A stretch of 64,000 nucleotides of DNA from NCBI GenBank assembly GCA_021731085.1, contig JAKFYB010000005.1, positions 48,482 to 112,481 on the forward strand, written 5' to 3'. A program made the translations under genes and the position numbers. Of the stretch, positions 1-64,000 are shown one piece after another. Origin of the DNA: Dehalococcoidia bacterium (lineage in GTDB: Bacteria; Chloroflexota; Dehalococcoidia; DSTF01; JACRBR01). How positions within the stretch are numbered: the stretch's first letter is position 1; each line of letters opens with the position of its first letter. Under the pieces are notes generated by a model. It was not told where the DNA came from, ran no database searches, and saw only the letters and a program-made list of their open reading frames with translations.

Positions 1-1116
1 TGGGTGCCACCGGACCGCTACGTCGTACGCGTGCCCTACTGGCGGCCGGACGTGCGCATCGATGACGACGTGTGCGAAGAGATCGCCCGCATCATCGGCT
101 ACGACCAGATCCCCGCACTCCCGCTTTCGGCAGCGATACCTGCACCCGTCGTCCAGCCACGGCGCGAACTTCGCGAGCGCGCACGCGATCTGCTCGCCGC
201 TGCCGGCATGCGCGAGACGATCTCGTACGCAATGACGACGATGGAGATCCTCGAGCGCGTCATACCGAAGGAAACGCTCGCCATCTACCCGCCGTTCAAG
301 CTCGTTAATCCGCTGACGTCGGACCACGAGTACCTGCGACCGACCCTGCGCGCGAGCCTGCTGATGACGCTCGCGTACAACGCGCGCTTCCAGAAAGGCC
401 AGATCGCGATCTACGAGACGGCGAAGACGTACGAGCGCCCCGACGAACGCAAGCGCGTGCAGGGCCGCCCCCACGGCGAAGAGGCTCTGCCCGTCGAGCG
501 CGAGGTTGCATGCGGGGTCGTCAGTGGCCGCCGCGCCGATCGCTGGGGCCGCCCATCGGATGAGGACGTCGACTTCTTCGACGCGAAGGCGTTCGTCGAG
601 GATCTGTTGCGCGGCGTCAACGTGACTGCGGAGTACGTCGCCGCCGACGAGTTCGCGATGCTGCCCGGACGGACGGCCGAGATTCGCGTAGGCGGCGTGC
701 GCATCGGCGTGATCGGGCAGGTGCATCCGGATGTAGCAACGGCGTTCGAGGTCGAGCAGGACGCGTTCTTATTCGAAATCGTCCTCGACGACCTGCTGAT
801 GCACGTCGGAGACCAACGAAAGGCCGGGAGCATCTCGCGCTTTCCCGCGGTCGAGCAGGATCTCGCGCTCATTGTCGACGACGAGACGACGGCTGGCGCG
901 CTGCAAAACGTCATCGAAGCCGCCTCGCTCGTCCGCGCAGCGCGCGTGTTCGACGTCTACGTCGGCGACCAGGTACCCGCGGGGAAGAAGTCGATCGCCT
1001 TCTCCGTCGTCTACCAGTCAGACGAGAAGACCCTCACTGACGACGATGTCGCGAAGGCACAACGGAAGATCCTCGAACGCCTGCGCCGCGAGTTCAACGC
1101 AGAGCTCCGCGCGTAG
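1..1116 (+). CDS. pheT: Phenylalanine--tRNA ligase beta subunit, 3' part (5' truncated by window edge)
   Basis: Reading frame open from base 1; B5-like, core and C-terminal FDX-ACB-like region (SRFPAVEQDLALIVDDETTAGALQNVIEAASLVRAARVFDVYVGDQVPAGKKSIAFSVVYQSDEKTLTDDDV). Confidence 0.93.
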   Translation, partial: WVPPDRYVVRVPYWRPDVRIDDDVCEEIARIIGYDQIPALPLSAAIPAPVVQPRRELRERARDLLAAAGMRETISYAMTTMEILERVIPKETLAIYPPFKLVNPLTSDHEYLRPTLRASLLMTLAYNARFQKGQIAIYETAKTYERPDERKRVQGRPHGEEALPVEREVACGVVSGRRADRWGRPSDEDVDFFDAKAFVEDLLRGVNVTAEYVAADEFAMLPGRTAEIRVGGVRIGVIGQVHPDVATAFEVEQDAFLFEIVLDDLLMHVGDQRKAGSISRFPAVEQDLALIVDDETTAGALQNVIEAASLVRAARVFDVYVGDQVPAGKKSIAFSVVYQSDEKTLTDDDVAKAQRKILERLRREFNAELRA

Positions 1117-1382
1117 GGCGCTGCCCTCCCTAAGACCGGCTCGAAACCAAGGCTGTACGCCGCAGTCGACAGCCGAGGCGGCTGTCGCTACGCGTGAACG
1201 TCGCTGATTCAACCTGTTCGTTAACCCCTCGTAACGCTGCGTTCATCGCGCACGCCTATTGTGAAGGAGGGAACTGTCCGCATGCAGGGCCGAACATGCG
1301 GCGATCCCCCGATATCACCGCGCTTTACGACGAGCGTACGATGGCTTCGTCCAAAGGCGGAGGAAAGCTGGAGGAAAGTCAC

Positions 1383-2096
1383 ATGGCCACAATCGCCACC
1401 GCGCTCTCACCGCAGAAGCCGGCGCAACCGCACGCATGGCAGACACAGATCTGGGCGACGACGCTGCGCCGGGCAGGACGCCCCTGGGTGATGTCGCGCC
1501 ATATCAACCACTTCTGCGACCCCCTCACGATGGAGGGACGCGAGCATCTCGATGTCGTGCGCGGCCCGATCATCGTCATGCCGAACCACAGCTCGCACAT
1601 GGACACGCCCGTCGCACTGTCGATGCTGCCCGAGCGCATCCGCTCAAAGACGTACGTCGGCGCCGCCGCCGACAGGTTCTACCGGCCGGGCAAGCGCACG
1701 TGGTGGTTCTCGCTGTTCTACGGCACATTCCCCATCCACCGAGGCGGAGGCAGCGCGACGCTGGAGTACGCGTCGAAGCTGCTCAACAGCGGCGCGTCGG
1801 TGCTGCTCTTCCCGGAGGGCACACGCTCCGTCGATGGCGAGATGGCGCGATTCCACCACGGCGTCAGCATGATGGCGATGAAGCACGACATCCCGGTGCT
1901 CCCGATCTACATGGAAGGCCTGCGCAACGTCATGCCGAAGGGCCAGCGCGAGCCGCAGCCAGCCGCCGTCCACGTCCGCATCGGCGCGCCCGTATCGCTC
2001 GCGACAGCGTCGTCGGTGCCCGCGGGCACGTCGATGCTCGAAGAGGCGATGTGTGAGTTGGCAGGGATTCCGTTGGCGGCGGCCGTCGCGGCTTAA
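1383..2096 (+). CDS. plsC: 1-acyl-sn-glycerol-3-phosphate acyltransferase (PlsC family)
   Basis: NHSSHMDT (HX4D) and FPEGTRS motifs; start placed at ATG 1383, the ORF track extends upstream. Confidence 0.85.
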   Translation: MATIATALSPQKPAQPHAWQTQIWATTLRRAGRPWVMSRHINHFCDPLTMEGREHLDVVRGPIIVMPNHSSHMDTPVALSMLPERIRSKTYVGAAADRFYRPGKRTWWFSLFYGTFPIHRGGGSATLEYASKLLNSGASVLLFPEGTRSVDGEMARFHHGVSMMAMKHDIPVLPIYMEGLRNVMPKGQREPQPAAVHVRIGAPVSLATASSVPAGTSMLEEAMCELAGIPLAAAVAA

Positions 2097-2117
2097 CGGA
2101 CACAATCGCGCGCGAAA

Positions 2118-2142
2118 GGGCGCGGCAAGCAGCGCCCCTACG
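2118..2142. repeat. REP-like palindrome family 1, copy 1
   Basis: GGGCGCGGCAAGCAGCGCCCCTACG; related copies at 33196-33220, 53955-53980, 63809-63834. Confidence 0.75.
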
Positions 2143-3052
2143 ACGCACCTTGTCTCCCGAACGCTGCGGTGCGTGACATCGAGGCGATGATCCAGAGCGA
2201 CTCAGCGACAGCGTACGTGATGCCGTCCTCGCCGACGAGCGCCGACAGCCCGAAGAACTTGCGCCCATCACGCCGCAGCGCTTTCGCGACGACCCGATAC
2301 TGCATCGCAGCCGGCGCGACACGAAGGTAGTGCGCGTCCATCGATCCGAGCAGGAAGAACTGATCCTGTTCGAGCAGGTCGCGCTGCATGGCGATCGGCA
2401 TGCAGATGCCGCTGCTACAGTCGATGGCTGACGTCAGAACGGGTGTCGAGAGCGTGCCATCGCCGTTGTCGAAGTCGGAGGCAGATGTCCAGGGCGCGCA
2501 CGTCACGCCGTCCGCGACGACGCGCGGGTAGATGTGCAGTCCGGCGGCGTTGTCGTAGCCGCATGAGAAGCAGCCCGGTATCGGGTGGTCGCCCGTCGCG
2601 ACGTACCAGGGCTCGACATCAGGCACGGGCGTCGCGGCGAGCTGCGCAACATCCGCCGCGATGTGCTCCGGGATCGCCGCCAGCGTGTCGCCCCGCGCCG
2701 ACGGTCGATCGAGCACGCGGATATCGGCCGTTGCGGTGATGATCTCCGTGTCGCTATCGCGCACCGAAACGGCGTACCCACCCTCGTCCGCTGGCCACAC
2801 CTCAACGGCGAGATCGCGTTCGACCGGCACACCTGCCCGCAGCCGCGCATTGATCCGCGTCACGGCCGCGTGCTCGATGCCATCGCGCGCGGCGGCATGC
2901 AACACCGGGCACGCGAGCATCCCCGTCGCCATGCCGCCGTTCACGTTCGTCGGAGGGCCAACGAAGCGCGCGGGGACGCGCAGGAGGCGACCGTCGTCGT
3001 AGGACAGCCGTTGTGGGTTCGAGGCGGCGCAGGCGTAGCAAGAGTGGGGCAT
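2138..3052 (-). CDS. Hypothetical protein, possibly hotdog/thioesterase-like
   Basis: 304-aa ORF; NVNGGMATGMLACPVLHAAA and a second GCFSCGYDNAAGLHIYP block; weak family resemblance. Confidence 0.6.
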   Translation of the reverse strand: MPHSCYACAASNPQRLSYDDGRLLRVPARFVGPPTNVNGGMATGMLACPVLHAAARDGIEHAAVTRINARLRAGVPVERDLAVEVWPADEGGYAVSVRDSDTEIITATADIRVLDRPSARGDTLAAIPEHIAADVAQLAATPVPDVEPWYVATGDHPIPGCFSCGYDNAAGLHIYPRVVADGVTCAPWTSASDFDNGDGTLSTPVLTSAIDCSSGICMPIAMQRDLLEQDQFFLLGSMDAHYLRVAPAAMQYRVVAKALRRDGRKFFGLSALVGEDGITYAVAESLWIIASMSRTAAFGRQGAS

Positions 3053-3105
3053 GACTGTGATTGTGGGATACTCACCCCAGCGAGCAAGCGCGTCAGGACT
3101 TCACG

Positions 3106-3564
3106 ATGGATGACGCCCCAACTGCAGCCCACGATCAGGACAACGCGACAGCCCGCGCCGTCGCGCTCTTCGGCGTGAAGAGCGTGCACTCCGTCGCGTT
3201 CTTCATCATCCAGACCGCCATCCTGTACCTGCTCTACGCCGGGATGCGCGGACGGAGCGACCGGACGGCGGCGCTAGCGGCGGGGATCGCGCTCGGCGAG
3301 TCGGCGATCTACGCCGGCAACGGATTCCGCTGTCCCCTGACGGGTGTAGCCGAGCGTCTGGGCGCCGAAAGCGGCGCAATCACGGACATCTTTCTGCCGA
3401 AGTGGCTCGCCCGGAACGTCGCCAACATCTACGTCCCGTTGCTCCTCATCGCCATCGCCCTCCACGCCCGCAACGTGCTTCCACGACGCCAGGCAACGCA
3501 CGATGAGCCCGCCGTCGAAGCAGGATCGGTGCTTGCGACGGATCCTCAAGACGGAATCCGTTGA
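3106..3564 (+). CDS. Small integral membrane protein, function unknown
   Basis: ATG 3106; hydrophobic segments VHSVAFFIIQTAILYLLYAG and ANIYVPLLLIAIALHA. Confidence 0.65.
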   Translation: MDDAPTAAHDQDNATARAVALFGVKSVHSVAFFIIQTAILYLLYAGMRGRSDRTAALAAGIALGESAIYAGNGFRCPLTGVAERLGAESGAITDIFLPKWLARNVANIYVPLLLIAIALHARNVLPRRQATHDEPAVEAGSVLATDPQDGIR

Positions 3565-3608
3565 CAGCCACCACCGTCGGTGGTAAGTTAGTGTCATAGT
3601 GACACTAA
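3561..3608 (+). promoter_or_regulatory. nadA promoter with overlapping operator-like dyad
   Basis: TTGACA (3561-3566), 17-nt spacer, TAAGTT (3584-3589); perfect dyad TTAGTGTCA-TAG-TGACACTAA (3588-3608) over the -10/start; second small dyad ACCACCG-T-CGGTGGT (3570-3584) between the boxes. Confidence 0.6.
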
Positions 3609-3647
3609 GTCCGCCTCTCCCGCGGACGTCACGAACGGAGGCGCAGG

Positions 3648-4853
3648 ATGACGGCCACCCTGATCCCACTCAAGGACAAGACCCCGCGCGGCGGCATCGC
3701 CTGCGAGAGCGACAGCATCGAGACGGTGCCGCTGACCGAGGAGCGCTCCTTCGCCTACTGGCAGAAGGACATCCCCGAGGCTTACTGGTCGCTCACCGCC
3801 GACGAGATCACCGAACGCATCCGTGTCGCTCGCGCGAAGCTCGGGACACGCCTCGTCGTGCTCGGCCATCACTACCAGCGCGAGGACATCATCCAGTTCG
3901 CCGACTTTCGCGGCGACAGCTTCAAGCTCGCACAGTGGGCGGCCGAGAAGCCGGAGGCGGAGTACATCGTCTTCTGCGGCGTGCACTTCATGGCGGAGGC
4001 GGCCGACATCCTCAGCGCGCCGCACCAGAAGGTGGTGCTGCCGAACATGGCCGCCGGATGCAGCATGTCCGACATGGCCGACCCCGACGACGTCTACAAC
4101 GCCTGGGCCGAGCTCGAGGAGTTGGGCATCGCGCAGGACACGCTGCCCATCACGTACATGAACTCAGCCGCCGCGCTCAAGGCGTTTGTCGGCGAGAAGG
4201 GCGGCGCCGTCTGCACCAGCAGCAACGCCGCAAAGGTCATGGAGTGGGCTTATGCCCAGAAGAAGCGCGTGCTCTTCTTCCCCGACCAGCACCTCGGCCG
4301 CAACACCGGCTATTCGATGGGCATCCCGCTCGAGCAGATGGTGCTCTGGGGCTGGGCGCGGCCGTACGGCTCGATGGGCGGCCACACGCTTCAGGAACTT
4401 CAGGACTCGCGCGTAATCCTCTGGGCGGGGCACTGCTCCGTACACCAACGCTTTACGCCGCAGCAGATCGACGAGGCGCGCGCCAAGCACCCGGGCCTGC
4501 AGGTCATCGTCCACCCGGAGTGCCGGTTCGAGACCGTGCAGGCCGCCGACCTCAACGGCTCGACGGAGTTCATCGCGAAGACCATCGCGGCCGCACCGGC
4601 TGGATCAACATGGGCGATCGGCACCGAGATCAACCTCGTCGCCCGGCTCGCGAAGGAGAACCCCGACAAGACCGTCTTCTGCCTCGACCCTGTCGTCTGC
4701 CCTTGCTCGACGATGTACCGCGTCCACCCCGCCTACCTCGCGTGGACGATCGAGTCGCTCGCCGAAGGCCACGTCGTGAACCAGGTGCTCGTGCCAGAGA
4801 ACATCGCCGCGAACGCGAAGTTGGCGCTCGACCGCATGCTGGCGATCAAGTAG
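3648..4853 (+). CDS. nadA: Quinolinate synthase
   Basis: VVLGHHYQREDIIQFADFRGDSFKLAQWA, PNMAAGCSMSDMAD, WAGHCSVHQRF, VHPECRFE, CLDPVVCPCSTMYR. Confidence 0.95.
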   Translation: MTATLIPLKDKTPRGGIACESDSIETVPLTEERSFAYWQKDIPEAYWSLTADEITERIRVARAKLGTRLVVLGHHYQREDIIQFADFRGDSFKLAQWAAEKPEAEYIVFCGVHFMAEAADILSAPHQKVVLPNMAAGCSMSDMADPDDVYNAWAELEELGIAQDTLPITYMNSAAALKAFVGEKGGAVCTSSNAAKVMEWAYAQKKRVLFFPDQHLGRNTGYSMGIPLEQMVLWGWARPYGSMGGHTLQELQDSRVILWAGHCSVHQRFTPQQIDEARAKHPGLQVIVHPECRFETVQAADLNGSTEFIAKTIAAAPAGSTWAIGTEINLVARLAKENPDKTVFCLDPVVCPCSTMYRVHPAYLAWTIESLAEGHVVNQVLVPENIAANAKLALDRMLAIK

Positions 4854-4860
4854 CGTCGTT

Positions 4861-5328
4861 TTGGAGCCGCCTCTCATCTATTCCAGGCTCCGAAAGGGAA
4901 CGCGACTTCGGATTGAGTCCGACTATGCAACGCACGCTCTGACGTCTTGGACAGCTCCATATACCGGCAGTGAAAGCTGCGTCGTTCCACGGGGAACAGT
5001 TGTCGAGATCTGTCACGACGTGCGTACGCCACAATGGGAAACGCGTTACGAACGCATAAGCGAGCCCAAGGATGAACCAGGACTCAAGACTGTGTATCCG
5101 TGGGCGCTTGAACTATTGGAACTTCGCGCAGAAGTGGAGCAACACCCTGAACGTTGGGCCGGGGTTTCTGAGTGGGTGCCAAGTGGCGTTGCTTGTACGC
5201 CGATTGATTACGAAGCCTTCGAACGGATTCTCATCCCATTGGAGACGCGGTCCAGCCCAAAGTACGACGGGTACAGACTCTCGATCCCGGTCGCTGACAT
5301 CGGCATCAAGCTTTCCTTCGTCGAATGA
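4861..5328 (+). CDS. Hypothetical protein
   Basis: 155-aa ORF with TTG start; fills the space between nadA and tRNA-Lys; no recognised family. Confidence 0.45.
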   Translation: MEPPLIYSRLRKGTRLRIESDYATHALTSWTAPYTGSESCVVPRGTVVEICHDVRTPQWETRYERISEPKDEPGLKTVYPWALELLELRAEVEQHPERWAGVSEWVPSGVACTPIDYEAFERILIPLETRSSPKYDGYRLSIPVADIGIKLSFVE

Positions 5329-5375
5329 TGTGATTTCGTACTGCACGGACTCGTGCTAAACTCAACCATCCTCGT

Positions 5376-5453
<78 letters not shown>

Positions 5454-5541
5454 AAGTAATTATCCGGTCGCCGCTGAATCTACAACATGTAGAGGAGGCG
5501 GCGATTCGTGCGTTTAGGGACGTACTAGTTTGGAGGCTAGA

Positions 5542-6504
5542 ATGGCTAAAATTGGAACTACGATGATCGAAACGCAGAGCCTCACTAGGTCGCAGGATCG
5601 TGAGGACATCAGGGACTTCCGTCACCACGTCACCGCGAAGGGTAGATCGCCCAAGACTCTCCGCACCTATGGCCAGGCAGCGGAAGCACTCGCCCTGTTC
5701 CTGTCCGAACGCGGAATGCCGGACCTGGAAAACGCCAAGCGCGAGCACGTCGAAGACTACATCGCCTCGATGTGGGAGAAGGGCAACAAGCCAGCCACGG
5801 TTCGCAACCGCTACGCCGGGTTATGTGCCCTGTTCAAGTGGATGCAAATATCCGACATCCGACGGGATAACCCGATGGAGCGCATCACGCCTCCAACCGT
5901 GCCGGAGCAGGTGCAGCCGGACTATACGCTCGACCAGATCCGCATCCTGCTCGATAGCATCCCCACGAAAACACTTCTTGATCTGCGCGATCGCGCCATA
6001 GTGGCGCTGCTCATCGATACCGGCTTGCGTTGTCAGGAACTCTGCGACATCAACATTGAGGACATCGACCGAGACGCGCGCCGCATTCACATTCGAGCTG
6101 GCAAGGGTGGTAAAGGGCGCTTGGTCGGATACAGCCACGACTCGGCTATGGTCGTAAACCGCTACATCCGCAAGCGCGGCGGCTGGGACATGCATGACCC
6201 GAAGGAGCCACTGTTGGCAGGTCGCGATGGGGCTGCGATGTCGCCCAACAGCGTGCGCTTGACCATGCTTCGCCGATTCGAGACAGCCGGTCTCGAATTC
6301 CACGGCACCCACGGTTTCAGGCGCGGATGGGGACAGGCGTATCTGGATGCTGGCGGCGATCCAATGGACCTCAAGCAGTTGGCAGGATGGTCGTCGCTAA
6401 CCATGTTGAACCGCTACGTGAAACGCACAGCACAGGAACGGGCGCTCCGCAACGTGGACCAGTTCTCTCCAATGACGCGCGTCACGGCACAAACCACGAA
6501 ATGA
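5542..6504 (+). CDS. int: Tyrosine recombinase/integrase
   Basis: SAM-like N-terminal domain; catalytic R (TGLRCQEL), K (GKGGKGR), HGFR, W (LAGWSS), Y (LNRYVK); SD GGAGG before ATG 5542. Confidence 0.93.
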   Translation: MAKIGTTMIETQSLTRSQDREDIRDFRHHVTAKGRSPKTLRTYGQAAEALALFLSERGMPDLENAKREHVEDYIASMWEKGNKPATVRNRYAGLCALFKWMQISDIRRDNPMERITPPTVPEQVQPDYTLDQIRILLDSIPTKTLLDLRDRAIVALLIDTGLRCQELCDINIEDIDRDARRIHIRAGKGGKGRLVGYSHDSAMVVNRYIRKRGGWDMHDPKEPLLAGRDGAAMSPNSVRLTMLRRFETAGLEFHGTHGFRRGWGQAYLDAGGDPMDLKQLAGWSSLTMLNRYVKRTAQERALRNVDQFSPMTRVTAQTTK

Positions 6505-6505
6505 C

Positions 6506-7240
6506 ATGAATCAAGATGAATCCCCTGGGTGGGTCCGGTCTGATAGAGGTCTCATTCGAGAACCGTTGCCCTACAACTTCAAGACGGTGGCGGAGGAGGA
6601 ATGGTTTCGTGGCGTCTTGTCTAGCCTCGCCACCAATGTCTTGGCATTGCCGAAGGTCGAATCGTTCAGGCAAGCCCTAACCACCGATCCATCAATCGAT
6701 GACATCGAGGCGCTTTGCAGGTCAGTAAACGTGCCATATGGCCGCGTCGCAGAAACGATTCACCTTGCGCTCCTGGCAGACTTGCGAGGCTACTCCGAAA
6801 CTACCATTTGGACGCAGCCCGAGCAGGCCCCTGCCCGTCTTCGTGTGTCCCTGGTCGAAATACTACGCCTCGCGGCGGAGGCGATCGAAACCAATCCAGC
6901 CGTGCTGGACGTTCCTTGGCCACACATGGAGCAACGTGTCAAAGAGATTTTCAGCAACCTGAGTCTCGCAGCCCAAATCGCGACTGCCGCAGCGTTGAAC
7001 ATAGATAAGGGCAGGCGAAGATCTGACTTGAACAGCTCCGCGAAGCGAACTGCGAAGACTCCGAGTCCTCAACGGATCGGTGAGACCCTCTTTCGTCTCT
7101 GGTGCGAGGGCGCATCTCGCTACTCGCTTGCGAAGGCGCTCTTTTTGGAAGGGCGGTTCCAGGACGTTGCTTCTGCCAGCAAACGCATCAAGGAATGGGA
7201 GTCGAAGGCGCAAAGGCTTCTAATCCCGTTAGGCAGTTAG
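6506..7240 (+). CDS. Hypothetical protein, element-encoded, cotranscribed with int
   Basis: 244-aa ORF starting 1 nt after the int stop codon; no recognised family. Confidence 0.65.
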   Translation: MNQDESPGWVRSDRGLIREPLPYNFKTVAEEEWFRGVLSSLATNVLALPKVESFRQALTTDPSIDDIEALCRSVNVPYGRVAETIHLALLADLRGYSETTIWTQPEQAPARLRVSLVEILRLAAEAIETNPAVLDVPWPHMEQRVKEIFSNLSLAAQIATAAALNIDKGRRRSDLNSSAKRTAKTPSPQRIGETLFRLWCEGASRYSLAKALFLEGRFQDVASASKRIKEWESKAQRLLIPLGS

Positions 7241-7297
7241 TACACACACCTTAAATGGGCCTAGTTCAACCATGGGCGAGGGTGAGAAACTCGCTGC

Positions 7298-7468
7298 ATG
7301 GACACTTCATTGCCCATTCGGTTTGCAGCACGATCGCTCGGAATAAGTCCTTGCACTGTTCGGCGCTACCTGCGCTCCGGACATCTGCGGGGTTTCCGAC
7401 TCCCCTCCGGTGTTTGGCGCATCCCCGCGTCTGAAATCGAGCGCATCAAGGCGCGAGGTGGTCGCTGA
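7298..7468 (+). CDS. Small HTH/MerR-like (excisionase-type) protein
   Basis: 56 aa: MDTSLPIRFAARSLGISPCTVRRYLRSGHLRGFRLPSGVWRIPASEIERIKARGGR; absent from ORF track (<60 aa); stop overlaps next ATG (TGATG). Confidence 0.7.
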   Translation: MDTSLPIRFAARSLGISPCTVRRYLRSGHLRGFRLPSGVWRIPASEIERIKARGGR

Positions 7469-7788
7469 TGGTCCGCGCCTCCACCCCCGAACGCGAGCAC
7501 ATCGCAAACCTCCGACGCCGAGCAGCAATGCTCCGACGCCACGCTGAGGCAATAGGCCCAGATGGCCGATCCACGCTCGCTGTAGAAGCTGGCCGGCGTG
7601 GCGGTCAACGAACGGTGGAGCGCCATGGCCCCGGCGCCGCATGGTCGCTTGCCCTGAATTTGCGTCGCTGGCACGACATTGATGTGCCATGGAAAAGCGT
7701 AGAGACAGAAAGTGCGAACAGCCCGGCGGACACCGGGCTGGCGCGGAAGGAGGTCCGACGTGCTAGATCACGCCGAACAGCAGCATGA
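7468..7788 (+). CDS. Small hypothetical protein
   Basis: Overlaps preceding stop; basic 106-aa ORF (RSTLAVEAGRRGGQRTVERHGPGAAW). Confidence 0.5.
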   Translation: MVRASTPEREHIANLRRRAAMLRRHAEAIGPDGRSTLAVEAGRRGGQRTVERHGPGAAWSLALNLRRWHDIDVPWKSVETESANSPADTGLARKEVRRARSRRTAA

Positions 7789-7861
7789 TATCCAACTGCC
7801 GCGTCTCGCCGATTTCCTCGTAGGGCACGCACTACAGCGCGGACTTGCGAGGGCGGCATGA
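7760..7861 (+). CDS. 33-aa leader-like ORF translationally coupled to the primase-helicase
   Basis: GTG start 6 nt after a perfect AAGGAGGT (7747-7754); VLDHAEQQHDIQLPRLADFLVGHALQRGLARAA; TGA overlaps ATG of the next gene (ATGA). Confidence 0.4.
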   Translation: MLDHAEQQHDIQLPRLADFLVGHALQRGLARAA

Positions 7862-10047
7862 CATTCGACTACATCGATACGGCCAAAGGCGGAGCCAATC
7901 GCCGCAACAACGTGATGCGCATCGCCGACTTCCACCCAGATGGCGGGACGGACGTATACCGGACCTACTTGCGGTTCACCGAAGAACTGAAAACCTACAC
8001 GACGACGAACCTCAATGGCAGGGGCAAGCCGTCCGTCGCGAAGTACCCCGGCCCCGGTCTTGCCGACTTCGTGCCGCTCGACTTCGACAGCGAAGAGAAT
8101 CTCGCGCTCGCACTCGAAGACGTGCGGCGCTTTGTCGAACACCTCGACACACTCGAAGTGGACCGGCGCAGCGTGAGGTTCTACTTCAGCGGAATGAAGG
8201 GCTTTGCTGGGGAAATGCCCGCGAACCTCTTTGGCGGGTTCCAGCCGAGCACCGACATCACAAAACGTATGCGCGTACTTATCGAACGGCTGACGGCCAA
8301 CCTCGGACTATCGACGCTCGACACGGCCATCTACGAACCAATGCGGCTCTGGCGCGTTCCTAACACAAGGCACGGCAAGAGCGGACTCTACAAGATCCCG
8401 CTGACGGCGGATGAGGCGATGACCCTCGACATTGAGGAGATCCGCGCACTGGCGAAGATGCCGCGCATGATCGAGACGATGCCCGAAGGCGAGTTCGGCG
8501 CTAACTTCGACCTGCGCCAGCTCTGGGCCGCGACAAAGGGTGCTGAACCTGCGCCGACGACGGGAACAACCGATCCCGACGCGCCGATCACTTCCGGCAG
8601 CCGTCACCCGCATCTCCTCAGCGTCGCTGGTGCGATGCGTAGGCAAGGCTGCGACGAAGGCGAGATCCTTGACGCGCTACGGTCCGTGAACGCACGCCGC
8701 TGCGATCCACCGAAAGAAGACGCCGACCTCGTCACCTTGGCGCATGACGTCGTTGGTCGCTATCAGGAAGAACCGCAGGCGTACGTCATTCACGACGTTA
8801 AGAGGACCAGCTCCGTTGGTGGAGAAGATGATCGTCTTAGCGGTCCGGTGCTAGTGAACATGGCCGACGTGCAACGCGAGGAGGTGAGCTGGCTGTGGCG
8901 GTGGCGCATCCCATTCGGCAAACTCACACTCCTCGAAGGCGATCCCGGCCTTGGCAAGTCATGGCTGACGATGGCGCTTGCTACGTCGGTCACGCTCGGC
9001 TCCCACCCAGGCCTGCGGCTACCCGACGACTACAGCAACAGCGACCCGCGAAGCGTGCTGGTGATGACGGCGGAGGACGGCCTAGGCGATACCGTTCGGC
9101 CACGCCTCGAAGATATGGGTGCAGACCTAACGCGCGTCCAGGTGCTCACCGCAGTGATCAATGAGCAGGGCCGAGAGACGTTTCCATCGCTCGCACGCGA
9201 TCTCTGGCAGCTCGAATCTGCCTTGAGTGGAGGAGATTATGCGCTCATCATCATCGATCCGATCAACGCATACCTTGGCGGTGTTGATGGGCACCAGGAT
9301 GTTGACATCCGATCCGTTCTGGGACCGCTGGCGAAACTCGCCGAAAAGTACGGCGTAGCTATTCTCTGCCTTCGGCATATCACCAAGGGTGGACGCGACA
9401 AGAGCATCTATCGAGGCCTCGGCAGCATCGGTTACACCGCAGCCGCGCGATCTGTGCTGCTGGTCGGAGTCGATCCGGACGATGAGAACCTCCGTGTCGT
9501 CGTCTGTCACAAACACAACTTGGCGCCCGACTCTCCCGGCATCGCATTCGAGATCCAGAACGGCCAATTTTTCTGGCGCGGCGAGTCCAGCGTCACGGCC
9601 GACGCGATGTTGGCGCCGACTTCGACAGAGGATCGAAGTGTGCGCGAGGAAGCCGCTGACTTTCTGCGCGAGCTACTCGCGGACGGCCCGAGAAGGACGG
9701 AAGATGTGCAGCGCGAAGCGAAACGGATTGGAATCTCAGCCAGCACCCTCAAGCGCGCGCGGCACGACCTAAACATTCGCAGCGAGCGCGTCGGCGGACT
9801 CGGTGCAGCTGGGTGGTGGGAAATGCGGTTACCGTACGGCCTCACTAAGAGGACCAACGTTCCCAATGACGGGCACGAGAGCGCATTAGCAGCGGTTGAA
9901 GCCACCGAACCGAATTCCTCCGCACCACCTGACCCACTTAGCTCATCATCTCTGGCAGCGGCGCGCTTCGGTGAGTCGGCGATGGGTAGTCCTGCCTTGG
10001 AGGCCTACGCTTCGACGCCGCCTCGCTCCGCCGAATCACGCCACTAA
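7858..10047 (+). CDS. Replication protein: N-terminal AEP/PriPol-like primase domain plus C-terminal RecA/RepA-like (AAA_25) helicase
   Basis: DFD (LDFDSE), SGMKGF, RVPNTRHGKSGLYKIPL motifs; Walker A EGDPGLGKSWLT, Walker B ALIIIDPINAYL, RHITKGG. Confidence 0.8.
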   Translation: MTFDYIDTAKGGANRRNNVMRIADFHPDGGTDVYRTYLRFTEELKTYTTTNLNGRGKPSVAKYPGPGLADFVPLDFDSEENLALALEDVRRFVEHLDTLEVDRRSVRFYFSGMKGFAGEMPANLFGGFQPSTDITKRMRVLIERLTANLGLSTLDTAIYEPMRLWRVPNTRHGKSGLYKIPLTADEAMTLDIEEIRALAKMPRMIETMPEGEFGANFDLRQLWAATKGAEPAPTTGTTDPDAPITSGSRHPHLLSVAGAMRRQGCDEGEILDALRSVNARRCDPPKEDADLVTLAHDVVGRYQEEPQAYVIHDVKRTSSVGGEDDRLSGPVLVNMADVQREEVSWLWRWRIPFGKLTLLEGDPGLGKSWLTMALATSVTLGSHPGLRLPDDYSNSDPRSVLVMTAEDGLGDTVRPRLEDMGADLTRVQVLTAVINEQGRETFPSLARDLWQLESALSGGDYALIIIDPINAYLGGVDGHQDVDIRSVLGPLAKLAEKYGVAILCLRHITKGGRDKSIYRGLGSIGYTAAARSVLLVGVDPDDENLRVVVCHKHNLAPDSPGIAFEIQNGQFFWRGESSVTADAMLAPTSTEDRSVREEAADFLRELLADGPRRTEDVQREAKRIGISASTLKRARHDLNIRSERVGGLGAAGWWEMRLPYGLTKRTNVPNDGHESALAAVEATEPNSSAPPDPLSSSSLAAARFGESAMGSPALEAYASTPPRSAESRH

Positions 10048-10111
10048 CCGCCATCGGCAGTCCCAATTTACGAGGCTTCCAAGCACTCGCTCGCTAACGT
10101 AGAATCCCCAC

Positions 10112-10819
10112 ATGGCCAAGCAGCCCGGTCTCGGCGACCCGCTATTCGGCACTCCCATGGCGGGTGCGCTCGTCAAGTCGAAGCAGCGCGTCGCCGACCA
10201 CGGCGAGGTGTTCACACCCCCATGGATGGTCGCGGCGATGCTCGACCTCGTGAAGGACGAAAGCGAACGCATCGACTCGCGCTTTCTCGAACCCGCATGC
10301 GGCAGTGGAAACTTCCTCGTCCCCGTCCTGCATCGAAAGCTCGCTGCTGTGGAGGCCAAATTCAGCAAGGCCGACTTTGAGCGGCGGCAATACGCATTAC
10401 TCGCCGTCATGTGCATCTACGGCATCGAACTTCTTCCAGACAACGTCGCCGAGTGCAGGACTAATCTGCTCGACACGCTAAAGGATTATCTGGATCTGGA
10501 CGACGCAGACGATCTCTACCGAGCAGCCTCCTTCGTCTTGTCACGAAACATCGTTCACGGCAATGCACTGAGCATCCGCACCGACACTGGCGAGCCAATC
10601 ACGTTCGCCGAATGGGGATATCTGGGTAAGGGCAAGTTCCAGCGGCGCGACTTTCTGCTGGACAACCTCACAGAGAGTTCCGCTTGGAGCAAAGAGGGCG
10701 ACATGTTCGCCGCACTCGGCAAGCACGAAATCTTCACACCGGTCAAGACGTATCCGCCTATGACTGTAGCTGAGCTAGCGTTCTTGGCGGTCTACAGCGT
10801 CCATAAGGAAGCCGTATGA
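10112..10819 (+). CDS. DNA methyltransferase-like subunit A (SAM-binding motif, no NPPY)
   Basis: GEVFTPPWMVAAMLDL and FLEPACGSGNFLVPVL motif I; no NPPY/DPPY in 235 aa; ATGA overlap with next gene. Confidence 0.75.
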   Translation: MAKQPGLGDPLFGTPMAGALVKSKQRVADHGEVFTPPWMVAAMLDLVKDESERIDSRFLEPACGSGNFLVPVLHRKLAAVEAKFSKADFERRQYALLAVMCIYGIELLPDNVAECRTNLLDTLKDYLDLDDADDLYRAASFVLSRNIVHGNALSIRTDTGEPITFAEWGYLGKGKFQRRDFLLDNLTESSAWSKEGDMFAALGKHEIFTPVKTYPPMTVAELAFLAVYSVHKEAV

Positions 10820-12429
10820 CCACGCAGCCTGGGTTCACGATCCGGGGTCGCAATCCGGATGTGCTGACGTGCATCGCAAACCTCTCCAACGATGAAGTCT
10901 TCACACCGCCTGAGTTCGCGAACCGCATGCTGGATGCTATCGCGGACGCTTGGGCGGCGGACTCCGGTGGCGCCAACATCTGGGCCGATCCAAAGGTCAG
11001 ATTTCTAGATCCATTCACGAAGTCCGGCGTGTTTCTCCGCGAGATCACAAGCCGTCTCACTTCAGGTTTGGCGGACGCGATTCCGGACCTCCAGGACAGG
11101 GTGGAACACATCGTAACCAAGCAGGTATTCGGTATTGCCATCACGTATAAGACGAGCCTGCTTGCCCGGCGGAGCGTCTACTGCTCGAAACACGCAAAGG
11201 GGAAGCACTCGATTGCCAAGAGCTTCGCTACCGACAGCGGGAACATATGGTTCGAGCGGACCGAGCACACTCGGGTGAGCAACAAGTGCAGCTATTGCGG
11301 TGCCAGCAAGGAGATGTTGGATCGCCCAGACGAGCTGGAAACGCACGCATATGCATTCATCCACACCAACGACATCAAGGCGCGAGTCGCTGAGTTATTT
11401 GGAGGCACCATGCAGTTCGACGTCATCATTGGAAACCCGCCGTACCAACTGGACGACGGAGGCTATGGCACGAGCGCAGCGCCCATTTATCAGCTCTTCG
11501 TGCAACAAGCCAAGGCACTGGAACCGCGCTATTTGTCAATGGTCATCCCTGCCCGTTGGTTCGCAGGCGGCAAGGGGCTGGATGAATTCCGAGAGTCGAT
11601 GCTTACAGACGATCGACTGCGCTCAATTGACGACTACTTGAGCGCATCGGATGTGTTTCCGGGCGTCGGCCTCAAGGGTGGCGTCTGCTATTTTCTCTGG
11701 GACCGGAACAATCCCGGACCGTGTCGAGTTAGCACGCACTTCAAAGACTGGCCTGTCTCGACAACGACTCGCCCGCTTCTTGAAGGCGGAGCGGACGTGT
11801 TCATCCGGTTCAATGAAGGGTTATCGATCCTCAAGAAGGTCGTTGAGTTCGAGACGGGGGACACAGCCTCGGTCCTCTTGCCCCAAACCAAGCGTTTCGA
11901 CCAGCTGGTTAGCTCTCGGAAGCCCTTTGGACTGGAGACAACATTCAAGGGCAAGGCGTCCAAAGGCACCGGTGACTTACTTGTTTATCAGAATGGCGGC
12001 ACAGGTTACGTCGCAAAGACTTCAATTTCCTCGGGCGGTCAATTCATCGACAAATGGAAGGTGTACGTGGGTCGAGCGGCTCCGGGGACTGGCAATAGGG
12101 ACACGTACCCGCACAAGATCATCAGTACGCCGTTCGTTGGAGAGCCAGGCACCATCTGCGCTGAGACATATCTCTGTATAGGCCCGTTTGACTCGAAGAG
12201 TCAGGCTGACAGCGTCCTGTCTTATCTCTCTTGTCGGTTGACGCGCCTGTTGATTCTGCTACACAAGCCTTCACAAGACACGACCCGTAAGGTGTACACG
12301 TTCGTTCCAACACAAGCATGGACGAAGTTGTGGACCGACGAGGATCTGTATACCAAGTACGGCCTTTCCGGGGATGAGATCGCTTTCATCGAGAAAGTAG
12401 TTCGTCCTATGGGCGAGGCTGATGAATAA
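10816..12429 (+). CDS. Eco57I/type II-like adenine DNA methyltransferase subunit B with Cys/His insertion
   Basis: EVFTPPEFANRMLDAI, RFLDPFTKSGVFLREI, catalytic FDVIIGNPPYQL; Zn-ribbon-like CSKH...CSYCG. Confidence 0.8.
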   Translation: MTTQPGFTIRGRNPDVLTCIANLSNDEVFTPPEFANRMLDAIADAWAADSGGANIWADPKVRFLDPFTKSGVFLREITSRLTSGLADAIPDLQDRVEHIVTKQVFGIAITYKTSLLARRSVYCSKHAKGKHSIAKSFATDSGNIWFERTEHTRVSNKCSYCGASKEMLDRPDELETHAYAFIHTNDIKARVAELFGGTMQFDVIIGNPPYQLDDGGYGTSAAPIYQLFVQQAKALEPRYLSMVIPARWFAGGKGLDEFRESMLTDDRLRSIDDYLSASDVFPGVGLKGGVCYFLWDRNNPGPCRVSTHFKDWPVSTTTRPLLEGGADVFIRFNEGLSILKKVVEFETGDTASVLLPQTKRFDQLVSSRKPFGLETTFKGKASKGTGDLLVYQNGGTGYVAKTSISSGGQFIDKWKVYVGRAAPGTGNRDTYPHKIISTPFVGEPGTICAETYLCIGPFDSKSQADSVLSYLSCRLTRLLILLHKPSQDTTRKVYTFVPTQAWTKLWTDEDLYTKYGLSGDEIAFIEKVVRPMGEADE

Positions 12430-14956
12430 GACCGTCGAGGAAATCCTCGCGCCCAAGCCGGAGGCCCAGCCACGCATCTATGCGTATTCAATCGACGACG
12501 AACCACACAAGGGTCTTCTTAAAATCGGGCAAACGACGCGCAATGTGAAGCAGCGCGTCGCCGAACAACTCAAGACAGCCGCAATCAAGAACTTCACCAT
12601 CGAGTTGGACGAGTCCGCCGTGCGCGATGACGGCGCGCCGATCACCGATCACGCCGTTCGGTCGGCTCTCATCAAGAGAGGTTTCGCGAACGACGATGGG
12701 GAGTGGGTTAAGTGCACGATCAAGGACGTTCGCGCGGTCCTAATCGAGCTGCGCACAGGGCAGCGGTTCAGCGGAACTCACGACCAGAACTTCAAGATGC
12801 GTCGAGAGCAGGCAGAGGCCGTTGCCCGGACCCATGCGTATTTCCATTCCATCTGGAATGAGGACATGCACGCAGTCCCTCGGTTCCTCTGGAACGCCAA
12901 GATGCGATTCGGCAAGACGTTCGCCGCTTACCAATTGGCGAAGAAACTCGGAGCTAAACGGATACTCGTGGTGACCTTCAAGCCAGCCGTCGCGGACGCA
13001 TGGCAAACAGACCTTGAGTCACACATCGATTTCGATGGTTGGCAGTATCTGTCGCTTCTTTCTGGTGCCGATCCCAGCAAGTTCGGACGCAAGACACCGG
13101 TCGTCTGTTTCGGCTCCTTCCAAGATCTTCTCAGCAAGGAGAAACATGGGATCAAGGCGAAGAACAAGTGGGTGCATGAACTGAACTGGGACCTCGTTGT
13201 GTTCGATGAGTACCACTTTGGAGCCTGGCGTGAGTCCGCGAGAGAACTCTTCGAGGGCGAGGAGGAGGCAGTTACCAGAACTGAAGCCCTTTTGGAGGAT
13301 GCGAAGCACCTGAACGAGAAGGTTGCCGATCTGCAGGAAACCTTGGAGAAAGAAGGCGATTTTCTTCCCATCACCACCAAGGCGTACCTATACCTCTCGG
13401 GCACGCCCTTCAGGGCGCTGCAAACGGGGGAGTTTATTGAAGATGCAATCTTCAACTGGACATACACCGACGAGCAACGCGCCAAGGAAGAGTTCGCGAA
13501 AAACAATCCGGGTCAATGGAATCCGTATGGCGCGCTTCCTCAAATGTCGCTGCTTACCTACCAGATGCCAGAGGAGCTAGTCGGAGTTGCGAGCACAGGA
13601 GAGTTCGACGAGTTCGACCTCAACGAGTTCTTCGCCGCATCAGGCGTGGGCGAGGGCGCGAAGTTCAAGCACAAGAGCGACGTGGAGAAGTGGCTGAACA
13701 TCATACGAGGCTCGTACGTGCCGCACGCGGTTGAACATCTTAAGGCGGGAGCGCGACCGCCATTTCCATACTCAGACCCTGACCTACTGCCGTATCTCCA
13801 ACATTCATTCTGGTTTCTCCCGAATGTCGCGGCGTGTTTTGCGATGAGGAACCTCCTCTCCGAAAAACACAATACGTTCTGGCGCGACTACAACGTGCAC
13901 GTCGCAGCCGGTACGTCGGCGGGAACCGGGTTAGGTGCCTTGCCTCCGGTGCGCAAGGCCATCGGCACAGGCTTTGACTCGAAGACGATCACCCTATCGT
14001 GCGGGAAGCTCACGACAGGGGTAACTGTGCCGCAATGGTCATCCATCCTGATGCTGCGCAACCTCAAGTCGCCTGAGACCTACTTTCAGGCGGCATTCCG
14101 TGTGCAATCGCCGTGGTCTATGAAGAACCCCAATGGCGACGATCCGAACGAGGAGGAGATATTCAAACCCGTCTGCTTGGTATTCGACTTTGCGCTGACA
14201 CGTGCCTTGAGACAGATCTCTGAGTACGGCGTCGGGCTGTCGCCAAACGAGCCAAGCCCAGATAAGGCACTCAAGGAGCTGCTGTCCTATCTCCCCGTGC
14301 TTGCGTATGACGGCGCGAGCATGATCCAAATCGATGCAGGTGGGATTCTCGATGGCGCCCAGACGGGAACCGCAGCGACGCTCTTGGCTCGCAAGTGGCA
14401 GTCTGCGCAGCTCGTGAACGTAGATGACGCCACTCTACGCCGGGTCTTGGACAACCCTGCGGCTCTCGCCGCCGTCGAACGGATCGAGGGCTTTCGCGCG
14501 CTCGGCGACAACATCATCGAGATGATCATCAGCAAGAATGAGAAGGTCAAAGAGCTGAAGAAGAAAGCCAAGGACGGCGATCTGACAACGAAGGACAAGA
14601 AGCAACTCACCGACGACGAGAAGGAATGCAAGTCCAAGCGCAAGCTCGTCCAGGAGAAGCTGATCAAGTTTGCCACGCTCATTCCCGCGTTCATGTATCT
14701 GACGGACTTTCGCGAACACACGCTGCAAGATGTGATCACCAAAATCGAGCCGGAATTGTTCCAGACGGTGACGGGACTGACCGTGAAGGACTTCGACCTG
14801 CTCGTCAGCTTGCAGGTGTTCAATACCCTCCAGATGAACCAGGCTATCCGCGCCTTCCGTCGCTACGAAGACGCCTCACTGCGCTACACAGGCATCGACA
14901 GCCATGAGGACCTAACCCACTACGGCCTATACGACACCGTGGTGGCGAAGGACTGA
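12422..14956 (+). CDS. GIY-YIG (T5orf172-like) nuclease fused to SF2 DEAD/DEAH-type helicase; putative restriction subunit
   Basis: N-term IYAYSIDDEPHKGLLKIGQTTRNVKQRVAEQL; Walker A NAKMRFGKTFAAYQL; VVFDEYHFG; YLYLSGTPFRAL; 8-nt overlap with upstream MTase. Confidence 0.8.
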   Translation: MNKTVEEILAPKPEAQPRIYAYSIDDEPHKGLLKIGQTTRNVKQRVAEQLKTAAIKNFTIELDESAVRDDGAPITDHAVRSALIKRGFANDDGEWVKCTIKDVRAVLIELRTGQRFSGTHDQNFKMRREQAEAVARTHAYFHSIWNEDMHAVPRFLWNAKMRFGKTFAAYQLAKKLGAKRILVVTFKPAVADAWQTDLESHIDFDGWQYLSLLSGADPSKFGRKTPVVCFGSFQDLLSKEKHGIKAKNKWVHELNWDLVVFDEYHFGAWRESARELFEGEEEAVTRTEALLEDAKHLNEKVADLQETLEKEGDFLPITTKAYLYLSGTPFRALQTGEFIEDAIFNWTYTDEQRAKEEFAKNNPGQWNPYGALPQMSLLTYQMPEELVGVASTGEFDEFDLNEFFAASGVGEGAKFKHKSDVEKWLNIIRGSYVPHAVEHLKAGARPPFPYSDPDLLPYLQHSFWFLPNVAACFAMRNLLSEKHNTFWRDYNVHVAAGTSAGTGLGALPPVRKAIGTGFDSKTITLSCGKLTTGVTVPQWSSILMLRNLKSPETYFQAAFRVQSPWSMKNPNGDDPNEEEIFKPVCLVFDFALTRALRQISEYGVGLSPNEPSPDKALKELLSYLPVLAYDGASMIQIDAGGILDGAQTGTAATLLARKWQSAQLVNVDDATLRRVLDNPAALAAVERIEGFRALGDNIIEMIISKNEKVKELKKKAKDGDLTTKDKKQLTDDEKECKSKRKLVQEKLIKFATLIPAFMYLTDFREHTLQDVITKIEPELFQTVTGLTVKDFDLLVSLQVFNTLQMNQAIRAFRRYEDASLRYTGIDSHEDLTHYGLYDTVVAKD

Positions 14957-15117
14957 GGAAGCCTTCCTGAGGCACGTACAACACCAACCCAGGCTCGCGA
15001 CATCTCCACGGACTGACTCTTGCGCCTCTGACGGCGAGCGGGATGCCGACCCTTTAGCTCGCGCGAGACCGCGTGATAGACTCTCGATCCGCTGGCAGGC
15101 GATCGACTGTTACGACC

Positions 15118-15405
15118 ATGCCCAGCGAAGTACGCCACCATCTCAACGATTACCGCCAACAGTACCGACAAGCCGCTGCCGCTGGATCGTGGGACTCAGC
15201 GAAGACGGCGGCAATCTTGTTGCGCCGATACGCCTGTGACACCGATGCGCAGTACGCCGAAGCACTCTACGCCGAAGGCTACGCCCGTGAGCGCCTGGGC
15301 GACCTCAGACTGGCCGCAGCCTGCTACCAGCTGGCGGTCGTCTTGACAGGACACGGGAAGGCTCATCGGAGGCGACTCTTGTGCGAGTCATCGCAGCTAT
15401 CGTAA
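15118..15405 (+). CDS. Small TPR-like hypothetical protein
   Basis: ATG 15118; AQYAEALYAEGYARERLGDLRLAAACYQLAVVL repeat-like helix pair. Confidence 0.5.
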   Translation: MPSEVRHHLNDYRQQYRQAAAAGSWDSAKTAAILLRRYACDTDAQYAEALYAEGYARERLGDLRLAAACYQLAVVLTGHGKAHRRRLLCESSQLS

Positions 15406-15447
15406 GGTTCGGCACGGCGACACTACGCACAGGACTCGGGGAGGCTC

Positions 15448-16254
15448 ATGATGCTCAAGAAGACTGGCATCGCGCTCGCGCTGGGAATGGCGGCGACCCT
15501 GCTCGCGTCCGCATTCTCATCTACGGCGTCGGCAAAACAAGTAATCGTCCAAAACCTGGAACGCTCCACTGATTCCCTCACCATCGAAATCAGGCGCCCC
15601 GAATTGCGGTGCGATGGCGTTGATTCGTCGCTCGTGATCCTCACGCGGCGGCATCAAGATGGGAGTATTGCGGCGGGCGCCTCGATATCGATTTACATGT
15701 CGCCCGGCTCATACTCGGTCGCCAAGGGACCGGGTGACTCCTCTGGCCAGTATCAGTTCGATGAAAAGGGTGAGCTTCGACTTCGCGTCTACCCAACGGA
15801 CACTGGGCACGGCTACTGGGTAATCCAGTTCGCTACCGCTCTCGGGCAGCGAAGCGGATTCCATTACCTTTCTTGTCCCTTTACCGACGACAGAACCTAC
15901 ACGGTCTCCGGCGAAGTCTGGAACGACCGCGACTCGGATGGTCAGCGCGACGTCCGGGAGCGGAATCTTTCAGGGTTCGGTATCAAGGTTCGGTGCGCGA
16001 TTTGCTTCTACTTCGGAGGTGTTCCCTGGCATTTTCAAAGGACTGATGCATTGGGGCGATACGAGTGGACAGGGTTGGTCCAGGGCGGTGCGGGTAGCTA
16101 TGGACGATGGGAGTTGTGCCTTGACGACAAGTACGCAGCACGATGGTCTATCGTCTCGGTGAACGGATCTCCAACGGCATCCAACGCCTGCGTTGAATTT
16201 CACACCGTCGATCCCGGCAATCAGACCTTTTCGCTCGGCGTCGCCAGACGTTAG
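15448..16254 (+). CDS. Secreted protein with SdrD-B-like segment
   Basis: Signal peptide MLKKTGIALALGMAATLLASAFSSTASA; YTVSGEVWNDRDSDGQRDVRERNLSGFGIKVRC. Confidence 0.65.
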   Translation: MMLKKTGIALALGMAATLLASAFSSTASAKQVIVQNLERSTDSLTIEIRRPELRCDGVDSSLVILTRRHQDGSIAAGASISIYMSPGSYSVAKGPGDSSGQYQFDEKGELRLRVYPTDTGHGYWVIQFATALGQRSGFHYLSCPFTDDRTYTVSGEVWNDRDSDGQRDVRERNLSGFGIKVRCAICFYFGGVPWHFQRTDALGRYEWTGLVQGGAGSYGRWELCLDDKYAARWSIVSVNGSPTASNACVEFHTVDPGNQTFSLGVARR

Positions 16255-16313
16255 GCGTAGAGCGTCGTCGCTCAGTGCGGTCGCAACCCCGCGTTGGTCA
16301 GGAAGGCGCACCC

Positions 16314-16424
16314 ATGACCAGGCCGATAGTCTTAGGAGTAGCGGCGATCCTGTTGTTCGCGCTCGGCATCATCGCCGCGAACACGCGCATCGCTCAGGGC
16401 GTGATCCCCGTCACGTCAATTTGA
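16314..16424 (+). CDS. 36-aa single-TM or secreted peptide
   Basis: MTRPIVLGVAAILLFALGIIAANTRIAQGVIPVTSI; GGAAGG upstream; below ORF-track cut-off. Confidence 0.4.
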   Translation: MTRPIVLGVAAILLFALGIIAANTRIAQGVIPVTSI

Positions 16425-16581
16425 CAAGCACCGAGATTCGGAGTCGCCGCAATCGTCATGACTGTTTCAAACCTGTGAGCAGCTCATATCGATCATTGTA
16501 ATGCTCAATTATTTGTGCTTAAACTTGACTCGATAGCCCTTGACTCATCAGGTGATGTAGTCGATTATCCCAGTGTTCTTC

Positions 16582-16629
16582 CCCGGCGTTCGCCCCCCTC
16601 GTGGGGTCGAACTGCCGGGGTGTTTTTTT
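16582..16629 (+). terminator. Rho-independent terminator
   Basis: Near-perfect stem CCCCGGC-GTTCG-CCCCC / TGGGG-TCGAAC-T-GCCGGGG followed by TGTTTTTTT; T-run only on + strand. Confidence 0.8.
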
Positions 16630-16631
16630 GA

Positions 16632-17225
16632 CTAGCTCCGGTAATCAGTGTAGTCCTGCACAGCCAGAAAGTCGCCTTTCCCCAAGCGGTGTGCCCATAT
16701 TCCGGGAACAATCAAACCCTGCGGCGTAGTGTCGAACCAAGCGGCCGTTTCTATCCGTACGCTGTCCATACGCTGGACGTACTCGACGGCAGGTAGAAGG
16801 TCGGTGTCATTCGACATCAAAATGCCGATGTCGTAATTTCCGTCCACCGCGTTGGTGACAAGATCTACGGCCAAGGCTACATCGACTCCCTTCTCTTCGG
16901 CCTTCTCTGTGGGCCAATGGAACGGGTAGCGCAGAGTACGCGCAAACACGGTTGCCCCTGCTGCCTCCCATGCCCGATTGCGCTTCAATTCAGGTGCGTA
17001 GCTCTTCGGGTCCTTAGTTGCATCTGGGCGACCTGTATGAATGCGGACCTCGATGAGGTCTCGCTCAGCAGCCTTCTGCCCAGGTGGTTCCTTTTGGCAG
17101 AGCAATTGCGCAAGCTGGCAAGGGTTCGTGTGGCCGTCCAAGAAGCTCTTTGGTTGTGCAAAGAATGTCTCACGTGCCCGGCGGTAGCAGTTCTGTGCAT
17201 CAATGAATACGAATACTCTTGCCAT
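16632..17225 (-). CDS. NYN-domain (LabA/DUF88, PIN-like) protein
   Basis: VFVFIDAQNCYRRA, KGVDVALAVDLVTNAVDGNYDIGILMSNDTDLLPAVEYVQ. Confidence 0.8.
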   Translation of the reverse strand: MARVFVFIDAQNCYRRARETFFAQPKSFLDGHTNPCQLAQLLCQKEPPGQKAAERDLIEVRIHTGRPDATKDPKSYAPELKRNRAWEAAGATVFARTLRYPFHWPTEKAEEKGVDVALAVDLVTNAVDGNYDIGILMSNDTDLLPAVEYVQRMDSVRIETAAWFDTTPQGLIVPGIWAHRLGKGDFLAVQDYTDYRS

Positions 17226-17819
17226 TAGTCACCATCTTATCTACCCCCACTCTCTCCGGTTACCCCGCCGGGGCAGATCACGGTTGTTTGAGTGTGAGAA
17301 CGGTCATTCCGGAGCCGGAATCAGCGCGCTTTGTACAGGTTTCGTAGCCTCTTTGTCACCCCGCCCGATACGGGGTTCATCCCCGGACAATCCAGCCTGT
17401 GAAATGGCTACCTACATAATCCGGACTCCGGCCCATTAGACGCAACGCCAATCTGCCCACTCATCCGAAGCCTCAAACCCACATCATCGTGGGAAACAGC
17501 AAGGCCACACCTTCACATCGAAGAGGGCCTTAGGACCTGCTTCAACCTGTAGGCCGATAAATCAACCCAAACACGAGCGAGTCATCAACCCTTCAAAGGC
17601 GCACAGACCCTATTCGCCCGGCTTCCTCTTTCGACGTGATCCAACCAACCAACAGTTGATTAGGCAGTCCCCAATCGACGCGTCCACACGTGGCAGGGAG
17701 GCTATTCGGAGCCCAATTAGCCGTTCCCTGGGTGGTCGAATCCGCCCGGCTCTGTCCGCGCAGTGCGCTGCATCACGCCTCCGCCGCCGCCCAAGTCCTT
17801 AGGTCGATCGAGACACGCG

Positions 17820-17847
17820 CGCCAGACAGATACTTTCGCGTCTGGCG
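17820..17847. repeat. Inverted repeat CGCCAGAC-N12-GTCTGGCG
   Basis: 8-bp perfect arms upstream of the xis-like gene. Confidence 0.6.
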
Positions 17848-17941
17848 GAACCTAGGCAGCTTCGTATCGCAGATTCAACGTGGGTAGGCGATGGGTATGT
17901 TTTGATAGGTAGTAGGGCCATTTGGACGTCGTAAACTGCTT

Positions 17942-18166
17942 GTGTCGAATGCTGCGGAAAGGATTGACGAACCAACTATGAACTCACCTGTAACTACACC
18001 CGTTCTCTACACAAAGAAGCAGGTCGCTGAGATGGTCGGTTGCGCGGAGACAACGGTGCAGCGTTGGATCGTGGAAGGTCGCTTGCATCCAACCAGGCTG
18101 ACCAAGCGCACTGTCCGAATCAGTCCGGCAGCCCTCGATCAATTCATCGCCGAACGCACTGCCTGA
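17942..18166 (+). CDS. Excisionase-like HTH protein
   Basis: LYTKKQVAEMVGCAETTVQRWIVEGRLHPTRLTKRTVRISPAALDQFIAERT. Confidence 0.75.
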   Translation: MSNAAERIDEPTMNSPVTTPVLYTKKQVAEMVGCAETTVQRWIVEGRLHPTRLTKRTVRISPAALDQFIAERTA

Positions 18167-18379
18167 TCATGCGCGGGCGCGCGTCGCGCCTTTTTTGGCG
18201 CTCGACTTCTTGAGCCGTTCGCGATAGCGTCGCTTTCTGGCGGTCTCCCGGCATCGCTCCGGAGAATACGTCTGGTTGGTCAGTCCGAGGAACGTCTCAC
18301 CACACTCCGGGCAGACCTTCTTGGTCCGTTTGCGTTGAGCGGCCAGCTGGCGCCCGAGTTCGCTTGCATCCATTGACAA
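18167..18379 (-). CDS. Small basic zinc-ribbon-like protein, possible regulator
   Basis: KVCPECGETFLGLTNQTYSPERCRETARKRRYRERLKK; divergent from ardC across a dyad-rich region. Confidence 0.55.
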   Translation of the reverse strand: MSMDASELGRQLAAQRKRTKKVCPECGETFLGLTNQTYSPERCRETARKRRYRERLKKSSAKKGATRARA

Positions 18380-18390
18380 AGTCTAGGATT

Positions 18391-18452
18391 TGTCCCTAAT
18401 GTCGTCAACTAGGGACTTGCAATGGTGTCCCTAGTATGCGTTAATAGGGACA
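18391..18452. promoter_or_regulatory. Two operator-like dyads TGTCCCTA-N11-TAGGGAC(A/T)
   Basis: TGTCCCTA 18391-18398 / TAGGGACT 18410-18417; TGTCCCTA 18426-18433 / TAGGGACA 18445-18452; identical 11-nt spacers, dyads 35 bp apart. Confidence 0.75.
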
Positions 18453-18563
18453 CAGCCAGTCCATCAGAATCGGAGCGCCTATGACGTAAGTCCCAATCAA
18501 CCAAGAAGCCCGGCCAGTGCGTCAACACCGACCGGGCGCGAGTCAAAGGAGAGTTGACCTCCC

Positions 18564-19886
18564 ATGACACAGACACAGCCTAACAAGACCTCTGAGGCAT
18601 TGTCGCGACTCGAAACGGGAGTCGCCGCAATCCAATCAAGCGACGACTTCAAGCGATACCTGCAAGTCGCCGCGCGGTTTCACCACTACTCGTTCAACAA
18701 CCAAATCCTGATCGCAGTACAGCGGCCAGACGCGACCAAGGTCGCGGGCTATCGTGCCTGGCAGGAACTCGGGCGCCAGGTCCGCAAGGGCGCTAAGGGC
18801 ATCCAAATCCTGGTGCCCTACGTCACACGAACTAGCGACGCTAGCGACGATGAACCGGCGCCCGTTCCGCAGAAGCGATCGGGCACCGCTGTTCGGTTCG
18901 GCGTGGGCTACGTGTTCGACGTCGCGGACACAGAGGGTGTCGAACTACCAACACTCGACTACCAGCACACTCAAGGCGAAACAGCTCACGATCTTTGGCG
19001 TAGAGCGCTTGGCGTAGCGTCACAGCACGCCTGCAACGTCACAAGCGAAGACCAGCACATCAGCGCCACTGGCTACTACAACCCCAGCACGCGCACCATT
19101 TGGCACCAGGGCAGCCTGTCGCTTGACGGGCGTGTCTCAACCGTTCTGCATGAGCTGGCGCACATGTTCGACCATGACGCGCACCAGGCGGCCGGCGCAT
19201 CCTTTGACTACATGAACCACCGAGGCGAACGCGAAACGGTTGCCGAGGCTGTCGCCTACGTCGCAGGGTTGCACTTCGGACTCGACACGTCGCGCGAAAC
19301 GTTCACCTACGTCGCAACGTGGGCGCGCGATGGCGCAACGCTCAAGGCGCGTCTCGGCGAGATCCAGAAGCTGGCGAACGCATTGATCGCAGCACTCGAA
19401 GCGATAGAGCCCGAACCGGATAACTGCACTAGCTTGGGAGAACAATCAGACGTAGAATCTGAACACAGCGCCGATCACTCTAGGTTGGACAACCGCCGTC
19501 CAACTCTTAATCAGCCGGTTCTGGGTTCGACTCCCGGGCGGCTCACCACGCAGGCACTTCGAACGCACACGCTTGCCGTGTGCGTTTTCTATTTCCGCGG
19601 GCTGCCTTTCCCGCGGATGCGCGCCCACACGCTAGCCGGTTCGACTCGCGCGGCGGATTCGGCGCTCTTCAGGGCGCGGAGTTCGGCTGCTGCGTTGTCC
19701 GCGGCTGCGGAGTCGATGGCCGCCTGCATGCGCGCCCGGTGCCAAATCTCTTCTTGGGGATCGGTGTCACGCGCGACTCCGTGGGCTTCGCCGGACTGGG
19801 ACCACGGATCGAGCGCTGTTCCGGTCGCCGGGCGAAAGAATGTCTTGAAGCACAGCGTCCCCCCGACATCTTCGCCATCGACTTGA
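18564..19886 (+). CDS. ardC: ArdC-type antirestriction protein (N-terminal ssDNA-binding domain plus zincin); frame runs through attR into the chromosome
   Basis: FHHYSFNNQILIAVQRPDATKVAGYRAWQELGRQVRKGAKGIQILVPY; HELAHMFDH zincin motif; residues from 19503 are encoded by attR and flank. Confidence 0.8.
   Translation: MTQTQPNKTSEALSRLETGVAAIQSSDDFKRYLQVAARFHHYSFNNQILIAVQRPDATKVAGYRAWQELGRQVRKGAKGIQILVPYVTRTSDASDDEPAPVPQKRSGTAVRFGVGYVFDVADTEGVELPTLDYQHTQGETAHDLWRRALGVASQHACNVTSEDQHISATGYYNPSTRTIWHQGSLSLDGRVSTVLHELAHMFDHDAHQAAGASFDYMNHRGERETVAEAVAYVAGLHFGLDTSRETFTYVATWARDGATLKARLGEIQKLANALIAALEAIEPEPDNCTSLGEQSDVESEHSADHSRLDNRRPTLNQPVLGSTPGRLTTQALRTHTLAVCVFYFRGLPFPRMRAHTLAGSTRAADSALFRARSSAAALSAAAESMAACMRARCQISSWGSVSRATPWASPDWDHGSSAVPVAGRKNVLKHSVPPTSSPST
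19503..19550 (+). repeat. attR (truncated tRNA-Lys 3' copy)
   Basis: Identical to 5406-5453; no acceptor/D-arm upstream. Confidence 0.95.
19563..19590 (+). terminator. Rho-independent terminator just beyond attR (probable original tRNA-Lys terminator)
   Basis: ACGCACACG-CTTGC-CGTGTGCGT-TTTCT. Confidence 0.75.
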
Positions 19887-21094
19887 AGTGGGCCACCGAT
19901 GTCGATCGCCTGCTTGCTCGACTTCATGGACACGACGAGATCGGCGTCGCCGTCCGGGCATGTCACGACGAGTTCGTATGTCCGTCCGGCGGACGACGGC
20001 TGCGGAGCGAGGTCTACCGTCAGCCACTCGCCGTCGACGACCTGCAGCGCGAGCAGGCGCATCGCGGCGATGTCGTCGCCGTGGTCGTCACGGACCGTGA
20101 AGAGCAGGTGCCGCATGCTCGGTCCGGCGGGACGGGCCATCAAGATGTCTATACGCGCGAGACCGTCACGCGCGGCGACGAAGGTCTGCGAGATCGTGCG
20201 GCCTGCGCTGAGCATCGGCAACTGGCCGTCGGCAACCCGCTGCTCGACATCCATGACGAGCGGGTCGGCGGGAAAGAGACAGCCGCCGAAGCTCTCATCA
20301 TTCCAAGCATCTCGAGCGTTGCGCACGGCTTGATGGAAGTCATCCGTCGGCGTTTCCACCGACGTTTTGCGGCCGATGCCGAACACGGTGTGCGGATTTT
20401 CTACGTTGCCCTGCACGAGCACGTAGCGGGAGGCTAGCGCGCGCATCAGGTGGTCGAACATCATCGGCGTGAAGCGCCAGTAGTCCGAGGGGTGCGCATG
20501 GATCGGGAAGTTCATGTGCGACGACATGACGACAACGCCGCCCGGTCGCAGCACGCGCGTCACTTCCTCCATCGCCGCCAGCGGTTCGAGGACGTGCTCC
20601 AGCGTGTCGAGGAGGATCACTGTGCCGACGGACGCGGTCGCGAGCGGCAGGCGGTGGATCGTGCCGACGCAATCAACACCCGCCCCGTGTCGCATGTCGA
20701 AGCCCGCGTACGCTCCCGCGGTGAAATACGGGCGCAGATCGGCGTAGTCCTCCTGCCCTTCCGTCCGCAGCGAGCCGATGTCAACGACGGGCGCCGGAAA
20801 GACGGCCGTCTCGGCGAGAAGCTGTACGAACTGCTTGACGTTTGGGCGCATGGACTCCAACGCTTTCGGCTCTGTGTCGGGAAGTATCGACCGAGTGAGA
20901 ATACTACGGGATCGGCTCGACGAAGCTAGTGAGAGTCCTACACAATCGCGCTGATTGCGGACGCGATCGCGACAAACGCCGACGCGAACAACAGGCAGAA
21001 CACGATGCCCCGAAACGCTGCTGGCGCGACGCGCTGCGCAATCTGGCCGCCGACCACGAAACCTGTCGCGACAGCAGGAAGCGAGGCAGCCCAC
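19589..21094 (-). CDS. Class I SAM-dependent methyltransferase (Methyltransf_11-like) with C-terminal extension; true start probably downstream of 21094
   Basis: PVVDIGSLRTEGQ, DTLEHVLEPLAAMEEVTRVLRPGGVVVMSSHMNFPIHAHPSDYWRFTP. Confidence 0.75.
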   Translation of the reverse strand: MGCLASCCRDRFRGRRPDCAARRASSVSGHRVLPVVRVGVCRDRVRNQRDCVGLSLASSSRSRSILTRSILPDTEPKALESMRPNVKQFVQLLAETAVFPAPVVDIGSLRTEGQEDYADLRPYFTAGAYAGFDMRHGAGVDCVGTIHRLPLATASVGTVILLDTLEHVLEPLAAMEEVTRVLRPGGVVVMSSHMNFPIHAHPSDYWRFTPMMFDHLMRALASRYVLVQGNVENPHTVFGIGRKTSVETPTDDFHQAVRNARDAWNDESFGGCLFPADPLVMDVEQRVADGQLPMLSAGRTISQTFVAARDGLARIDILMARPAGPSMRHLLFTVRDDHGDDIAAMRLLALQVVDGEWLTVDLAPQPSSAGRTYELVVTCPDGDADLVVSMKSSKQAIDIGGPLQVDGEDVGGTLCFKTFFRPATGTALDPWSQSGEAHGVARDTDPQEEIWHRARMQAAIDSAAADNAAAELRALKSAESAARVEPASVWARIRGKGSPRK

Positions 21095-21696
21095 AACACG
21101 ACGGCGTCCACAGTTATGAGCCCGCTGACCGCGAGAATGAACATCGTCGCGACGTTCGAGCTGAGGAAGAACACGGCCAGCGCAGCCCGAAAGTCATCAG
21201 GCGGCAGCTCGCGCCCCTGGAGGTAGAGCACAACCGGAGGACCGTTGATCCCGGTGCTCGTGTTCAGTACGCCGGAAAGGGCGCCGACGGCAAGCTCACT
21301 GTGCACGCTACGGTCGCCGAAACGCAGGCCACGCAGGAGGGCTAGGGCCATCACAGCCGTCGAGACGCCGACGAGCAACCGAATGACGCCGGAGGGCGCG
21401 ATGAGCAACACTATGAGGCCAACGGGCATCGCCAGAACCGCAGCGGCGATCATCGGGGCGACCGTCTGCCACGGGACGTGCCGGCGGTTGGACAGGGCGA
21501 GCACTGAACTGTTCACGCATCCCAGCAGCGTCGCGAGCACGATGGCGTCGCGGACGTCAAGGACCGCAACGAAGACAGGCACGGCGATGAGCGCGAACCC
21601 GAAGCCGGCGACGGTCTGAGCCAGCACGCCGATGGCGACGGCGGCAACAATGATTGCGACAGTGGATGCGTCCAACGACGCCATCGTGCCCGACAT
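20938..21696 (-). CDS. Sulfite exporter TauE/SafE family membrane protein
   Basis: Start at MSGTMASLDAS (21696); AQTVAGFGFALIAVPVFVAVLDVRDAIVLATLLGCVNS, LNTSTGINGPPVVLYLQGR. Confidence 0.85.
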   Translation of the reverse strand: MSGTMASLDASTVAIIVAAVAIGVLAQTVAGFGFALIAVPVFVAVLDVRDAIVLATLLGCVNSSVLALSNRRHVPWQTVAPMIAAAVLAMPVGLIVLLIAPSGVIRLLVGVSTAVMALALLRGLRFGDRSVHSELAVGALSGVLNTSTGINGPPVVLYLQGRELPPDDFRAALAVFFLSSNVATMFILAVSGLITVDAVVLWAASLPAVATGFVVGGQIAQRVAPAAFRGIVFCLLFASAFVAIASAISAIV

Positions 21697-21904
21697 CGGC
21701 CCGAGACAGAAGGACAACGGGCCGAGAGCGGCCGCCGGCTTTACATCTGAAAGCAACGAGGTGACAATTGAGATGGCTGGCGCCGCGGCCACTCCTAGCC
21801 GCCTAAATGGGAATCCGTGTATAACTTGTACCACTGCGTGGTGAGGCCGGGTTCCGGTATTCCACTTCAGGTGTGAGGGCACGGCAGGCGTCACACCGCA
21901 CGAC

Positions 21905-21989
21905 GGGGAAGTGTCGGAATTGGCAGACGAGCGTGATTTAGGATCACGTGCCGCAAGGCGTAGGAGTTCGAGTCTCCTCTTCCCCACCA
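21905..21989 (+). tRNA. tRNA-Leu(TAG), CCA encoded
   Basis: GGGGAAG/CTTCCCC acceptor, loop ttTAGga, long variable arm, GGAGTTCGAGTCTCC. Confidence 0.95.
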
Positions 21990-22078
21990 CAGCAACAACG
22001 GAGGCGTGACGCCCTCACAGCGCGTAAGCGCAGCGTCACGGCGGACGCGTTCCGTCGAACGGGCACAAGGGAGGTCTG

Positions 22079-23113
22079 ATGGGCACACTGCTTCAAGTCA
22101 AAGATTTGACGACGCAGTTCTATACCGAAGAAGGCGTTGTACACGCCGTCGATGGCGTGACGTACGACGTTGAAGAGGGCGAGACGCTCGGCCTCGTCGG
22201 TGAATCAGGCTCGGGCAAGAGTGTCAGCGCGCTGTCCATCCTACGGCTCATCCCCAACCCGCCCGGCAAGATCGTAAAGGGCGAGGTGTTCTTCGAAGGC
22301 GAAGACATCCTCAAGATGTCCGAAGAGGAGATCCGCCACATCCGCGGCAACCGCATCGCGATGGTCTTCCAGGAACCGATGACATCGTTGAACCCGGTGC
22401 TCACGATCGGACGCCAGCTGACGGAGGCGCTTGAACTTCACCTCAAGATGGATCAGAACGGTGCGAAGAAGCGCGCCGCCGAATTGCTCGACATGGTCGG
22501 TATTCCGTCTGGCGGCGCCCGGCTCAACGACTACCCGCACCAGTTTTCCGGCGGTATGCGCCAGCGCGTGATGATCGCAATGGCACTGTCCTGCAACCCG
22601 AAGCTGCTGCTGGCCGACGAACCCACGACAGCTCTCGACGTAACCATCCAGGCGCAGGTGCTCGAGATCATGGCACGCCTCAGCCGCGAGCTCGGTACTG
22701 CCGTCATCATCATCACGCACAACCTCGGCGTCGTCGCCCGATATGCCGACCGCGTAAACGTCATGTATGCAGGCCGCATCGTCGAGACGGCGAAAGCCGC
22801 CGACCTCTATGCCAACCCGCGCCATCCATACACAATCGGCCTTCTGAAGTCGGTGCCACGGCTCGACCAGGGTAAGAAGGACCGCCTCATCCCGATCGAC
22901 GGCGTTCCTCCGGACCTCGTGCACCGCCCGAAGGGCTGCTCGTTCGCGCCGCGCTGCGCGTACAAGATCGACAAGTGCATTACGGATGACCCGCCACTGC
23001 TTCCAGTCGACGACAAGCACATGTCAGCGTGCTGGGTGCAACCAACAGTCTCAACACCTATCCCTGGCGTACTCAACGGTAGTGCAAGTGGAAGCGCCGG
23101 CGGCGCGGCTTAA
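22079..23113 (+). CDS. Oligopeptide/dipeptide ABC transporter ATP-binding protein (DppD/OppD)
   Basis: [63 protein letters not shown]. Confidence 0.93.
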
Positions 23114-23127
23114 GGAACGGGGCGACC

Positions 23128-24162
23128 ATGACAACTCAAACGCTGCCGGTAGACAATCCCATGACGGCGTCGGACATTCTCATCAATGTCCAGAACCTGA
23201 AGATGTACTTCCCGATCAGCGCGGGGCTGCTGTTCCAGCGCAAGATCGCCGACGTAAAGGCCGTCGACGACATCTCGTTCTTCGTGAAGAAGGGCGAGAC
23301 ACTCGGACTGGTCGGCGAATCCGGGTGCGGCAAGTCGACGACGGGTCGCGCGATTCTCCAGCTCTACAAGCCAACGGCCGGTTCCGTGAACTTCGGCGGC
23401 ACCGAGCTGACGAAGCTCGGAGCGGGCGATATGCGCAAGATGCGCCGGAAGATGCAGATGATCTTCCAGGATCCGTATGCATCCCTGAACCCGCGCATGT
23501 CCGTCGGTTCGATCATCGGCGAGCCGCTTCAGATCCACGGCCTCGCGAAGGGCGGCAAGGCCCGCAAGGAGCGCATCCAGGACCTGATGCGAGTCGTCGG
23601 ACTCAACCCCTACTACGCGAACCGCTACCCGCACGAATTCTCAGGCGGTCAGCGCCAGCGCATCGGAATCGCCCGTGCCCTCGCGGTCGAGCCGGACTTC
23701 ATCGTTGCTGACGAGCCCGTCTCGGCGCTCGATGTGTCGATCCAGGCACAGATCATTAACCTCATGGAAGACCTGCAGTCGCAATTTGGGCTGACCTACC
23801 TGTTCATCGCCCACGACCTCTCCGTCGTCCGGCACATCAGCGACCGTGTCGGCGTCATGTACCTCGGCAAGATGATGGAGATGGCCGACCGCAACGAGCT
23901 CTACGACAACCCGCTCCACCCGTACACGAAGGCGCTGCTTTCAGCAGTCCCCGTACCGGATCCCGCGGTCGAAATCAGCCGCGAGCGCATCATCCTCACC
24001 GGTGATGTCCCGAGCCCGCTGATGCCGCCTCCCGGTTGTGTCTTCCACACGCGCTGCCCCATCGCGATCGAGGAGTGCCGTCAGGTGCTGCCGGAGTGGC
24101 GCAACATGGGCAACGAGCACTACGTCGCGTGCCACCGCGCCGGCGACCCGCTTACGGGGTGA
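23128..24162 (+). CDS. Oligopeptide/dipeptide ABC transporter ATP-binding protein (DppF/OppF)
   Basis: [60 protein letters not shown]. Confidence 0.93.
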
Positions 24163-24188
24163 GGTCGCAGCTCAAGTACGGATGCATT

Positions 24189-24217
24189 GAATGGTCCTCC
24201 AAATTGGAGGGCCATTC
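24189..24217 (+). terminator. Hairpin between dppF-like gene and convergent gene
   Basis: GAATGGTCCTCCAA-A-TTGGAGGGCCATTC; weak T-run. Confidence 0.5.
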
Positions 24218-24265
24218 CTGTTGCTTAGCCACGCGCGTCGGCGCGCATCGGGCGTGACTCCGGAA

Positions 24266-24703
24266 TCAGGGTTTCGAAGCGCCGACGTCTGCAACGACGA
24301 TCTCGCCATCAAGGGCCATCATGAGATGCGGCTGGACGTCGATCGTCGCGAACCAGCCTTCGACCAGTTTCTCGGCACTCCGCAGGTGCTGGGTATGGAC
24401 GTCGATCTCGTTCACTTCCGTCGCGATGTCATCGTAGGCCCTGCAACTCACGTGGTTCATGAACAGAATGTCGTTAAAGCCGTGCAGTGACCACAGGAGG
24501 CGTATCTCCAACTCCATCGACTCCCGCATCGCCGCGCTCCTGGGGAGCACGAGAGAACGGATGCCGCCGGGCCGCGCGATCACGTCGTAGTCGTCCACAA
24601 GACCGTGGGTCTCGACGTACTTGCGGGCTGTCGATTGAAATCGAAAGTCCGAACAGGTGATGAGGAGCGCTGAACATTTACTGCGCCCGATGAGACCAGC
24701 CAT
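24266..24703 (-). CDS. Beta-carbonic-anhydrase-like protein
   Basis: CSDFR and HVSC match CxDxR/HxxC zinc-ligand pattern; VIARPGGIR. Confidence 0.6.
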   Translation of the reverse strand: MAGLIGRSKCSALLITCSDFRFQSTARKYVETHGLVDDYDVIARPGGIRSLVLPRSAAMRESMELEIRLLWSLHGFNDILFMNHVSCRAYDDIATEVNEIDVHTQHLRSAEKLVEGWFATIDVQPHLMMALDGEIVVADVGASKP

Positions 24704-24706
24704 GTC

Positions 24707-25924
24707 CTATGCCGCCAGCGCTTTCTTGAGATTCTCATCCAGCTTGTCCATGAACTGCTCCGTCGTCAGCCACGTCTGATCCGGCCCGACAAGCAGCGCG
24801 AGATCCTTCGTCATGAAACCGGACTCCACCGTATCGACGCAGACCTTCTCCAGCGTCCGCGCGAACGCCTCGACATCGGGCGTGTGGTCGAACACACCTC
24901 TGTACGCGAGGCCTTGCGTCCACGCGAAAATCGATGCGATTGGGTTCGTGGATGTCGCCTCGCCCTTCTGGTGCTGCCGGAAGTGCCTGGTCACCGTTCC
25001 GTGCGCGGCCTCCGCCTCGATGGTGTTACCGTCGGGCGTCAGAAGCACCGACGTCATCAGCCCCAACGAGCCGAAGCCCTGCGCAACGCTGTCCGACTGC
25101 ACATCGCCGTCGTAGTTCTTCGCCGCCCACAAGAAGCCACCTGTCGCCTTCATCGCGAAAGCAACCATGTCGTCGATCAGCCGGTGCTCGTACCAGATTT
25201 CCTTCACCTTGAACTGGGACTCGTACTCAGCCTCATACACCTCCTGGAACAGATCCTTGAATCGGCCATCATACGCCTTCAGAATCGTGTTCTTTGTCGA
25301 GAGGTACACGGGATAGTTGCGATGCAAGCCGTAGTTCAGACAAGCGCGCGCAAAGTTGCGGATCGATTCGTCCAGGTTGTACATCGCGAGCGCGACGCCG
25401 CCCGCCGGAAAGTCGAACACCTTCCGCTCGATCGGCGCGCTGCCATCCTTCGGTTTGAATACGATGGTCAATTCACCCGCGCCTGGCACGACGAAGTCCG
25501 TTGCCTTGTACTGGTCACCGAACGCGTGACGGCCGATCACCATCGGCTCGTTCCACGTCGGCACCAGCCGCGGCACGTTCTTGCAGATGATCGGTTCGCG
25601 GAAGACAGTGCCATCGAGGATGTTGCGGATCGTCCCGTTTGGGGACTTCCACATCTGCTTGAGGCCAAACTCTTCAACACGCGCTTCGTCCGGGGTGATC
25701 GTCGCACACTTCACGCCGACGCCGTATTGCTTGATCGCGTCAGCGGCGTCCGTCGTCACCTTGTCACTCGTCTTGTCACGATGCTCGATGCCGAGGTCGT
25801 AGTACTTCAGATTGATGTCGACGTACGGCAGGATCAGCTTCTGTTTGATCATGGCCCAGATGACACGCGTCATCTCGTCGCCATCCAGTTCGACGAGCGG
25901 CGTCTTGACCTTGATCTTCGCCAT
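24707..25924 (-). CDS. icd: Isocitrate dehydrogenase (NADP+), eukaryote-like type
   Basis: [92 protein letters not shown]. Confidence 0.95.
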
Positions 25925-25985
25925 CAGTACATCCTTCTACAACATCGTCACAGACGGCGCGTCAGCGACGCGTCTCTACGGTTGC

Positions 25986-26966
25986 CTACTTCAGCGCGAG
26001 GGCGTTCGGCGGCGATCCAACGCCGCCCGTGATGTTCAGCGGCGCCGACGTCACCATGAATTCGTACACTCCATCGGCGGCGCAATCCTCCGCCAGCGCG
26101 TCGAGACGCCAGAGCTCGCCCAGGTTCATTCCGAAGTACACGATGAGCTGGAAGTGGAAGAACCCACGCTCAGGGTTGGCGAACTCCGGCGGCCACGACT
26201 CCACAGCGATGGTGTCGGTTGCGATCGCGGCGATGTGGTTGTCCCACAGGTACGCCGCCATCTCCGTACCCGCGAGCAGGCCCGGCGCCAGCAGATGCTC
26301 CGCCATTTCCACTTTCTTGGCTTCAGGTTGAGCGAGAAGCCACGCCAGCCAGCCGGTTCGGAACAGGAGCAGATCGCCGGGTTCGATCTCGACGCCCTGT
26401 GCCTTTCGGCAGGCCTCCAGAGTCGCCACGTCGATCGTCGCGCCACCGACCAGATCCAGCGACCGGCCATCCTTTTCGAGGAAGCGCCCGACATCGAGCA
26501 GCACGCCGCGCGTAGCAATGCCTCGATTGGCAAGGTTCTGAATCCCGAGCTTCGTGCTGCCTTCCCGGATCACATCCTCGTGCTTGAATCCGTTGTAGAA
26601 GCCGAAGGCCGGATGAGCGACGTGCCGGTGGCCATCCCATTGCGAAGACGACTGCGGGCAGAATCCATCCAGGTACTCATCGTAGGACGCGCGCGCCCCG
26701 CCGCTGCAGTCGAAGATGGTGTGGCGCGGGTTACCTCGAAACCAGAACAGAGGCCGCGAAGGCATCGCGTCGAGCGGCAGATTCAGGCTGAACACGGATC
26801 CCTTCTTGACGAGCGCCGCAGCCGCAGCCGTCTTTTCGGGCGTCACCAGGTTCCAGGTGCCTAGCTCGTCCTCATCGCCAAAGACGCCCCAGGCAGAGCC
26901 AGCGGGCGCTCCGGCGCGCACGGGTAGCTCGCTGAACGACGGCAGCTTCGCGACATCGATGGACAT
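25986..26966 (-). CDS. Cyclase/kynurenine formamidase-like family protein
   Basis: SQWDGHRHVAHPAFGFYNG, LLDVGRFLEKDG, EIEPGDLLLFRTGW. Confidence 0.8.
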   Translation of the reverse strand: MSIDVAKLPSFSELPVRAGAPAGSAWGVFGDEDELGTWNLVTPEKTAAAAALVKKGSVFSLNLPLDAMPSRPLFWFRGNPRHTIFDCSGGARASYDEYLDGFCPQSSSQWDGHRHVAHPAFGFYNGFKHEDVIREGSTKLGIQNLANRGIATRGVLLDVGRFLEKDGRSLDLVGGATIDVATLEACRKAQGVEIEPGDLLLFRTGWLAWLLAQPEAKKVEMAEHLLAPGLLAGTEMAAYLWDNHIAAIATDTIAVESWPPEFANPERGFFHFQLIVYFGMNLGELWRLDALAEDCAADGVYEFMVTSAPLNITGGVGSPPNALALK

Positions 26967-27234
26967 AGTGGTCTCCTGATGTGCTGGATCCGGAACGCCC
27001 CATCCTCGCAATTCAGCCGCTTACAAGGAAGCACGGCAGCCGCGCTTGGCAGCTTGCCCTGACTGCCCGACGCCCACCGCAATGCCGGAACCGCGCCCGT
27101 CGTTATCCGTATGACGGGCTCGTTGTCGGCCCTTCAGCAGCTTACTGTTGGCCCGTTGTCGGCCTATTCGTGCGCGGCTATACTGCGGTGCCAACGTTCG
27201 TGAGGTCGCCAGGCGGCCCAAAGGATGAATCCAC

Positions 27235-27669
27235 TTGCCAAGCCAAAACCGCCCGGTCGTCAAAGACGGCAGGCTCGTCGTCAAGAAGCGCACCGACCGC
27301 AGCTACCTGAAGCCCACGACCGAGCCTGAGAACGCATCTGCGCCTTCAGAGGCTGAATCTGCGGCGACGGCCGCGCCCACGGCTGACGAAACGGTGCCTG
27401 TGACTACATCTGCAGCAACCGCGGCTTTCGCAGCGCCCGAGGCGACTCCCGCCGCGCCACCAGCGCTGACACCAGCCGTTGCCGCTGCTCCGAAGTCAGC
27501 CACCGCACGCGCGTTGGAACAGCAGGGAGTGCGCAAGCGGAGGGAGGTCGACCTCGATGCCGTGGCGAAGCGCGATTCCGACTACGCCATGCACGAGCTT
27601 CGACGCATCGCGATTCTGACGGCGCTCGTCGTCGTGGCGCTCGTGATTCTGACGCTCACGCTCCGCTAG
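27235..27669 (+). CDS. Hypothetical Ala/Pro-rich protein with C-terminal TM helix
   Basis: LRRIAILTALVVVALVILTLTLR at C-terminus; low-complexity A/P/T linker. Confidence 0.6.
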   Translation: MPSQNRPVVKDGRLVVKKRTDRSYLKPTTEPENASAPSEAESAATAAPTADETVPVTTSAATAAFAAPEATPAAPPALTPAVAAAPKSATARALEQQGVRKRREVDLDAVAKRDSDYAMHELRRIAILTALVVVALVILTLTLR

Positions 27670-28205
27670 CGAAGCCGCCCCGCCGCCACGAACACGCCGA
27701 CGCCGCCTGCAATGAAGCCGGCGTAATCGAGACGCAACGTCTCGAACACCCAGTCATCGAACGCGAACAAGAAGCCCAGCCGCACCAGGAATGCGATCAC
27801 CACGCCCGCAACGGCGATAGCCTGAAGTGGCGGTCCAGCCTTGCGGTTAGATGCGACTGACACCAACTCACCCACCGCGTAGCCCACGCCAATGCCAACA
27901 GGCACTCCCCAGAAGAATCCCGTCACAACGTTGAAGAACGCCCACGCGAACCCGATCGCAAGGCCAGCCGTCAGCGCAGCCGCGCCCGCCCGGATAAAGG
28001 TCTGCGTCGGAATGTTGTAGGTCGGAAGGCGATTGGCGCGCGCGCAATCCGGGCATCGCGTGCCAACAGGCGTGTACACAAGGCATTTCGGGCAGATGGG
28101 CGTCTCGCAACGGCCGCAAGCAAGCTCGGTCTCGACGTCGGGGTGGCGCGCGCATTGCAACGGTCGATGTCCTAGCTCGTTTTTCGTCCATCTGGACGCA
28201 GGCAT
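27666..28205 (-). CDS. B-box-type zinc-finger membrane protein
   Basis: CARHPDVETELACGRCETPICPKCLVYTPVGTRCPDCA plus TM helices. Confidence 0.7.
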   Translation of the reverse strand: MPASRWTKNELGHRPLQCARHPDVETELACGRCETPICPKCLVYTPVGTRCPDCARANRLPTYNIPTQTFIRAGAAALTAGLAIGFAWAFFNVVTGFFWGVPVGIGVGYAVGELVSVASNRKAGPPLQAIAVAGVVIAFLVRLGFLFAFDDWVFETLRLDYAGFIAGGVGVFVAAGRLR

Positions 28206-28266
28206 GAAAACGGCGCCCTCAGGCGCCCGCTCCGCATGATATCGCGCCTACGCGAGACAACAAACG

Positions 28267-28671
28267 TCATGCGGCGACCGGCGCCACCGCACTCTCGACT
28301 GGCTCCTCGAAGACAAGTTGATCACCCGTCTGCGTCCCCGTACGCTCCCCCACGCCAGCTGCGACCTCCAGCGCGTGTTTCGCGCCCTTCCCTCCAAACG
28401 ACACCGTCCACGGCTTCATCGAATCCACCACCTTGACCACTCGGCCATCGTCGTCCAGATAGATGGCGTCCCAGCGGAAGAACATGAAGAAGCCATGCAG
28501 TGAGGAGCTCTTTGTCAGCAGGATGCCGCCACCCTCAGGAACACGGCGCTTGAACATGAGTCCCCAGAACCGCGACCAGTACGAAGAGGCGAGCCGCGCA
28601 CCTTCAGCGAGCGTTGTATCGCGCGTAGCGTTGCGGACGGTGAAGCGACGTAGCTGCGTCGGCTGCGCCAT
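28267..28671 (-). CDS. DUF192 family protein
   Basis: ASSYWSRFWGLMFKRRVPEGGGILLTKSSSLHGFFMFFRWDAIYLDDDGRVVKVVDSMKPW; start ATG at 28671. Confidence 0.85.
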   Translation of the reverse strand: MAQPTQLRRFTVRNATRDTTLAEGARLASSYWSRFWGLMFKRRVPEGGGILLTKSSSLHGFFMFFRWDAIYLDDDGRVVKVVDSMKPWTVSFGGKGAKHALEVAAGVGERTGTQTGDQLVFEEPVESAVAPVAA

Positions 28672-28682
28672 GGAACGGACTC

Positions 28683-28844
28683 TCAGTCTCTCAGGGCGAT
28701 GTTGATGATGTACGCGCACCCGCCGAAGAAAATGCCCAGAAAGACCCAAGCGGGACCGAGGTTCAGGGCGATCGCTGCCGACGCGAGCGTAATCGCTAGT
28801 ACTGAGTCCCAGTTCTGCCGGATCATGCGCACGAAATCCGCCAT
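28683..28844 (-). CDS. 53-aa membrane protein
   Basis: MADFVRMIRQNWDSVLAITLASAAIALNLGPAWVFLGIFFGGCAYIINIALRD; below ORF-track cut-off. Confidence 0.55.
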   Translation of the reverse strand: MADFVRMIRQNWDSVLAITLASAAIALNLGPAWVFLGIFFGGCAYIINIALRD

Positions 28845-28994
28845 ATCCCCATGCTACGCCCATCGGACGTAGAATTGCAATACCGCATGAGCACGTGAGG
28901 AAATCCTCGCCGGTGAAATCCGCACAGAGGATAGTCGGCGGCGGTGGCGCCCAAGTCACATTAGGACTTTGCCTATCGCAGGAAGAAGGTGCGA

Positions 28995-29909
28995 CTAGGA
29001 AGTGGTCGCAGGCGCCAGGAGAAAGCGAAGCCGGTCGTTGCCGACCTGGATTTCGTCGTCGTCTTCCAGCACGACGATGGACAACGCGGGGACAGCGCCC
29101 CCGACCCGAATCTGCTTCCCGGAGTGACGCAGCAGGAAGCGATCTCCATGACGCCACAGAGTCGCCGTGGCCTTCCCTTCACCAAGAGGCAGGACATTGC
29201 CGTCAAGCTCAACACGCGTCCCGGCACGTGGGCCGGCCGTGAAGATGACCTCAGCCAAGGTCACCAGGGCCACGGCCGGCGCAACCTCCTCGTCCTCAGC
29301 AGCCACGTCGGCTGGCCCGAGTGGAAGCTGAGACCGAAGCGTGAGTAGGCGGCGGTCGCGGGCGTCAAACTCCGGCGTTTGGCTCCGGCCAAGGCCAAGA
29401 AAGCCACGCTTGTTCTCGTTCGCCACTGGGTGTTCCTTGCGGGGGGCCATCGGCCGCGACCTGATGTCGTCCGACACAGGATTCAGCCGATTTCCCAGTG
29501 TAACCGGTCCCAACGTCTGGTCATAACGAGCCCGAAGCTGCGGGTTCGTCAAGATCCGCAATGCCTCATCGCGTCGGTGCCGTTCAAGGCTACTCGGCGA
29601 CAGCGGCTGAGTTCGCTCAAGTACGGTGAAGGCGAGCCGTACCACGTCCTCGTCAGCGTAGCGATCCACATGCAAAGTGGAGTAGTGGCACGCAGCCTCG
29701 CGAGTCGTCTCCGTACCATCGCGACAGACGGCGAGCGCCCCAGCGTATGCTCTGTCCAGGGCATCGAGTGGCCGTGTCACCGCGCCCGTTCGGCGTGTCC
29801 GCCGCACAAGCGCTCCGTACACCTCAACCACCAACGCCTGCGGCGCCGAAGGATCAAGCTGAAGGGTCTGGAAATAATTGACGGGCTGCAGTCCTTGCGC
29901 CCCGGCCAT
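28995..29909 (-). CDS. J-domain-like plus FHA-like protein linked to the Tad operon
   Basis: Start MAGAQGLQPVNYFQTLQLDP (29909); RILTNPQLRARYDQTLGP; C-terminal FHA-like LWRHGDRFLLRHSGKQIRVGG..ALSIVVLEDDDEIQVGNDRLRF. Confidence 0.6.
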   Translation of the reverse strand: MAGAQGLQPVNYFQTLQLDPSAPQALVVEVYGALVRRTRRTGAVTRPLDALDRAYAGALAVCRDGTETTREAACHYSTLHVDRYADEDVVRLAFTVLERTQPLSPSSLERHRRDEALRILTNPQLRARYDQTLGPVTLGNRLNPVSDDIRSRPMAPRKEHPVANENKRGFLGLGRSQTPEFDARDRRLLTLRSQLPLGPADVAAEDEEVAPAVALVTLAEVIFTAGPRAGTRVELDGNVLPLGEGKATATLWRHGDRFLLRHSGKQIRVGGAVPALSIVVLEDDDEIQVGNDRLRFLLAPATTS

Positions 29910-29932
29910 GCGGCTCTCCTTGCCTGAATGTA

Positions 29933-30838
29933 CTATCCGAAATCGCCGATCGCATCGAACGCGTTGATGAGAATCGGTCCGAGAACGACGATAAAGAGTG
30001 ACGGCATGACGAAGAACACCAGCGGGAACACCATCTTCGGCGCCGCCTGACGCGCCATCTGCTCCGCCCGCTGCCGCCGCCGAATCCGGAGCTGGCGCGC
30101 CTGAGTGCGCAACACCATCGCGATGCTCGTGCCCAGCGTCTCCGCCTGGATGACGGAGTTCACGAAGACGTTCACATCCGGCAAGTCGATTCGCTCGGCC
30201 ATAGCCGTCATTGCTTCCTTGCGCGTCTGGCCCAGCGCCTTCTCCCGCAGCATGCGGCTGACTTCCGCGCCGACAGGGCCCTTCTGACGCTCGGCGACAC
30301 GCTGAAACGCGAAGTCGAGGCTGAGGCCGGCTTCGACACACGTAGTGAGCAAGTCCAGGCTGTCTGGCAGCGCCTTCCAAAACGCCATCTGACGGTTCTT
30401 CGCCCTGCGCCGTAAGACCATCAGGGGCGCGATGAACCCCACTAGGGCGAACACCAGCGTCAACCAGATCAGGTTCCCGGGAGAACCACCCGTGCTGCTC
30501 ATCAGAATCACGAAGTAAATGGCCGGAAACGCGGTCGTACAAACGAGAAGGATCGATAGGAAGGTCGAGAGGCTCATGCTGCTGTCGGACACCATCAGCC
30601 AATGGCGCGATCGCGCGATGACCGACGTCGGTAGCAAGTTGATGATGCGCGTCGCGAAGCCGTGTACTGCTGGGAACATGACGCGTTGCGTAAACGGATC
30701 TTCCTGTTCCACCATCACGCGCCGGTGTGCGCTCAGCGCGCGCACGCGGTCCTCCATGACGTTCTTACTACGCGCGTACCACAACCCGAACAAGGCAACG
30801 GATCCGAACACGAGCATCGCGGCAAGTACGGGAACCAT
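29933..30838 (-). CDS. tadC: Type II secretion F-family protein (TadC-like)
   Basis: KALPDSLDLLTTCVEAGLSLDFAFQRVAE; multiple TM helices. Confidence 0.85.
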   Translation of the reverse strand: MVPVLAAMLVFGSVALFGLWYARSKNVMEDRVRALSAHRRVMVEQEDPFTQRVMFPAVHGFATRIINLLPTSVIARSRHWLMVSDSSMSLSTFLSILLVCTTAFPAIYFVILMSSTGGSPGNLIWLTLVFALVGFIAPLMVLRRRAKNRQMAFWKALPDSLDLLTTCVEAGLSLDFAFQRVAERQKGPVGAEVSRMLREKALGQTRKEAMTAMAERIDLPDVNVFVNSVIQAETLGTSIAMVLRTQARQLRIRRRQRAEQMARQAAPKMVFPLVFFVMPSLFIVVLGPILINAFDAIGDFG

Positions 30839-30840
30839 CG

Positions 30841-31812
30841 CTAGACCTCGATATCCAGAATTCGGCGAATCGTGAGGAATCCAAGGAGCTGCAATGTCGC
30901 GCCAACGGCGAGCATGATCAGTCCGACTGTCGTCGTAAACAGCAGGCCTGTCTGATCCCAGTTGATCAGGCAGAAGAAGCCAAGCAGAGCAATCGGCCAC
31001 AGACTCAACACCATGCCGGAGAACCGCTGCTGGGACGTCATCGTCTTGACTTCACCGACCAGTCGCTCCTTCTCGCGCAGGTGTTCACCGACGTTGTCCA
31101 GAATCTCCGAGAGATTGCCGCCGCTTGTGCGCTGGACGAGCACTGCCGTCACCAAGAGGTTCATCTCCTCCGTATCACTGCGAGCGAGCAATCCCATCAA
31201 CGCGTCCTCGACGGATGCACCAACGTTCATGTCGACCGTCATGCGCACGAACTCTTCTGATATGGGCGGCTCCATCTGCTCGGACACCATCGCTACGCCG
31301 TGTTGAAACGCGAATCCTGCACGTAGCGAGTTCGAGATCATCTGCGTTGCTTCTGGCAGCTGCTTGTTGATCTTGTCTATGCGCCTCGCCCGGGCAGCCT
31401 TTACGAAGTAGCGTGGAATCAGAAATGCGAACCCACCCGCAGCAATGCCGAGTACCACCGCAAACGCATTGCGCCCGATGAACGCCACGAAAGCGAACGC
31501 CGCGATTGCGCATGCGATCCGGATGAGGACGTATTCGCCCGTGCGCAGCGACAGGCCAGCCGCCTCCAGCTCCAGCGTCATCTTTCGCGCCCACGAGCTC
31601 TCAAGCAGCCAATCGCGGAACAGTGGCAGCGAAGATGGCCCCCGGCGGCGCACTTCGTCCCAGGACAACGTCTTCTGCTCGCCCTCAGGCGGCTCTGTCA
31701 GCCGTTGCAGCCGGCGCTCGCCCGGCTGGATCGTCCGGCCCCGCGACAGCCGCAGGCCGAACAGGACGATGGCCCCGGCGGCAGCAAGCGCAGCGATCAG
31801 GGGAAGAATCAC
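30841..31812 (-). CDS. tadB: Type II secretion F-family protein (TadB-like)
   Basis: LPEATQMISNSLRAGFAFQHGVAMVSEQ; VQRTSGGNLSEILDNVGEHLREKERLVGEV. Confidence 0.88.
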   Translation of the reverse strand: MILPLIAALAAAGAIVLFGLRLSRGRTIQPGERRLQRLTEPPEGEQKTLSWDEVRRRGPSSLPLFRDWLLESSWARKMTLELEAAGLSLRTGEYVLIRIACAIAAFAFVAFIGRNAFAVVLGIAAGGFAFLIPRYFVKAARARRIDKINKQLPEATQMISNSLRAGFAFQHGVAMVSEQMEPPISEEFVRMTVDMNVGASVEDALMGLLARSDTEEMNLLVTAVLVQRTSGGNLSEILDNVGEHLREKERLVGEVKTMTSQQRFSGMVLSLWPIALLGFFCLINWDQTGLLFTTTVGLIMLAVGATLQLLGFLTIRRILDIEV

Positions 31813-33152
31813 CGGCGCCCCTCCGCAAAGCCCAGTCCCATGTCCTTCAGGTTCACACCGCTCAACGAGAACTTGTCCGTGAACGACGGAACAATCTGGG
31901 TGGCCTCAAGGGCACCAATGACACTGCCCTTCTCGTCGATACCGCGCTGGTTGAATGTAAAGATGTCTTGCATCGCGATTGTCTCGCCTTCGCGGCCTGT
32001 GATCTCTGTGACGTGCGTGACGCGACGGCGACCATCGGCGAAGCGCGCGAGCTGCACAACCACGTGAAGCGCAGCTGCAATCTGTTCACGGATCGCCCGC
32101 ACTGGCAGGTCGAAGCCCGCCATCATCACCATGTTCTCGATGCGGAACAGGCCATCCCGCGGTGAGTTCGCGTGAATCGTCGTCAGCGAGCCCTCATGGC
32201 CCGTGTTCATCGCCTGCAGCATGTCGAACGCCTCGATTCCGCGGACCTCACCGATGACGATACGGTCGGGGCGCATACGGAGCGCGTTTCGCACGAGGTC
32301 GCGCTGGGTTACTTCGTTCTTGCCCTCAATGTTCGGCGGCCGCGCTTCCATCGAGATTACGTGCGACTGCTGGAGCTTCATTTCGATCGGGTCCTCGATC
32401 GTGATGATGCGCTCATTGTCCGGCACGTACGCCGAAAGCGCGTTCAGCAGCGTGGTCTTACCGGTACCGGTACCACCCGAGATCAGGATGTTCAGTCGCT
32501 GGCCAACGCAGGCGCGCAGAAACTCACCGACCTCGGGCGTCATTGTTCCGTTTTTAGTCAGGTCATCGACCTTGTACTTCTCTCGTCGGAACTTCCGGAT
32601 GGTCAGCGTGGGAGCTTTCGGGACCAACGGTGGAATGATGATGTTGACACGCGAGCCATCAGGCAAACGAGCATCGACAAAGGGTGACGACTCATCGACA
32701 CGCCTGCCCAGCGGTGCGATGATGCGCTCGATAATCCGCATGATGTGCTGGTTGTCGCGGAACCGCAGGGATGACCGGATGATCATGCCGTCGCGCTCGT
32801 AGTAGATCTCGTCTGTCCCGTTGACCATCACTTCAGAGATGTTGTCGTCGTCGATCAGCTTCTGAATTGGCCCGTAGCCGATCGCCTCGTCGATGACGCG
32901 CTTAATCACGCGCTCGCGGTCATCACCCAACAGCGAGGGAAACTCCTGGGTTACAAGCTGCCGGGCGGCAACAGTCACGGCCTCACGCGCTTGCTGTGCG
33001 TCGAGCCTCTCGATCGCTCCTAGGTCCATCTCCAGCAGCATGCGCTGGTGGACCTGGTGAACAGCGTCAAACCAGTCGCCATCGTTGTCCGCTTCATCGG
33101 TGGCGAAGCGCTCGTTGCGCCAGATCTCTCGTGCTCGTGCGTCGATTGCCAT
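31809..33152 (-). CDS. tadA: CpaF/TadA family secretion ATPase
   Basis: ISGGTGTGKTTLLNALSAYVPDNERIITIEDPIEMKLQQSHVISMEARPPN; RPDRIVIGEVRGIEAFDMLQAMNTGHEGSLTTIHAN. Confidence 0.95.
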   Translation of the reverse strand: MAIDARAREIWRNERFATDEADNDGDWFDAVHQVHQRMLLEMDLGAIERLDAQQAREAVTVAARQLVTQEFPSLLGDDRERVIKRVIDEAIGYGPIQKLIDDDNISEVMVNGTDEIYYERDGMIIRSSLRFRDNQHIMRIIERIIAPLGRRVDESSPFVDARLPDGSRVNIIIPPLVPKAPTLTIRKFRREKYKVDDLTKNGTMTPEVGEFLRACVGQRLNILISGGTGTGKTTLLNALSAYVPDNERIITIEDPIEMKLQQSHVISMEARPPNIEGKNEVTQRDLVRNALRMRPDRIVIGEVRGIEAFDMLQAMNTGHEGSLTTIHANSPRDGLFRIENMVMMAGFDLPVRAIREQIAAALHVVVQLARFADGRRRVTHVTEITGREGETIAMQDIFTFNQRGIDEKGSVIGALEATQIVPSFTDKFSLSGVNLKDMGLGFAEGRR

Positions 33153-33195
33153 GGATTTCTGTTCCTCGCACACCACAAGTTGGTGTGCATTACGC

Positions 33196-33220
33196 GGGCG
33201 CGGCAAGCCGCGCCCCTACG
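33196..33220. repeat. REP-like palindrome family 1, copy 2
   Basis: GGGCGCGGCAAGCCGCGCCCCTACG. Confidence 0.75.
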
Positions 33221-33221
33221 A

Positions 33222-34439
33222 TTAGCCTTCGGCGACCGCCGCTCCACCGCGCCACTTGAAGCCCGGCAGTTGTAGCTTCCCGCCCTTATCGACGCGGCCA
33301 CCGGCAATCACCGTCGCCAGATCCGCGAGGCTCTTCGCCGCGATCGAATGCGGCGCCGTCACGACGATCGGCTGTCCAAGGTGCGTGCCCTGGCGGACCT
33401 TCCGGTCGTATGGGATGTTCCAAAAGACATCGCGCTGCAGCGCGTCCTGAACGACACTCGGCCGCACGCCGTCGTCCGGCGAGATCGCGTTCATGACGAT
33501 GCGGACGCGCTCCTGCGAGTACGACAGCATCTTCAGCGCCTGCATCGCTTCGAGGGAATCCTTGACGCTCGCGTATTCGGTCGTCGTGATCCACAACACG
33601 ATCGTCGCCACTTCAACAGCCATCTCCGCGAGCTCGTTGAGCATGCCCGACGTGTCGAGGATGACGGTGTCGTAGTTACGCGCGAGGAACTCGATCACGC
33701 GCCGCACCTGGTCGGGCGAGATCTTCCGCCACTCAAGGACGGTCGGGCCCGCGAGGACGTCGAGGTCCGTGAGTTCGTGTTTTACGACGTACCGCTCGAT
33801 GTCGTCGCGCTCGATCATATCGAGGTCGCGCACCATGTCGAACAGCGTCCTCTCCGGCCGCACGTCCAGCATGCCGGCGATGTCACCAAAGCCGTTATCG
33901 AGATCGACAATGACGACGGACGCGCGCTCCTGCCCGGCCAGCGACACGGCGACATTCGTGCTGATCGTCGACTTGCCAATGCCACCCTTCGCACCAAACA
34001 CGGTGATGATCGTGCCAGCAGTCGCCGCACCGGGAATCTGCCCCAACTGCCGCAGCTTGCGCTTCTCTTCGGACTCAAGCGCCGCGAGCACAGACTGGCG
34101 CAGCGTCTCGGGCTTGATCGGCTTGGCGAGGAAGTCGCGCGCTCCAGCCATCATCGCCTTGCGGATGATGTCCAGCTCCTTCGTCGCGCTGTACACAATG
34201 ATGGGCATGTCAGGCATCAGGCTCTGCAACGCCTCGACGGTCTGCAACGCGCGCTCGACAGGCTCTGTAACACCGAGAAACACGACGTCGGGCCGAAGCT
34301 CCTCAGCCGTGGTCACAGCCTCCATGCCGAAGCTGCATTCGCCACTGATGGTCAGCCCGGAAGCCTTCACCACCTGCTTCGCCTCGAAGCGCGACTGGAT
34401 GTCCGTATCGACGATGAGTGCTGATGGTGTCTTTGCCAC
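33222..34439 (-). CDS. cpaE: CpaE/TadZ-like: pseudo-receiver plus MinD-type ATPase
   Basis: N-term receiver fold with VVFLGV in place of the phospho-Asp; TVFGAKGGIGKSTISTNVAVSLA. Confidence 0.88.
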   Translation of the reverse strand: MAKTPSALIVDTDIQSRFEAKQVVKASGLTISGECSFGMEAVTTAEELRPDVVFLGVTEPVERALQTVEALQSLMPDMPIIVYSATKELDIIRKAMMAGARDFLAKPIKPETLRQSVLAALESEEKRKLRQLGQIPGAATAGTIITVFGAKGGIGKSTISTNVAVSLAGQERASVVIVDLDNGFGDIAGMLDVRPERTLFDMVRDLDMIERDDIERYVVKHELTDLDVLAGPTVLEWRKISPDQVRRVIEFLARNYDTVILDTSGMLNELAEMAVEVATIVLWITTTEYASVKDSLEAMQALKMLSYSQERVRIVMNAISPDDGVRPSVVQDALQRDVFWNIPYDRKVRQGTHLGQPIVVTAPHSIAAKSLADLATVIAGGRVDKGGKLQLPGFKWRGGAAVAEG

Positions 34440-34498
34440 GCGTCCCCCGCGGATTGCTGCTCTGCGTTGTTGCTACGACCTTCGATACGACGGGCCGG

Positions 34499-35308
34499 CT
34501 ATGGCAGCTCGATCGGCCCGATTGGAAGTATCTCGCTATCGCCTTGCCCGCGAAGGACAAGCCAAACCGTACCCTCTTCCTGTGCCAGCGCGACAAGGGC
34601 AGCGTCCTCTGGAGCCACTGCAAGGGTTACCGTGTCTGCTTCCTCATTCACGCCCGCATCCTCTGGTCGTGTCGAAATCGAACCCTCGGCATCGCCGGTG
34701 TCGATGGGATTGCCGTCCGCATCCAGGCGGGCCACTGCCTCCTGCGCGTCCTGGGCAACAGCCAGCACTTCGACGTCCTGCAGCAGAGTTTGCGCGAACG
34801 ATTCGTCTTCGCGCTCGAGAATGGCGATCACATCAACCCGGTCGCCCGCGACCACGAAGCCGCCGACAACCGTCGTCTCATCAACCTCAACCGCAATCGC
34901 ACGAAGGCCAGGCGGCACGACGGCGCTCAGCGTCTTGTCGTCGTCTGCCACGCCTTGGCCGACCTTCGCCGACGTCAGCTGTTCGCCCTTCGCCATGTTT
35001 TGGCGCACGACCAGGCCCTCAAGGCCTTCACTCTCGAACAGCGCCCCGTCGACAATGCCGTTCTCGGGCAGCGTCGCAACCGTCAGGTCATCGCTGGAGA
35101 TGGTTGTCCCAGCCGGAATCTCGCGTGCCGCCACGACGACGTTCACGCTGCCGGCAAACGAGGCTGCCCCACTGTCACCGTCGTCGTCCAGCACGCCGCT
35201 GAGGGCGACGAAGATCAACACGGCTGCCAGCGCCGCCAGCAAGATTGCGCCGATGAAGATGAGTCTGTTCTGCCGCTCCGGCATACCTGCACTGATGGTG
35301 CGAGCCAT
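34499..35308 (-). CDS. cpaB: Flp pilus assembly protein CpaB (SAF domain)
   Basis: VVVAAREIPAGTTISSDDLTVATLP; LRAIAVEVDETTVVGGFVVAGDRVDVIA. Confidence 0.88.
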   Translation of the reverse strand: MARTISAGMPERQNRLIFIGAILLAALAAVLIFVALSGVLDDDGDSGAASFAGSVNVVVAAREIPAGTTISSDDLTVATLPENGIVDGALFESEGLEGLVVRQNMAKGEQLTSAKVGQGVADDDKTLSAVVPPGLRAIAVEVDETTVVGGFVVAGDRVDVIAILEREDESFAQTLLQDVEVLAVAQDAQEAVARLDADGNPIDTGDAEGSISTRPEDAGVNEEADTVTLAVAPEDAALVALAQEEGTVWLVLRGQGDSEILPIGPIELP

Positions 35309-35410
35309 TGTTCCCAGTCCTTACTCTCTGCCTCTATCTGTCAACGACCCGCCCGCCGTCTCATATCAACCGCGCGTTGTATTCGACCAATTATGTCGCC
35401 TAAGTGGATG

Positions 35411-36778
35411 CTAGTCACCGGCAGCCGTCAGGCCGCGTGCGGCGATCTCGAACGCGATGCCCTGAAAGATGCACGTCAAGTCTTCCGCATTGTCAGTCTC
35501 GAAATAGTGATCGTTTGTTCCGGGCCCTGAAGACGCGATGTCCTTCAGCATTTCCCGGGCATCAGAATCACCGACATTCCCCGGATCGGCTGGCAGACAG
35601 TCCGGCTGCGGGTCAGAGCCCTCCACGTTGAGGCCGACCACGTAGATCTCGAAGCCCATCGCCTTGAGGTCATCCGCAACGTCAGTCGTGCATCTGTTCA
35701 GCCGCGTGCTATTCGGACCTGCTCCGCCGCAGGCTCCTGCGCCTTCCGGAATGCACTCAGGCGGGATGCCTGGGCCATCCTCGTACACATTGTCGCCGTC
35801 GGTGAGTATAACGATGAACCGATCGACGTCAGCGCGCGAATTCGGACCGTCGAGAACCGCGCCAGCGGCCCAGAGACCGAGACACACATTTGTGAACCCG
35901 AAGGGTTCTGTGTTGTCGATGCTATCGAGCAGGAGCTCCGCGTCATTGGTGAGGCATACGACCAGCGTCGGCCCGGGGTTATCACAGTCGCCACCGTTCG
36001 GCGGCAGCGGAATCGAAGGTATGCATTCGTCGGCGTCATCGTCGTCGTAGCAGAATGTATACGGCGCATAGCCGATCTGGGATTGCGATGTGTCCGGGTC
36101 GTTGCCCAGAACTGTCGTCACAAATTGGCTCGATGCGACGCGTGCTTCCTCAATCGGGCACACCGGACCACCACCGCATCCTACGGACATGCTTTGGCTT
36201 GAGTCGATTGCGATAGCGAGATCGAGCGGCGAAACGACGAACTCAACCTTGGCAAACGCCGAGGATCCGATATCGAAATCAACACCGCCAAAGAACGAGC
36301 CGAAGAGATTCCCGGCCTGCTTCTCTACGATGACGCGAATTGTGTCGCAACCGCCTTCGCCAGGTGCGCTCGGGCACAGGCTCAATGGGAAGGCCTCGAA
36401 GTCTTTATTCTCGTTGGTGCAGATGTCATCGGGAGGGTTATCGATGTCGTTCGCGCAGAAATACTGCACCGTCACGACCGCGCCGCTCGATTCGCCGTAC
36501 CCGTTGCGCTCCGCCCACACATGAGCCGAATCACACGACACCAACGCCGCGCAGGCGCCCGCGCGCTGAGTGTACTCCTGGGCTGTCGCGTCCTCGGGAA
36601 GGTCCTGCACCGCGGCCAGCGCCGCCAGGTCGGAAGCCCGCGCGAGGCCGCGGCGCTCGCTTAGCCAGAAGCCGTAATCTATCGCGATCGCCGCCATCAT
36701 GAAGACGAGCGAGATCACGATGACAAACAGAACCAGTGTCTGGCCGCGTTCACTCTGGGCAACGCGTCTCTTGGTCAT
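35411..36778 (-). CDS. tadG: TadG-like pilus protein with VWA domain
   Basis: ERGQTLVLFVIVISLVFMMAAIAIDYGFWLSERRGLARASDLAALAA; DLAIAIDSSQSM; VILTDGDN. Confidence 0.85.
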   Translation of the reverse strand: MTKRRVAQSERGQTLVLFVIVISLVFMMAAIAIDYGFWLSERRGLARASDLAALAAVQDLPEDATAQEYTQRAGACAALVSCDSAHVWAERNGYGESSGAVVTVQYFCANDIDNPPDDICTNENKDFEAFPLSLCPSAPGEGGCDTIRVIVEKQAGNLFGSFFGGVDFDIGSSAFAKVEFVVSPLDLAIAIDSSQSMSVGCGGGPVCPIEEARVASSQFVTTVLGNDPDTSQSQIGYAPYTFCYDDDDADECIPSIPLPPNGGDCDNPGPTLVVCLTNDAELLLDSIDNTEPFGFTNVCLGLWAAGAVLDGPNSRADVDRFIVILTDGDNVYEDGPGIPPECIPEGAGACGGAGPNSTRLNRCTTDVADDLKAMGFEIYVVGLNVEGSDPQPDCLPADPGNVGDSDAREMLKDIASSGPGTNDHYFETDNAEDLTCIFQGIAFEIAARGLTAAGD

Positions 36779-37221
36779 CAGCAGGTCGAACCCGCGTCGT
36801 AATCAGCTTCGACTCGAGAGCTTCCAATAACGGTCATGTCTATGTCGGGCATGTCGGCACCCCACCAGCCCAGCGCGATGTCCAGGATGAATGGCTCGTA
36901 GATATACTCGGCCTCGACGTCCACCGAGTCGCCGGGGCCGGGACCATCGCCTTCAAGATCGTCGTAGAAGATGCACACATCCGCAGCTTCTACCAGATCC
37001 TGTGACTGGTCGACCGTCCGAGAGACGATAAACGCCTGATCCTCTGGGCGCGTCGCCGCAAAACGAGCACCTTCGCGAACTGCGTGCTGCAGCGTCGCTC
37101 GCCTGTTCATGGCGATGCCCACATCGAGAATCGCGAACAGGAAGAATACGAACAGGGGGAAGATGACGGCGAACTCGACCAGACCCTGGCCGAGTTCGCC
37201 GCGTGTACGTTTCTTCGTCAT
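36778..37221 (-). CDS. tadE: TadE-like pseudopilin
   Basis: ELGQGLVEFAVIFPLFVFFLFAILDVGIAMNRRATLQHAVREGARFAA. Confidence 0.88.
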   Translation of the reverse strand: MTKKRTRGELGQGLVEFAVIFPLFVFFLFAILDVGIAMNRRATLQHAVREGARFAATRPEDQAFIVSRTVDQSQDLVEAADVCIFYDDLEGDGPGPGDSVDVEAEYIYEPFILDIALGWWGADMPDIDMTVIGSSRVEADYDAGSTC

Positions 37222-37249
37222 TGGTGCCCTTGCGGCCGATCAGGATCGA

Positions 37250-37477
37250 CTAATTGATCTGGCACGCATCATCGTCGAACTCGATGCAACCCGTAATCGT
37301 GGTGGCGAACTCCTCGAAGACGTCCTCGCCGATGAAGAAGTACAGTGCGCCACCGGCCACCAGCGCGATCGCGCCGATGAGAATGGCGTACTCGAGTAGG
37401 TCCTGACCACGCTCTTCCTTGATCTTTGCGATTGCATAGCCGACCGTGTTGGTCACCCAGGCCATCGCCGACAACAT
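37250..37477 (-). CDS. flp: Flp/Fap-type pilin
   Basis: MAWVTNTVGYAIAKIKEERGQDLLEYAILIGAIALVAGGALYFF. Confidence 0.85.
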   Translation of the reverse strand: MLSAMAWVTNTVGYAIAKIKEERGQDLLEYAILIGAIALVAGGALYFFIGEDVFEEFATTITGCIEFDDDACQIN

Positions 37478-38005
37478 GATGTTGCTCACTTCTGCAAACC
37501 CTCCTGCACTGACCAACCGGCCCGTGTGACTATCCGACACCCCGCCACCCGCGAGGGTATGTCCTTGTTCACGCGCTCCATGAGCGCTCTAAAAATCCGG
37601 GAACGAGTGCAAGGCTCTCGTTCTCCCCCTACACAACGCGACGGATATCGGCGCGTTGCGCATTGACAACAATCCAGCGGAACTTCGGTCCGCGCACGAT
37701 GCCACGCAAGGCTGGACGCCGCGCGCACGCACCGTTGGATCTGCTCGATTTGAAGTGGTTATTGGGCTAGGCCCACACCTTGCCGGAAGCACGCCACCAA
37801 CGCTCAACCAGCAGCTTCGGCGGGGAAGCAGTCCGAACGTATCACCAGCATAAGAGGCTGTCAAGCCATTACGTTGACAAACCCCGTCAAGTACGAAGAC
37901 GTTCATGCAGGATGTCCTGATTCGTAACGCGGGGGTGGCGCACCAACGCCCAAAGTGGGTGCCTCGCCTGGTGTCGTTCGACAGCGGGACGGCTGTCCCT
38001 GCGAC

Positions 38006-39556
38006 CTACAATTTGTCTTTCGACGACTCCTCATCCTCCGTGTCCCGGAACTGGAACCGCCACTTCCCGATCACAATCTCGTCGCCATCCTCCAGCCCCA
38101 CCCAGTCGGCCTCATGACCCGACACATACGTCTTCCGGCTCATGCCGCCGACGTGGTGCAGCACGTAGCCACGGCCCCGAAGCCAGATGCGCGCGTGCTC
38201 CGGGGCGATACTTCCGCCGTTGTACACAAGCACGTTGCATACCCTCGGCGACGAACCGATAACGACCGGCCCCGCGCCGATCGGTATCACTCGCCCCTCG
38301 CCGCCGCGCTCTACGAGCCGCCCCGACCCATGCTCTTCTGCGACGGCCGCCGCCTTCGCATGCTCCGCCGCCTTGTACGATCCCGTGGCACGAGGAACGC
38401 CCTGCGCGGTCGCCAGACGGACGTTGGGCTCGACGACCGCCTTCTGGCGCGCCTCTTCTCGGCGGTGCGCGCGCAGTCGCCGGAAACCAACTGCCCCGCC
38501 TCCAGCTACCGCCAGCGCCGCTACGCCCAGCAGCCCGTACATGATTACATCGCTCGCGCCATCCTCCGAGCCTGACTCCCCTGGCACTTCTGGCACGGCC
38601 TCCGGTTCGCTTTCGTCAGGTGACGCCGCCAGGACACCGCGCTGGAATCGCCCCACCGCCGACGCCGGCGTCGTGCCTACAAACGCTATCACCTGGGCTG
38701 AGCCTTCGCCCGCGTCCGCTGGCATGGTGGCCATGGCTGTCACGACGTACTGGCTGCGCAGTAATGTCGACAGCTCTCCGTATACTTCGCCGATCGTTCC
38801 GGTTGTTGCCTCGCGGTACGCGCCTCGCGTCATATCAGCAATTTGTTGCAGGTAGACCGGATCCGACAGATCGCCGAATGCGATTGGATAGACCGGGATC
38901 CCCGACCCACTCGCGATCGCCTGCGAGACCTCGCTCGTCGCGTCCGATGCCTGTGTGTCATTTTCGCCGTCTGACAGCAGGACAACAGACGCCCGCGAAC
39001 CGTCGGCGGCCGCCGAGGCAGCAAGGAACGTACTCACCTGCACAGCCTCAAAGAGCGCCGTGCCACCGACCGCCTCAAGGTTCGCGATCGCATCTGATAG
39101 GGCGCCTTTGTCCTCCGTCAGCCCCACCACCGGGGTCACTTCATCGCTAAAGGAGACCAGCGCCGCGCGGTCATTCGGACCCAGGCTCTCGATAAACTCA
39201 ATCGCCGCCGCCTTCGCGCTCGCAAGCGGCTCCCCCACCATGCTGCCTGAGACATCAATCGTGACGACGACATCGAGCCGCATGTCCTCGTCTTGCGCAG
39301 CAACAGCCTCCAGGATTTCGAGCTGCGTCCCTTCGTCGTACACCTGGAACTGCGAAGGCACGAGTCCAGCCACCGGAAGGCCGTTGCCATCGACAACAGT
39401 GACTACGGCTCGTAGCTCCGGGTACAGCGAAGCATCGAGCTGATTAATCGTGAGCGTGGCCGCTCCGTCCTGGGCGCGCGCCGCCGGTTGGAGACCAGAC
39501 AACGCGGCTGCCAGACACAGGCTGAGGGCCAACAGCGCCAACAGACGTACTCGCAT
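38006..39556 (-). CDS. Secreted VWA protein with TM and C-terminal FHA domain
   Basis: DVVVTIDVSGSMVGEPL (MIDAS), VVLLSDGEND; C-term GPVVIGSSPRVCNVLVYNGGSIAPEHARIWLRGRGYVLHHV. Confidence 0.85.
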   Translation of the reverse strand: MRVRLLALLALSLCLAAALSGLQPAARAQDGAATLTINQLDASLYPELRAVVTVVDGNGLPVAGLVPSQFQVYDEGTQLEILEAVAAQDEDMRLDVVVTIDVSGSMVGEPLASAKAAAIEFIESLGPNDRAALVSFSDEVTPVVGLTEDKGALSDAIANLEAVGGTALFEAVQVSTFLAASAAADGSRASVVLLSDGENDTQASDATSEVSQAIASGSGIPVYPIAFGDLSDPVYLQQIADMTRGAYREATTGTIGEVYGELSTLLRSQYVVTAMATMPADAGEGSAQVIAFVGTTPASAVGRFQRGVLAASPDESEPEAVPEVPGESGSEDGASDVIMYGLLGVAALAVAGGGAVGFRRLRAHRREEARQKAVVEPNVRLATAQGVPRATGSYKAAEHAKAAAVAEEHGSGRLVERGGEGRVIPIGAGPVVIGSSPRVCNVLVYNGGSIAPEHARIWLRGRGYVLHHVGGMSRKTYVSGHEADWVGLEDGDEIVIGKWRFQFRDTEDEESSKDKL

Positions 39557-39671
39557 AGATAGTGTCCAGCGTACAAGGGCGGGTTGGATTGTTGCGAGCC
39601 TCACGCGGGCATCGACGGCCCAAACGTCAACATTGCGTCAACTTTTTGCCGTGAGCGTCTGGGGCCCCTCG

Positions 39672-40808
39672 TCAGGGCGCATCGTCGTTCGTGAGGATGA
39701 GTGTGCCAGCTGCGTGGAACATGCCGCCGACGCCGTGCGCGATGCTCGTCCGAACGTTCGGAAGCTGTGCCGCTGCTTCCCCTCGGAGCTGTCGCATCGA
39801 CTCCTGGATCGCGAACATGCCGTACATGCCCGTGTGCGTGTAGCTCAGGCCACCGCCGTTGGTGTTCAGCGGGAAGTCGCCTCCCGGTGCCGTCCGCATC
39901 TCTTCGAAGAACGGCCCGCTCTCGCCCTTCCCGACGAAGCCCAGCGCCTCCAGTGCGAACATTGGCGTGTGCGCAAACGCGTCGTAGAACATCGCGTGGT
40001 CGATGTCCTTGTGGGCGATCTTCGCCTCGTCGAATGCCAGCTTGCCCGACACCTTGAATGCCCGCGACTCCGTGAAGTCGTGCATCATCGAGATCATCGA
40101 GTGCTCGGTCGACTCGCCCGTGCCCATGATATACACCGGCTTCTTCGGGAAGTCCTTCGCGCGCTCCGCTGACACGACGATCAGGGCACCGCCACCATCC
40201 GTCACAAGGCAGCACTCGAAGAGGTGGATCGGGTATGCGATCATTCGCGAATTGAGTACATCCTCGACCGTGATTGGATCGCGCATCATCGCGCGCGGGT
40301 TCTTCTCCGCCCACCGGCGCGTTGCGACCGCCACGGACGCGAGTTGTTCGTGAGTCGTGCCGTACTCGTGCATGTGGCGCAGGATGGGCACCGTAAAGCG
40401 CGTCGGCGGTCCGGCAACACCGAACACTTCTTCGAACTGCGACCCGACGTTCTGCGGCGCGCGTCCCCAACCCGACATTCCGACGCGCGAGCGCCCGCTC
40501 TCGCCGTGCGTGATCAGCGCCACGCTGCAGAGCCCCGCCTTGATCGCCGCCGCAGCATGACGCACGTGCAGCATGTACGAACAGCCGCCAACGCTCGTCC
40601 CATCAACATACGTCGGCGTGATGCCGAGATACTCCGCCACCTGCACCGGCGACTGACCGGCGCAGAGCACGCCGTCGACGTCGTCCTTCGTCAGGCCAGC
40701 ATCTGCGAGCGCGTTGAACGCCGCTTCAGCGTGAAGCTGGATCGCTGACTTGTCCGGCTGGATGGCGACGCTGTCCGTCTCCGCCGCGCCAACGATGGCC
40801 ACACTCAT
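39672..40808 (-). CDS. Thiolase family protein / acetyl-CoA acetyltransferase-like
   Basis: MSVAIVGAAETDS; GVLCAGQSP; VGGCSYMLHVRHAAAAIKAGLCSVALITHGES. Confidence 0.88.
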   Translation of the reverse strand: MSVAIVGAAETDSVAIQPDKSAIQLHAEAAFNALADAGLTKDDVDGVLCAGQSPVQVAEYLGITPTYVDGTSVGGCSYMLHVRHAAAAIKAGLCSVALITHGESGRSRVGMSGWGRAPQNVGSQFEEVFGVAGPPTRFTVPILRHMHEYGTTHEQLASVAVATRRWAEKNPRAMMRDPITVEDVLNSRMIAYPIHLFECCLVTDGGGALIVVSAERAKDFPKKPVYIMGTGESTEHSMISMMHDFTESRAFKVSGKLAFDEAKIAHKDIDHAMFYDAFAHTPMFALEALGFVGKGESGPFFEEMRTAPGGDFPLNTNGGGLSYTHTGMYGMFAIQESMRQLRGEAAAQLPNVRTSIAHGVGGMFHAAGTLILTNDDAP

Positions 40809-40816
40809 CCTGAGAC

Positions 40817-41230
40817 TCACGCGACCCCCTGGGGCTTGAACAATGGGATTGTTATTTCGTCGGTGAGCTTCTCCCACGTCACCTCTACAGGCAGATCGAT
40901 GGGGAGGTTCTCGGGCGTCGCTTCGATGCCGACGATGTTCGTCATCATTCGCGGCCCTTCGTCGAGCTGGACGACGGCGATCACGTAAGGCGTAATGTCG
41001 TCGAAACCATACGCCGCGCGGTGATTAATAACGTAAGAGTAGAGCTTTCCTTTACCCGAGGCCGTGAACCACTCGACGTCCTTCGACGAGCAGTTCGGGC
41101 AGAAGGGCCGCGGGAAGAAGTATGCCTTCCCACACGAGCGGCAGCGCTGGATGCGAAGCTCGCCGCGGCGCGCGCCGTCCCAGTACTCCGCCGTCTCAGG
41201 CGTGGCTTGAGGTATCGGTCGTTTCGGCAT
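40817..41230 (-). CDS. Zn-ribbon/OB-fold (DUF35) protein paired with thiolase
   Basis: ELRIQRCRSCGKAYFFPRPFCPNCSSKDVEWFTASGKGKLYSYVINHRAAYGF. Confidence 0.93.
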   Translation of the reverse strand: MPKRPIPQATPETAEYWDGARRGELRIQRCRSCGKAYFFPRPFCPNCSSKDVEWFTASGKGKLYSYVINHRAAYGFDDITPYVIAVVQLDEGPRMMTNIVGIEATPENLPIDLPVEVTWEKLTDEITIPLFKPQGVA

Positions 41231-41322
41231 AGCTGCGGGGCTGAGTATGCCGCACCCATCCGTACGCGCCAGTTGACGTGAGCGTTAGGGATCGAGCGAC
41301 GCTTCTTGTAGAATCGCTTCCT

Positions 41323-42414
41323 ATGACTGCAATCTGGAAGAACGACGGCGACGGCTGGAGTCTGCTCTCGCCAGCAGGATTCCCCGATGAGGCCGCCCTG
41401 CACCGACTCATTGGCGACGAGCCACAATTACTCCCGCTCGCGGGGTCTCCCCAACTCACGGTTCTCGGCAGCGAAGTTCTGTTGGGTAACGGATACGCGG
41501 ATCTCATTGCGATTGAGCCGTCGGGCCGTGTCGTCGTGATCGAGGTGAAGCTTGCTCGCAACTCGGAGGCACGCCGAGCCGTAGTTGCGCAGGTGCTGAC
41601 ATATGCGGCCTTCCTCCGGGGAATGGATCCGGATCGGTTCGAGAAGGAAATCCTCCAGCAGCATCTCCAGAAGAGCGGTCACGTTTCGCTCGCGGACGCT
41701 GTCGCCGAAGACATCCAAGGCGCCGCATTCGATAGAGCGGTGTTCGACAGCGGACTAAAGGCAAGCCTGGCCGACGGCCGCTTCCGACTCGTGCTGGTGC
41801 TCGACGAGGCACCCCAAGAGCTCGTGCGACTTGTCGGCTACCTCGCGGTGATCGCGGAGAAGGTCATTATCGATCTGGTGACTGTTTCCTCATACGACGT
41901 GGGTAGCTCTCGAGTCTTGGTTCCCCAGAGAGTAGATCCCGAGTATCAACCTGCAGACTCGCCTCGATCCTTCGTTCAAAGCACAACTGCGAGCACCGTT
42001 GAAGGCCCTGCTGAATTCGACGAAGAAATCGCGAAGACGGACGGTGAGTTGCGTGTCCTGCTGGTTGCTTTGAGAGATTGGGCAGTGGCTCTACACGCAG
42101 AGAACGTGATTCGATTGCAGACCTACCGTGGCAAGAGTGACCTTATCACGTTGCTCCCTCGCCTGAGGCCAGATAACGCGGGGCTCGTTTGCGTCTACTT
42201 CTATCCAGAGAGAAAGAGCCTTGGCCTTGAGATGTACCGAAGTGCGTTTGAAAGGCGTTGTCCTGAAGCAATCCCTGTCATCGAGGAAATCCTCGGGGAG
42301 CCGATGTCAGCGAAGCCGTGGGTGAAGGAAAAGCTCCCCCTGTTGTACACAAGGCTGCTTCCTGCGCTCACAGACGCTTACCGCACCGCCGCGCGAGGTA
42401 GGGTCTCCAATTAA
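41323..42414 (+). CDS. Putative PD-(D/E)XK nuclease-like protein
   Basis: NGYADLIAIEPSGRVVVIEVKLARNSEARRAVVAQVLTYAAFLRGM (D..ExK). Confidence 0.65.
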   Translation: MTAIWKNDGDGWSLLSPAGFPDEAALHRLIGDEPQLLPLAGSPQLTVLGSEVLLGNGYADLIAIEPSGRVVVIEVKLARNSEARRAVVAQVLTYAAFLRGMDPDRFEKEILQQHLQKSGHVSLADAVAEDIQGAAFDRAVFDSGLKASLADGRFRLVLVLDEAPQELVRLVGYLAVIAEKVIIDLVTVSSYDVGSSRVLVPQRVDPEYQPADSPRSFVQSTTASTVEGPAEFDEEIAKTDGELRVLLVALRDWAVALHAENVIRLQTYRGKSDLITLLPRLRPDNAGLVCVYFYPERKSLGLEMYRSAFERRCPEAIPVIEEILGEPMSAKPWVKEKLPLLYTRLLPALTDAYRTAARGRVSN

Positions 42415-42422
42415 TACTCCTC

Positions 42423-43874
42423 CTACCGTTCGAGGAACCGCGCCAACGATCGCGCCGCACGGTCGACCGTCGGATACACCGCGAGCTGCGCATCGATGAA
42501 CCGCTGGCGGCCGCCGGCCACCGCACGCCACTTCGACTCGTCGAGCGAGTCCGCCTCCCCTAGCACGAAGGCCAGCGGCTTCTGCGACTTCTTCCCGATC
42601 TCGACGAAGCGGTCGACGAGCGTCACCATGCGTTCGGCCGCGTCCGGCCGTCCCAGCACCCAGTCCTCGCCCACATTCCCGATCAGTGCATCGAAGTCCG
42701 GGTGTTCCAGCATCATGTCGAGGATGCGCGCGCCCGAGAACCCGCTGCCTGCCAGGATCGACTGGTCGACCGGATTGTCGACCCAGTCCGCAAGCTGCGG
42801 TGCCTTCGCCCGCAACGCCTCACGCATCTCCGATGGCAGCTTCGGCACCGCCAGCCCCGCCTCTTCGCAGACGTCCGCCGACTGCACCGCCCGCCCACCA
42901 CCGCCGCCGACCACGCCGACACGCGGCTTCGCGGCTGGCGAGGGCGCCCGTCCTCCTGCCCTGCTGTCTGCTGTCTGCTGTCTGCTCTCGTTCCGCAGGA
43001 ACGCGAATGCGACGAGCATGTCGATCAGGTCGTCGAACGTCGTGACCTCGACCGCGCCCGCTTGCTTCAGCGCCGCCGACCAGATCTGCCGCTGCCCGGC
43101 CAGCGCCGCCGTGTGCGACGCTGCCGTCCGCGAGCCCGATGACGTGCGCCCGCCCTTCAGGATGACCACCGGTTTCCGCTCCGAGCACTTCCGAAGCGCC
43201 GCGAAGAGCTTGCGGCCATCGCGCGTGCCTTCGATATAGGCGCCGACGACGGTCGTCTCGTCGTCGTCCGCCAGGTACTCGAAGAAGTCGGCTTCTGTGA
43301 TGTCCAGCGCGTTGCCGTAGCTGACGACCTTGCTGAAGCGGAGACCGCGCGCCGCCCCGTGCAGCATTAGCTCGACCGAATTGTTGCCGCTCTGCGAGAT
43401 GAAGGCGACGCCCCCCTTCTCGCGCGGCAGGTCCGGCCGAAACGACAGCCCGCTCGTCGAGTCGAAGACACCCATGCAGTTCGGCCCGACGAGCCGTATG
43501 CCAGCATCGGCCGCCGCCTGCATCACCTTCGCCTCAAGCGCGATCGCGTCCGCCTCGCCCGTCTCCGAGAAGCGGCCCGTAAACATGATGATCGTGCGGA
43601 CGTTCTTCGTCCGGCATTGCTCAATGAGTTCGAGCACGCCATCCGCCGGGATGCACGAGATGACCAGGTCGATGTCGGTAGGCGCGGCAGCGACGGATGC
43701 GTACGCCGTTAGCCCCGCGATCTCGGGCGCCTTGAGGTTGATCGGGTAGATCGACCCCTCGAACCCGCCCTCCTTTATCGCCCTCACATAGTCATACCCC
43801 GGGCTATCGACGTTCGACGACGCGCCTGCAACGGCGACGCTCTTCGGGCGGAAGACTTCGTGTGGAATAGGCAT
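42423..43874 (-). CDS. ADP-forming acyl-CoA synthetase-like (CoA-binding plus succinyl-CoA-ligase-like domains)
   Basis: FRPKSVAVAGASSNVDSPGYDYVRAIKEGGFEGSIYPINLKAPEIAGLTAYASV; FISQSGNNSVELM. Confidence 0.88.
   Translation of the reverse strand: MPIPHEVFRPKSVAVAGASSNVDSPGYDYVRAIKEGGFEGSIYPINLKAPEIAGLTAYASVAAAPTDIDLVISCIPADGVLELIEQCRTKNVRTIIMFTGRFSETGEADAIALEAKVMQAAADAGIRLVGPNCMGVFDSTSGLSFRPDLPREKGGVAFISQSGNNSVELMLHGAARGLRFSKVVSYGNALDITEADFFEYLADDDETTVVGAYIEGTRDGRKLFAALRKCSERKPVVILKGGRTSSGSRTAASHTAALAGQRQIWSAALKQAGAVEVTTFDDLIDMLVAFAFLRNESRQQTADSRAGGRAPSPAAKPRVGVVGGGGGRAVQSADVCEEAGLAVPKLPSEMREALRAKAPQLADWVDNPVDQSILAGSGFSGARILDMMLEHPDFDALIGNVGEDWVLGRPDAAERMVTLVDRFVEIGKKSQKPLAFVLGEADSLDESKWRAVAGGRQRFIDAQLAVYPTVDRAARSLARFLER
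42961..42988 (-). repeat. Heptanucleotide tandem repeat (CTGCTGT)3CTGCTCT inside a CDS
   Basis: Period-7 tract; encodes ESRQQTADSR on the minus strand. Confidence 0.85.
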
Positions 43875-43936
43875 GTCAGTAGGTTACAGGTGACGGGTTA
43901 CTGGTTACAGGCGTGCTTGAGACCCTCTATGACCGG

Positions 43937-44308
43937 TCACCGCCGGTTGTAGAACTCGACCGACCAGCGCCACTCGCTGCCGTCGTCGGCGTTCCACCAC
44001 GCCGTTAGCACGCCCGCCTCGCCGCCCGGCAGGATGACGACGGTCCCGATGTCATTCTCCGACGGCCAGCGGTCCTCGCGGGTGACGACGCCGTCGGCTC
44101 GCGAAAGCCGTGTCATCGGCAGGTACTTCCCGTCGCGCTCGATACGGTCGGCGAAAGCGAGCCGCTGGCCATCGTCGTCGCGGACCTCGATGCGCAGCGT
44201 GTCCGGCGCCGCGTGCAGCCAGACCACGTCGTGAGCGTCGATCCGCGCGCGTGCGACAAGCAGTCCTTGCGCGCCGCCCTTCGGGTACCAGATGTCCCAT
44301 ACTTCCAT
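43937..44308 (-). CDS. Hypothetical protein
   Basis: 123-aa ORF between same-strand genes; no recognised family. Confidence 0.6.
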   Translation of the reverse strand: MEVWDIWYPKGGAQGLLVARARIDAHDVVWLHAAPDTLRIEVRDDDGQRLAFADRIERDGKYLPMTRLSRADGVVTREDRWPSENDIGTVVILPGGEAGVLTAWWNADDGSEWRWSVEFYNRR

Positions 44309-44312
44309 TCGC

Positions 44313-45437
44313 CTACTCCAGCACCAAACGCGCCGCGATCTCGACAGCGTGCTCCGGGTATTTCTCCGCGAACGCGACCAGAAGCCCGAAGCAGCCGCTG
44401 ATCATCATGTCGCCATGCGGCGTTGCGAAGTACGGCGCCAGCGATGACCCTCGGATCTTCGATCGCTGCGGCCCCGTCACCGCGACAATGTCCGGCGACG
44501 GTCTGCTGTCTGTTGTTTGTTGCTTGCTCTGTTCGGAGTAGAAGACGCCGTGCCCCTTCGAGCCGAACACTTCCTCATGCATAAGCTCGCCCGTGATCAA
44601 TCGCGACGTGAAGTCCGTGATCTGCTCCGCCGTCATCTCGCCGGTGTGATGCTCGTATAGCGAGATGATGTGCGTGCCCATCAGGTGGAAGGCCAGCGCA
44701 TGCATGTTGCCGAGATTCAGCACGAGCTGCACACGCGCATCGCTGACACGCCCGTCCTGCAGCGCACCGAGCGCCGCCGCCGGTCCCGTGTCGAGGAACA
44801 CCAGCGGTGTGTCGTCCGCATCCTGAGTCGCCGCCGTCGCCATCATCGTGCGGGCGCGCGTGAGATAGTCGGGGATCTCGTCCGGCAGCATGGCGAACGC
44901 GCGCAAATCGTTGCGCTTCTCGACGACGCGCTTCAGGTGGTCGAAGCGAAACAACCGGTCGCTGTCGCCGGGCGGCGCCGCACCGTGATCGAGGCACGCC
45001 AGCGCGATCCCGTCGAAGTGCGGCGATACATCGAACGCGGCGAGCGCAGCGCGGATCGCAGGCAGGTCGAGATCTTGCAACACGACACGATCGGCGTCGG
45101 CGATGCTCGTCGCTTCGTCATCGCTAACAACCGTGATGCCCATCGCCGCGACCTGGTCGAGATCGTCGTCGAATGTGCGCGCGGCCTCCTGCGTTGTGTA
45201 CGCTGCGTATCCCGCACGGAGGTGGTCGTCGAGCGCCCAGTGGCAGGGCCCGCCGCCCTGCGTCACGCCCGTCAGCACGACGGGTCGCCCGGCCGCCGTC
45301 GCGCGCCGGATGCGGCCTTCGGCGATCTTCGTCGCCGACGGCATGACCAGCTTGATGCAGTTCTCGACCGGCCCGCTGGAGTCGAACAGGAGGATGTCCT
45401 GCGTGCCGGTGCCCATGTCGATGGCGAGAATCTTCAC
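44313..45437 (-). CDS. DUF1786-like protein
   Basis: MKILAIDMGTGTQDILLFDSSGPVENCIKLVMPSATKIAEGRIRRA; VTQGGGPCHWALDDHLRAG. Confidence 0.75.
   Translation of the reverse strand: MKILAIDMGTGTQDILLFDSSGPVENCIKLVMPSATKIAEGRIRRATAAGRPVVLTGVTQGGGPCHWALDDHLRAGYAAYTTQEAARTFDDDLDQVAAMGITVVSDDEATSIADADRVVLQDLDLPAIRAALAAFDVSPHFDGIALACLDHGAAPPGDSDRLFRFDHLKRVVEKRNDLRAFAMLPDEIPDYLTRARTMMATAATQDADDTPLVFLDTGPAAALGALQDGRVSDARVQLVLNLGNMHALAFHLMGTHIISLYEHHTGEMTAEQITDFTSRLITGELMHEEVFGSKGHGVFYSEQSKQQTTDSRPSPDIVAVTGPQRSKIRGSSLAPYFATPHGDMMISGCFGLLVAFAEKYPEHAVEIAARLVLE
44503..44530 (-). repeat. Degenerate heptanucleotide repeat inside a CDS, same family as 42961-42988
   Basis: CTGCTGT CTGTTGT TTGTTGC TTGCTCT; encodes EQSKQQTTDSR in the same frame. 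Confidence 0.75.
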
Positions 45438-45468
45438 GCCCGAAGGTTACTGCCTTGGCGCCGAAGAA

Positions 45469-45496
45469 TGTCATTCTGAGCAAAGCGAAGAATCTT
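45469..45496. repeat. Dispersed TGTCATTCTGAGC-AAGCGAAGAATCTT-type intergenic repeat
   Basis: tgtcattctgagcaaagcgaagaatctt; resembles a widespread bacterial intergenic repeat; single copy in window. Confidence 0.5.
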
Positions 45497-45668
45497 CGTC
45501 GAGCGCCGCCACACCAACATGCGATGGCGCCACCAATTACCTCACTACGACCCAGCCGATCCTCTGTGCCTCTGCGTTTCCCGTCAAAGCGCCGGGAAGG
45601 TGGCTAGCGGCAGGGACAGGCGCGGCGCTTTGTCGCAGGGTTTTAACCTCATGCGGGGCACTTCTTAA

Positions 45669-45698
45669 TTGACACAGATTCCGACACGTACGTATGAT
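45669..45698 (+). promoter_or_regulatory. Sigma70-type promoter for giant surface protein
   Basis: TTGACA (45669-45674), 18-nt spacer, TATGAT (45693-45698). Confidence 0.6.
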
Positions 45699-45971
45699 CC
45701 CTTCACATACAGAGTAGAATTGCCCAGGGTCCGGAAACGGCCCCGCCGGCCCCGCTGAAGGTGGCACTTCGGAACGCCGGGAGCTCCATTCACGGCTCAG
45801 TTTGAAGCAGGGACGCTGCGCACCGCACGGAAGCGGGCGGCCAGAAGCAGAAGTGAAATCCGCCGGGGGGAGCGCGGCCAGTACTGGCGTGCGTCTCTTA
45901 GTCTGCGTCCCGCCACGCGCAGAGATGGTCACAGCTAGCGCAACGGCGCCGGAATCCGGGCGTTTGACAAC

Positions 45972-48900
45972 GTGAAGGGTGTTCGAAGCGTGAGATTAAA
46001 CGTGCGGTGGGCGGGACCGGACCGTAGGTGGCTCCTTGGGCTACCCGCGCTTCTCGCCGTCATCGCCGTCCTCGGTATCGCCGCTCTTGCCTCCCAGACC
46101 ATCTTCGGCGGGAGCCGCCCAGCAGAAGCCGTGAACAGCGGCACGATGCGCATCGAACCGCCCGGCATCCAAACCCAGCAGGGCAACAACTTCTCCGTCT
46201 TCGTCGCGGGATCGAACGACACGCCCCTTGGGACGTTCACGATCCAGATCGGCTACGACGCAAATTTCCTCTCGTTCAACTTCGCACAGGAAACGGGCTA
46301 TCTCGCCTCAGGTGGAAACACCGCGCAGTGCTTTCCTCCGACCAACAATGTGAATGGCGCCAGCAGTTCCGTTCGCTTCGAGTGCGGATCGTTTGGGCCC
46401 AACGGCGGGCCGACAACGCTCAACGACAACTTCGCCATCTTCAATTTCAATGCTGCCAATCCAACACTGCCCGGACCCGTCACCCCGCTGACGCTGCAAG
46501 TCGCCGAGATGACGGACGTGCTCGTGAACACGATCTACAACGTCGTCGTCACGGGCAACGGTGTCGTGGAGATCGCCGGAGTCGGAGGCACGCCACAACC
46601 GACGTTCACGCCATCAAACACGCCGACAATCACAAACACGCCGACAATCACGAGTACGCCTTCTCCGACACCAACGCCGGGCATTGCGCCGCCTGGGGAC
46701 TGCGGCCCGCAGGACGCGGCCGCTGTGTGCATCACACCACCTGCGATCAATGCGAACCAATTCGCGCCGCTCACCGTCGATGTGCAGATCGAGGATGTCA
46801 CGCAGGTCCTCGCGTTCGACGTGACGCTCGGCTTCGACCCCGGTTTCTTCAGCACGGACCCGCTGACAATCCAGGCCGAGGCTGGTCCGTTCCTCAGCAA
46901 TTCAGGCCGCGACGTACTGTGCCCACAGATCGTAAAGACCAGTACCACTGTGCGTTTAGCCTGCGTCACGCTCGGACCTGTGCCACCTCCAGGCGCTGGC
47001 GGCACAGGCGTGCTCGCGCGGTTCACGCTCGTGCCGAGCAACACCGGCAGCACGATCCTGACGATCGAGGATGCGCAGGTCATCCGGTCGGCAGCGACGG
47101 TCGACGACCCCGCGGCCGTCGCGCTCTTGCCCGTCGGGTTCAACTCCACCGCCAACATCACGATCGCTCCGTGCGTCGGGCCATGTCCCGCCAGCACCTC
47201 GACACCGACGCCCGTTCCGCCAGCGACCGACACGCCGACGCCGACCGAGTCACCGACATCCACGGTCACGAACACCGCGACCACGTGTCCCGGGACTTGC
47301 GCGACGGAAACGCCAACCAACTCGCCGACACCGTCGCCGACGGTCACGCCAACGTTTGGGCCATCGACGATCCGCGTCGTGCCCGTCGCGCAAACGGCGA
47401 CCACAGGTAACACGGTCTCGATCGGAATCGTCGCCGAGAACGTGGTGAACCTGGGCGGCTTCTCCGTGAAGCTCGCCTTTAACCCCGCCCTGCTCAACGA
47501 GAGCCAGGCCAACGGCACGTTCGGTCCATTCCTGCTGACATCAGGCCGGACAGCCAACGACATCTCGTGCTTCGTAAGTGGTTCGATCCCGCCGGAACCC
47601 GGCGGCGATCCGCCACCCGATCCCGCACCCGGTGAGATCGGCTTCAACTGCGTCGTCTTCAACGGAAACGTGCCCGGCGTGACGGGCAGCGGGCTCATCG
47701 CGACCATCACGATGCCGGCAATCGCCGCGGGCACGTCGGTGCTCGACCTCATCGAAGTGACGATGGTGACACCGTTCGGCGTGCCAATCCCGACGGGCTC
47801 GCTCGTCGATGGCAGCGTCACGATCGAGGCTGCGGCGACAGCCACGCCATGCCCGGGCGTCTGCCCGACGGCTACATCAACATCAACGCCAACGATCACA
47901 CCGACACCGGGCGGCGTTCCGGCCATCGTCATCGTGCCGACGCAGCAGATCGTTGGAGTCAACGAGTTCGTCGACGTGCAGGTCAATGTCTCTGATGTGC
48001 AGAATCTGGGCGCCTACCAGTTCAGCATCCGATTCCTCGGCGGCGCGCCATTGGAACAACTCGAATTGGTGAGCGTCACCAACAGCAGCTTCCTCGGCAG
48101 CTCGGGCCGCACCGTGTTCTGCCCGCCGCCTCTCGTCGTCAGCGGATCTGTGCAGTTCGGCTGCGCCTCGCAAGGACTGACGCCACCGGGCCCGAGCGGT
48201 AGCGCCACGCTCGCGACCATCCGGTTCCGAACGCTCAACCCCGGATTCGTGGACCTGCGATTGAACGTCACAGGCAACGAACTGGCGCAGCCGAATGGCG
48301 CGGACATCGCCAAGACCTTGAACAACGACGCGGCGGATGAAATCGTCATCATCGCAGGCACGCCGACGAACACACCGACGATTACCAACACGCCAACGCA
48401 GACCTTCACACCTTCGCCGACGTTCACGCCGCAGGCACAGCCGCCGTGCGTGACGCAGCCGGGCGGCACCGGCAACACCTGTTTCGTCATCGACGCCGAC
48501 CCGCTCGAGCCGGGCTACCAGCCCCTCAAGGGCGTGCCGGCCAGCGGCAACTTCAACGTCGATGTCTACCTGCGCGACGTGCCGGCGGCGAACAACGGCC
48601 TCAACAACTTCCAATTCACGATGCTCTACGACGTCTCGTGGCTGACGGCCGCCGCGCCGATCAGCCCGCTCACCGGAGCAGGATTCCAGTGCAACATCCC
48701 GCCGCCATCGGGCGACCTCGACGAAGGCGACTCCAACGCCGACGGTAACCCCGCCACGGGCGATGCCTTCATCGCCTGCTTCACGTTCGGCGCCGGGCCG
48801 TCGGGTGACGTGCTGGTCGCGACGGTGCCGTTCACCGTCACAGGCATCGGCACATCGCCGCTGACCCTCTTCCGCGGCCTCGCAGCGGACGAGAACCTCA

Positions 48901-51900
48901 CCGAACTCGCGAGCTGCAACCCGGTGAACGTGAACCCCGGCGCGGGCTGCCGAAACGCAGTTGTGTTCAACGGCGCGCCGCCGACATCGACGCCATCCCC
49001 GACCAACACCCCGACGCCCACCGACACGCCGACTCCTACGGACACACCGACACCAACAGACACGCCAACACCGACACCAACGGAGACCCCGACCTACACG
49101 CCAACGCCGACGGAAACGCCGACCGACACGCCGACGCCGACAGAAACACCAACAGACACGGCGACGCCGACGGAGACGCCGACCGACACGGCCACGCCAA
49201 CGGAGACGCCGACCGACACGGCCACGCCGACGGAAACGCCGACGGAAACGCCCACTGACACGGCGACCCCAACGGAAACACCCACGCCCACGGAGACGGC
49301 GACAGGAACGCCCACGGACACAGCAACGGCGACGGCAACCCCGACGACGGTCGATCAGCCGCTGTGCGTGCAGCAGCCAGGCGGCACGACGAACGTCTGC
49401 TTCGTCGTCGATGCGGACGCGCTGACCAGCGGCGAGCAAGCATCGCGCATCCTGCCACCATCCGGCACCTTCGATGTTGAGATCGTCGCGCGCGACGTGC
49501 CTTCCGGCGCTGGACTCGGCTCGTTCCAGGTGACGCTGCTCTACGACAACGCATGGCTGACGGCCGGCACGCCGACGAGCGCACTAACGGGCGCCGGCTT
49601 CGACTGCAGCGCCACGCCTGCAAGCGGCGACCTCGACGAACTCGACCCGAACGCCGACGGCAATCCGGCGACAGGCGACGCGTTCATCGCCTGCGCCATC
49701 GCAGGTACCGGGCCGGACGGCGACATCGTCCTTGCGACGGTGCCGTTCACAATTACAGGCACCGGTGGTGGACCCCTGTCGGTGTTCCGTGGCCGGATGG
49801 CGGACGGCCTCGGCTTCCAGCTTGTGAGCTGCGCGACGGTCGATACGGAAGCGGGTGCGGGCTGCCTCGACGGCGTCGTCTCGAACGAACCGACGCCGAC
49901 GCCGACCAACACGCCCGAACCAACGAACACGCCGGCTGACACGGCCACAGCGACAGAGACCGCGACCAACACAGCGACGCCGACACCTACCGACACGCCC
50001 GTCGACACGGAGACACCAACAGAAACGGCGACGGCAACCGACACGGCGACGCCCACGCCCACCGATACGCCGACGCCAACGCCGACTGACACGGCGACGC
50101 CAACAAACACACCAACACCGACGGCCACGCCGACATCGGCGACGCAGCCGTTGTGCGTGCAGCAGCCAGGCGGGACGACGAACACATGCTTCGTCGTCGA
50201 CGCCGACACGACGGAACTGGGCGAGCAGGCATCGCGCTTCCTGCCAACCTCCGGCACGTTCGATGTCGAGATCGTCGCGCGCGATGTGCCGTCGGGCGCG
50301 GGCCTCGGTTCGTTCCAGGTGACGCTGCTCTACGACGAATCCTGGCTGGCGGCGGGCACACCGACGAGCGCGCTCACAGGCGTTGGCTTCGACTGTAGCG
50401 CGATCCCCGCCGACGGCGACCTGTCCGAGGGCGACCCGAACGCCGACGGCAATCCCGCGACGGGCGACGCATTCATCGCCTGCTCGATCGCCGGCACCGG
50501 GCCGACGGGCAACGTCGTGCTGGCCACCGTGCCGTTCACCATCACAGGCACGGGCACTGGACCACTGTCCGTCTTCCGTGGGCGCATGGCCGACGCGCTC
50601 GGCTTCCAGATCGTGAGTTGCGCGACGGTGGATGTGGAATCGGGCGCCGGCTGCCTCGATGCCCTCGTCGCCAACGAAGAGCCAGCGCCGACAGCGACGC
50701 CCACAGACACGCCGGAACCGACGAACACGCCCATCGATACGGCGACCTCCACGCCGACGGACACCGCAACGGCAACGAACACGCCCGTCGACACGGCGAC
50801 ACCGACGGAGACGCCAACGGAAACGGCGACCCCGACGGAGACCCCTACTCCCACGGACACGCCGACGCCAACGCCGACGGAAACGCCCACAGACACCCCG
50901 ACGCCAACCGACACGCCGACCGGCGGCGGTGGTGGATTCAGCATCAGTCAGGGTGCCCCGCCCGCGGCAGGGCCACCAAACGGGCAGGCCAGTGGGGCGC
51001 CCGGGCCGCAGAACGGCGGCCCCTCGACCGAAAGATCGGCGCCCGGTCCAGCGTTTGATCGTGGGATGCTCACGATCGCGCTGGCAGTGGCAATCGCGGC
51101 TACGGCCGCAAGACTCTTCACGCTAAGCCCGCTGAACGGCGGCGTCCGCCTGGACACGCAGGACGGACGAAGGAGACGAGCCATGGCAGACGAACGAGAC
51201 ATCCAGCACGGTGGCCGCGGGTCACCGGTATTGCGCGCCCCGGGTTCGCGACGTATCCGGGTGGGCAACTTCGCACGGCTCTCGCCCGCGATTGTGGTCG
51301 CCGGAGCGCTTGCCCTCGCAGGCGCCTTCGCATTGACGCCACGAACGGCGGACGCGCAGAGCCCCGGCCCCGGCGTCGCATCGCTGTTCATGAACCCGCT
51401 CGCTGCCAACGTGATCATTGGCGGCGACGAACTCGTGCTCGAAGAGACAGTCGCCGGTGTGCCGTTCGACCCCGGTCTCGGCTCGTTCCAGCTTGATGTG
51501 CTGTTCAATCCAACCCTGCTCTCGATCACGCTCGAGGAAGGGCCCTTTCTCGCCAGCACCGGAAACACGACCTCGTGCGGCATCACGGCTATCACCGAAC
51601 TGAACGTGCTCTACAACTGCGACTCCACGGGCACAAACGCTGGCCCATACGGGTCCGGCGTCGTCGCGCGGCTTCACCTCGTTCCAGCGCCGGACCTCGT
51701 GCTGGTGCCGAACGCGGGCAACGGCCAGCTGACCGTCGTCGACAACGTGCGCGCGGGCAGCTGGCTGCGCGATCGTGAAAACACGCTCATTCCTCTAGCC
51801 CAGGTGCTGGATGCGCTCGTCATCGTGCGGGCGCTGGAAGGCGACCTCAACGGCGACTGCGAAGTGAACATCATCGACCAGCAGATCATTTCGGTGCACT

Positions 51901-53456
51901 TCAACGCCGTCTTCGGATCGCTGCTCTACATCTTCCTGTACGACCTCGACCCGCCGCCGAACGGTGACCTCGACATCGACATCAAGGACCTGCAGTTCGT
52001 ATTCGGCCGCGACGGTTCGAACTGCCAGACGCCCGTGCCGACGCCACAGACGACGGCCACGCCATACATTCCCACCGTCATCATCGAGACACGCACGCCC
52101 GTCGCGACTTCAACGCAGACGCCGACAAGCACGCCGACGCAGACTCCCGTAACGCCGACCGCGACAAACACGCCGCAGCCGCCCACGAACACACCTGAAA
52201 CCGCCACCGAAACACCCGTCACGCCAACGCTGACGAACACACCGACCAACACGCCGACGAGCACCCCCGTCACACCGACGAGCACGCCTGTCACACCGAC
52301 GAACACGCCTGTCACACCGACGAGTACGCCCGTCACGCCGACGAGCACGCCCGTCACGCCGACGAGCACGCCGACGAGCACGCCGGTGACACCCACAAGG
52401 ACGCCGACCAGCATCGCCGCGACGCAGACCCGCACACAGACCCTGACGCCGACAAGGACAATCACGATCACACCGACGCGCACCGCCGAAGGCACGCGCA
52501 CGGCCGTCGTCTCGGCAACCGCCTTTGTGACCACGACGCCACCGCCGACAAACACGGCGGTGCCAACGAGCACGCAGACGCCCACGAAGACGGCCGTGCC
52601 GACCAGCACGCACACGCGCACACCTACTCGCACGTCAACGCCGACCCGCACATCCACCGTGGCGCCAGCGACGGCGACGCGCACGAAGACACCGACAGCG
52701 GTGGCTCCGACGGCGACGCGCACGAAGACACCGACAGCGGTGGCTCCGACGGCGACGCGCACGAAGACGCCTACACAGGTGGCCCCAACCGCCACCCGCA
52801 CGAAGACGCCTACACAGGTGCCGGCAACGTCTACACGCACGGCGACGCGGACGCCTGTCCGGACGGCGACCGTCGCGGCGAGCACGCAGACGCCAGTGGC
52901 GACGCTTACGGTGATCACGACGTCAACGGTGGTGGTGACGCAAACGGCGGTGCCGACGAGCACGGCCACGGCCATCGCTGGCACGCCGACGGTCGCCGCC
53001 GGGACCAGCACGCCCGTCGTCGGAACGCAGACGACCACCAACACGCCATCCGGTGGCACGGCGACCGTGACCAACACGCCGACTTCAGGCACGGCAACGG
53101 TCACCAACACGCCGTCCGCGGGCACAGCGACGGTCACGAACACAGCGACGTCGGGGACGCAGACGGCACAAGCGACCCGCACCACGGCCGCCGGCACGCA
53201 AACGGCGCAGGCGACTCAGACGGCGTTCAGCACCGTTCTCGCCGGCACGGCCGCGGTGCCACCCACACCGCCGTCCGGCGTCGTCGTGGGGCCGAGTGAT
53301 CCCGGTCGCAGGCCTGGTCGCATCCTTCCCTTCGCGGGCAGCGATGGCCCTCTGCCGGGCAACGACTGGACGTGGCTGGTGTCGATCGCCACGCTTGGTG
53401 CAGGCGTCGTCATTGCCTTCGCCATCCGGCGTTCGATCGACCGCAACAACGACTGA
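45972..53456 (+). CDS. Giant (2494 aa) surface protein: eight cohesin-like modules, Thr/Pro-rich linkers, one dockerin-like module, several TM segments
   Basis: Repeated cohesin-like blocks (e.g. [29 protein letters not shown]); [13 protein letters not shown] linkers; [34 protein letters not shown]-term [27 protein letters not shown]. Confidence 0.8.
49356..50690 (+). repeat. Tandem duplication of a cohesin-like module (from 49356 and from 50144)
   Basis: Near-identical protein/DNA blocks from [20 protein letters not shown] to CATVD.E.GAGCLD. Confidence 0.85.
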
Positions 53457-53486
53457 TTAGCTTCGATATAACCCTCTCGAAACGGA

Positions 53487-53523
53487 GAACAGGCCGCTCA
53501 CAATGAGCGGCCTGTTCTGTTAA
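53487..53523 (+). terminator. Rho-independent terminator of giant surface gene
   Basis: GAACAGGCCGCTCA-CAA-TGAGCGGCCTGTTC then TGTTAA. Confidence 0.8.
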
Positions 53524-53549
53524 CGTTCGGCTTTTTGTTCGGATCTTCC

Positions 53550-53578
53550 TTGACATCTGCGTACGCCTGTTCTACAGT
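53550..53578 (+). promoter_or_regulatory. Sigma70-type promoter
   Basis: TTGACA (53550-53555), 17 nt, TACAGT (53573-53578). Confidence 0.6.
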
Positions 53579-53610
53579 ACGCATGTTCTGAATACAGGAG
53601 GTTTGGCCAG

Positions 53611-53748
53611 ATGCAGTTCGCAATCGCTATGTCGCTCGTTCTCTTCATTTCCGCAGCCCTATTGCTCTACCAGTTCGTCACCGGCAGCCTGATCGGCGCC
53701 GATGAGCCACGTCCTTCCTGGCCACACAAGGCCCGCCGCGCGCAGTAA
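53611..53748 (+). CDS. 45-aa single-TM protein
   Basis: MQFAIAMSLVLFISAALLLYQFVTGSLIGADEPRPSWPHKARRAQ; ACAGGAGG upstream; below ORF-track cut-off. Confidence 0.6.
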   Translation: MQFAIAMSLVLFISAALLLYQFVTGSLIGADEPRPSWPHKARRAQ

Positions 53749-53954
53749 GTCTGCCGCGCAGAACGTCTGGCGCGCAGGACGTCCGCCGCGCAGCAAGCCC
53801 CCCTCGCTTTCCCTCCCTCCCACGTGAATGGCCGCTCCCATGTCCTGCCGGGAGCGGCCGTTCGCCATGTCCAGGATCATCGATTCCGAAGCGCGGCTTT
53901 CAGCCTGCGTCATCGCCCGCGAGCCGTGATATTGCGCAGCGACGCGGTCATTGG

Positions 53955-53980
53955 CGTAGGGGCGCTGCTCCGCCGCGCCC
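53955..53980. repeat. REP-like palindrome family 1, copy 3 (inverted)
   Basis: CGTAGGGGCGCTGCTCCGCCGCGCCC. Confidence 0.7.
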
Positions 53981-54285
53981 TCGTCGCCCAGCGATGAGTA
54001 GCCGACAACCGCGCGGTTGGCCTCATGCCGAAGCGGCCACCGCTCCGCAGACTCAACGAGATGGGTGCCCGCTCGCACAGCCGGGGACGGCTGTGCCACA
54101 TGACCCCCACCCGACCTTGTAAGAAATCCGCCGCTCGCTTGTCTAACTGGTGGAGGGATTGCGCATGCCGCCGAAACCGCGGTCGCGCCGTCTTGGGCTA
54201 TGCTATCGTTCGATTCAATTGCGCCCCGTCCGTTACGCGCCGCCAGCCCGGCCGCGAGGACGTGGCGCGTCCTGCGGGAGGCGAT

Positions 54286-55701
54286 ATGGACGACGCCCTG
54301 CTCGTCAGCCGCGCCAAGGCTGGTGACCTCGACGCTTTCGGCCAGCTATACGACCGGTACTTCAACAACATCTACGACTTCTCGTGGCGCATCCTCCGCA
54401 ACAGCGAGGAAGCGGCTGACGTCACACAGGACGTCTTCATGAAGGCCATGCAGAACTTGTCTGGCCTCACCAAGGCCGCGAGCTTCAAGTCGTGGCTGTT
54501 CACGATCGCCCACAATGCGGCCGTCACGCGCGCCGAACGCTCCGGTCGGAGCGTGCCGCTCCCACAGCCCGTCCACGAAGAAGCGTTCGGCACCTTCGAC
54601 GTGCCGGATGCGTCTCGCCTCGATGATCCGGAACTCGCTGCTGGCGACGCAGAACTCGCCGCGCTCGTCTGGGAAGCCGCCGACGCACTCAACCCGCGCG
54701 ACTACGCGCTCCTCGACCTCCACGTGCGCCAGGGGCTCGACAGCGCGGAGATCGCGGGCGTGATGAACGTCAGCAAGGGCAACGCGTACACCATGGTCAG
54801 CCGCATGAAGACGGCTGCCGCCGAGGTCATCGGCAGCTACGTCGTCGCCCGCCGCGGGAGCAGCGACTGTGCCGGCCTTCAGGAAACGCTGGCCGCGTTC
54901 GAGTTCCCGCCGTACACGGAGCAAGTGCGCAAGGCTGTCGACGAGCACATCACGGGCTGCGAAACCTGCCAGGGCGCGCGCAAGCGCCTCGTCGCGCCAC
55001 TGGAAATCTTCGGCGGCTTCGCGATGGTGCAGACGCCGCTCGCGCTCAAGGGCGACATCTGGGGCGAGCTTTCGACACAGTGGTACGTCACCGGTCCCGG
55101 CGCGATTGGCGGAGGCGGCGCAGTGCCCGCCGCGTTCGGCGTCGGCGCGCTGCCACCAAGCCCGTACGCGAATGGCGGCGCCTTCGGCGGCGGCGATGGC
55201 GGCCTCATGGCGATAGGCGCCGAGGGCGACGGCTGGGATCGCAACAAGATCATGTGGTTCATCGGCGGCGTCGCCGGCCTGCTCATCTTCGCCTTCGCAG
55301 GCGGAGCCATCATCTCAAGCGCGCTCGGCGGCGGTGGCTCAGAAGGGGCAGGCGATGGCACAGCGACCGCGACGGGAACAGCCGCCGTAGTCGGCACGAC
55401 TCAAACACCCGGCGTCGCGATCCAGACGCCCACGCCTAATCTCACGCCGTCGGCAACGATCCCGCCGTCATCCACCGCCGGCCCGACCGAGTCACCATCG
55501 CCGGTCCTACCGACGGACACGCCGCTGCCCGTTGAGACGCCGACGCCGGAGGACGAGGAGCCGACCGAGACGCCGGAACCTGAACCCACGGCGACGCCGC
55601 CGTTCGCCGGCCAGCTATCGCCAACGCCTTGCTCCGCCGTGACAACGCCGGAGTGCTTCCCGACGTCCACACCCACGCCTCTCCGGCTTACGACGCCCTA
55701 G
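54286..55701 (+). CDS. ECF sigma factor fused to Zn-finger-like segment, TM helix and Thr/Pro-rich extracellular tail
   Basis: AGDLDAFGQLYDRYFNNIYDFSWRILRNSEEAADVTQDVFMKAMQNL; sigma4 SAEIAGVMNVSKGNAYTMVSRMK; HITGCETC; TM IMWFIGGVAGLLIFAFAGGAII; PTESPSPVLPTDTPLPVETPTPEDEEP. Confidence 0.85.
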   Translation: MDDALLVSRAKAGDLDAFGQLYDRYFNNIYDFSWRILRNSEEAADVTQDVFMKAMQNLSGLTKAASFKSWLFTIAHNAAVTRAERSGRSVPLPQPVHEEAFGTFDVPDASRLDDPELAAGDAELAALVWEAADALNPRDYALLDLHVRQGLDSAEIAGVMNVSKGNAYTMVSRMKTAAAEVIGSYVVARRGSSDCAGLQETLAAFEFPPYTEQVRKAVDEHITGCETCQGARKRLVAPLEIFGGFAMVQTPLALKGDIWGELSTQWYVTGPGAIGGGGAVPAAFGVGALPPSPYANGGAFGGGDGGLMAIGAEGDGWDRNKIMWFIGGVAGLLIFAFAGGAIISSALGGGGSEGAGDGTATATGTAAVVGTTQTPGVAIQTPTPNLTPSATIPPSSTAGPTESPSPVLPTDTPLPVETPTPEDEEPTETPEPEPTATPPFAGQLSPTPCSAVTTPECFPTSTPTPLRLTTP

Positions 55702-55906
55702 GGGAGGCGCCGCGCACACCTGCCCTCTGGCGCGCGATGACGCGCGGGCTGAAAAGCCCGCGCTCCCGCCTCCCAAGTGGCACGCTCGCTCGCCGACGGC
55801 TCGAATCCGCGCGAAATTGACTCTAGCTTCGCGGCAGATTCCCCTAGTTTGAACCGATGATTCTCCTAAGGGGGCGCCACGGGTCCGGGCCGCGGCGTGA
55901 GGGCGT

Positions 55907-57082
55907 ATGAGCCAGATCGAACATGCCCGCCGGGATGGCGACCCATCCTTGCTGGCGCGTCTGCTTCACCTACCACCTCAGTCCGAGCGCACGCTGCGCA
56001 TGGAAGCACTGATCGCGCGCCTGCGTCTTGTCCTTCTTGCCGTGAACATTCCCCTCCTCGCCCTGTTCCTGGACACCGATGGCTGGCACATGCAGCTTGT
56101 CTGGGCCCTCGTCGCCTTCACGGCGACGTACGGCGCCTTCATCGCCTTCTTCCGGCCCTACCGCCGTTGGCGTGTCTTCGAGACCAGCGCCCTCAGTGCA
56201 TTCGTCGACTCCCTCGTCATCGCCATCTTCATCGCGGCCACCGGTGGCGTGGAGAGTCCCTTCTACATCCTTTACTTCCTCTCGCTCGCCGCCGTCGGCA
56301 TGCGCTTCGACCTGCGCCAGGTGCTCGCCGTCTGTGCGCTCTATGCGCTCTCGTACTCATTGGTCTATCTGTGGTCATGGGATCCCAGCGCGAACGCGTT
56401 TGGCGAGCTCATGCTCCGTTGCTCATACATGTTCATCCTGAGCGTCGCCGTCGGACATCTCGCGCGCGAAGAGACGAGTCGCTCGATGGAAGTCGAGGCG
56501 TTCGAGAAGCTCAACGCCGAGAACCAGCGCCTGCTTACCCGCCGCGAGAAGGAAGCACGCGTCGACCGCCTGACCGGGCTTCAGAACCGTGCCTCGCTCG
56601 AGAAGGACGCACACCGTGCCCTGCGCAGGGTACGCGGATCAGGTGGCTACATGAGCATCCTGTTTTGCGACATGGATCGCCTGAAGACCATCAACGACGA
56701 ACTTGGCCACGACGCCGGCGACCGTGTCCTCCGCCAGGCGGGCGCCGCCATGAAGCGATCGATGCGCGCGTCAGACTTCGTCGGACGCTACGGCGGGGAT
56801 GAGTTCGTCGTCGTCCTGCCGAACCTCACGCGCGAGACAGCGTACGAACGCTCCGAGCAGCTGATCGCGAGCTTCGCGCAGGTCAACGAAGCGCTGCCCG
56901 AAGACCTGCACATTGGCCTCAGCGTTGGCATCGCCACGTACCCGTTCGATGCGGACGACTACCCGACGCTCGTGAAGCTCGCTGACCAGGCGATGTATCT
57001 CGCCAAGCGCGACGGTGGCAACCGCGTGCGCACGGCCAATGACCTGCACCTCTTCTGGGAGACCATCCCGCGCACGGCGTAG
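55907..57082 (+). CDS. Membrane diguanylate cyclase (GGDEF)
   Basis: N-terminal TM helices; DRLTGLQNRASLEKD; FVGRYGGDEFVVVLP. Confidence 0.9.
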   Translation: MSQIEHARRDGDPSLLARLLHLPPQSERTLRMEALIARLRLVLLAVNIPLLALFLDTDGWHMQLVWALVAFTATYGAFIAFFRPYRRWRVFETSALSAFVDSLVIAIFIAATGGVESPFYILYFLSLAAVGMRFDLRQVLAVCALYALSYSLVYLWSWDPSANAFGELMLRCSYMFILSVAVGHLAREETSRSMEVEAFEKLNAENQRLLTRREKEARVDRLTGLQNRASLEKDAHRALRRVRGSGGYMSILFCDMDRLKTINDELGHDAGDRVLRQAGAAMKRSMRASDFVGRYGGDEFVVVLPNLTRETAYERSEQLIASFAQVNEALPEDLHIGLSVGIATYPFDADDYPTLVKLADQAMYLAKRDGGNRVRTANDLHLFWETIPRTA

Positions 57083-57101
57083 CCGGGATCGACGCCGCAC
57101 G

Positions 57102-57671
57102 TCACTCCGGAAGCGCAACCAGCTCCAGGAACTCGTGCAGAATGCGCGCGGTCGCTCCCCAGATCAGGTGGTCCCGCCAGCGGTATGAATACGCCATCAT
57201 CTCGCGCCCCTGATACGTCCGCATTTCGGTCACGACGTTCGCCGCATCCATCAGATGCGCAAGCGGCACTTCGAGGATCTCCGCCACCTCGACCTCGCTG
57301 TGCACGAACGGATACGGCCCCGGCTCGAGAATGCGCCCGACAAACGGCCGTACGAGGAAGTTCGAGATCGTGATCATCTCATCGAGCTGGCCCAGCACTT
57401 CGACGTGATCCATCGCAACGCCAATCTCTTCCCATGTCTCACGCACGGCCGTGAACCGCAGATCCGGATCGGTGTCGTCGAAGGCGCCGCCGGGGAACGA
57501 GATCTGCCCCTTGTGATGCTCCACCAGCTCGGAGCGCCTCGTGAACAGCACGTGGATGTCGCCGCCGCCGTTGTCATACAACGGCAGCAGCACGGCCGCG
57601 CGCGCCATCGCGTTGTCGGCGATCAGCCCAGGTTGGTAGACGTCGAGCCGCGCGCGAATGGCCTCCAGCAT
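57102..57671 (-). CDS. NUDIX hydrolase (CoA pyrophosphatase-like)
   Basis: GQISFPGGAFDDTDPDLRFTAVRETWEEIGV. Confidence 0.92.
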   Translation of the reverse strand: MLEAIRARLDVYQPGLIADNAMARAAVLLPLYDNGGGDIHVLFTRRSELVEHHKGQISFPGGAFDDTDPDLRFTAVRETWEEIGVAMDHVEVLGQLDEMITISNFLVRPFVGRILEPGPYPFVHSEVEVAEILEVPLAHLMDAANVVTEMRTYQGREMMAYSYRWRDHLIWGATARILHEFLELVALPE

Positions 57672-57702
57672 GGGCCAAGTGTAGGTGCCAGGGCCGGTAG
57701 CG

Positions 57703-58176
57703 TCAGTTGTTGAGAATGGGAACCGTGCGCTTGCGCGCGTCGGCCGAGAACCAGTCGTAGACCTTGCGACGGATCGGGCGCAGCGCCGCAAGCCCATCAT
57801 CCTCGCCGGCAGGCTCAAGCACGGGCGCAAGCTGGCTGAAGGCCGTGCGCAGGCCATCGAACTCCGTCCGCAGCGACGACAGCTTCACGTCCGCAGCAGG
57901 CGACGGCAACGTCGCGAACACACCGCCCGCCACGCGAGCGTCATCGCGATCCACAGCGCCAAGCGTGGACTGCAGCTCCGCGAGCAGCGCCCGCAGCTCG
58001 CGATTGGCGTCGATCATGTTCTGCGCGGCGCCGTCCGCATCGCGCAGCGCAATGCCAAACAGCAGTTGCGCCGGCATGAACTGCGCCTGCGCGTACGACG
58101 ACTTCAGCTCGGGCAGGAAATGCGCGCTCATGCCGCGCTGCAGGGCAAGGATGATCTCCTCCGGGTACGGCCTCAT
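57703..58176 (-). CDS. Hypothetical protein
   Basis: 157-aa ORF overlapping start of next gene; no family recognised. Confidence 0.6.
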   Translation of the reverse strand: MRPYPEEIILALQRGMSAHFLPELKSSYAQAQFMPAQLLFGIALRDADGAAQNMIDANRELRALLAELQSTLGAVDRDDARVAGGVFATLPSPAADVKLSSLRTEFDGLRTAFSQLAPVLEPAGEDDGLAALRPIRRKVYDWFSADARKRTVPILNN

Positions 58177-59186
58177 CCGATCAACTCCAACAGTTCCACT
58201 TCCAGTCCGGGGTTGATGAATGACGTGAGTGCCAGCAACAGGTCCGGCGTCTTGCCCTCGACGATTGCCTTCGCACCGGTGATGAAGATGATGCCGAACT
58301 TCACGTTCGAGAACACTTCCCAGAACTTCAGCGCATCACGGTCGACATTGCGGCCGCTCGCGTCCTCATACATCCGCACAAAGTCATCCCGCTCGCACAG
58401 CCCGCCGACGAGGTCGTTGCGCGCCCATCGCCACGACTTCATCACTACCCACCCAAGGTCTTCGATGGGGTCGCCCGCGTGCGCCATCTCCCAATCGAGA
58501 ATCCCCGTAATGCCGGCCTTGTCGTCGTAGAGGAAGTTGCCGGTGCGGTAGTCGCCGTGCACGAGCATCAGCTTGTCGGGTGGCGGCGGAAGGTGGCGCT
58601 TCATCCAGTTGAACGCGAAGTCGAACACAGGCTGTGGCTCCAGCGTGTCCTCGCGCATCGTGCGCTCCCACTTCTCCACCTCGTGCAGCGCACTCTGTGC
58701 GAGCGATGCCGGCCGGTCGAGCGACGGGATCGTGTCGATATCCACATCGTGGATGTGCGCTAGGATTTCGGCCTTCTGCCGCGCGACGGTCGGGCGGATC
58801 TCCGCGAACTGCGGTGCCGTCGCGAGCGCCGAAGCGTCGGTCGCGCCGGGCAGGCGTCCCATGATGAACGTCGGTCGCTCCAGTGCCTCGCCCGCGCGGT
58901 CTATCCAGTGCACTTTCGGCGCGGGAACCGGCGTGGCTTCCAACGCGCGATAGATGTCGTATTCGAGGAGGTCGTTGTCCGAGAGCAGGCTCGCCGGCGG
59001 GTCGCGGCGGGCGATGAAGCTGCGCTCCACAGCAGACCCGTTTTCGCTCCACGCAGCTTCGAACGACCACGTTTCACGGGAGGCGCCGCCGAAGATGCGA
59101 GCAATGCTGTGCACGCGCACATCCGAAGCATCCGGCATCTTTGCGGAGAGGTAGGTGGCGAGCTGAGCTTCCTTCACGGCGGACAC
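58173..59186 (-). CDS. Phosphotransferase (APH/choline kinase-like) family protein
   Basis: KLMLVHGDYRTGNFLYDDKAGITGILDWEMAHAGDPIEDLGWV; GTG start at 59186. Confidence 0.88.
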   Translation of the reverse strand: MSAVKEAQLATYLSAKMPDASDVRVHSIARIFGGASRETWSFEAAWSENGSAVERSFIARRDPPASLLSDNDLLEYDIYRALEATPVPAPKVHWIDRAGEALERPTFIMGRLPGATDASALATAPQFAEIRPTVARQKAEILAHIHDVDIDTIPSLDRPASLAQSALHEVEKWERTMREDTLEPQPVFDFAFNWMKRHLPPPPDKLMLVHGDYRTGNFLYDDKAGITGILDWEMAHAGDPIEDLGWVVMKSWRWARNDLVGGLCERDDFVRMYEDASGRNVDRDALKFWEVFSNVKFGIIFITGAKAIVEGKTPDLLLALTSFINPGLEVELLELIG

Positions 59187-59377
59187 TGTGTCCCGAAGCT
59201 CCGTGAGGGTCAAGCGCCGTGGGTGCCAGCACCCAGCCAACCGGCATCCGCGTCCATCCAAACATGCAAGGTACGAGCTACCAGACAACCATACCGATGC
59301 CGATATTTCTTCGGGCCCGGCGATCGGCGCTGATTGATCGCATATGGGTCTATTTGCGTCAGAGGCATCGCGGCAGG

Positions 59378-62300
59378 ATGAGCAGTCCGCAGACCTGGGG
59401 TGACTTCGAGGCCGAGGAAGCACGCATCGCGTCGCTTCCCGATGTCGCGCACCTGCACGAGCGCGTGATGGAGTGCGCGTCCGATGCGATCGCCGTCCTC
59501 GATCTGGAAGGGCGCTTCACGCTCGTCAACCGTCGCGCCGCCGAGATCACCGGCTACGATGCGGCGGAGCTGGTGGGCACGCAGTTCGGGGCCCTGCTCC
59601 CGCCCGAAAACCTCGGCGCTGTGACCGCCGCTCTTCAGCACGCCTTCTTGAGCGGCGACCCAGTTCGCGCGTTTGAGACGTCCCTCATACGCAAGGATGG
59701 CGCGATCCGCGAGATCTCGTTTGGCATCGAACGCCTCACATCAAAGATCGGCGCAGTCATCGGACTCGTGGGAACAGCAGAGGATGTCACTGATCGCCGC
59801 CGTGTCGAGCGGTTGCTTGCATCACAGCGCGCGCTGCTTGAGACGATCGCGCAGGCCGGCGACCTTGAGCAACAGCTCGTGGCCATTGCCGAGGCCGTCG
59901 AGGAACACGCGGGGCGCAAATGCGCCATTCTTGCCGCGACACCAGACGGCACGCGCCTCGTGCCGTTGGCAGTGCCAACGCTCGACAACGCTATGCACGC
60001 GGGACAGCCTGGCCTCGTCATAGGCCCAAAGGCGGCTGCTTCTGGGACATGTGCCTTCCGCCGCGCGCCCGTCGTGACCCGCGACATCGAGACGGACCCA
60101 CTCTGGGCGGACTACCGCGAGCCAATGCAGCAGCAGGGTTTACAGTCCGCGTGGGCCACGCCAATTCTCGCGCAAGACCATTCGCTGCTTGGCGTCATCG
60201 CAACGTACGGTGAAGCGCCCGGCCTGCCGGACGCGTGGCAGCAACAGATCATCGATGTCGCGGTGCGGCTCGCCAGCATCGCGATGAGCCGGCACGCCGC
60301 TCAAGAGCTCGCGATCGAACACGAAGCCCGCTATCGGCGGCTATGGAACACATCGATCGATGTAATCGTGCTGGTCGACTCACAGAGCAACATCATTGCG
60401 GCCAGCCCCGCTATCGAGACAATCTTCGGTCACACACCGGAAGAGGTCGAAGGGCGCAGCCTGGCGATCTTGCAACCCGAACGCCTCCGCACCGCCCATC
60501 ACGAAGCTATGCGCGAGCATCTCACTACGGGCCGAAAGACGCTCGATTGGCGCAATGCGCGCCTGACGGGCCTGCACCGCGACGGCCGCGAATTCCCGAT
60601 CGAGATATCCATGAGCGACGCAAGCCACGGCGGCTCGCGTGTCTTTGCGGGCTTCATCCGCGACATCACCGCACGCGTCGCCGTCGAACAATCACTGCGC
60701 GACAGCGAAGGGCGGTACCGCGCCCTTGCGGAAAACGCCTTCGACCTCGTCTGCGAGTTGGGAGCTGAGGGGAGCTTCGTCTACGTCAGCCCGAACTTCA
60801 AGGGCATCCTGGGCTACGAACCTGAAGACCTCATCGGCAAGTCGCCGTGGCCCCTTATCCACGAGGCCGACCGCGAGCGCGTGGCGCAACAATTCGCGGA
60901 ACTTCTGGGGCCTGATGGCGAACCAGGCAACACGGAACTTCGTTTCCTCCAGACGGATAAGACGTGGCGTTGGGTTGAAGTATCCGGAAACATCTACAAC
61001 GCACCCGACGGCGCCCGCCACGTCGTCATCGTCGCGCGTGACATGACGCAGCGGCTCGAAATGTCACGCGCGCTCCTGACGACCGAACAGCGGTTGCGCA
61101 CCTTCATCGAGAACGCTCCGGTGCTCATGTTCGCGACCGATCGCGACGGTGTGTACACGCTTGCTGAGGGCAAGGATCTCGCCAGGTTCGGTGTCACACA
61201 GGAACAGATCGTTGGCCGCACGGTAGAGGACGTCAACAACGGCAATCCCGTCGTCATGCACAACCTGGAACGTGTGTTTGCGGGCGAGACATTCACCGAC
61301 AGCCTGCCATTCGCCGGCCAATTCTTCGATGCACACCACGCGCCAATTCGCGACGAGCAGGGCGAAGTCGCCGGCATGGTCGGCATCTTCGTCGATGTTT
61401 CCGACCGAATGCGCGCCGAATCTATCGTCACGGCCCAACGGCAGCTCCTGGAGATGGTCGCGCTGGGTAGTCCCCTCGAAGACATCCTGCAAGAACTCGT
61501 GAACGTCGTGGAGGCACAGGCGCCCGGCGCCCTCTGCTCGATCCTGCAGACGAGCAGCGATGGCACGCGCCTCCACCCGGCCGCCTCTGCGACCCTGCCG
61601 GACGAATACGTCCGCGCAACCGACGGCCTTGAAATTGGGGAAGGTGTCGGTTCGTGTGGCACGGCCGCCTTCCGTAACGAACCCGTGATCGTGACAGACA
61701 TCGAGCACGACCCGCTGTGGACGCACGGCAAGGAGATCGCGCTCCCACATGGCTTGCGCGCCTGCTGGTCGACACCCATCGTCTCCACCCACGGGGGTGT
61801 CATTGGCACGATGGCCATCTACTACCGAGAAACGCGCGCGCCATCCGAAGGCGAACGTGAACTCGTGCACGTCGCCGCGCGCATCGCCGGCATCGCCATC
61901 GAGCGCCGCCGCGGCGACCAGGCGATGCGCAACCGCACGGCCGAACTGGAGCGCATGTACAAGCGCCTCGTTCGAACCCACGCGGATCTCGAAGACTCGA
62001 AGGAACGCCTGGAAGACAAATCGCGACTGCTCGAGATCGCGCTCAACACCGAACGCGAGCGCGGACGCCGCGATCAGCTCACCGGCGTCTTCAACCACGC
62101 CGCCATCACCGAGGCCTTGCGAGAGGTCGTCGAGTTCCGCAGCACGACGCCGCATGCCATCGCGATGGTAGATGTCGACGGACTCAAGATCGCGAACGAC
62201 ACATACGGCCACCAGATCGGCGATATGGTTCTCGTGAAGGTCGCAGCCGTGCTCGCACGAGATGGCGCGACCGTCGGCCGATACGGTGGCGACGAGTTCG

Positions 62301-63718
62301 TAGTGATCCTGCCCAACGCCGACCGCGCCGCAGGCGAGCACTTCCGGGATCAGGTGCTACACGCGCTCAAGAACGCCGGCCTCACCGACCCGCTGACGGG
62401 CGCCCGCGTACCCGTTGTCGCCAGCGTTGGCCTCGCCATTTTCCCGGATGAAGCTGAGACCGTCGAAGACCTGATCAGGTTGTCCGACAGCGCCATGTAC
62501 CAATCACGCCGCCAACGCGCCGAAGGCGGAGACAGCGCCCTCGCCAGGCCGCTCGGCGGCGACCGTGCCGCAAAGATGGTCGGCGAGCTCGTGCCTCTGC
62601 TTACGTCGCCCGGGCAGCTTCAGGACAAGCTCCGGCTCGTCGCACATCGCCTGTCTGTCGGCGCCGGCTACGACGCAGTCAACTTCGTGCTCAGCGGCGA
62701 CGACTACGCGGGTACGGCATCAAGCTCGTTCGCGCGCGTGCCCGAAGACTTCCTTGAGCATTGGAACACTCGATCGCGGAGCCAGGCGAATCAGGAAATC
62801 GCGACGATCATCGGTCGTACGCGTCGCCCTCTCATCATGGAAGATCTCGAGAACGACGATCGCGTCGACACAGAGGAGCGCGATCTGTTGACGAGCGTCG
62901 GCCTGCACTCCGCCCTCGTCGCACCCATGATCTGGGAGAACAACCTGATCGGCGTCCTCACCGTCGCCAGTACGCGCAAAGCGGCATTTAGCGTCCGCGA
63001 CGCCGAGTTCGTCGGCGCAGTCGCGACGCAAGTCACAGCCATCGTCCGCATGTCGACGCTGCTCGATCAGCTCCGCAGCTCCAGCGATAAGCTCCGCCAG
63101 GCGCACGAAGGCACCGTCGTCATGCTCGCCAGCGCCGCCGAGGCGCACGACCACACCACTGGCAGTCACCTCCAGCGCGTTCGCACGATCAGCGTCGCCC
63201 TCGCATACGAACTCGGCTACGACGAGGACGCTGCGAAGGCGCTCGGGCTGGCAGCCACCCTCCATGACATCGGCAAGATCCGCGTGCCAGACTCGGTGCT
63301 CGGCAGCGCGGATTCGCTCGCAGAGGCGGAGTGGGTGCTGATGAAGCAACACACCATCTGGGGCGGCGCGTTCCTCGCCGGCCAGCCCGGATTCGAGCTC
63401 GCAGCGACCGTCGCGCGTTGCCACCACGAACGCTGGGACGGCACCGGCTACCCCGACGGCCTGTCTGGCGACCAAATCCCGGAGGGCGCCCTCATCACGA
63501 CCGTCGCCGATAGCCTCGACGCCATGACGAGCGACCGCCCCTATCGCCGCGGCCGGCCGCTCGACGAAGCCGTCACAGAGATCGTGCGCTGCTCTGGCAC
63601 GCAGTTCAGCCCGAACATCGTCGATGCCCTCGTGCGCCTCCACGAACGCGGCGACCTCGCATTCGTGCAGGCAGCCGGTGACGAGGATCGTCGCCAAACA
63701 ACGGATCGCGCCGCCTGA
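59378..63718 (+). CDS. Multi-sensor c-di-GMP enzyme: PAS-GAF-PAS-PAS-PAS-GAF-GGDEF-GAF-HD-GYP
   Basis: Several PAS blocks; GRYGGDEFVVILP; HDHTTGSHLQRVRTIS..LHDIGKIRVPD..CHHERWDGTGYPDGLSGDQIP. Confidence 0.9.
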   Translation: MSSPQTWGDFEAEEARIASLPDVAHLHERVMECASDAIAVLDLEGRFTLVNRRAAEITGYDAAELVGTQFGALLPPENLGAVTAALQHAFLSGDPVRAFETSLIRKDGAIREISFGIERLTSKIGAVIGLVGTAEDVTDRRRVERLLASQRALLETIAQAGDLEQQLVAIAEAVEEHAGRKCAILAATPDGTRLVPLAVPTLDNAMHAGQPGLVIGPKAAASGTCAFRRAPVVTRDIETDPLWADYREPMQQQGLQSAWATPILAQDHSLLGVIATYGEAPGLPDAWQQQIIDVAVRLASIAMSRHAAQELAIEHEARYRRLWNTSIDVIVLVDSQSNIIAASPAIETIFGHTPEEVEGRSLAILQPERLRTAHHEAMREHLTTGRKTLDWRNARLTGLHRDGREFPIEISMSDASHGGSRVFAGFIRDITARVAVEQSLRDSEGRYRALAENAFDLVCELGAEGSFVYVSPNFKGILGYEPEDLIGKSPWPLIHEADRERVAQQFAELLGPDGEPGNTELRFLQTDKTWRWVEVSGNIYNAPDGARHVVIVARDMTQRLEMSRALLTTEQRLRTFIENAPVLMFATDRDGVYTLAEGKDLARFGVTQEQIVGRTVEDVNNGNPVVMHNLERVFAGETFTDSLPFAGQFFDAHHAPIRDEQGEVAGMVGIFVDVSDRMRAESIVTAQRQLLEMVALGSPLEDILQELVNVVEAQAPGALCSILQTSSDGTRLHPAASATLPDEYVRATDGLEIGEGVGSCGTAAFRNEPVIVTDIEHDPLWTHGKEIALPHGLRACWSTPIVSTHGGVIGTMAIYYRETRAPSEGERELVHVAARIAGIAIERRRGDQAMRNRTAELERMYKRLVRTHADLEDSKERLEDKSRLLEIALNTERERGRRDQLTGVFNHAAITEALREVVEFRSTTPHAIAMVDVDGLKIANDTYGHQIGDMVLVKVAAVLARDGATVGRYGGDEFVVILPNADRAAGEHFRDQVLHALKNAGLTDPLTGARVPVVASVGLAIFPDEAETVEDLIRLSDSAMYQSRRQRAEGGDSALARPLGGDRAAKMVGELVPLLTSPGQLQDKLRLVAHRLSVGAGYDAVNFVLSGDDYAGTASSSFARVPEDFLEHWNTRSRSQANQEIATIIGRTRRPLIMEDLENDDRVDTEERDLLTSVGLHSALVAPMIWENNLIGVLTVASTRKAAFSVRDAEFVGAVATQVTAIVRMSTLLDQLRSSSDKLRQAHEGTVVMLASAAEAHDHTTGSHLQRVRTISVALAYELGYDEDAAKALGLAATLHDIGKIRVPDSVLGSADSLAEAEWVLMKQHTIWGGAFLAGQPGFELAATVARCHHERWDGTGYPDGLSGDQIPEGALITTVADSLDAMTSDRPYRRGRPLDEAVTEIVRCSGTQFSPNIVDALVRLHERGDLAFVQAAGDEDRRQTTDRAA

Positions 63719-63808
63719 CACACGCCATCCGGAGCGCGGCCCGCCCCTGGCGGCTTCAGCCCGCGTCGACGCCGACCAACCAACGCCGTTGACAGCCACA
63801 ACATGCCG

Positions 63809-63834
63809 CGTAGGGGCGCTGCTCTGCCGCGCCC
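63809..63834. repeat. REP-like palindrome family 1, copy 4 (inverted)
   Basis: CGTAGGGGCGCTGCTCTGCCGCGCCC. Confidence 0.7.
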
Positions 63835-63942
63835 GCTGCGGCGCACTCCGCCGGACCAGAAGCCGAACCGCCGGAGCGTTTACATTCCCGCCACTGGCGA
63901 AACTCGTCGCGCACGCCTCGTTTGATAGAATGCCGCTTCCGC

Positions 63943-64000
63943 GGAGGGGTCGCATAGTGGTCTAGTGCGGGCGCCTGCTAAGCGCTTATCCCGAGTAATC
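63943..64000 (+). tRNA. tRNA-Ser(GCT), 5' part, cut by window end
   Basis: GGAGGGGTCGCATAGTGGTCTAGTGCGGGCGCCTGCTAAGCGCTTATCCC; loop ctGCTaa. Confidence 0.88.

Follow-up and report, generated by a model that had tools for sequence, protein, structure and literature searches.

The ardC reading frame (18564–19886, + strand) of a genomic island continues through the right att site of the island into the chromosome. It lies in a window of 64 kb, that is, the whole stretch of DNA analysed, with 63% GC. This arrangement raises the question of what changes between the integrated and the circular state: the C-terminus of ArdC, the transcription of the integrase gene int, or both.

The island measures 14.1 kb and is bounded by a 48-bp exact direct repeat, with the attL core at 5406–5453 and the attR core at 19503–19550; no such repeat was expected in shuffled sequences. 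The repeat spans tRNA-Lys(CTT) between its anticodon loop and its 3' end and includes two further bases, and the island is inserted in the 3' half of this gene. According to ARAGORN, tRNA-Lys (5376–5451, + strand) is rebuilt intact at the left junction, and in the host genome tRNA-Lys(CTT) was found in just the two att-bearing places. In tRNA-Lys of a family-level relative (G007) sits an element of 2.48 kb between copies of a 47-bp tRNA-Lys repeat. Since this repeat begins at the same base as the core in the window, the left boundary of the core is independently supported. The element itself (L142, G007:C9, 3503–6029) has a leader resembling that of int in the window while int was not found, and it has the appearance of a relative that is either cis-mobilisable or decayed. 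A perfect 7-bp inverted repeat, GTTGGAC/GTCCAAC (19485–19505), abuts the attR core of the island. In addition, the host genome contains a second related integrase (L099, G000:C3:143600-163500) by tRNA-Pro, on the strand opposite to it. The integrase match contains one stop, a 40-bp tRNA repeat lies 6.6 kb off, and the element is probably decayed.

The island starts with int, a tyrosine recombinase gene (5542–6504, + strand; Pfam Phage_integrase, 2e-27), followed on the same strand by a gene for a replication-type protein with AAA_25 and PriCT_1 domains (7858–10047, Pfam). The next three ORFs (10112–14956, + strand) encode a DNA methylase-type protein, an Eco57I-type methylase and a ResIII helicase (Pfam; PADLOC PDLC03626 and PDLC03375). 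They match separate parts of a single type IIG restriction enzyme model of 1359 aa, PDLC03626, and by sequence they resemble a split type IIG restriction system. The island thus holds a putative split restriction cassette together with an antirestriction gene, ardC. An NYN-domain protein (16632–17225) matches the PADLOC candidate HEC-09, and an excisionase-like HTH gene lies at 17942–18166 on the + strand (TIGR01764, 34.3 bits against a cut-off of 28.8). Pfam gave no match to relaxase, type IV secretion or transfer genes in the ten main ORFs, a scan that took in only part of the smaller ORFs. With neither a relaxase nor a transfer gene among these matches, the label of an integrative and conjugative element (ICE) is not supported for the island. 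All plasmid matches to int were below 60% identity, with 27–29% among the matches listed, and viral contigs gave two distant ArdC matches only, with neither int nor a leader match.

The geometry of the frame agreed with the first-pass annotation. From 19381 there is no in-frame stop until the one at 19884–19886, and the frame passes the attR core in 16 whole codons that read TLNQPVLGSTPGRLTT, followed by 111 codons further downstream. The integrated-state ORF is therefore 440 aa long and ends in ...PPTSSPST. When the ends of the island were joined in silico, the predicted attP junction was ...CTCACCACGAAGTAA; ArdC then has 330 aa and ends in RLTTK*, with the TAA at 5457–5459, and the int ATG at 5542 follows on the same strand 82 nt after the stop. 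The same junction bears out the claim that int has different upstream sequence in the two states. By inspection, an ssrA-like LAA end is absent from both C-termini. The chromosomal extension of the frame (19551–19886, + strand) runs antisense to a methyltransferase gene. The start of this gene, placed earlier at 21094 (19589–21094), is more likely at 20851, because the longer ORF overlaps a TauE gene.

When points and frames were chosen at random in the window, 22.6% remained open for 112 codons or more, and a different frame downstream of attR is open for 294 codons, so the 111-codon run past the core is ordinary here. The conserved part of ArdC covers residues 1–280 (18564–19403, + strand), as delimited by Pfam, invariant columns and AlphaFold. 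It comprises the ArdcN domain (Pfam, 1.1e-11) and an intact HExxH...E metalloprotease site, of which H196, E197, H200 and E224 are invariant in 21 sequences. Homologues align only up to about residue 280–287, and of the 69 whose end could be read, 49 terminate no later than 20 residues beyond position 280, the remainder being fused to further domains or longer-tailed. AlphaFold ordered the protein to about residue 283, with pLDDT below 50 at residues 287–368, 370–374 and 384–440, a test that is weak alone since the alignment has no depth there. A PDB sequence search with the 440-aa ORF returned nothing at E 0.001. The part of ArdC that changes is thus a non-conserved tail that is predicted to be disordered.

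The homologue comparison proposed in the first-pass annotation gave no further case. Of 70 distinct ArdC loci, this one alone has a 3' tRNA fragment in the 700 nt downstream of ardC, and no long element gene crosses attR in the five other elements for which attR was found (L099, L106, L115, L117 and L142); in L142 there is nothing but a frame with 24 codons before att. A gene crossing attR was accordingly rejected as a rule of the family. A conserved ardC–attP–int operon was also rejected: in the nearest relative with both genes (G007, L092), ardC lies about 7–8 kb from int on the other strand. Since neither these five elements nor the 69 other ArdC loci share the arrangement, the crossing looks individual and not selected.

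The non-conserved stretch directly before the core (19404–19502, + strand) has no homology past residue ~285, carries arm motifs, and its GC3 is 0.52 over 33 codons vs 0.72 in the ArdC core; the DNA for residues ~286–312 is, by its sequence, probably attP-arm DNA. The left arm coincides with the int leader (5454–5541, + strand), which contains a stem-loop, TTATCCGG and CTAGTTTGG motifs and a short leader ORF. The motif CTAGNTTGG occurs three times in 64 kb (5525, 19429 and 19480), on one strand and always within the two arms, while 3 of 100 shuffles gave three matches anywhere in the window. Its relative ATAAYT was found 29 times in the 27 leaders of related integrases, compared with 2.7 in single-base shuffles. 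An inverted TTATCCGG pair lies at ~5460 and ~19423, the right-arm TTATCCGG-type site being near 19415–19424. As a whole, the two arms did not resemble each other significantly more than random pairs of segments (p 0.12–0.19), and the arm reading is supported only by the placement of CTAGNTTGG and the family-wide enrichment of ATAAYT.

The low GC3 of the tail can also be read in another way: ArdC may normally have stopped near residue 285–290, and this stop may have been lost near 19400, by a real frameshift or through an error of assembly, so that the frame now runs into att. Stops are present in the +1 and +2 frames at 19384–19460, so a one-base indel near 19400 would yield an ordinary ArdC length, and many homologues end no more than 20 residues from position 280. 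The ArdC core, however, carries no internal sign of error, and this explanation is considered rather unlikely.

A feature inside the extended frame that the first-pass annotation missed is a putative intrinsic terminator directly after attR (19561–19587, + strand). It consists of an 11-bp stem with a T-rich tail and folds at -21.4 kcal/mol (z -3.32). Strong hairpins follow tRNA-Lys at a similar distance in two relatives whose sites lack this island (G005 and G002), while no clear terminator hairpin was found after tRNA-Lys in two others (G003 and G001; L145 and L136). Integration has thus most likely moved the terminator of tRNA-Lys to the far end of the island. Since the genes flanking tRNA-Lys are not conserved in the relatives, the empty site was deduced from the tRNA and the hairpin only. 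No terminator-like site was found between tRNA-Lys and int, which have the same orientation and are separated by 90 nt from the tRNA end to the int ATG. With the terminator at attR and none in between, transcription that starts at the tRNA promoter should extend into int. A loss of int transcription in the integrated form is therefore not supported, and the proposal that integration uncouples int is replaced by a presumed change from reading on the ardC side to reading on the tRNA side. No sigma-70-like promoter was found before tRNA-Lys or int, nor was one matched at the ArdC end (+ strand, 18100–19700); both scans covered the sigma-70 type only, and the host may use others.

The int leader also contains a predicted stem-loop (5466–5506; -33.3 kcal/mol, z -3.25) that covers a Shine-Dalgarno-like GGAGG. 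After the hairpin and upstream of int, there is a leader ORF of six codons with a GTG start (5508–5528). Equivalent hairpins, of different sequence, cover the ribosome-binding site in the leaders of the closest related integrases, which lie at other tRNA genes. Stem-loops over a Shine-Dalgarno-like sequence, with differing stems, were observed in leaders L063, L065–L068 and L142. The folding z was below -2 in 9 of the 22 leaders tested, and where a tRNA lies within 500 bp upstream of a related int, the two share their orientation in 21 of 27 cases. Translational control of int via leader stem-loops is possible.

This anatomy has known counterparts. In ICEKp1, a displaced tRNA-Asn terminator, co-transcription of the tRNA with int and damping stem-loops in the leader were shown by experiment (Liu et al. 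2026, PMC13023037); a promoter at the 3' end is used after excision, and the results for ICEEc1 and ICEclc were similar (PMC13023037). The island shares with these elements the integration at a tRNA 3' end, int beside the tRNA in the same orientation, the shift of the tRNA terminator to the element's 3' end, leader stem-loops (predicted here) and the joining of the opposite end to int on excision. Unlike in ICEKp1, the 3'-end feature facing int is ardC itself, with no recognised promoter; in addition, no conjugation genes were seen and the host is not a Gammaproteobacterium. Regarding the protein, mycobacteriophage BPs also has attP inside a gene frame, with a C-terminus that changes on integration (PMC4557955). 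There, integration shortens the repressor and removes an ssrA-like degradation tag (PMC4557955), whereas here ArdC is lengthened and is not a repressor. The ArdC of R388 has the same combination of a ssDNA-binding N-terminal domain and an HExxH metalloprotease domain, but its last residue is 297, shortly beyond the fold (PMC7213743), whereas the island protein has a long non-conserved tail crossing att. The tmRNA-integrated vcrABC islands of Dehalococcoides likewise insert site-specifically into the gene of a small stable RNA, but differ from the present island in cargo and target (PMC3146451).

From the computed att sites, reading frames, terminator-like hairpin, leader hairpins and unconserved tail, we infer the effects on transcription and protein as follows. 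Integration would rebuild tRNA-Lys at attL and push its own terminator beyond attR, placing int directly behind the tRNA with no terminator between, so that read-through from tRNA-Lys would transcribe int and the leader stem-loop would damp it. In the circular state, the ardC stop would precede int by 82 nt and transcription would reach int from the side of ardC. The change in the ArdC C-terminus would be a by-product: ardC is the last gene and its frame extends across the DNA of the attP arm and the core, so that the two states would differ in a disordered tail only. A state-dependent int transcription switch of the ICEKp1/ICEclc type, with the ArdC change as a by-product, is in our view probably the best explanation as a whole. 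The circular-form switch proposed earlier by analogy with ICEclc is plausible by anatomy, but lacks a recognisable promoter at the ArdC end. A tRNA-terminator switch appears better supported than a switch at the ArdC C-terminus, and it has already been described elsewhere in ICEs.

The terminator could also act on ardC itself. Since it lies inside the extended frame, well before the stop at 19884–19886, the ardC mRNA made in the integrated state may contain no stop codon; ribosomes would then stall and tmRNA would tag ArdC for destruction, while in the circular state the frame ends in LTTK* and ArdC would be stable, so that it would be made just after entry, at the time of need. The host genome has a tmRNA gene, and R388 ArdC is needed in recipient and not in donor cells (PMC7213743). 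However, a ribosome that follows the polymerase closely could keep the terminator from acting, and an arrangement unique among 70 ArdC loci carries no sign of selection, which makes this course of events very unlikely. The full version, in which trans-translation removes the integrated-state product and the circular form co-transcribes int with a gene for stable ArdC, is hardly more than an outside chance; if true, it would be a new way of making an antirestriction protein at the moment a new host is entered. Least probable is the idea that the extension itself alters ArdC function and that ardC-driven expression of int is confined to the circular form. The junction arithmetic behind it is right and ICEclc and ICEKp1 do have circular-form int promoters (PMC13023037), but the extension is non-conserved, predicted to be disordered and of ordinary length, homologues lack the arrangement, the sigma-70-type scan showed no promoter at the ArdC end, and tRNA-Lys should read int when integrated. 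A functional extension in place of the natural stop, as first proposed, was rejected as the leading idea because the tail is not conserved, has low pLDDT and is of a common open-frame length.

The favoured reading, a transcription switch by displacement of the tRNA terminator, is known from ICEs such as ICEKp1, and its probable presence here suggests that it reaches to small islands of a distant group of bacteria. In addition, the island illustrates how a terminal gene that has no stop of its own ahead of att can come by a state-dependent C-terminus accidentally.
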